A stretch of DNA of 25,465 bases from a virus. Both the position numbers and the translations under genes were made by a program. Under the pieces are notes generated by a model. The model saw only the letters and a program-made list of their open reading frames with translations. It did not search any database and was not told the origin of the DNA. The stretch is taken from positions 1 to 25,465 of IMG/VR virus record IMGVR_UViG_3300042673_000479; one strand, given 5' to 3'. Below are positions 1 to 25,465 of this stretch, one piece after another; the stretch's first letter is position 1, and each line of letters opens with the position of its first letter.

Positions 1-317
1 TGGTCTACGAAGGTCAGGTCATCGTCCATGATAAGGATGTACTCTGTGTTGGTGTAGTGAATCTCCATCCACCGCTGCCAGCACTTGCGCTCGTTGGTGT
101 AGCGCACGATGCGGTGTGCTATGCCTTCGTAGCGGTGTCGGCTGTCGGAGGCGTTGTCGACCACGAGGATGTCGGGGTTGGCGCTTTGGCGTGAGCAGTC
201 CTCGGTAATCTTCTGCAGCTGGGACGACCGCCTCCAGTTGGTGTAGATGACGGTGGTACGCGCTTGCGGCCTGTCTCTGTCTTTAGGGTGCTCGAAGTGG
301 TGGCCGTTGTGGTTCAT
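1..317 (-). CDS. Glycosyltransferase, GT-A family 2-like (partial, cut by window edge)
   Basis: This is the N-terminal 105 codons of a protein that runs off the left edge. The start ATG (315-317) overlaps the stop of the upstream methyltransferase as ATGA, so the two are probably translationally coupled. Visible features fit a GT-A fold: an opening beta strand (TTVIYTNWRR, about residues 21-30), a nucleotide-binding-like strand ILVVDNAS (about 51-58), and YILIMDDDLTF (about 94-104), whose DDD matches the metal- and sugar-nucleotide-binding DXD motif. Family knowledge: such enzymes transfer a sugar from an NDP-sugar to an acceptor. Acceptor and sugar cannot be told from this fragment. It sits with a SAM methyltransferase at the end of the early operon, so a surface-glycan, DNA or virion modification role is possible. 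This is the second glycosyltransferase in the window. Confidence 0.72.
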   Translation of the reverse strand, partial: MNHNGHHFEHPKDRDRPQARTTVIYTNWRRSSQLQKITEDCSRQSANPDILVVDNASDSRHRYEGIAHRIVRYTNERKCWQRWMEIHYTNTEYILIMDDDLTFVD

Positions 318-844
318 AGCTGGATGAAGTAGGAGGGTATTTTTTCGCCGGTGAGGATAGGTGGTCGCAGGTCGTAGGCTTTGACAAAGTCGTCGACAAC
401 ATCGCGGACGCCCTGTGTCCGGCTGTGGTAGTCGTGGCCTCCGAGGATTGTGCGCCTGCCTTTGAGCAGCTGGTATGCGTGGGTGAGGTCGCGCATGACG
501 GCTTGGTATCTGTGGTCTCCGTCGATGTAGATGAAGTCAGGCTCGATGTCGATGTCCTTGAATCCGTCGGGCGACGGTCCGAGGAAGGAGACGGGCTCTC
601 CGTACAGCTCACGCTGTAGCCGCTTGCGCATGTGGTGCAGGTTTACCAGTTGCCGCTCGTTGCGAAGCCCGCTGGCTCCCCATCCTGTCCACGTGTCCAT
701 GAGGTAGAGGTAGGTGGGTTTGCTACGCAGGATGGTCTTGGCGTTGTCTCCCATGAAGACGCCGACCTCTACGACGACGCGGCCGGGCACGATGTCTCTG
801 TAGACGTCGCCTCGGGTCTTGTAGTTCTTGTTGCTGTCGAGCAT
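314..844 (-). CDS. Class I SAM-dependent methyltransferase (Methyltransf_24-like)
   Basis: A 176-residue protein starting at ATG 844, two bases after the previous stop; a longer in-frame reading only shadows the upstream gene. VVVEVGVFMGDN (about 23-34) is the glycine-rich SAM-binding loop (motif I). YLYLMDTW (about 46-52) and DFIYIDGDHRYQAV (103-116) are the acidic strand and the post-II/IV region typical of Methyltransf_24 small-molecule or sugar methyltransferases. GGHDYHSRTQGVRDVVDDF (135-153) is the matching C-terminal block. The family usually methylates sugars or secondary metabolites rather than DNA bases. Its stop overlaps the start of a glycosyltransferase, which suggests a two-gene module that adds and methylates a sugar. 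That pairing is inference. The fold call is firm; the substrate is unknown. Confidence 0.8.
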   Translation of the reverse strand: MLDSNKNYKTRGDVYRDIVPGRVVVEVGVFMGDNAKTILRSKPTYLYLMDTWTGWGASGLRNERQLVNLHHMRKRLQRELYGEPVSFLGPSPDGFKDIDIEPDFIYIDGDHRYQAVMRDLTHAYQLLKGRRTILGGHDYHSRTQGVRDVVDDFVKAYDLRPPILTGEKIPSYFIQL

Positions 845-846
845 GG

Positions 847-1011
847 TTATCTTCTGAATGGTGGGTGACCGGTCATTTGGTAGAGCTTGGCTTTGATGCG
901 GTCGAGGCGGTTGACGTTCGCTGCCCACTCCCACGTGTTGCCGCCGCCATTGTTGCCAGCCAACCAGTGCAGGATGCGCAACCGTTCACTCCTCAACTCC
1001 TGGACCTGCAT
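847..1011 (-). CDS. Small hypothetical protein, 54 aa
   Basis: A 54-residue ORF from ATG 1011 whose first 26 bases overlap the 3' end of the ninG-like gene. The sequence is basic at the C-terminus (ends GHPPFRR) and has a predicted helical segment MQVQELRSERLRILHWLAG followed by a glycine turn NNGGGN and a second helix around NRLDRIKAKLYQM. I do not recognise the family. Tight packing between two real genes and a stop only two bases before the next ATG support translation. The longer in-frame reading extending to 1368 is a shadow of ninG and is not included. A coupled accessory peptide is possible; no function can be assigned. Confidence 0.5.
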   Translation of the reverse strand: MQVQELRSERLRILHWLAGNNGGGNTWEWAANVNRLDRIKAKLYQMTGHPPFRR

Positions 1012-1495
1012 CTCGTCCTCCGGCCTGATGTACCACTCGCTTGATACTGGCGTGAAGTAGAGCAGCCTTCTTGTAGACGGATGCAAGCTCCACCAGCTCT
1101 GCCACCTTGTACGCTCGGTGCTGCTGCGCTCGTTGCATAACCTGATGAGCTCTTCCCGGCTGCTCACGTTCGAGATTGCATCCAAAAAGCCACTGTTCTC
1201 CTGCTCGGTAAATGTTGCAGGAAACGCACTGTGTGCGGACGTTGTCCTGATCCCATCGTGTAGCCCAAAAGCGGCGAGAGGCGAAATGTCCGGCCTGCAG
1301 GTTGCTGACGTGGTCTTCTTTGCCGCAGGTGAAGCAGCGGGCGTTGCCGTATCTGTCTGCTGCTTCATAGCGCACCAGCTTGCTGAACCACAGGTCGACC
1401 TTCTTGACTGCCTGCGCGTGGGTGAGCTTCCTGCCTTTGGGCTTGGCTTTGGGTTTGGTGTGCAGCTGCCTGCTCGCTTTGGTGTCTCTCGCCAT
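986..1495 (-). CDS. ninG: NinG/Rap-like recombination protein
   Basis: A 169-residue protein. After a lysine-rich leader (residues 1-30) it shows CFTCGK (C54, C57), QAGHF (H70) and QCVSCN (C90, C93), followed by an arginine/glutamine-rich helical tail. This is the zinc-finger/HNH-like arrangement of phage lambda NinG (Rap), which acts in RecA/RecBCD-related phage recombination, probably at branched DNA junctions. Lambda NinG is about 200 residues, so this is slightly short. ATG 1495 is the only methionine start before the conserved core and lies inside the preceding gene, giving an unusually long 131-base overlap. The neighbourhood (replication initiator, HTH protein, SSB-like protein) fits a replication/recombination role. 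Family assignment is good; biochemical detail is inferred from lambda. Confidence 0.8.
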   Translation of the reverse strand: MARDTKASRQLHTKPKAKPKGRKLTHAQAVKKVDLWFSKLVRYEAADRYGNARCFTCGKEDHVSNLQAGHFASRRFWATRWDQDNVRTQCVSCNIYRAGEQWLFGCNLEREQPGRAHQVMQRAQQHRAYKVAELVELASVYKKAALLHASIKRVVHQAGGRDAGPGVEE

Positions 1496-1934
1496 CGGTA
1501 GCCAAGATACCGGCTTTGGGCTTGTAGGCGGGCAGGTCGAGCACGTCGGCTATCGCCGTGAGGGACTGGGCGGTGCGCTCGGTTGCGGGCTTTACGTCCT
1601 GCACGTCGGGGTCATACTTGGCTGCATGGCGCATGCGGTGGCGTGCCCGCTCGTCGGCATACTGGCGCATGCAGGCGTAGAGCTCACGCGCTTTGAATCG
1701 CTCGTACAGGTTCTCCGGCCCGAGGCGTCCGGTCCGGATCATGGCGAAGCAGTGGCGCAGCTCCTCGAGGGTCCACCCATAGTTCTCGGTTATGACAGTC
1801 ATGGCGTCGTCGAAGTCGGCGGCGGTTCGCATGGTCACCTTGCACTCGAGGGCGTTGACCAGCTCCTTGAGGGTGTAGAGGATGGCGGCGTTGGTGTCTT
1901 CCGGCCCCAGCTCGAGGGCTTTGCGGATGGTCAT
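1365..1934 (-). CDS. Replication-module protein of unknown function, 189 aa
   Basis: The ORF is open to 2234, but the part upstream of 1939 shadows the initiator gene. ATG 1934, four bases after that gene's stop, is the natural start and gives 189 residues. The core (about residues 1-115) is helical and includes ENYGWTLEELRHCFAMIR and a later FKARELYACMRQYADERA. This resembles, from memory, a helical family in Bacteroidota mobile elements that lies next to replication genes and has a G-x-(L/Y)G-x-x-Y turn followed by a (K/R)xxExY..Y..ER helix. The C-terminal 40 residues are low-complexity Q/A/R and overlap ninG out of frame. A helicase-loader or primosome-accessory role is suggested only by position after the initiator. 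No enzyme motif is visible. Confidence 0.65.
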   Translation of the reverse strand: MTIRKALELGPEDTNAAILYTLKELVNALECKVTMRTAADFDDAMTVITENYGWTLEELRHCFAMIRTGRLGPENLYERFKARELYACMRQYADERARHRMRHAAKYDPDVQDVKPATERTAQSLTAIADVLDLPAYKPKAGILATDGERHQSEQAAAHQTQSQAQRQEAHPRAGSQEGRPVVQQAGAL

Positions 1935-1938
1935 GTCG

Positions 1939-2697
1939 TCACTTTTGGGCTGGGGGAAAGCGAGGCCCGTATCGCTTTGCCACAAGGCGCGCAAGGTCGT
2001 CCGCAGTGATGTCCTTACCTCGTGGTCTGTCATGCTGATGATTTCCCCGCTTGTTGTCAAGAGGAAAGAGCCCTTGCCATCCGTTGGCGATGGACTGGGA
2101 GATAATTCGGATTGCGATTCCTTCATTGTACTCGCTGATTTGTTGGAGGCGGTGTAGTGCGGTTTGGAGGCCGCGGGTGGTGTATGGCTTGACGCGGCGC
2201 TCGCGGCGATCGGCTTCCCACTCCTTCCAGGCATTCATGAACTGGTCAGAATCGAAAGGCCAAACAACCTCGCGCGCACGCGCGGTGGTCTTTACTACTT
2301 CTTTACTATATCTATTCTCTTCTATACTCTGCGCAACTGTGGTTGCTTCTTGGCGCAACTGTGGTTGCAACTCTTGCGCCTCTGGTTGCAACTCTTGCGC
2401 CTCTGGTTGCTTGCTTCTCTGGTTGCTTGCAACTACAGGCGCAACTTCGACATGGAGCCGACGTTTGTAGCCGTATCCGTCGGTCACGATGTGTCCGCTG
2501 GCCTCCAGCTGCTGCCGCATCTTGCGGACGTGCTGTGGGGTGCAGCGGAGCGACTGGGCGAGGAACTCGTCCCCAGCCCAGCTCGCACCGTCCTGCTTAC
2601 TCAACGCCATCAGACGCGCAAGGAATACCCGGTGAAGGGGCGGCAGGTCAAGCTCCCACACTTCAGCTGGTATCCATATGCCGTTGGCGTGTTCCAT
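1939..2697 (-). CDS. Replication initiator-like protein with N-terminal winged helix
   Basis: A 252-residue protein. Residues about 40-85 form a winged-helix DNA-binding region (DEFLAQSLRCTPQHVRKMRQ and the wing GHIVTDGYGYKRRLHV), like the N-terminus of phage O-type or DnaD-like initiators. A variable linker follows with a tandem heptad QPEAQEL at 97-103 and 104-110. A C-terminal helical domain WPFDSDQFMNAWKEWEADRR to NGWQGLFPL (146-213) is the type seen at the end of many Bacteroidota phage initiators, thought to recruit helicase or primase. The DNA encoding the linker carries tandem repeats beside an AT-rich tract, as in lambda O, so the gene probably contains its own origin. It is followed closely by the 189-residue protein and ninG. 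Confidence 0.78.
   Translation of the reverse strand: MEHANGIWIPAEVWELDLPPLHRVFLARLMALSKQDGASWAGDEFLAQSLRCTPQHVRKMRQQLEASGHIVTDGYGYKRRLHVEVAPVVASNQRSKQPEAQELQPEAQELQPQLRQEATTVAQSIEENRYSKEVVKTTARAREVVWPFDSDQFMNAWKEWEADRRERRVKPYTTRGLQTALHRLQQISEYNEGIAIRIISQSIANGWQGLFPLDNKRGNHQHDRPRGKDITADDLARLVAKRYGPRFPPAQK
2289..2450. other. Candidate replication origin: iterons plus AT-rich tract inside the initiator gene
   Basis: On the plus strand the 16-mer GCGCAACTGTGGTTGC occurs at 2331-2346 and again at 2353-2368. The 21-mer GGTTGCAACTCTTGCGCCTC+T occurs in perfect tandem at 2363-2383 and 2384-2404. GGTTGC recurs at 2341, 2363, 2384, 2405 and 2421, mostly 21-22 bases apart, which puts the units on one helix face. 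Directly beside it, 2289-2330 is an A/T-rich pyrimidine tract (unwinding-element-like) that stands out in this G+C-rich genome. Lambda's origin has the same layout: iterons plus an AT-rich region inside gene O. The repeats could instead merely be a coding heptad duplication. Confidence 0.55.
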
Positions 2698-2700
2698 GGC

Positions 2701-2961
2701 TTACCGTTGTCCGATGCTCTGCAGGTACTCCTCGTGGTACAGCACCTCGCCCATGATTTGGGTCTCCGTGACGTTGCACTGTTGCACCATAGTGGGCATG
2801 TACTTGAGAAGCCCGCGCGGGTTGCGCTTTAGCCAGTTCTTTATGGTCTGCGGGCTGACCTTGAGGTTGCCAGCTGCCATGGTCAGGCTTCCGTAGTGCT
2901 TATTCAGGAACGCTTCCATGCTGGTCACTATCATGTAGTTTTCGTCAGAAGGGCAGGTCAT
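2701..2961 (-). CDS. Small helix-turn-helix protein, Cro-like
   Basis: An 86-residue protein (77 if the internal ATG at 2934 is used; the first ATG gives a 17-base overlap with the upstream gene). Residues 25-54 contain a helix-turn-helix: SLTMAAGNLKVSPQTIKNWL, then the basic segment KRNPRGLLKY. The scan helix (VSPQTIKNWLKR) resembles phage Cro/CII-type regulators and bacterial HTH DNA-binding proteins. The C-terminal 30 residues look helical and may dimerise. It lies directly before the replication initiator, so it may control the replication operon or assist initiation. There is no divergent partner repressor in the window, so a classic genetic switch is not shown. HTH call good; regulatory target unknown. 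Confidence 0.68.
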   Translation of the reverse strand: MTCPSDENYMIVTSMEAFLNKHYGSLTMAAGNLKVSPQTIKNWLKRNPRGLLKYMPTMVQQCNVTETQIMGEVLYHEEYLQSIGQR

Positions 2962-3295
2962 TGGGCGCTGGAGTTGACGGTGGTGCCATGCGGTTGGTGG
3001 TGCGTCCTGCGAGCGGCTTCTTGGCTGGTGCTGGAGCAGGTGCCTCCTCGGGCTTGCCTGCGTACTTCAGCTCGACAAAGTAGCGGCCATTCCACTCCCG
3101 ACTATTCAGCCAGCACTCGAGGGTAATCGGGTGCTCGGCCACCAGTGCGAGGGCTTCATCCACGTCGTCCTTCTTGAAGGTGACGGGGTAGATATTACTG
3201 CCTGCCTCGATGAGTACGTCGCACACGGTGAATCCGGAAGCGAAGGTCTTGGGCTCTTGCACCGCCTTCACGGTGCCGTTAATCGTTATTTTCAT
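2945..3295 (-). CDS. SSB-like OB-fold protein (DUF3127-like)
   Basis: A 116-residue protein from ATG 3295; the open frame further upstream is a shadow. Residues 1-80 form a short beta-rich domain (MKITINGTVKAVQEPKTFAS, with YPVTFKKDDVDEAL and LECWLNSREWNGRYFVELK later) that matches my recollection of DUF3127, an OB-fold family common in Bacteroidota phages. The hydrophilic Pro/Ala linker ends in NDLPF, like the acidic DDIPF-type tip by which bacterial SSB recruits partner proteins. I therefore infer single-stranded DNA binding at the phage replication fork. It follows a 93-residue acidic protein and precedes the HTH and initiator genes, in keeping with a replication cluster. DNA binding is not demonstrated by sequence alone. 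Confidence 0.7.
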   Translation of the reverse strand: MKITINGTVKAVQEPKTFASGFTVCDVLIEAGSNIYPVTFKKDDVDEALALVAEHPITLECWLNSREWNGRYFVELKYAGKPEEAPAPAPAKKPLAGRTTNRMAPPSTPAPNDLPF

Positions 3296-3560
3296 TAGTA
3301 AAAGATTTGATAAACTTTGCCATCTGTGTCTGTGTCCATCGGCCTCGTGAATCGGGCCGGTCGAGGTGCGCCAAGAGGCGCAGGTTGAGGTGGTGGTAGG
3401 TCTGGTCATCCATCGGCCCGTACATGATAGCGTCAAGGGTTGCCTCGTCGTCCCACAGGACCGTGCACAGCATAAGTGACTCGAGGCGAACGCGTCTCAC
3501 CTCGATGAGCGTGGTGCTGTCCAGCTCTGCCTCGTCGAAGAAGTCGTCAAGCTCGCTCAT
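3279..3560 (-). CDS. Hypothetical acidic protein, 93 aa
   Basis: A 93-residue protein starting at ATG 3560 inside the end of the upstream gene (14-base overlap) and ending 17 bases into the next gene. The N-terminus is strongly acidic (MSELDDFFDEAELD). The middle is helical and hydrophobic (RRVRLESLMLCTVLWDDEA) and the C-terminus is Asn-rich. I recognise no family, catalytic motif or membrane span. The chain of overlapping starts and stops argues for translation within the early operon. A small DNA-mimic or an adaptor is conceivable from the acidity but not supported further. Confidence 0.6.
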   Translation of the reverse strand: MSELDDFFDEAELDSTTLIEVRRVRLESLMLCTVLWDDEATLDAIMYGPMDDQTYHHLNLRLLAHLDRPDSRGRWTQTQMAKFIKSFTNENND

Positions 3561-3747
3561 CAGGATCGCCCAGTATTTCGTCCAGGATAGCCTCGACGTC
3601 GGTGGTCCACAGCTTGCTTTCGAGGTTGCGGATGCGTGCGTTTGCTTTTGCTAATCTCCACCGCAGGTCGATGTTGTTCACTAACAAATAACCGAGGACG
3701 AGGATGCCTGCGATCCACGCCCAAATCGCGTGCAGTTCAGTTATCAT
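3547..3747 (-). CDS. Small membrane-anchored coiled-coil protein, 66 aa
   Basis: A 66-residue protein. Residues about 8-25 (IWAWIAGILVLGYLLVNN) form one transmembrane helix. A charged heptad-like helix follows (about 29-46, RWRLAKANARIRNLESKLW), then an acidic tail ending LGDPDERA. The start ATG lies 11 bases inside the end of the methyltransferase gene. The pattern resembles small phage membrane peptides of unknown role. In the early region it could be an anti-host or superinfection-exclusion protein rather than a lysis protein, but nothing in the sequence decides this. Confidence 0.6.
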   Translation of the reverse strand: MITELHAIWAWIAGILVLGYLLVNNIDLRWRLAKANARIRNLESKLWTTDVEAILDEILGDPDERA

Positions 3748-4972
3748 GGGTCGTCTGTATTGCTTGAAAGATTTGGTAGGCCACCTGGGGCACTATGGCG
3801 TTTCCGTAGGCTTTGATTGACTCGGCTCGCCACTTTGGAAAGGTAATTCCGTCCAGTTCACGGGGAAGCCCATCATCTCCGCCACAAACCGGGGGTTGAG
3901 TTGGGAACTCGTCCCAGCTGGCAACACATCCAGCGTCCCCAACCGCCTCAAAACCCGACCTCCTTTGTCCAATTTCTTCGCTTGTTCCGTTGTCAACTGA
4001 CTGTCCCTGAACTCTTGCGCTGTGGGTGTCGGTAGCATCCCCAAAGATGCCTTTCCGCTCAACATCGATGCTGTCCCGTCTGCTCTGCGTTGTCCCTTCC
4101 AATCCCCCGCAATTGGTGTCGGTAGCATTCCATTTGCGGCTAATTGTTTCAACGGAACTTGTAGCGCGTCTCCGTGCTTCTCCTTTGCTCGTTCCCACGC
4201 CTCCGGGCTGCGAGGCGTGTTGTAGTCGGACCTCGTCGGCGTTGGCAGCATCCCGGCTTCTGCCAACTGGTTCAAATCTATGCTGTACTTCTTGCCGGTT
4301 GTGTGGCTCGTATTCTCTCCGTTCTCGTCGAGCTTTCGATTTGACATGTTCGCTAACGGCGTTGGAAGCAACCCGTAAACCACTTGACTGGCAAGTCCAT
4401 TGAATTTCGTCCCGTTCTTGTAGCCGTTGCGTTCCGCTCTCGCTCGCATCTCTTTTGGGTCTTCGCATCGTTCCGTTGCTGTCGGAGTGATGAGCAACCC
4501 ACCAAATCCGATCACGTCTGTGGGGTGCGCCAACACCCGCAGCTGGAATGAGGCCCGTCCAAACCTCGTACCCCATAGCTTCCAAGTCAGCGCACACCTC
4601 CTCGAAGACCATGCCTCCGTTCCAATTAAGCAGGCCGCGAACGTTTTCGCCCACAACGTAGGCCGGGGCAACCTCTGATATGATGCGACACATCTCGGGC
4701 CACAAGTGGCGCTCGTCGTCTTTCCCCAGTCGTTTGCCTGCGGAGCTGTAGGGCTGGCATGGGAATCCTCCCGTAAGGATGTCCACTCGTCCTCGCCATT
4801 CGGTGCCGTCAAATGTTTTGACATCATTGTACGTTTTTGCATTTGGAAAATGGTACTTCAACACACGCTGACAGAACGGGTCGCGCTCGCAGTGGAGCAC
4901 GTTGGTCCACCCCATCCACTCGGCGGCCAAATCGAAGCCACCTATGCCGCTAAATAGCGAGGCGTGGTTCAT
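3737..4972 (-). CDS. C5 cytosine-specific DNA methyltransferase
   Basis: A 411-residue protein. Motif I is SLFSGIGGFDLA (5-16), motif IV is GGFPCQPYS (68-76, catalytic C72), motif VI is ENVRGLL (109-115) and motif VIII is HRRDRIWWVA (151-160). The C-terminal motifs IX/X are in KWRAESIKAYGNAIVPQVAY (380-399). The enzyme would methylate cytosine C5, probably to protect phage DNA from host restriction. Its start overlaps the preceding stop as ATGA. Oddity: residues about 162-355, where the target-recognition domain should be, are a hydrophilic low-complexity stretch with recurring units such as VASNAVSEHV, DAANADEVRLQ and GDATDTHSARVQ. The same DNA read in +1 gives a better protein-like sequence. 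No restriction endonuclease lies nearby, so it looks like an orphan enzyme. Confidence 0.9.
   Translation of the reverse strand: MNHASLFSGIGGFDLAAEWMGWTNVLHCERDPFCQRVLKYHFPNAKTYNDVKTFDGTEWRGRVDILTGGFPCQPYSSAGKRLGKDDERHLWPEMCRIISEVAPAYVVGENVRGLLNWNGGMVFEEVCADLEAMGYEVWTGLIPAAGVGAPHRRDRIWWVAHHSDSNGTMRRPKRDASESGTQRLQERDEIQWTCQSSGLRVASNAVSEHVKSKARRERREYEPHNRQEVQHRFEPVGRSRDAANADEVRLQHASQPGGVGTSKGEARRRATSSVETISRKWNATDTNCGGLEGTTQSRRDSIDVERKGIFGDATDTHSARVQGQSVDNGTSEEIGQRRSGFEAVGDAGCVASWDEFPTQPPVCGGDDGLPRELDGITFPKWRAESIKAYGNAIVPQVAYQIFQAIQTTHDN
3793..4842 (-). CDS. Alternative +1-frame ORF overlapping the cytosine methyltransferase (LPTP-repeat protein)
   Basis: A 349-codon ORF wholly inside the methyltransferase gene, in the +1 frame. 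From about residue 84 it looks like a real protein: ALTWKLWGTRFGRASFQLRV, then repeats GLLITPTA (115), GLLPTPLA (157), GMLPTPTR (197), GMLPTPIA (238) and GMLPTPTA (268). Each LPTP unit from 157 on is preceded by an amphipathic segment such as DLNQLAEAG or PLKQLAANG. The C-terminus is LNPRFVAEMMGFPVNWTELPF. In a sampled repeat stretch (4141-4260) third-position G+C is about two thirds in this frame and about half in the methyltransferase frame. I recall LPTP/MGFPxxWT proteins annotated beside phage cytosine methyltransferases but cannot verify this. It may be a true overlapping gene, a relic, or a conserved shadow. The first roughly 50 residues look like a shadow, so the true start is uncertain. 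Confidence 0.35.
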   Translation of the reverse strand: MQKRTMMSKHLTAPNGEDEWTSLREDSHASPTAPQANDWGKTTSATCGPRCVASYQRLPRPTLWAKTFAACLIGTEAWSSRRCALTWKLWGTRFGRASFQLRVLAHPTDVIGFGGLLITPTATERCEDPKEMRARAERNGYKNGTKFNGLASQVVYGLLPTPLANMSNRKLDENGENTSHTTGKKYSIDLNQLAEAGMLPTPTRSDYNTPRSPEAWERAKEKHGDALQVPLKQLAANGMLPTPIAGDWKGQRRADGTASMLSGKASLGMLPTPTAQEFRDSQLTTEQAKKLDKGGRVLRRLGTLDVLPAGTSSQLNPRFVAEMMGFPVNWTELPFQSGEPSQSKPTETP

Positions 4973-5355
4973 AGCTCGTCCTCACCTACCGCGCCCAGTT
5001 CGTACATGCCCACCAGCTTGAGCACCACCCGCGACAGCGCGCGCTTCTCGCACATGGCGACGGGGTAGGGGTTGGTGTTGTTCGCCTTGCTCGTCTCCCC
5101 GAAGCTGGAGATGACGTGCGGGCTGCCATCCTTGCGTGCCATCGTGCCGGTAGCCTTGATGACGTACCGGCCCGCCTCCGGGTCGGACCACTCCAGCACC
5201 GTCTCGAAGGTCACCACGATGCCAAGGTGCGCCTGCAGGTAGTCGATGCCCTGCCGGGTCACGATGATGAAGCCTCGCTTGTCCTTGTGGAAGTGGTGCG
5301 GCGCCATGTTGTAGGCCGCTGCCAGCTTCCGAAACTCCTCAACTGGCTGGCCCAT
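4969..5355 (-). CDS. Conserved phage protein of unknown function, 128 aa (possible recombination accessory)
   Basis: A 128-residue protein from ATG 5355, which overlaps the 50-residue gene before it by 17 bases. It begins with a helical part (VEEFRKLAAAYNMAPHHFHK), followed by DKRGFIIVTRQGIDYLQAHL and a beta region with VIKATGTM. It ends with PYPVAMCEKRALSRVVLKL and the acidic tail GAVGEDEL. The (Y/P)xxAxxEKRALSR block recalls a short motif in Bacteroidota phage proteins and, more loosely, the region of Erf/Sak-type annealing proteins in which AxxxRAxxRxL occurs. I am not confident of that link. Its stop overlaps the methyltransferase start as ATGA. A DNA-annealing or binding function is inference. 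Confidence 0.62.
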   Translation of the reverse strand: MGQPVEEFRKLAAAYNMAPHHFHKDKRGFIIVTRQGIDYLQAHLGIVVTFETVLEWSDPEAGRYVIKATGTMARKDGSPHVISSFGETSKANNTNPYPVAMCEKRALSRVVLKLVGMYELGAVGEDEL

Positions 5356-5491
5356 GGATGCGTCGGTCGATGAGGGTGAGTGCCATGGCTATGCCAAGGG
5401 ACAGCTGCGGGTTGAGGGCTTTGATGGCGTTGTCTACGCCTTGCAGTTCTGCGCGCAGGTCGCGCATGGCTTGAATTGTTTCCGGTGTCAT
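5339..5491 (-). CDS. Small hypothetical protein, 50 aa
   Basis: A 50-residue ORF read directly from the sequence: ATG at 5491 overlaps the preceding stop as ATGA, and TGA at 5339 lies inside the next gene. The product begins MTPETIQAMRDLRAELQGVD and continues NAIKALNPQLSLGIAMALTL to a basic end. It looks like two amphipathic helices with a small hydrophobic segment near residues 31-41 that is short for a membrane span. No family recognised. Both flanking junctions fit the tight spacing of this operon, which is the main support. Confidence 0.55.
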   Translation of the reverse strand: MTPETIQAMRDLRAELQGVDNAIKALNPQLSLGIAMALTLIDRRIHGPAS

Positions 5492-5745
5492 TGCTTGATG
5501 GTTTCAAGGTTGATGGCCTCCTGTACGGAGATGGGGTCAAAAGGTTTCCATCCGAGAATCTCGAAGGGTCCGCGGAGTGGGTCAGTGCCCCACCAGCGGG
5601 CCTCGCCTTGGATGGTGCGATCTACCTGATACCGGATGCGCGAAGGGTCTCCGACGGCCTTCCAGCGGTATGCGATGAGACACCAGGTTTCCTGTGTAGG
5701 CAACTCTTTCCAGTGCTTCCAGGTTGTGAAGTCGATGTCCGACAT
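5488..5745 (-). CDS. Hypothetical protein, 85 aa, Trp-rich
   Basis: An 85-residue protein starting at ATG 5745, overlapping the upstream stop as TAATG. It contains several tryptophans (TTWKHWKEL, ETWCLIAYRWKAVGD, ARWWGTD, ILGWKPF) in a compact beta-like pattern, and its C-terminus forms a short helix. I do not recognise it. Its small size, composition and place in a run of overlapping small genes just after the early promoter fit the highly variable early proteins of phages, which often target host functions. That role is inference. Confidence 0.6.
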   Translation of the reverse strand: MSDIDFTTWKHWKELPTQETWCLIAYRWKAVGDPSRIRYQVDRTIQGEARWWGTDPLRGPFEILGWKPFDPISVQEAINLETIKQ

Positions 5746-5984
5746 TATGCGTGTGTTTGCTGGTTAGTGATGGAATTAGGCGGCATCGGCTGTGCCTTGC
5801 GGTTGGTGTAGTACGCGGTGCGCAGCTTCTCGCGCAGCTGGTACTTAAAATCCTCGAGGATGCGCTCGAGGTCGCGCTCCCATTGCAGCTCCTCCTGCCA
5901 GGCGTTGAAGCTTTCGGGCGCCCGCTCCGGCATCGACGTGGATGCGATGCGCGGGCCGTTGGTGGTGTAGTGGTTGCGTGCCAT
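5745..5984 (-). CDS. Hypothetical protein, 79 aa
   Basis: A 79-residue protein with TGATG coupling to the upstream gene and TAATG to the downstream gene. The N-terminal 25 residues look unstructured. Residues about 26-60 form a strongly charged helix (WQEELQWERDLERILEDFKY, then QLREKLRTAYYTNRKA) that could be a coiled coil. The tail is polar. No family recognised and no catalytic or membrane features. It is part of the early small-gene run. Confidence 0.58.
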   Translation of the reverse strand: MARNHYTTNGPRIASTSMPERAPESFNAWQEELQWERDLERILEDFKYQLREKLRTAYYTNRKAQPMPPNSITNQQTHA

Positions 5985-6220
5985 CAGTACCCGCTGGTAA
6001 AGTCGAGGTAAGCCTCAATCACGTCGCGCAGATCTTCGCTGGACTGCATCACCTCGGTGACGTCGATGTACTTGCCGCACCACAGCGTCACCTTGTGGAT
6101 TTCGATATGCCTCTCATCCGGTCCGGGTCCGCTCGTGTCGGTCCAGCCTTCGAATTCAATTTCGAAGGTCACATCGTCTACCTCCATCTCGGAGATTGAC
6201 AGGGGGAGGGATTGTTTCAT
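5984..6220 (-). CDS. Hypothetical protein, 78 aa
   Basis: A 78-residue acidic protein starting at ATG 6220, 29 bases after the previous stop, the largest gap in this part of the operon. It reads as a beta-rich N-terminus (LSISEMEVDDVTFEIEFEGW), a loop with PGPDERH, a strand and Cys/Gly turn (KVTLWCGKYIDVTEV), and a C-terminal helix with LRDVIEAYLDF. No recognised family. The compact alpha/beta pattern and the coupled downstream start (TGATG) support a real small protein. Confidence 0.58.
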   Translation of the reverse strand: MKQSLPLSISEMEVDDVTFEIEFEGWTDTSGPGPDERHIEIHKVTLWCGKYIDVTEVMQSSEDLRDVIEAYLDFTSGY

Positions 6221-6249
6221 CTGTTTGTTTGGGGTTTGATGTGTCGGTC

Positions 6250-6522
6250 TTATTTAGCCAACTTGGCCATCTTCTTGTCGAACCACGTCCACGGGTTCGT
6301 GTAGGTCGTGCCGGTGTCGCCGTTGCTCGCTTTGATGGGCAACCACGCGCCGTTCACTTCGGTGAAGTAAACAACCCAGTTCCCGAACCATGCGACGGCG
6401 GCGGTTTCAAATGTGCGGCCTTCGCAGACGTAGCCGCCGATGTAAGAAAGACCGCAGTTAGCGTATTCAACGTTGAATTTAGACGCAACTTGCTGAATTT
6501 GAGCGGTTTGGTAGGTGGTCAT
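6250..6522 (-). CDS. Hypothetical protein, 90 aa, first gene of the early operon
   Basis: A 90-residue protein. ATG 6522 is chosen because it lies about 26 bases below the -7 promoter element at 6548-6555; a longer in-frame reading to 6561 would begin inside that element. The protein starts MTTYQTAQIQQVASKF, followed by an aromatic-rich segment (AVAWFGNWVVYFTEV) and a C-terminal TNPWTWFDKKMAKLAK. No membrane span of full length and no known motif. As the first product behind the promoter it may be made early and abundantly, a common place for anti-host proteins. That is inference. Confidence 0.6.
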   Translation of the reverse strand: MTTYQTAQIQQVASKFNVEYANCGLSYIGGYVCEGRTFETAAVAWFGNWVVYFTEVNGAWLPIKASNGDTGTTYTNPWTWFDKKMAKLAK

Positions 6523-6547
6523 GGCGGTGTGTGTTTGTTTGACCCCA

Positions 6548-6579
6548 CAAACATATGGCACCTTCCTTACCCCTCCAAA
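6548..6579 (-). promoter_or_regulatory. Bacteroidota-type promoter for the leftward early operon
   Basis: On the minus strand TTTG (6579-6576) is followed after 20 bases by TATGTTTG (6555-6548). This exactly matches the Bacteroidota primary-sigma consensus TTTG / TAnnTTTG with 19-21-base spacing. Transcription would start near 6541, giving a leader of about 20 bases before ATG 6522. An upstream A/T-rich stretch with a second TTTG (about 6586-6589) may assist. It sits in the largest gene-free gap, just after a terminator, exactly where a promoter is needed. Confidence 0.72.
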
Positions 6580-6626
6580 CTTTTTGCAAACTTTTTTACA
6601 AGAGGGTCAGAGCACCCCAAGAAATA

Positions 6627-6654
6627 AGCCCCACCCCCCGTTAGGGGCAGGGCT
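6627..6654 (-). terminator. Intrinsic-type terminator at the end of the late operon
   Basis: The minus-strand sequence forms a GC-rich hairpin: outer arms AGCCC/GGGCT and inner arms CCCC/GGGG, separated by a small mismatch and a short loop, followed by TATTTCTT. It lies 40 bases after the last late gene and just upstream of the early promoter. The T-tract is imperfect, so efficiency is uncertain. Confidence 0.55.
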
Positions 6655-6693
6655 CATCAAATCAAACAAATCAGCCAGTACCTACTGTGCGTA

Positions 6694-6915
6694 CTACTCC
6701 GCGAAAGATAGGCACAACGGTGTAACAGCCACCGCGCAAAGCGCAACGGCGGGCCACGTAATGCCGTGGGCCATGATGTCGTTGCAGGCGGTCAGGGCGA
6801 TGACGCCACCGATGGTGCGCTTTGCCGACCACCGCTTGAGGTCACCTTTTGTCTTGAAGATTTCGGTGATGTCCAGGCGCCCAAGGATGGAAGCCAAATC
6901 AAAGGTGGGCTTCAC
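6694..6915 (-). CDS. Small membrane protein, 73 aa (holin-like candidate)
   Basis: GTG at 6915 overlaps the stop of the preceding 53-residue gene as GTGA, and 73 residues follow. An open frame continues upstream but only as a shadow of that gene. Residues 1-31 are amphipathic (FDLASILGRLDITEIF, then a Lys/Arg patch). About 34-45 and 50-70 are hydrophobic (GGVIALTACNDI; WPAVALCAVAVTPLCLSF), so one or two membrane spans are likely. No family recognised. Being last in the late operon, after endolysin and phosphoesterase, it is a candidate holin or regulator of lysis timing; only its membrane character is seen. Confidence 0.6.
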   Translation of the reverse strand: MKPTFDLASILGRLDITEIFKTKGDLKRWSAKRTIGGVIALTACNDIMAHGITWPAVALCAVAVTPLCLSFAE

Positions 6916-7073
6916 TTCTTCGGCTTGCCCAGCACGATCGCGTTGACGATGCGCTTCACGACGTCTACGTAAGTGTCGTCCGCTTGGCTCTCCGTCAGAG
7001 CCGTCATAGTTCCCAGCAGAGAGAGCAGGGCCAGCGTGAGCTCCGCCCAGTTTTCGATAATGAAGTCCCACAT
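6912..7073 (-). CDS. Small membrane protein, 53 aa
   Basis: Read directly from the sequence: ATG 7073 to TGA 6912. The product begins MWDFIIENWAELTLALLSLL, a single N-terminal membrane span with a Trp at each end of the first turn, then an acidic loop (TESQADDTYVD) and a C-terminal helix VVKRIVNAIVLGKPKK with a basic end. I recall very similar short proteins (MW-F-I-NW-E-LL...) in Bacteroidota phages near tail/lysis genes, without a known function. The basic C-terminus and single span fit a class III-type holin or pinholin, which would be inference. Coupled to the next gene through GTGA. Confidence 0.65.
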   Translation of the reverse strand: MWDFIIENWAELTLALLSLLGTMTALTESQADDTYVDVVKRIVNAIVLGKPKK

Positions 7074-7086
7074 GGTATGGTGTTGG

Positions 7087-7992
7087 TTAGTGTGCTTCGG
7101 TGAAGGTAGTGCGGTGGTTGATTTTCTCCTTGCCGTCCGTCCTGATGCGGTTCAGGTGCACGTCCATCCACCACCCGCCGAGGCGTGGCTGTGCGAAGCC
7201 CTTCTCCACCTCCCACCCGGCAAAGCGGTCCAGCATCTTGTAGCTGCCCAGCTTCACGTGGTGGACGGTCTCCTCGCGCAGCGCCATGTGCTGCCCGATG
7301 CGCTCCACCGTCATGGGCACGTGCCACTTCTGATGGGTGTGTCCGCTCACGATGACGTCGGCGTCAGGCCACTCCTTCTGGTCGAGGTCGACGTTGAGGA
7401 CGCCCTTGGAGCGTGGCGCGTTGCCCCCGTAACCGTGGTGAAAATGCATCAGCATAGGAATCATGCTGGCGCTCTCGTACCTGGTCATCTGTATCTTAAT
7501 CCACCCGCTGTAGCTGCCTGGCGAAACGATGCCGCCCATGCCCTGGCACAGCCGGTCGATGGGTGAGGTGGACAGCCGCTTCTCGATGTTGGTCTCGTGG
7601 TTGCCGCGGCCCATGAACAGCCACCGGTCGGCGTAGGGTTGGAGGAACTCGATGCTGTCGTCGATGACGTCGTCGAGGTAGGTGATGGACTTGTACTCCG
7701 GTCGCAGTCCGGCGTAGCTGCGCCGCGGATCGTACATGCCCTGCATCAGGTCAAACCAGTCCCCAAAACAAAAGACCGCGGCGTCTTTCGCCACGGCCTC
7801 GTCGAGGTGCCGCTTGAGCCGGTCGCGGTCGCACTTTACGGAGTCGAAGTGGACGTCGGACAGCAGGAGGAACTTGGCCGGTCCGTCCGTGGCGGTGCGA
7901 GTGTAGGCCGCAGACCACGTGGTCGGTCCGTGCTGCTTAAGTTTAGTATGTCCAGACGACGTCTTCGGGGAGGCTGGGGTCATTGTCGACAT
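7087..7992 (-). CDS. Calcineurin-like metallophosphoesterase
   Basis: A 301-residue protein with the full metal-binding set: SDVHFD (45-50; D46, H48), GDWFD (77-81; D78), GNHE (130-133), HFHHG (183-187) and SGHTH (216-220). Such enzymes hydrolyse phosphomono- or diesters with two metal ions, and phage members include nucleases and nucleotide phosphatases. It starts at ATG 7992 (ATG 7983 is an alternative), overlapping the end of the endolysin gene by 50 bases. The first about 25 residues have little conservation character, so the true start could be later. Its place between endolysin and small membrane proteins is unusual; a role in host DNA degradation or late nucleotide metabolism is possible but unproven. 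Confidence 0.85.
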   Translation of the reverse strand: MSTMTPASPKTSSGHTKLKQHGPTTWSAAYTRTATDGPAKFLLLSDVHFDSVKCDRDRLKRHLDEAVAKDAAVFCFGDWFDLMQGMYDPRRSYAGLRPEYKSITYLDDVIDDSIEFLQPYADRWLFMGRGNHETNIEKRLSTSPIDRLCQGMGGIVSPGSYSGWIKIQMTRYESASMIPMLMHFHHGYGGNAPRSKGVLNVDLDQKEWPDADVIVSGHTHQKWHVPMTVERIGQHMALREETVHHVKLGSYKMLDRFAGWEVEKGFAQPRLGGWWMDVHLNRIRTDGKEKINHRTTFTEAH

Positions 7993-8311
7993 GGATAAAG
8001 GTGTTGGCGATTCCTATGCGATTGAACCCAGCCTTGAGCAGCGCCGAGAAGATAGCGAAGCGTGTGGAGCTGTCGGGGCAGTGGATGTCCGCTGCAAAGC
8101 CGCGCAGGTGCGCGCTGTTCTTGGCCGTCTTGTAGCCCTTCTTGGCGAGGCTGTTGTGGTGAGCCTGCGTGCGGTACCCGCTGTTAATCTTGAAGGGCAC
8201 CCCGGCGAGGTGGCGGGCCTCGTCAATCATAGCCAGAAACTCCTTGTCCATCTTCGCGCCGCTGCCGGGCGCATCGGGGCTGTCGAACTCGGACAGTTGG
8301 AAGTATCTCAT
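7943..8311 (-). CDS. Endolysin: M15 family zinc peptidase
   Basis: A 122-residue protein from ATG 8311 (a TTG at 8332 would add seven residues and overlap the previous stop as TTGA). It matches the Peptidase_M15 type-3 pattern: N-terminal YFQLSEFDSPDAPGSG, then INSGYRT, SAHLRGFAADIH (zinc ligands H68 and D75) and NTFIHVD (H107). These enzymes cleave D-Ala or L-Ala peptide bonds in peptidoglycan stems, so this is the probable lysis enzyme. There is no signal peptide or membrane span, so it needs a holin to reach the cell wall. A short coiled-coil membrane protein lies directly upstream and two small membrane proteins downstream. Confidence 0.88.
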   Translation of the reverse strand: MRYFQLSEFDSPDAPGSGAKMDKEFLAMIDEARHLAGVPFKINSGYRTQAHHNSLAKKGYKTAKNSAHLRGFAADIHCPDSSTRFAIFSALLKAGFNRIGIANTFIHVDNDPSLPEDVVWTY

Positions 8312-8328
8312 GCGGTGGTTGTACCAGT

Positions 8329-8544
8329 TCAACGCTCGAGGCGAGCCAACAGCTGCGCGAGCGTGAGCTCAATTTTATGGATGCTGTCAACTATCTCCCG
8401 GAGCTGCTTGCGTGTGTCGTTGTCATTCAGCTCCAGCTGTATCACGCGCGACTTCAGCCGTGCGACGTCGTTGCTCATCTTGACGTATACGCCTACGACG
8501 GCGCCCAGTGCAGCAAGTAGGGAGTACAGTGCTTGTATGTCCAT
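8329..8544 (-). CDS. Small membrane/coiled-coil protein, 71 aa (lysis-associated candidate)
   Basis: A 71-residue protein. An N-terminal membrane span (about residues 4-20, ALYSLLAALGAVVGVYV) is followed by a long amphipathic helix (about 25-71) with heptad leucines/isoleucines (RLKSRVIQLELNDNDTRKQL, then DSIHKIELTLAQLLARLER), which predicts a coiled coil. This is the reverse polarity of XhlA-type proteins but a common form of small phage lysis-region peptides. It lies immediately before the M15 endolysin. A holin, a spanin-like or a holin-regulating role are all possible; the membrane plus coiled-coil architecture is what the sequence shows. Confidence 0.65.
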   Translation of the reverse strand: MDIQALYSLLAALGAVVGVYVKMSNDVARLKSRVIQLELNDNDTRKQLREIVDSIHKIELTLAQLLARLER

Positions 8545-8568
8545 GGCGGCGAATATACTGCAGGTGAA

Positions 8569-8709
8569 TTACCTGCCTTGGCCGCGGTAGGGCTTGCGCC
8601 AGTTCTTCCCACGCTTGTGCGTGCCCTGCTTTGTCTTGGCGTGGACGCCTGGCCTGCTCACCTGCCGCTCGATGCGGATGGGCTGGGCCTGTGCCTTAGC
8701 CTTCGCCAT
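8569..8709 (-). CDS. Small conserved basic protein, 46 aa
   Basis: Read directly from the sequence: ATG 8709, overlapping the end of the 75-residue gene by 14 bases, to TAA 8569. The product is very basic. It begins MAKAKAQAQPIRIERQ, carries SRPGVHAKTKQGTHKRGK, and ends NWRKPYRGQGR. The PGVHAKTK...K-Y/W-RKPYRGQG pattern is one I recall from short uncharacterised proteins in Bacteroidota phages and chromosomes; I cannot verify by search. No membrane span. The charge suggests nucleic-acid or anionic-surface binding, or a virion component associated with DNA. It sits between tail and lysis genes. Confidence 0.68.
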   Translation of the reverse strand: MAKAKAQAQPIRIERQVSRPGVHAKTKQGTHKRGKNWRKPYRGQGR

Positions 8710-8923
8710 CTCCTGCCAGTTGCAGCTCGATAGGAACGTCCGGAGGCGTGCCGGTCACCGGCCGGTAAAAGAGTCCTTCTGCCTCCTCGTACCAGTCGCC
8801 GATGTGGATGTTTTGGTCGGTGTCCTCGACAATCAGGTCGTGCGGGTGTGGGTATTCCGTAGGCATGGCATCTGCCACAATCCGGTTGACGACATAGTTG
8901 TCGCGAAGAATAACGTAAATCAT
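8696..8923 (-). CDS. Small tail-associated protein, 75 aa (fibre-assembly-like)
   Basis: A 75-residue protein. ATG 8923 is chosen because it overlaps the stop of the glycine-rich gene as ATGA; an earlier in-frame start at 8950 would lie inside it. The N-terminal strand pattern MIYVILRDNYVVNRIVAD and the central HIGDWYEEAEGLFYRP resemble the short phage proteins of the form V-x-NGVVxNIIV ... GxxYxxGxFxxP that follow tail-fibre genes and are thought to aid fibre assembly or form a small domain. No enzyme motif. Its coupling to the glycine-rich protein supports a chaperone or partner role, which is inference. Confidence 0.6.
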   Translation of the reverse strand: MIYVILRDNYVVNRIVADAMPTEYPHPHDLIVEDTDQNIHIGDWYEEAEGLFYRPVTGTPPDVPIELQLAGDGEG

Positions 8924-9870
8924 GTGATTGTGTATTCCAAAACTAAACATAAACCACCGCTACCTGCGCCACCTGTTCCGGATGTATAGCCGTTCCGGCA
9001 ACCGCCCCCACCACCTCCGGCAGCGCCATATACACCGCCTGCGCCACCATTGCCGCCGTTTACTGCTAATCCACCACCACCACCACCACCACTGCTGCCG
9101 ACTGCTTTGGTTGATAGCGCCGCGATGCGCGGTGACCATGTCAAGCGGTTGGCGTGATTTGCCGTGCCTGCCCCGCCGTTACCACCGCCTGCCGCTCCCG
9201 CTGTGGCTGCTGTGTTTAGCGTGTTGCTGCTATTGCGCAATCTACTGCCTGTGCCGCCTGCTCCCTGAATATTGCCAGAGCTTACTCCTGAACCTGATGG
9301 AGCTCCTAAATTCATGTTAAAAGAGTACGATTGAAAATCATCTCCCTGGGTCCGTGCTGAATTTGAGCCACCTGAGCTGCTTGTTTCCGCCCGCGAGGAA
9401 CCGATAAATCCCCACGCAAAGTCCGGTTGACTGTCTGTGCTTAAATTACGTTCTACCGCACCGCTGCCGGATGTACGCGATCCGTTACCGCCCTTTGCGA
9501 CTACGTGTGTTCCAAATGAGGTGTCACCACCAGCGCTGCCAGTGCCTGCTGCTGTACTATTAACCGCTGTGCCTGTGCCACCCGCTCCGCCTGCACCTAC
9601 AGTCACCGTTTCCGTGCCACTTAATGATGCCGCCAAAATTTGGTTATAAACCACTGTCCCACCTGCACCACCTCCGCCCCCGGATGCCACTACACTGGTT
9701 GCCGCCGTTCCGCCAGATCCACCACCACCGCCAGCACCCACACATACCACCTCGACCATAACCAAACCCGTTGGCTTTGACCAGGTGTCGCCTGCCGTGT
9801 ATTCGCGCAGTGTCAGCGTCAGCGTTCCGCCACCTGCTGAGCCTTTGTTTACAAATTTGCCTACAGCCAT
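8920..9870 (-). CDS. Glycine-rich tail protein, probable receptor-binding adhesin
   Basis: A 316-residue protein starting TGATG-coupled to the large tail protein. The N-terminus (YTAGDTWSKPTGLVMVEVVC) matches the strand-plus-VxPxGV opening of the phage Gly-rich domain. Glycine blocks follow, such as GAGGGGGSGG, GAGGAGGTG, GGGNGGAGTANHANRLTW, SSGGGGGGGLAVNGGNGGAG and GAAGGGGGG, separated by variable Ser/Thr segments. It ends in GSGGLCLVLEYTIT. Family knowledge: T-even gp38 adhesins use glycine-rich polyglycine-II sandwiches to present variable receptor-binding loops. The position right after the fibre-like tail protein suggests a receptor-binding tip. Low-complexity sequence makes family assignment loose. 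Confidence 0.7.
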   Translation of the reverse strand: MAVGKFVNKGSAGGGTLTLTLREYTAGDTWSKPTGLVMVEVVCVGAGGGGGSGGTAATSVVASGGGGGAGGTVVYNQILAASLSGTETVTVGAGGAGGTGTAVNSTAAGTGSAGGDTSFGTHVVAKGGNGSRTSGSGAVERNLSTDSQPDFAWGFIGSSRAETSSSGGSNSARTQGDDFQSYSFNMNLGAPSGSGVSSGNIQGAGGTGSRLRNSSNTLNTAATAGAAGGGNGGAGTANHANRLTWSPRIAALSTKAVGSSGGGGGGGLAVNGGNGGAGGVYGAAGGGGGGCRNGYTSGTGGAGSGGLCLVLEYTIT

Positions 9871-12800
9871 CAGAGGTCGAAGATATTGAGAGTAACCGTC
9901 AAGGTGGATGCTGGCGTGGCGGTAGCGTAAATCTTTACAGCACCCGTGCTGCTGTCAGTGCGTGGCAGCACGCCCGCAGTGGCGGCTACGGACGCGCTGG
10001 CGTTGTCCGGGATGACGTCGACGATGCTGGTGGATAGGATTGCTGAATCGGAAATGCTGGCCTCGTAAAAGCCCGAAACCAGCGACCATGCACCTGTAGC
10101 GACGGTCTTTCCAGTCACCTGTGTGGCTTTGCGTGTAGCCCACGACAGTGTGCCGCTTGCGTTTGTCGACAGCACCTGCCCGCTTGTGCCGTCAGCGGTG
10201 GGCAGGGTGTAGGTGACATTTGCGGCGAGGGAGGCGGGTGCTTGAATGCCGACGTAGTTGGTGCCGTTGTTGGTGGCCTCGCCTAATCGTAGCACGCCGG
10301 CCGTAGTAGCCGTGCCGTCAATTTGGAGGGTGTTGGTGCTGGTATCGTATGTGAATGCTTCATCATACGTCATGTTCCCAGCACTGTCCTGGAACCAGAC
10401 GGACTTGAACCCACCGGCAGGAGGCGTAGCACCTGGGATACCTATGCTGCTGTAGGTGGCTTGTGTAGTTCCTGCCCAAACGCTGCCATCATAAACAAGC
10501 ACCTGACCTACCTGAGGCGGTTGATCCTTTACGTTTGCCAGGTTTTCAAGTGTTGTCGCTGGGTCAATGCGGACAAAAATCTCTCCTGTAGTGGAGTTCT
10601 GTTTTGTCACCCATCCAATAATCTGGGCGTAAGAATTGTACGCAGTAGGCAATGAACTCGTCCACGCTCCTGCCGTCGTCGCGCTGGCGTATAGCGTTGT
10701 GCCTACACTGAAACTATTGGTGTTCACTCCTGTAACGTACCCCACTGCTCGGGCATATCCTGACGCACCCGCTGCAATGTCTGCTGTGAGCACACCCAAA
10801 ATTCGGTGCGCATCCACACTTAACAATGAAGTAAATGCGGTGATCCGTAATTCGCCAGTTGATGCCTGACCGCCAAACTCGCGCACGATTGTGCCTTTGG
10901 TGATTGTACTTGCCGTGTTGTTGTATACGGGAATGTCTTTGGTGGCGAGATTGTTAAGGTTTGCAATATCCACTCCGTCGACTGTTCCTGTCACAACTAT
11001 GTTGCCGTCAACCTTAGCTTGCCCGATGACATGCAGGGCGCTGTCCGGTGCGGCGGTATTGATGCCTACCAGTCCCTGCTTGAGCTTGTCGGCGGTGGCG
11101 TACATAACCAGCTGCTGCGCGCCTGGTGTTTCGTTGTCTTGGAGGTAGACCTCGAAGATGCCGGGGCTGTTCTCGGACAGCGTCACCGTGCTGTTGCCGG
11201 AAGCGGAGGCCATGAGGATAGAGCTGGAGGTCAGCTCCACGCTCATGCCGTCGGTCTTGTCCTCTTCGTAGGTGATTTTGGTGCTGCCGTAGTCGTCGCC
11301 TACCGGCTGGAACGTCTTGTATATCAGCTCGAGCTTGCTGTCGATTGTCGACAGGCTTGCCCCTTGCAGGTTGCTGCTGATTTGCGCCTGTAGTGATTTG
11401 CCGCCGCCGTCGCTCGTGAGGTTTTGAAACCTTGGACCTTTACGGATGCGCTCATCTACTGCGACAGTGATGTCGCCGTCCGCGGCGTGCAACTCGTAAA
11501 GCTCAAGGTCTTGCAGTCGCTCCTTCGCGTAGTAGTTCAGTGTGTACGGCGCATACCTGCGGCCGTCGTAGGTGAAGGTGCTGTACATCTGTGGCACCGT
11601 TAGCTCCACCGGCAGATATGCCTGGCCACTCTGCCGGAGGCGTGGTGTATTTTGCCCGAAAAGAATTTCGCGCACCCCTAACTCATGCAAATCCTGCGTG
11701 CCTGTGGTGACGACGGAGCTGGTCCATGTCGTCGGATCGTCCCACGTGGTGCTGCCTGTCTTTACTTCAATACGTCCTATTGCAATGGTTTCAAATGCGT
11801 CCCCGAGGATGACGCGCTCCTGCTCCAGTACGGCAGTGTTGGCATTTGAGCTGGTCGCGCTATATGCCACGGCGTCCTCTGCTTCTCCGCTGTACTGTAG
11901 GATGACGTAGGTGGTGGGTTGAGCTGCGTTGGTTTGGTCGGTATTCACCCCGGCATCAAGTTCCAGCACATCAAAATAGACGGTAACCTCAAGGCCGGAA
12001 AGGTCGGCGGGCAGCGCAGGAAGGTCGAGCTGGAAGAATTGCGCGTCGCCTATGTTGTCGGTAGCCGGGTTCTGTGGCGCACCGCTAATCGTAAACCTGT
12101 CGGTCGCGTTGGTGGTCCAAGACGCAGTTTGCGGAGATGGGTACGTGTAAGGAATTGCCTGCCCGAATGGTGGGAGGTAGGCGGTAGCCGCTGTATTTGT
12201 AACCGTGTTCCTTAAATACCGGTTGCCACATTTGACTTTGAGCTTGATGCGGCGTTGGAAATGGTAGTTATTTTCGCCAGGGTAGTCACTGTCTTCATTC
12301 CACACGTTATGCAGCAGCAGCCGGAATACTTGGCCGTTGGCATAGTCGAATTCATTGAGCACCACGGTCGTCGTGCCGTGGTCGGCTGGTTCATAGCTGG
12401 CAACGAACGCCGGACCTGCGTTGTTATGTTCAAATAGGCGCCGCACTTTCTTCAGCGGCAGCTGGTACCCGTACTGCCAGCCGCGGAGCTTTTTGATACC
12501 GACGCCGATGTCGATGTTTGTGCTGACGTTTGAAGCACTCAAATAGTCGCCCTGCTTGTCGTATGCCAACGCGGAAAGCGTAGCACTTGCCACCTGCTTG
12601 CCTACAGGCGTAAACCAAAATGTACCGTTGGCCTGATAGATGCGCGCCCCCAGGCTGATAGCAAACTGTGCCAGGACAAAGGCAGTGTCATAGTAGTTTT
12701 TTTGGTCCGTCTCCTCCTCGTAATTGTAGAAGGTTGCATGCGTCACACGCAAGTTGCTGTAGTAGTCCCCCGTTGTGATGTTGCCAGGCGTGTAGCTTGC

Positions 12801-13343
12801 CACAGCCCGGAGGAATGGCGTGTCATTAGCCCATAGGGCAGTGGTGCGGAGCTTGGACAGCCCCAGCGTAAGGTGCTTAATAAATGTAAATCCAAACCCC
12901 GCGTTTGTGTATGGCAAGCCGTTGTCGTTGTACTGGATGTCCTTGAGGTTTGCCAAGTCGTCCGTCGCTCGGATGCGGTTCTCGATAGGATATGCCTGGT
13001 CTGCGAGCAAAAGCTGCTCGGCGAGTATGACGCCGCCCCAGTAGAGCGTATCTACACCGTCCGGATCGTACCTCACACTCACCAGGTAGCGCCCTTCGGG
13101 GCTTAGGATTAAGTCGCTAAGAAAGTCGCTGTGGTCACTGTTCTGCTCAATTAACGTGAACTCGAGAAAGCTGCCGATGATAGGCTCGTACCTCGTCTCG
13201 ACGTTCCCTTCATAATTCAGCACAAAGCCGTCGCCACCTATCGTGAAGGGAATGATGGCCCCCGTGTAGGTGTCGTCGTGGATGTTCACCTGGTATGTGA
13301 GTCCCAGGTTGTCGCTGAATTCGGACTGCAGACGTATTGCCAT
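9870..13343 (-). CDS. Large tail tip / fibre protein, 1157 aa
   Basis: A 1157-residue protein starting as TAATG with the tape measure stop. The N-terminal third is beta-rich and begins with a distal-tail-like domain (LGLTYQVNIHDD, IPFTIGGDGFVLNYEG, YWGGVILAEQLLL), as in tail tip proteins attached to the tail tube. The middle carries further beta domains, including a region with SALHVIGQAKVDGNIVVTGT typical of fibre stalks, and an NTASTITKGTIVRE to AGASGYARAVGYVTG module seen in many phage tail proteins. Near the C-terminus NVTYTLPTADGTSGQVLSTN is the classic tail-fibre repeat motif. It probably combines tail tip and fibre in one chain. No peptidase or lysozyme motif was seen. It is followed by the glycine-rich adhesin. 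Confidence 0.78.
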   Translation of the reverse strand: MAIRLQSEFSDNLGLTYQVNIHDDTYTGAIIPFTIGGDGFVLNYEGNVETRYEPIIGSFLEFTLIEQNSDHSDFLSDLILSPEGRYLVSVRYDPDGVDTLYWGGVILAEQLLLADQAYPIENRIRATDDLANLKDIQYNDNGLPYTNAGFGFTFIKHLTLGLSKLRTTALWANDTPFLRAVASYTPGNITTGDYYSNLRVTHATFYNYEEETDQKNYYDTAFVLAQFAISLGARIYQANGTFWFTPVGKQVASATLSALAYDKQGDYLSASNVSTNIDIGVGIKKLRGWQYGYQLPLKKVRRLFEHNNAGPAFVASYEPADHGTTTVVLNEFDYANGQVFRLLLHNVWNEDSDYPGENNYHFQRRIKLKVKCGNRYLRNTVTNTAATAYLPPFGQAIPYTYPSPQTASWTTNATDRFTISGAPQNPATDNIGDAQFFQLDLPALPADLSGLEVTVYFDVLELDAGVNTDQTNAAQPTTYVILQYSGEAEDAVAYSATSSNANTAVLEQERVILGDAFETIAIGRIEVKTGSTTWDDPTTWTSSVVTTGTQDLHELGVREILFGQNTPRLRQSGQAYLPVELTVPQMYSTFTYDGRRYAPYTLNYYAKERLQDLELYELHAADGDITVAVDERIRKGPRFQNLTSDGGGKSLQAQISSNLQGASLSTIDSKLELIYKTFQPVGDDYGSTKITYEEDKTDGMSVELTSSSILMASASGNSTVTLSENSPGIFEVYLQDNETPGAQQLVMYATADKLKQGLVGINTAAPDSALHVIGQAKVDGNIVVTGTVDGVDIANLNNLATKDIPVYNNTASTITKGTIVREFGGQASTGELRITAFTSLLSVDAHRILGVLTADIAAGASGYARAVGYVTGVNTNSFSVGTTLYASATTAGAWTSSLPTAYNSYAQIIGWVTKQNSTTGEIFVRIDPATTLENLANVKDQPPQVGQVLVYDGSVWAGTTQATYSSIGIPGATPPAGGFKSVWFQDSAGNMTYDEAFTYDTSTNTLQIDGTATTAGVLRLGEATNNGTNYVGIQAPASLAANVTYTLPTADGTSGQVLSTNASGTLSWATRKATQVTGKTVATGAWSLVSGFYEASISDSAILSTSIVDVIPDNASASVAATAGVLPRTDSSTGAVKIYATATPASTLTVTLNIFDL

Positions 13344-15625
13344 TAGTATTTGGTGCGGTTACGGTTAAACGTGGTGCGCTCATTGCTGATGACCAGGTCG
13401 CGCCCTTGCAGTCGGCCTGTGACGGTGACGTTGGCGTTGCTCTGCCCGGCTCCTGCCATCTGCAGGAACTCGCCCATGCGCTCAAACGGGATGATAGCCT
13501 CTTTGCCTGACTGGTTATCTCCGACCATAGCTAACATAGGACCGGTAGTTAGACCTCCCTGCGCGAAGGCCGGTACGCTGCCTCCTCCGGCGCTCTGTAA
13601 TGCTGTTTTCGCGTACGTTCCCAAAGCCACCAGAGCGATACCTGCGATAAGAGCGACTGCAGGGTTAAGGGTCTCAAGGGACTTGCGTATGCCTTTGATT
13701 GAGATACCTACGCCGATAGCAATTTCCCCAACTTGTACGGCAAGGTCGGCCAACGTGTTCAGCACCATGCGCCCCAAGCCTTCCATCCCTTTTCCGGTTG
13801 CCAGGGTTTGGCCCAGCATCTTGGAGAAGTTGATAGTCATGCTTTCCGCAGCCTGTTCGATAGCCTGCTCTACAGATTCACCAAAACTCTGCGCGGCCTC
13901 TTCAGCAGTCCTAAAACCTTCTGCAATGTCGCCCAGGTCTTGTGTAGTTCCTTGAAGCTCTTTATTGTTTAGAGCTGGAATAGCAATTTGTTGAGCTTCA
14001 ACACGAGGAGTGACTGTAGGCGCTCCTTGCTGCCCTTGCATGAGCGCCTTGAGTTCCTTCGCGCGCTCTACTTCGCCAAGCCGTTGGGCGGCAATGGCTG
14101 CATCGCGGTAGGCGTCTGCTGTCTGCTCGATACGCGTGTTGAGGTCGCCGGTGATTTTGTATTCCGCATCGATGTCCTTCAACCTATTCTGGAGGGTGTC
14201 CTCGTAGGTTTTGCTTTCTGATGTAGCTGTTAGAAGTGATTGAACATTCGTGTCAATACTTTCTGTATTCTCATCTTGTTTTTCCGTCAGCCTGCGCAAG
14301 GTTTCCGCGTCCTTTTGTCCTTGCAGCTGCTGCTGTATAGCCGTTTGCCGTTGCCGAGTCAAGCTGGCAATGTTGGCGCGTAGCTGCTTGTCCAGAGCGT
14401 TCAGAGAATCCGCGCTGCGTTGAACATCTTGCGGCACCTCCTTGCCAGCAGCAGCCCATGTAGCCACCGCCTTTGCGTTTGCCTGCACGAGGCGGTAATT
14501 TTCGCGCCATTGCGTATTCGCAGTTGCCAGCTCTTGGTCGATGAGCTGCAAGGCTTCGCGGCCTTGCTTGCCTGCTATCGTGCGATCGAAATCTTCCTTG
14601 GCCTTGCGCGCCTTGTCCGTCTCGCTCTTGTAGAGGACCATCGCGCCCACCAGCACGGCCACAGCAGCGGCTGCAGCGACGTAGGGGTTGGCGAGGATGG
14701 AAAGGTTGAGGCCAAGCTGCGCGGTCTTGGCCGCCAGGAGGGCGCCCTTTATGGTGGTGTAGGCGTTAATGAGGCCAGCCACTGCTATGAGGGTAGGGCC
14801 GAGGACGGCCAGCAGGCCGCCAATGACCAGCACTGTGGTCTTGGTCTCGTCGCTCCATCCTTTGATGCTGTCTACCACCTGACGCACGAAACCGACAAAC
14901 GGCTTGAGTGCGTCGTTGATGATAGCGCCGAAGTCCTCGGACAGGTTGCCTACCTCGTTAGCGAGCTGGGTATACGGGTCGACGTTGGCCGCTGCCTCCG
15001 CTGCTCCGCCGAATTGGGTCTCCAGCTCTTGCAGGATGATGGACTGCGCCCCGGCCACGTCGCCGCTTTCCGCAAGCGTGGTGATAAGTTCCTTTTGCTG
15101 CGCGGTGAACTGCACCCCGGCGCGGCCGAGGGCCGTCACACCTTTGATAGGGTCGTTCAGCGCCTTGCCTACCTGCACCGAGGCGCTCGTCAGGTCGGTG
15201 CCCAAACGGGTCGACAGGTTGAGGATGGCTACCTGCGCCTTGTCGAACTGCGTGCCGGTGACGTTGGTGAAGGTGAGCAGGTTGGCCGTGACCTCCTTGA
15301 GGATTTGGTCGTCGTCGTACAGGCTGATGCGCTGCAGGCCCGCGGCCATCTCCTCCAGCTGTGCCACGCTCCGCCCGGCCGCGCCTCCGGTCGACTGTAC
15401 GGCGGCCTCTACCTGGGCGATGGCCTTGGCACTGTCCACCGCGTTCTTTGTGGCGATAGCTCCGAAGGCGGCGATGGGTGCGGTGAGGCCGATGGACAGG
15501 GACTTGCCCAAGTCGTTCATCTTGCCCGCCGTGTCGCGCAGCCGTTTCGTGGCGCCGTCAAGAGCTTTGTCCAGCTCTTTCGTGTTGGCGCCAAATATGA
15601 TATTTAGGATTGCGTCTTTAGCCAT
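13343..15625 (-). CDS. Tail tape measure protein
   Basis: A 760-residue protein following the tail chaperone genes, the standard place for the tape measure. The N-terminal part (FGANTKELDKALDGATKRLR) and the Ala/Gln-rich helices through residue 250 match PhageMin_Tail/TP901-type tape measures (QVGKALNDPIKGVTALGRAG, VQFTAQQKELITTLAESGDV). Hydrophobic segments follow at about 265-290 (TTVLVIGGLLAVLGPTLIAV) and 311-330 (NPYVAAAAAVAVLVGAMVLY), then coiled-coil charged helices, and a C-terminal hydrophobic part ending in a short beta region. At 760 residues it predicts a tail of about 110-120 nm using about 0.15 nm per residue, an inference. It starts eight bases inside the preceding frame. Confidence 0.9.
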   Translation of the reverse strand: MAKDAILNIIFGANTKELDKALDGATKRLRDTAGKMNDLGKSLSIGLTAPIAAFGAIATKNAVDSAKAIAQVEAAVQSTGGAAGRSVAQLEEMAAGLQRISLYDDDQILKEVTANLLTFTNVTGTQFDKAQVAILNLSTRLGTDLTSASVQVGKALNDPIKGVTALGRAGVQFTAQQKELITTLAESGDVAGAQSIILQELETQFGGAAEAAANVDPYTQLANEVGNLSEDFGAIINDALKPFVGFVRQVVDSIKGWSDETKTTVLVIGGLLAVLGPTLIAVAGLINAYTTIKGALLAAKTAQLGLNLSILANPYVAAAAAVAVLVGAMVLYKSETDKARKAKEDFDRTIAGKQGREALQLIDQELATANTQWRENYRLVQANAKAVATWAAAGKEVPQDVQRSADSLNALDKQLRANIASLTRQRQTAIQQQLQGQKDAETLRRLTEKQDENTESIDTNVQSLLTATSESKTYEDTLQNRLKDIDAEYKITGDLNTRIEQTADAYRDAAIAAQRLGEVERAKELKALMQGQQGAPTVTPRVEAQQIAIPALNNKELQGTTQDLGDIAEGFRTAEEAAQSFGESVEQAIEQAAESMTINFSKMLGQTLATGKGMEGLGRMVLNTLADLAVQVGEIAIGVGISIKGIRKSLETLNPAVALIAGIALVALGTYAKTALQSAGGGSVPAFAQGGLTTGPMLAMVGDNQSGKEAIIPFERMGEFLQMAGAGQSNANVTVTGRLQGRDLVISNERTTFNRNRTKY

Positions 15626-16285
15626 CTTTCCTGTTCAGTGCTTGGCTCATCTTGTCGAAGAGCTGGTTGTGCTTGGCTGTGATCTTGGGCGCGGCTGACT
15701 TCTTGCGAGACGATGAGTATGGATTGAAGTCCGTCCACTCGTATGCGCGTGAATTCTTTGCTCGGTGGATATTCGCCAGCATTGCCATGACGGCGCTGGT
15801 GTGCATCCACTGGAGCTCGTCTCTGAATTCATAGGAGCGCAGAAGTATCATTACCTCTCCGAAGGTACAGCTCCAGAAAGTAGAAGGGTCGTTGCCGCGC
15901 TCAAGCCAAGCGACGTACAACGACCTCATGTCGAACGGCTCACCCTTGCCGCTCTCTCCGCTTACTTTTTTTTTGTGTCCAGCTGCAGGGCGGTGAGCAC
16001 GTCTTTGCTCACGTCGTCCCAGCTGACCGAACCGAAGAGCGCCGCGAACTTGGGGAAGTTCAGCGGCAGCTCTCGGTCGGAAAGGATGGCCTGTGTCCTG
16101 ACTCCTGCCCATACCAGCTTCGGGAGGTTTGCCAGGGCTTTCTGCTCCAAGAGTTCCTGCAATTGGTCCAGCTGTGCGCCTTCCTCTTCGAGGAAGAGGT
16201 TAAGTGCGTAGAGGTTGAGACAGACGTCCACCGTCAGGTCGTCCGTCAATTGCAGCGAGAACTTGCCTTGGAGCTTGTTAGCCAT
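15618..16285 (-). CDS. Tail assembly chaperone gpG-GT-type frameshift fusion (222 aa)
   Basis: If ribosomes slip -1 at A AAA AAG (within 15966-15974), the 107-residue chaperone continues as V-SGESGKGEPFDMRSLYVAW for 115 more residues, ending at 15618. The extension contains FGEVMILLRSYEFRDELQWM and AVMAMLANIHRAKNS, which match the helical T-type extension of lambda gpGT-like proteins, then a basic tail. This extension has no strong start of its own; an internal ATG at 15929 could start a shorter version. The tape measure starts eight bases before its end. In lambda the G:GT ratio sets tail assembly. The fusion is inferred from frame, slippery site and gene order. Confidence 0.78.
15962..16285 (-). 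CDS. Tail assembly chaperone, gpG-like (unshifted product, 107 aa)
   Basis: A 107-residue protein starting TAATG-coupled to the major tail protein. It opens with FSLQLTDDLTVDVCLNLYAL and has a helical middle EEEGAQLDQLQELLEQKALA, ending LQLDTKKK immediately followed by TAA. Location between major tail protein and tape measure, an acidic helical composition and termination exactly at the slippery A-run all match gpG-like chaperones that coat the tape measure before tail tube assembly. It is made most of the time, and the frameshifted form a minority of the time. No other known motifs. Confidence 0.78.
   Translation of the reverse strand: MANKLQGKFSLQLTDDLTVDVCLNLYALNLFLEEEGAQLDQLQELLEQKALANLPKLVWAGVRTQAILSDRELPLNFPKFAALFGSVSWDDVSKDVLTALQLDTKKK
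15966..15974 (-). promoter_or_regulatory. Programmed -1 frameshift slippery site (A9 run containing A AAA AAG)
   Basis: On the minus strand nine A's precede G; in the zero frame the codons are ACA AAA AAA AAG TAA. A AAA AAG is the efficient E. coli dnaX-type slippery heptamer, and slipping -1 reads into GTA (Val) and the 115-codon downstream frame. Downstream, GCGGC and GCCGT could form a weak hairpin (about 15931-15950). The stop directly after the heptamer fits recoding. Confidence 0.8.
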
Positions 16286-16806
16286 TACGTGTTCAGGTTA
16301 AAGTCCGCAAAGTTGGTGTCGAGAATAGCCTTGTAGATTGTGCCGTCGCCTTCAAAGTTAACAGAGAAAGAGGCCACTTCGTTCAACCCAGCCGTTTCTT
16401 CGTAGCTGGTGATGTACGCCTTGCCCCAGTACATGAGGTCGCCGTCAAGACCGGTGGTCCATGCGACCTTCACCTTGGTCTTGGCTTTCCACAGGGTGAA
16501 GAGGTCGGCCGCGCTGCGGACAGTGCTGCTCAAGCCGTACTCCACGAGGCCGTCGGCGGTCATGGTCCACGACAGCGAAGAGGTCAGGATTTCGCGCTCG
16601 CCGTCGTTGTCTTTGGTCGTCGCGTCGATGACTTCCATAGAGCCGCTAAAGGTGCCGGAGGTAGCGCAGGCTACAATCTCCCAGGTGTCATTCTCGGCAG
16701 AGGTGACGTCGCCGTAAGTTCCTCCGCTGAAGGTGCCGCTGTTGGCGCTTTCGTTGGAGATGAAGATGCCGATCGCGTTGGACCGGATTTTGCCAGTGGT
16801 TGCCAT
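16285..16806 (-). CDS. Major tail (tube) protein
   Basis: A 173-residue beta-rich protein beginning MATTGKIRSNAIGIFI. Central features are EIVACATSGTFSGSMEVIDA, ILTSSLSWTMTADGLVEYGL and KAKTKVKVAWTTG, with a C-terminal EVASFSVNFEGDGTIYK. Length, the GTFSGS and SFSVNFEGDG elements and the place between tail terminator/connector genes and the chaperone pair all match TP901-1/phi13-type major tail proteins, whose hexameric rings stack around the tape measure. Both junctions are TAATG overlaps, upstream with the embedded glycosyltransferase. It is expected to be among the most abundant late proteins. Family assignment rests on pattern and context. Confidence 0.82.
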   Translation of the reverse strand: MATTGKIRSNAIGIFISNESANSGTFSGGTYGDVTSAENDTWEIVACATSGTFSGSMEVIDATTKDNDGEREILTSSLSWTMTADGLVEYGLSSTVRSAADLFTLWKAKTKVKVAWTTGLDGDLMYWGKAYITSYEETAGLNEVASFSVNFEGDGTIYKAILDTNFADFNLNT

Positions 16807-17525
16807 TAGGTGGTCGTGTTAAAGGGTTTCAGTTGGGAAAGTTCGGGAAAGTCGCCGACTACCTCCGTGGGAGGGAAGCGGTCGGGCTTGCTGGCGAAGC
16901 CGCGGAAGGTGTTGATGTTGACCTCGCTCTTGATGTCCACAATCATAGGGGTCTCGCTCTTGAGCAGGAAGGTGAGCTGGTCGGTGCAGCGGCTGATGTT
17001 GGTGCGGAAGCAGGCGTCAAGGCCGCTCATCAGCTCGTACTCGTAGCAGTGGCCGCGGTGCTTTTGGCAGGCTTCCACCAGCTTGCGCGAGGTACAGCGT
17101 CCGACGTTCGACTGGCCGCGACCGCTGAAGAGGTGCGTCTGCCCGGTCTTGCTGTCCACGATGTAGAAGGCGGCGTGTGCCACCCACTGGCGCCCGGCCT
17201 TCAGCTCCTTGGCCATCTTCTCTGCCCAGTCGTTGCGCAGGATATTGTCCGAGCAGTACTCCATCAGGTAGTCGAACTGCATGTGGCGCAGCATGTAGCG
17301 CAGGCCCATCTCGAACTTGCGCCCGACGGGGTGGTTGCCTACCTCGTAGTGGATGTAGTTGCGCTTCTTGCATACCGCCGCAAGGCCGGGGTCGTCGCCG
17401 ATGACGCATACCTCCATCTCGATGCCATGCTCCAGGAACTGGTCGCGTACGCGGTCGAGTGCGTCCATGGCAATGTTGCGGATGCGCGGCCGCTTATAGA
17501 CCGGGAAGTGGACGGCAATCTTCAT
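16806..17525 (-). CDS. Glycosyltransferase-like protein embedded in the tail module
   Basis: A 239-residue protein. ATG 17525 overlaps the tail-terminator stop as ATGA; an earlier start at 17552 lies inside that gene and is rejected. The N-terminal MKIAVHFPVYKRP (1-13) is the first strand of a GT-A fold. EMEVCVIGDDPG is the second strand, and FDYLMEYCSDN occupies the DXD position (SDN in place of NSDD/DXD). Middle features include WVAHAAFYIVDSKTGQTH and a C-terminal MSGLDACFRTNISRC. I recall similar proteins with the (V)PVYKRP start near head-tail genes of Bacteroidota phages. It lies between tail terminator and major tail protein, so it may decorate virion or receptor glycans. An altered DXD could mean altered metal use. 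Confidence 0.72.
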   Translation of the reverse strand: MKIAVHFPVYKRPRIRNIAMDALDRVRDQFLEHGIEMEVCVIGDDPGLAAVCKKRNYIHYEVGNHPVGRKFEMGLRYMLRHMQFDYLMEYCSDNILRNDWAEKMAKELKAGRQWVAHAAFYIVDSKTGQTHLFSGRGQSNVGRCTSRKLVEACQKHRGHCYEYELMSGLDACFRTNISRCTDQLTFLLKSETPMIVDIKSEVNINTFRGFASKPDRFPPTEVVGDFPELSQLKPFNTTT

Positions 17526-18391
17526 TTGCTCTTGCGTTGGGTGATGTACCACTGTCCGCCGATGCAGTGCACGGTGATGCCGTCGTAGTGGCGGTCCATC
17601 GATGCCGATGCCTCCCCGTCAATGGTCGTGGTGTCTGCGGCTGCTGGTCGTAGGGTCAGGGTCCGCTGGTTCGAGAGGTGGCTGCCGGTCTTGATACGCA
17701 CCTCACGCCCTTCGCTGGTAGCTACGGCCGGTAGACGCAGGGTGGACGAAGCTGATCCGGAGCCGCTGGCGTAGTTGCAAAAGATGAGGTGGTCGTCGCT
17801 GGCCACTGTGAAGGTGGTGCCGTTGGTCAGGGTGATGAGGCGCGGGTTGCTGTACACCGCCCCGTAGATGTTGAGGTCGGTGGTAGCTGCCCACGTCGAG
17901 CTGCTGCTGTTGTATTCCAGGCGGCTGTACGCTCCGGGGCTGGTGGCGTTCACGTCGTACACGTCGTCGAGGTACAGCTCGCCGAGGTCGGCAAGGGCGG
18001 ACGGGACGGTGACGTTGTCGCGGACGACGCGCACGTCATACGTCTGCGTCAGCGTAAAGAGGTCGATGGCCTCGAAGACGTCGGTGGCCTGATTCGTCAG
18101 CCGGATTTCTGCGATGGTATTGCCGCCATAGCCGTCCAGCGCGGCACGTACCAGCACCGCCAAGGCGTTGGCGTCTTTGGGCTTGTCCTCGATGATAGTC
18201 ACCTGCACGGTGTTCGTGTCCATCGTGCTGGTGCTGTCGTGCGTGTCGGCAGGGTCGGTGCTGATTTGCTGCACCACGATGGCCGGGATGGTCCCACCTT
18301 CAAGCCGAGACAGCGGGTAGATGCGGTCGGTGGTGGTGATGGCCGTGACGTTGGCGTCTGCCTTGAGGATGTCGATGACGAGGTTAATCAT
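17522..18391 (-). CDS. Tail terminator (gpU/DUF3168-like) with added C-terminal beta domain, 289 aa
   Basis: Residues 1 to about 127 match a tail-completion protein: MINLVIDILKADANVTAITT, IYPLSRLEGGTIPAIVVQQI and VQVTIIEDKPKDANALAVLV with the end TQTYDVRVV, as in the HK97 gp11/DUF3168 family that caps the tail tube. Those proteins are normally about 120-150 residues. The remaining about 160 residues are Ser/Thr/Asn-rich beta sequence (NPRLITLTNGTTFTVAS, TLRLPAVATSEGREVRIKTG, MDRHYDGITVHCIGGQWYI), like the tail-fibre or collar-decoration domains that end in a WYI strand. So this is a probable fusion with a surface domain near the neck. It overlaps its neighbours (ATGA to the glycosyltransferase). 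Confidence 0.72.
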   Translation of the reverse strand: MINLVIDILKADANVTAITTTDRIYPLSRLEGGTIPAIVVQQISTDPADTHDSTSTMDTNTVQVTIIEDKPKDANALAVLVRAALDGYGGNTIAEIRLTNQATDVFEAIDLFTLTQTYDVRVVRDNVTVPSALADLGELYLDDVYDVNATSPGAYSRLEYNSSSSTWAATTDLNIYGAVYSNPRLITLTNGTTFTVASDDHLIFCNYASGSGSASSTLRLPAVATSEGREVRIKTGSHLSNQRTLTLRPAAADTTTIDGEASASMDRHYDGITVHCIGGQWYITQRKSK

Positions 18392-19029
18392 GCGAAGCCT
18401 TTTTTGCGCTTGTAGCGGTCTATGATTTTGACGGCGTCCCGGTTGAAACGCTCCACCGCCACGTCGCCCTTGCTGTCGAGCACCTCCTGGTAGATGTCGT
18501 GTCCGCCAAAGCCTGGGTGCTTAATCTTCTGAATGCGGTGGATGTAGCCGCTGCGCTCGTTTCGCACCATGAAGCCCCCCTTGCCGGTCATGCGGCGGCC
18601 GTCTTTTTCGCCGTACTTCTTGGGCCGTGGCTTGGCCCCTACTGCACGGCCCAAGCCCCCGGTCCTCACCTGCGGCGCGCTGCCCTTTTGGATGAGGTGA
18701 TTGTATTTGACGGGTGCGAAGGTGGTGGGCGATGGCGCATCCATGAACGTGGTGACCGGCCGCACGCTGAAGCGCTTGTTGGCTGTCTTGAGCACCACGT
18801 AGGGTGAGTAGCGCTTGACGTTACCGCGCACGACGTGCTGCGACTTTGACCACGATCCAGAGCCGCCGAGCTGCTTGCCGAGTCGCTTGGCCTCGTTGCG
18901 CAGGACGGAAGCCGCGTTCACCTGGGCCGTAGCTACGGCGCCGCTCTTCAGCTCCAGCGGCAGCTCCTTGAGCGCCTGCTCGATGGCTTTGATGCTGGCC
19001 GCATCCACGCGCACGTTGAAGCCCGCCAT
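18388..19029 (-). CDS. HK97 gp10-like tail/neck protein
   Basis: A 213-residue protein. ATG 19029 is TGATG-coupled to the adaptor stop; a longer in-frame reading to 19164 only shadows that gene. MAGFNVRVDAASIKAIEQAL, then KELPLELKSGAVATAQVNAA and SVLRNEAKRLG, matches the gp10-like N-terminal helix and the R(N)xA+K block. It continues through basic loops (RTGGLGRAVGAKPRPKKYGE, RYKRKKGFA). The family is a neck/tail-completion protein that helps join tail to head. The long basic insertion after residue 90 is larger than in classic HK97 gp10 (about 140-150 residues). Classification is from N-terminal pattern and gene order; the remainder is unassigned. Confidence 0.75.
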   Translation of the reverse strand: MAGFNVRVDAASIKAIEQALKELPLELKSGAVATAQVNAASVLRNEAKRLGKQLGGSGSWSKSQHVVRGNVKRYSPYVVLKTANKRFSVRPVTTFMDAPSPTTFAPVKYNHLIQKGSAPQVRTGGLGRAVGAKPRPKKYGEKDGRRMTGKGGFMVRNERSGYIHRIQKIKHPGFGGHDIYQEVLDSKGDVAVERFNRDAVKIIDRYKRKKGFA

Positions 19030-19343
19030 CAGTTCCGAAGCTCGGTAAAGACGCGCAGACCTTCGCGGCGGCCAATCTCCTCCACGCCCACAATGTAGTA
19101 GTACTGGCTGTTGTACAGGATGCGCATGGTGGAGTTCACCGTCGAGCGGTAGCGCATCGTCCACTGCGTACGCGTCAGGGCTGTCTGCCGGTCCACCTCC
19201 ACCACCTCGCCAGAGCCACGGTCGAGCTTATCAGCCCAGACGGTGGCCAGCGTCGTCCACGTGACCACGTCGTAGTTCCAGTCGTCCTTCGTCACCGTCG
19301 GCTGCTCGATGACGATGCGGCGGTCCATCTTACCGATTCTCAT
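19029..19343 (-). CDS. Head-tail adaptor (SPP1 gp16 / HK97 gp7-like)
   Basis: A 104-residue beta-rich protein. ATG 19343 overlaps the stop of the connector gene as ATGA; the open frame to 19448 extends only as a shadow. MRIGKMDRRIVIEQPTVTKD is the canonical start of the Phage_H_T_join family (MxxGxLrhrIxI), followed by NYDVVTWTTLATVWADKL with a conserved V-W-A, then TQWTMRYRSTVNSTMRILYN and the YYYIVGVEEIGRREGLRVF strands. This protein seals the portal-connector junction in the siphovirus neck. Order (connector, adaptor, gp10-like, terminator) is standard. Confident. Confidence 0.85.
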   Translation of the reverse strand: MRIGKMDRRIVIEQPTVTKDDWNYDVVTWTTLATVWADKLDRGSGEVVEVDRQTALTRTQWTMRYRSTVNSTMRILYNSQYYYIVGVEEIGRREGLRVFTELRN

Positions 19344-19897
19344 GCGTAGACGCGGTAGGTGGACAGCAGTGCCTGCACGCCCATGGGTAACTCGGTGGCA
19401 ATGGTACCGGTCACAACCTGCTGCCGGTTCTCGTAGTAGTGGCCGCACAGCAGGCGCATAGCCTGCAGGATAGGTCCGGGCACCGTGCTGTGCCCTGCCG
19501 TCGTGTTGATGATGACCTGGTTGTAGCGCTCAAGGAATACGGCCGGAGGCGTGTAGAAGGCGATGCGCTGGGGCGATCCCACGAGGTCGGCATACCAGCG
19601 TGCGGTCGACAGTGTCTGCAGGACGTTGTCCACGTCGTAGAACTCCACCGACGAGATAGCCGTCACCGGCCCGGCCGGAAACTGGTTGTCCTCAAACGAG
19701 TCCATGTAGAAGGTCACCGTGCCCGAGCCGAACAGGCGGCCCGTGTATTCCTCGCACGCCTGGCGCGCCGAGGTGAGCAGGAAGCCGAGCGTCGTGTCGT
19801 CGTCGTTGCCGTCAATCCTCAAGTAATTCTTGAGGTTGGTGAGGCTGATGAAGTTCGTGTCGGTAGGCTCCGCCGCGCGGCTGTATCGCATAGTCAT
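19340..19897 (-). CDS. gp6-like head-tail connector
   Basis: A 185-residue protein. NFISLTNLKNYLRIDGNDDD, then TLGFLLTSARQACEEYTGR and LFGSGTVTFYMDSFEDNQFP, match the phage gp6-like (DUF3199-type) connector, with the signature Ser/Ala..ace-x-x-TGR helix and ISSVEFYDVDN strand pattern. The family binds the portal's lower face as a dodecameric ring to connect head and tail. It starts 66 bases after the capsid stop, separated by a terminator hairpin, so read-through or a local promoter must express it. Its stop overlaps the adaptor's ATG. Confidence 0.85.
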   Translation of the reverse strand: MTMRYSRAAEPTDTNFISLTNLKNYLRIDGNDDDTTLGFLLTSARQACEEYTGRLFGSGTVTFYMDSFEDNQFPAGPVTAISSVEFYDVDNVLQTLSTARWYADLVGSPQRIAFYTPPAVFLERYNQVIINTTAGHSTVPGPILQAMRLLCGHYYENRQQVVTGTIATELPMGVQALLSTYRVYA

Positions 19898-19913
19898 AGG
19901 TCAAAAGTAAGAA

Positions 19914-19938
19914 AGCCCGGGGGAGTGCCCCGGGCCTT
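19914..19938 (-). terminator. Intrinsic terminator after the capsid gene
   Basis: The minus strand reads a GGCCCGGGG stem, a five-base loop, CCCCGGGCTT, followed by T-rich TTCTTACTTTTG. The stem is at least eight perfect G/C pairs (19915-19922 with 19928-19935). Located between the major capsid protein and the connector, it would reduce downstream expression relative to capsid. Confidence 0.72.
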
Positions 19939-19963
19939 CTCTATGGTGTCAGCTCTGCAAGGA

Positions 19964-22327
19964 TTACGCGCCCACCGTGAACCGGACGTCGCCCGTGTGT
20001 GCGAAGTCGGCGTCGGCGTACATGTTGAGGATGAGGCGGGTGATGCCCGTCGCAGCCAAGGTGTACGGGTCGATAACGAGGTCGGCTGCTCCGCCGCCCC
20101 AGTATGCCACGTAGCAGTTCTCCATGTTCGCGATAACGATCGGAACGAGGTCGGCCTCATTATTGAGAGCCGTCGATGCCGTGGTGTTGGCATATACCTC
20201 GGAGTAGACATCGTAGGACGCGTCCGTGATGAGGCCAGCAGCTGCGAGCGACGTGCCGTATGCCTGATACCCGAAGATGGCGTTGTCCTGCATAATCGGA
20301 ATAGCGCCGCCGGTAACCGTCGGGGTGTAGCGTGCCGTAGCGAGCAGGCCGTGCGAAGTGATGAACGCCGTCGTGTTCGTCAAGGCGTTCGCGTTGCCGA
20401 GGGCTCCGATGAGGCCCGATGCCACCTGCGAGGTCAAGCCTGCCACCGTAGCGGCTGCCGTTTCGTTACGCTTCACGAACGTAGAAGCCGCAGCGGAGAT
20501 GACCTTCGTGAGGAACATCTCGTCAATTTGCGCGGCAGAAGCCCGTGCGAACTGGCGCTGAACCGTAGCATCGATACTTTGGTTCATAGCTGCCAGCAAC
20601 TCGTTGGTGATGTCGATACGCGAAGCCACACGCTGCGGAGCCAGCTGGCGTGCTGCGATAGCTGCTGCACCCGTTGCCGAGGCCGTTTCGTTGATGATGT
20701 CCGTGCCGTCGTTGAGGGAGGGCAGGTTGATGTTTCCAGCGAGGCCGCGCAGGACGTTGGCGCCTGCCTGCTCGAGGATAGGGGTCGGGACAAGCGCCTC
20801 GAGGACGTTCGTGTTGGACTGTCCGGGGACGTTCGTGCCGCCGATAGTCGAGGTGTTCCGGAGGATGAAGCCCGGGATCTGGGCCAAGCCGCGGACGCCT
20901 ACGCCTGCGTTCTTGAGGTCGGATGCTGCCTGCTGGCTCATCTCCGCCTCGAGGCCGGTCAAGCGGCCGGTCATCGATTCGCGGACGAGCTTGCTGATGG
21001 AGTAGCGCTGCTGGATTTTCTCCTGCTCGAGCACCTCCGGCTGCGGGGTTGCAGCAGAGAAGGCAGCACGCAATACCTGCGCCTCGGTCTTCTCGGCGCG
21101 CTCAATTTTCGCGTCGAGCGCCTCGATTTCATTGTGCAGGTTGTCGACGGCCGTCTCTTCGGTTTCGTTGAAAGACCGCTGCATCAGCTCGGCCGATTCG
21201 GTCAAGCTCTTCAGCTGGTTCAGCTTGGAGGCGCGCAGCGCCTTCATGTCGTTGAGGTTCATGTATGGAAGTGTAAAGGGTTTCTGGTCAAAGGTAGTAT
21301 TTGCCGAGATATTGGTATTCCGGCTTTGGTTTTCCTCGAGGTCGTCATCCGGGCTGTCGTCCGGCATGTCGTTGGGCATGTCGTTGGGTATGTCTTCGGA
21401 GACCTCCTCGGTGTAGTCGTCAATCATCGCCTTGATGTCGTCGAGTGATTCGATGATATCGTCGAGCAGGTCGTCGGTCTTCTCGTCGCGCTCCTGCACC
21501 TCCGTCGGCAGGAAGTTGATGCCGCGCGCCGCCATACGTGCGGCAACGGTAGTGGTGGGTGAGGCCGGGTACGTCACCGGGCTGACGTCGTACAGCTGGC
21601 CTACGCGGGTGATGGTACGCATGCTGCGGTCTTTGCTCCACTCGTCTTCATCAATGGTAAACGCAAAACTCGACTGTGTGATGTCGCCGCGCTTGATGAG
21701 CTTGTACAGGTCGCGCCCTTCGCTCGTGTCGGCGAGCATAGCACGGTAGTGGAGGCCGCGCTCGTCGATGGTCAGCTCGAGGGTGCCATTGGTCGTGCGC
21801 GCCAGCGGGACGCCAGCGTGGTTGATGAGCAGCCGGACGTCGTCCTCGGTGCGCCCGTTGAAGGCGCCGGGAGCTACGCGCTCCTGGAAGTAGCCAAGGT
21901 CGTAGCTGTCTCCGAACACCGAAGCGTAGCCGCTGATAATCATGTCCTCTGAAGCACGTACCTCCATGGTACGCACCTCCACGTTGGGGCCGTAGATGTT
22001 CCGCAGCTCTTGCTCGCGGTCGTTGTTGTTCTCTTGCATCTCTTCGACTTTTTTGGTCGCCCACGTGAGGCCCGCGTCGCCACCCCACAGCAGGTAGCTG
22101 ATGGTGCCGCAGGCCTCCGTGTCGTCCGGGTTGTAGTATGTCCTGGCGCGGGACAGGAAGCTGTACATGCGGACCGTCCGCTCGTGACTGATGGTCTCGC
22201 GGTTGGAAAGTATGCGGGCCGTCTCTTTCCCCACCGGCGTGGCGCAGCGTCCGTTCACGGCGTCGTTGAGTTCGATGCCGCGCCGTGCGTTGTCCGTCAC
22301 TGCCTGTGGGTAGTCGTTATACGGCAT
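19964..22327 (-). CDS. Fused prohead protease (S78) and HK97-type major capsid protein, 787 aa
   Basis: One continuous frame encodes three parts. Residues 1-95 form an extra domain (GRCATPVGKETARILSNRE, ERTVRMYSFLSRAR, ACGTISYLLWGG), which I recall as an N-terminal module on Bacteroidota phage proteases. Residues about 117-270 are an S78 prohead protease (SGYASVFGDSYDLG, RLLINHAG with H170, then GDITQSSFAF with S219/S220). Residues about 285-345 are an acidic PNDMPND-type linker. Residues 356-787 are a delta domain (helical 360-420) and the HK97 capsid fold (LVRESMTGRLTG, IPGFILRNTST and C-terminal NCYVAYWGGGAADLVIDPYT). MNLNDMKALRAS at 356 is a possible internal start for free capsid protein. 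The protease would cleave the fusion in prohead maturation. Confidence 0.88.
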   Translation of the reverse strand: MPYNDYPQAVTDNARRGIELNDAVNGRCATPVGKETARILSNRETISHERTVRMYSFLSRARTYYNPDDTEACGTISYLLWGGDAGLTWATKKVEEMQENNNDREQELRNIYGPNVEVRTMEVRASEDMIISGYASVFGDSYDLGYFQERVAPGAFNGRTEDDVRLLINHAGVPLARTTNGTLELTIDERGLHYRAMLADTSEGRDLYKLIKRGDITQSSFAFTIDEDEWSKDRSMRTITRVGQLYDVSPVTYPASPTTTVAARMAARGINFLPTEVQERDEKTDDLLDDIIESLDDIKAMIDDYTEEVSEDIPNDMPNDMPDDSPDDDLEENQSRNTNISANTTFDQKPFTLPYMNLNDMKALRASKLNQLKSLTESAELMQRSFNETEETAVDNLHNEIEALDAKIERAEKTEAQVLRAAFSAATPQPEVLEQEKIQQRYSISKLVRESMTGRLTGLEAEMSQQAASDLKNAGVGVRGLAQIPGFILRNTSTIGGTNVPGQSNTNVLEALVPTPILEQAGANVLRGLAGNINLPSLNDGTDIINETASATGAAAIAARQLAPQRVASRIDITNELLAAMNQSIDATVQRQFARASAAQIDEMFLTKVISAAASTFVKRNETAAATVAGLTSQVASGLIGALGNANALTNTTAFITSHGLLATARYTPTVTGGAIPIMQDNAIFGYQAYGTSLAAAGLITDASYDVYSEVYANTTASTALNNEADLVPIVIANMENCYVAYWGGGAADLVIDPYTLAATGITRLILNMYADADFAHTGDVRFTVGA
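21289..21296 (-). promoter_or_regulatory. Candidate -7 element before an internal capsid start
   Basis: TACCTTTG on the minus strand matches TAnnTTTG of Bacteroidota promoters and lies 27 bases upstream of ATG 21262, which begins MNLNDMKALRAS of the capsid domain. No TTTG is seen at the expected -33 position, so this may be a chance match. If real it would supply capsid protein separately from the protease fusion. Confidence 0.22.
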
Positions 22328-23507
22328 CGCTGCTGATTTTCGTGCTGTAGTCCGACATGCTGCTCAAGTCGAGCTGGTTCACCTGCACGAGATGGATGTC
22401 GCCCTTGGCGCCGATGGTGTTGTAGTCCTCCATCGTGCGCACCTCGTTGATGGTGAACACGCCGTCGGTCAGCATTTGGTGGTAGTAGTCGCTGCGCGCT
22501 TTCGTGTCGCCGCGCAGCAGGTCTTGCATGTTGAACTTGGCAAAGTAGTCCTCCCGCTCAAACTCGGGGATGAGCTTGAGGTTGACCTCCTGCTCGATGC
22601 GCGTGGCCCACGGCACGACGGTATGTCGTGCGAAGTTGCGGCCCTGCTCTTCGGTATTGCTGAAGGTCGTCTGCGTGGCAACTCCTACGATATACGGCGG
22701 GACGCCCATGATCGTGCAAATGGTCTCGTCGCTGTAGCGCCGGGTCTGTAGGAACTGCGCCTGCTCGGGAGGCAGTGAGATTTGCTGGTACTTGAATCCG
22801 AACGGCAGCACCTTGACGCCGATGCCGCCGGTCTGCCACGACCGCCGCACCGCGTCCATCTGTTCGTTCTTGATGGGGTTGTCGGTCGACAGGATGCCGA
22901 GCATGGAGCCATCGGAGCCAAAGAAGTCGGCGCCGTAGTTCTCGGCCGCCTTGGCGATGCCGATATTCTCCTGGTGCAGCTCGATAGGTGACTTTCCGTT
23001 GAGGCAGCTGACGGCCAGCACGTCCTCGTAGCGCAGGTCGCCCAGCTCCGCGTGACGCACGAACAGCATGCCGTTCATGTTCATCAGCGTGCAGTCGTTG
23101 GTGTGCAGGATGTGCAAGTCGGTCGGCCGTCCGTCAAAGGTGTTGCGCTTGATATGCGCGAAGGCGCGGCCGTACACCATGGCCATCGCGGTGATGCTCT
23201 CCCAAAACTCGTAAGGCGTCTGATAGTCGTTCGGCCGTACCGCGCACAGCTGGTGGGCAGGGTGGTTGTATGCCAAGCGGCGGCCGGTGTCGATACGCTC
23301 GAGCACGTTGAGGTTCATGTAGCCCAGCGTCTGCGAGATAGCACGGACGCAAGCGTACACGGTGGCGACCGTCATGGCGTTCTCTTTCCCTACCATAGCG
23401 CCCGAGCGGGTGCGCATGGTGTAGGCCGTAGAGTTCCAGAACTCGTTGCTGCCGGTGTAGCCAACGCGGGCACGCCGCTGGAAGAGGGATAGGATTCTCT
23501 CGAACAT
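22317..23507 (-). CDS. Portal protein, HK97 family
   Basis: A 396-residue protein. NAMTVATVYACVRAISQTLG (about 44-63) is the typical portal helix with (S/T)xVxxCVRxIxxx(V/I)A pattern. Then come a HPAHQLCAVRPNDYQT loop, FWESITAMAMVYGRAFAHI, the wing and stem (EQMDAVRRSWQTGG, GFKYQQISLPPEQAQFLQT), and the C-terminal crown helices (LTDGVFTINEVRTMEDYNTI). Portal rings of twelve subunits form the DNA entry vertex and receive the terminase and the gp6-like connector. It sits 31 bases after the large terminase and overlaps the protease-capsid gene by 11 bases. Length is usual for the family. Confidence 0.9.
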   Translation of the reverse strand: MFERILSLFQRRARVGYTGSNEFWNSTAYTMRTRSGAMVGKENAMTVATVYACVRAISQTLGYMNLNVLERIDTGRRLAYNHPAHQLCAVRPNDYQTPYEFWESITAMAMVYGRAFAHIKRNTFDGRPTDLHILHTNDCTLMNMNGMLFVRHAELGDLRYEDVLAVSCLNGKSPIELHQENIGIAKAAENYGADFFGSDGSMLGILSTDNPIKNEQMDAVRRSWQTGGIGVKVLPFGFKYQQISLPPEQAQFLQTRRYSDETICTIMGVPPYIVGVATQTTFSNTEEQGRNFARHTVVPWATRIEQEVNLKLIPEFEREDYFAKFNMQDLLRGDTKARSDYYHQMLTDGVFTINEVRTMEDYNTIGAKGDIHLVQVNQLDLSSMSDYSTKISSDAV

Positions 23508-23538
23508 TGCGCCGAAGGTACGCTATACGCAAAATTCC

Positions 23539-25098
23539 CTACAGCGTCACCACCTCGTAGATGACGTCGTCGTCGTCGCTGTTGAGCTTGCAGCCGAAGG
23601 CCATGATGGAAGCTACCACCCCGTCGACCATCTGCCCATATTTGGTGCGCCCTTTGGTGACCTTGATGTTGTCGGCGGCGTCGCGATCCAGCTTTACGCA
23701 GCCCATCTGCCAGCGCAGGCAGGCGTTGCCGCCGTGTATGACTGTGCCCTTGACTACCTCCATCTCGAACATCTTGGTGGGCATGCTGATGTCGAGGAAG
23801 CCCTGGCCCATGGGCTGCATGTCGATGCCCGCGTCGATTAGCTCGGGCACGATGTACGTGGAGAAGCGGCGGTCGTATGCGACGGCGGTGATGTTGTAGG
23901 TCTCCGCCGCGCGGATGATGTGGTCGCGAACGGTGCGGAAGTCGGTCACGTTCCCGGGTGTGATGGACAGGTCGCCGTCGCGCTGGAAGCGGAGGTAGTC
24001 CACGCCTTCGCTCTTGCGCATCTTGGTGCGTTCCTCGTTGACGAACTGGTGCACTTTGAGGTAGTGCACCTGCACCACCTCGTCCCAAAAGAGCAGGGCG
24101 AAGGCGGTGAGGTCGCGGGTGGATGCCAGGTCGAGGCCACCCCAGCAGGGCAGCTTCTTGAGGTAGTTGTCGTCCGGCAGGGGCCGCGCTCCGCGCATGA
24201 ACTCGTGGTCCGTGATCCACGCGACGTCGCTGCCGGTCCATATGTTCAGGTGCAGGCGCAGGAAGGTGTTGAGCACCGCCGGGTTGGCCTTGCACTTGGC
24301 CACCTCCTGCTCGAAATACTCCTTCCGGCATATGGAGCCATAGCCGGGGTTCGCCTTCTTCCACGTCGCCTCCTGCGTCCAGTCGTCCTCCTTGCCCGCG
24401 CGGTAGAGCACCGGCAGGAACGTTGGGTCGTCCACCTCGCCGTTGAGGACGCGCTCGGCGTAGTCGTGCACCTCGTAGCAAATGGAGTTGGTGTCGTAGC
24501 CTGCCGTCGTGAGCATGATGATGAGCGGCTGCTGGCGTGCTGCCACCGACGTGGTGAGCACGTCGTACAGCTCGCGGTCCTTCTGCGTGTGCAGCTCATC
24601 GAAGAGGACGGCCGAGCAGTTGAAGCCGTGCTTCGTGCGGGCCTCGGCGCTGATGGATTTGTAGAAGGAGTTCTTGTAGTAGATGGCGTGCTGGAGCGTC
24701 TTGCAGCGTGAAGCGAGGCTCTTGTTTTGCCCGACCATAGCGGCGGCGATGTCGTACACGATGCGCGCCTGGTTGCGGTCGCCTGCCGCGCTGATGATTT
24801 CGGCCCCGGCCTCCTGCTCCGCCACGAGCAGGTAGAGCGCGATGGCGGCGGTCAGGTTGGACTTGCCGTTCTTCCGCGGGATCTCGATGTAGCAGGTGCG
24901 GTACTTGCGCATGCCGTCGGCTCTCTTCCACCCGAACAGCGGACGGATGATGTCGTCCTTCTGCCAGTCCTCGAGCAGGAACGGCCCCTGGTGGCCCTTC
25001 ACGTGAGAGCAGAACTGCTCGATGAAGTTGACCACCCGGTCGGCCGCCTCTGCGTCGTACCAGTAGCCGGGGTCAGCCGAGGAACTTGTCGAGCTCAT
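23539..25098 (-). CDS. terL: Terminase large subunit (HK97-like)
   Basis: A 519-residue protein. The ATPase has an adapted Walker A PRKNGKS (74-80), Walker B SAVLFDELH (162-170, D167, E168) and coupling motif LTTAGYD (196-202). The RNase H-like nuclease domain begins at WGGLDLASTRDLTAF (319-333, D323), with later candidate acidic residues in TAVAYDRRFSTYIV. This packaging motor pumps DNA into the prohead through the portal and cuts concatemers at packaging ends. It starts 26 bases inside the small-terminase gene in another frame. HK97-type terminases usually go with cos packaging, but that is not shown in the sequence. Confidence 0.92.
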   Translation of the reverse strand: MSSTSSSADPGYWYDAEAADRVVNFIEQFCSHVKGHQGPFLLEDWQKDDIIRPLFGWKRADGMRKYRTCYIEIPRKNGKSNLTAAIALYLLVAEQEAGAEIISAAGDRNQARIVYDIAAAMVGQNKSLASRCKTLQHAIYYKNSFYKSISAEARTKHGFNCSAVLFDELHTQKDRELYDVLTTSVAARQQPLIIMLTTAGYDTNSICYEVHDYAERVLNGEVDDPTFLPVLYRAGKEDDWTQEATWKKANPGYGSICRKEYFEQEVAKCKANPAVLNTFLRLHLNIWTGSDVAWITDHEFMRGARPLPDDNYLKKLPCWGGLDLASTRDLTAFALLFWDEVVQVHYLKVHQFVNEERTKMRKSEGVDYLRFQRDGDLSITPGNVTDFRTVRDHIIRAAETYNITAVAYDRRFSTYIVPELIDAGIDMQPMGQGFLDISMPTKMFEMEVVKGTVIHGGNACLRWQMGCVKLDRDAADNIKVTKGRTKYGQMVDGVVASIMAFGCKLNSDDDDVIYEVVTL

Positions 25099-25399
25099 CC
25101 TCTTCCATCTCCTGGTTCATGCTGCCCTCTAACGACCGCACGATGGAGGTCTTGCGCTGACGGTTGTCGCGCAGCTGCTGCCACTCCGGCCTGCTCCTCA
25201 TGTACTGGTCGCCGCTCTTGCCGGTCACCGTGTAGGTGGTGCCGTACTTGCTGATGAACGACTGCAGCATCTCCTCCTCCACCTCCACGCAGGCGAGCGT
25301 GTAGATGAGCGAGCGGATGCCTGGCGTGATGATGCCGCGGCGCTGGTAGTCAGCGCATAACTGGTCATATCGCTCGCGGATGTCGGGGTGCATTTCCAT
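25073..25399 (-). CDS. terS: Terminase small subunit (P27-like)
   Basis: A 108-residue protein upstream of the large terminase. Helical: MHPDIRERYDQLCADYQRRG, then SLIYTLACVEVEEEMLQSFI, TTYTVTGKSGDQYMRSRPEW, and an acidic end ELDKFLG. The T-V-T-G-x-x-G-x-xMR(S)-(R/K)PEW pattern is the P27-family signature that recognises packaging DNA and stimulates the large subunit. Two in-frame ATGs (25399 and 25393) differ by two residues. The upstream stretch AAGAAAAAAAACT is A-rich with no Shine-Dalgarno sequence, typical of Bacteroidota starts. Confidence 0.85.
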   Translation of the reverse strand: MEMHPDIRERYDQLCADYQRRGIITPGIRSLIYTLACVEVEEEMLQSFISKYGTTYTVTGKSGDQYMRSRPEWQQLRDNRQRKTSIVRSLEGSMNQEMEEDELDKFLG

Positions 25400-25439
25400 A
25401 GTTTTTTTTCTTGATGTTTTCTATTTGTCCCAAAAGGTT

Positions 25440-25464
25440 GTCAATACCATTGACGTACAGTCAA
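25440..25464. repeat. Overlapping inverted repeats upstream of the small terminase gene
   Basis: GTCAAT-acc-ATTGAC (25440-25454) and TTGAC-gtaca-GTCAA (25450-25464) share the middle arm, giving three GTCAA half-sites in 25 bases, just upstream of the late gene block. Such arrays are typical of operators or terminase-binding sites. The window ends here, so the extent is unknown and chance occurrence cannot be excluded. Confidence 0.4.
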
Positions 25465-25465
25465 C

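Follow-up and report, generated by a model that had tools for sequence, protein, structure and literature searches.

A phage C5-cytosine methyltransferase gene with a nested +1 frame that probably encodes its target recognition part as a row of exchangeable cassettes

One stretch of phage DNA appears to encode a two-polypeptide C5-cytosine DNA methyltransferase of the M.EcoHK31I type, in which a gene nested in the +1 frame would provide the recognition domain(s) and motif IX, a reading that we hold with high confidence on the strength of sequence comparison. The nested frame very probably tells the methylase which DNA sequences to mark. The stretch analyzed (hereafter the window) comprises 25,465 bases of an IMG/VR virus and carries terminase, portal, capsid/protease, tail, and replication genes on its minus strand. 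On the same strand, frame A (3737..4972) encodes the 411-aa large polypeptide of a C5-cytosine methyltransferase, with motifs I–VIII and X. Frame B (3793..4842, minus strand), the proposed recognition subunit, lies wholly inside it in +1 relative to A. A sequence-only reading of this DNA had pointed out the 349-codon ORF in +1 within the methyltransferase gene; it is indeed there, on the minus strand (which that reading left unstated) and with an ATG start.

The protein search of both frames that had been proposed for this region places A in the C5-cytosine DNA methyltransferase family (Pfam PF00145, 2.3e-46, residues 1-224; also phrog_363, 1e-75, and TIGR00675, 1e-40) and gives for B a match to phrog_1008 ('DNA methyltransferase', 5.8e-24), with the best stretch pairing B residues 19-214 with profile positions 37-214. 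A search of NCBIfam with B gave no match, and DUF429 (0.017, below cut-off) was discarded. Translation and the PF00145 match together reveal PCQ (motif IV; 4754..4762, minus strand, used as an anchor at codon index 70), ENV, RxR, and motif X in frame A. Motif X (YGNAIVPQVA; 3779..3808, minus strand) is identified by translation and by frame-A selection after the stop of B. The motif IX pattern is absent from frame A of the window and present there only in frame +1. As the middle of the gene is, moreover, selected for B, A does not combine its catalytic domain with a recognition domain and a motif IX of its own. The motif IX-like segment of B, SQLNPRFVAEMMGFPVNWTELPF (3838..3906, minus strand), contains the columns L315, P317, V320, M323, M324, G325, F326, and P327, invariant among 64 sequences, and is followed by 14 further residues. 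It is under frame-B selection, and we read it as motif IX because it lies just where motif IX is expected and because hhalign links it to gp70 of Mycobacterium phage ShiLan; the expected place follows the order of C5-methyltransferase motifs given in passages of PMC3404938. The compact C-terminus reported earlier, MMGFPVNWTELPF, is present, near the end of B but 14 residues short of it.

B is a real gene, far beyond a chance ORF, and selection keeps both frames open. Viral homologues were gathered by B (best 80 of 142) and by the catalytic part of A alone (best 80 of at least 599). With identical A ORFs merged and two loci lacking a catalytic match (L050 and L076) dropped, there are 134 distinct A ORFs, including the window, all from best-match lists and with common ancestry among the loci. 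Scoring B from A codon 60 to the A C-terminal match, we find both frames open in 130 of these 134 loci, and in 63 of the 65 picked by the A catalytic part only; the third frame is closed in 133, that is, all but one. The four exceptions are L014, L102, L052, and L152. A broken B beside an intact methylase, the case that the sequence-only reading had named as speaking against B, is absent from the 134 loci: L052 and L152 are scored as having A open and B ending short of the C-terminal match, yet their B is long and open. We discount these two because scoring runs up to the A C-terminal match, their A ORFs are unusually long, and motif IX lies in their open B. In L014, a TAA (3000-3002) in the methylase frame adjoins PCQ, with B open, and reflects either a small insertion or a sequence error. 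Neither frame of L102 is open as scored, its frames being shifted: a frame change at about 2950-4000 puts motif IX in the methylase frame and motif X in the third frame, by a natural frameshift or an assembly error.

The strength of this selection was assessed by resampling synonymous codons from pooled codon usage in 120 loci, in which motif IX was required inside an open A ORF. Fourteen of the 134 loci fall outside this set. For L014 and L102, the reason is a broken A; for L010, L024, and L047, the estimated start of A falls beyond the contig or the open frame; and for L070, L090, L116, L124, L129, L131, L132, L137, and L156, the pattern is unmatched. Over A codons 51-160, B contains 3 stops against 424.5 expected, and the third frame 747 against 770.4. 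Over the cassettes and motif IX, A contains none against 629.6 expected (third frame 1239 against 1221), a zero that is partly by construction, since the set was chosen for an open A with motif IX; the 134-locus count is less conditioned. Where openness of B was not a criterion, B is likewise free of stops: 0 against 119.5 expected in 67 bacterial loci, 0 against 24.4 in 16 named phage and plasmid loci, and 0 against 40.6 in 25 further viral loci. Four Bacteroides genome contigs (L224, L227, L228, and L244) have A broken within the methylase only by TGA, two or three each, with B open. These TGAs lie partly at conserved tryptophans (AAE*MGW, SR*RQ), so that TGA may be read as Trp, or the gene may be decaying; the stops of L227 and L228 are identical.

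The beginning of B also bears the mark of selection. In the window, the first ATG after the last B-frame stop lies at 4840..4842 (minus strand), with further in-frame ATGs at 4825-4827 and 4822-4824. Within the first 60 codons, the last B-frame stop is found at index 58 or lower in 120 of 120 loci, 84 of which have it at 37-58; the next ATG falls at index 43-58 in 102 of 120. Where PCQ stands at index 70 (118 loci), an ATG or GTG is present at A codon index 41-61 past this stop in all 118, compared with a mean of 68.6 and a maximum of 81 loci in 100 synonymous resamples; for ATG alone, 117 loci were observed versus a mean of 61.0 and a maximum of 79. Codon choice favors the creation of a +1 ATG by 58 to 1 at index 47, 29 to 14 at index 48, and 18 to 3 at index 49. 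Elsewhere, the share of ATG-making choices is.29 (codons 5-29),.42 (60-99), and.31 (100-159); just upstream it is also high, with.53 of 19 (codons 30-39) and.60 of 40 (codons 40-46). A Shine-Dalgarno-like triplet 5-16 bases before the first ATG is seen in 25 of the 120 loci and not in the other 95, at least two of which lack upstream sequence. The bacterial relatives (best 80 of 128) are, by the titles of their records, mostly from Bacteroidota, whose genes often have no Shine-Dalgarno sequence.

Which frame is selected where can be read from substitution rates between related loci, compared in disjoint pairs and broken down by A codon position 1/2/3 (A position 1 being B position 3). The catalytic part (59 pairs) gives.088/.048/.195, the cassettes (55 usable of 59 pairs).294/.145/.123, motif IX (59 pairs).209/.061/.085, and the stretch after the stop of B (54 usable of 59 pairs).096/.056/.351. 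Substitutions thus fall mostly at A position 3 in the catalytic part and past the stop of B, and at B position 3 through the cassettes and motif IX. Because A position 1 is B position 3 and the rates switch by region, labor is divided between the frames: selection acts on A in the catalytic part and near motif X, and on B from the cassettes through motif IX. Bacterial loci (29 pairs) give.162/.095/.303 in the catalytic part and then.390/.227/.228 in the middle, and another phage group (12 pairs).084/.045/.174 and then.165/.043/.047. In one zone, A codons 88-143 (4541..4708, minus strand), third positions of A change slowly, at.093-.196 versus.338 at codons 64-71 and.297 at codons 152-159, so that both frames seem to matter there; third positions at codons 48-63 are also slow (.198 and.147). 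The dual coding suggested earlier therefore stands in that both frames are open and selected, with the frames dividing the regions between them and a zone of joint constraint near A codons 88-143. The third-position G+C content, said to be higher in the alternative frame on a 120-base sample, is so over B residues 151-310 as well (B 0.619, A 0.491, third frame 0.547).

A codon-position pattern of this kind would look identical if a single chain were made by two ribosomal frameshifts, passing from the catalytic part in A to the cassettes and motif IX in B and back to motif X in A, and single-chain relatives such as ShiLan gp70 do exist. We nevertheless consider this route unlikely, since it leaves unexplained why A is open through the cassettes, why B is open through the catalytic part, and why internal start codons are in excess.

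Homology supports the reading of B as a recognition subunit. Besides the window B, phrog_1008 matches the B frames of Escherichia phage K1H (ORF28, 1.4e-55) and Xanthomonas phage PhiXhv-28 (1.5e-34), B of a Porphyromonas phage (3e-12, N-terminal part only), gp75 of Mycobacterium phage Camperdownii (3e-93), and residues 196-388 of ShiLan gp70 (profile 127-323, 2e-61). The matches of the window B and of ShiLan gp70 overlap in the cassette part of the profile, and hhalign of B profiles with ShiLan gp70 gives probabilities of 93.3 and 97.0. The motif IX link between B and gp70 rests on these hhalign alignments and on position. Together, the profile overlap and hhalign indicate that the cassette and motif IX part of B corresponds to the recognition part of an ordinary methylase, written in another frame. 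Of the roles proposed by the sequence-only reading, a specificity subunit is the best reading, and an unrelated, separate early protein finds no support. Its suggestion of an older gene in the alternative frame suits only the cassettes and motif IX; the N-terminal part of B, in contrast, overprints the catalytic domain.

The same evidence bears on the view that A is complete by itself, with its own recognition domain, and that B is a separate overlapping protein acting as a regulator or in anti-restriction. In its favor, the predicted recognition domain of M.EcoHK31I is placed in the large subunit in passages of PMC3404938. We regard this view as quite improbable, since the middle of A is selected for frame B and not for A, the frame-shifted L102 is the sole locus among 134 with the motif IX pattern in frame A, and B shares homology with the recognition part of single-chain methylases. 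That B is open merely through the codon usage or composition of the methylase has next to no chance of being right: long chance ORFs do occur in the window, some opposite structural genes, but the resampled stop counts, a third frame that behaves as expected, and substitutions that track B codon positions all argue against it. Two such ORFs on the plus strand, 19439-21448 (669 aa, GTG start) and 14420-15607 (395 aa, TTG start), lie opposite head protease/capsid or tape measure genes and are probably shadow ORFs. Elsewhere in the window, a 1157-aa ORF (9870-13343, minus strand) that has no PHROG match is located between tape measure and tail-fibre-assembly-like genes.

AlphaFold models of B alone are poor, with mean pLDDT values of 56.7 for the window (64-row alignment) and 56.8 for the single-cassette L045 (40 rows). 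Residues 41-100 are the best placed in the L045 model (block means 68-80). The window model reaches 73-85 at residues 51-70 and 91-100 and in short helices near 129-138, 213-236, and 317-323. Searched against PDB sequences, B found none at E <= 10, as a single sequence or as a profile, and Foldseek with the L045 model found no PDB match at E <= 0.001. With low pLDDT and no such match, a recognition-domain fold of B is putative. Points against the preferred two-polypeptide reading are this low pLDDT and the missing PDB matches, the 95 of 120 loci in which a Shine-Dalgarno-like triplet is not seen, the breaks of A in L014, L102, and the four Bacteroides loci, and the recognition-domain assignment in passages of PMC3404938.

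The recognition part of B is built from tandem cassettes. In the window, frame B reads on the minus strand through cassette 1 (4375..4497; limits hand-counted), cassette 2 (GLLPTPLANM; 4255..4374), cassette 3 (GMLPTPTRSD; 4132..4254), cassette 4 (GMLPTPIAGDWKGQ; 4042..4131), and cassette 5 (GMLPTPTAQEFRDS; 3916..4041, end approximate). The [LM]LPTP heads start at B residues 158, 198, 239, and 269; the preceding G residues, at 157, 197, 238, and 268, have the spacing of 40, 41, and 30 described earlier, and to these heads we add the diverged LLITPT head of cassette 1 near B residue 116. In total, 342 cassettes with a median of 39 aa were found in 120 loci, with one, two, three, four, five, and six cassettes in 9, 38, 44, 22, 5, and 2 loci, respectively. 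At 70% identity, they form 120 clusters. Of the 27 clusters that occur in at least three loci, 18 are found at two or more positions in the array; the cluster of cassette 4 is the commonest of all, in 39 of 120 loci. The second LPTP cassette of L111 contains an insertion of about 100 aa through which the nested frame is still open.

Cassettes are shuffled between phages. Locus pairs with a common cassette (80%) have a median catalytic-part divergence of.291, versus.306 for all pairs, and 32 of 65 locus pairs that differ by less than 6% in the catalytic part have no common cassette. Over A residues 1-165, L002 and the window agree at 98% identity, yet L002 has two cassettes, only the first of which resembles the window cassette at the same place. 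The cassettes are, moreover, conserved as B sequence: in same-length pairs with DNA identity of.65-.95, amino acid identity is.858 in B,.492 in A, and.518 in the third frame, and B identity exceeds A identity in 1127 of 1127 pairs. These pairs were chosen by DNA identity, our first comparison having been redone because choosing by B identity favors B. Such rows of one to six shuffled cassettes may correspond to the tandem modules of multispecific enzymes, and each cassette would act as a target recognition module that reads its own target.

We therefore picture a methylase whose two chains would share one DNA stretch. Frame A would yield the large polypeptide, with the catalytic core (motifs I–VIII) and motif X joined by a stretch of about 190 residues that stays open although its own sequence is under little selection. 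Translation from an internal +1 start, mostly near A codon 43-58, would yield B, predicted to consist of an N-terminal part overprinting the catalytic domain, tandem LPTP-headed cassettes of about 40 aa, and motif IX. B would bind A as a heterodimer and provide the small DNA-reading domain. Phages swap cassettes as units open in both frames and could thereby change or add methylation targets against host restriction. Both the several targets per enzyme and the anti-restriction role are suggested by analogy with the tandem-domain enzymes of Bacillus phages (passages of PMC8936443).

We lean towards a broader proposal, in which this is a general architecture of phage C5-methyltransferases: specificity would reside in a mosaic array of exchangeable cassettes read only in the nested +1 frame, phages such as N15 and epsilon15 would carry an unannotated second subunit, and cassette number and order would set combinatorial methylation. 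As the cassettes would be read in +1 inside the catalytic gene, each would have to lack stops in two frames. If true, phages would widely share a long nested pair of genes, each member of which has a clear function. This would also explain the hydrophilic, low-complexity recognition region of such phage methylases as a wrong-frame reading, and would mean that annotation often misses one of two subunits. The cassettes would form a mosaic set from which DNA targets could be read, and the location of the M.EcoHK31I recognition domain would merit re-examination.

The nested layout extends well beyond the window. Among bacterial-genome loci picked by the B profile (best 80 of 128, no census), 67 of 80 are nested in +1 with the wider motif IX pattern and 65 of 80 with the narrower one; five are split or interrupted. 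The pattern was widened because its first form missed most ShiLan-type loci, and counts shift accordingly: in the ShiLan set (n=77), one count gave 26 nested +1, 13 single, 16 split, 1 with a same-frame stop, and 21 none, and a later one 25 nested +1, 12 single, 13 split, and 27 none. Of 19 named phage and plasmid loci, hand-picked from match lists, the pattern identifies 16 as nested; ShiLan is single and Camperdownii split, and an Enterobacter plasmid locus (L325) was missed by the pattern. Read in translation, the layout is found in K1H, Bas70, N15, epsilon15, PhiXhv-28, and Paenibacillus phage vB_PlaS-1/A; for N15 and epsilon15 taken singly, the reading is by translation. GenBank records annotate both frames in K1H and PhiXhv-28; A only is annotated in N15, where it is gene 58, in epsilon15, and in the BASEL-collection phage Bas70, and B only in Escherichia phage ST20, Klebsiella phage VLCpiM12a, Salmonella phage W5_chr3, and the Porphyromonas phage. 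ST20 (L246, 1640-2293), with three cassettes as counted by eye, has its nested frame listed as a hypothetical protein and its methylase frame unannotated. The CC-licensed PMC literature searched (listings, and passages of PMC3404938, PMC3439449, PMC5582158, PMC9409062, PMC11855218, PMC12707154, and PMC8936443), outside of which most subscription papers lie, yielded no report of phage cytosine methylases with a second frame nested in the gene, and an earlier description is possible.

Three architectures can be told apart among the relatives: a single chain, a partial overlap with motif X in the small part (Camperdownii), and the nested form of the window. In a catalytic-domain tree of 98 chosen rows, architectures cluster (8 changes versus a shuffled mean of 30.5), giving no direction of change. 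This tree was made by a quick method that leaves 42 of 91 inner branches open, and the ancestral architecture is not readable from it. L189 is labeled there as single, probably in error (it is nested under the narrower pattern), and the four TGA-interrupted Bacteroides loci as split. ShiLan gp70 runs through the catalytic domain, the LPTP cassettes, and motifs IX and X in the order of the window, but all in one frame. ORF29/ORF28 of Escherichia phage K1H (C-specific methylase/Mte8-like) form the same nested pair with both genes annotated; they differ in that one WPTP cassette is seen, and the record names both genes with no functional link between them.

The multispecific C5-methyltransferases of Bacillus phages are single chains in a single frame. 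Their tandem recognition domains recognize several target sequences (passages of PMC8936443). The window differs in having its tandem modules in a nested frame, where several specificities may reside. M.EcoHK31I, too, has its small gene within the large one, read in a different frame. This enzyme (YGGCCR) has motifs I–VIII and X in its large polypeptide and motif IX in its small one (passages of PMC3404938). As reading frames, A with motifs I–VIII and X and B with motif IX are distributed alike; unlike it, as compared by description, the window has its recognition region selected in the small frame, as a variable row of cassettes. M.AquI (CYCGRG) is likewise a two-polypeptide enzyme, its break lying in the variable region that separates motifs VIII and IX (passages of PMC3404938). 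Motif X, however, is in the small subunit of M.AquI and in frame A of the window; Camperdownii gp76/gp75 resembles M.AquI in having motif X in the small part, with genes that overlap only partly. A split methylase thus has precedents in M.EcoHK31I and M.AquI, and what we regard as new here is a split that is nested, cassette-built, mosaic, and widespread.
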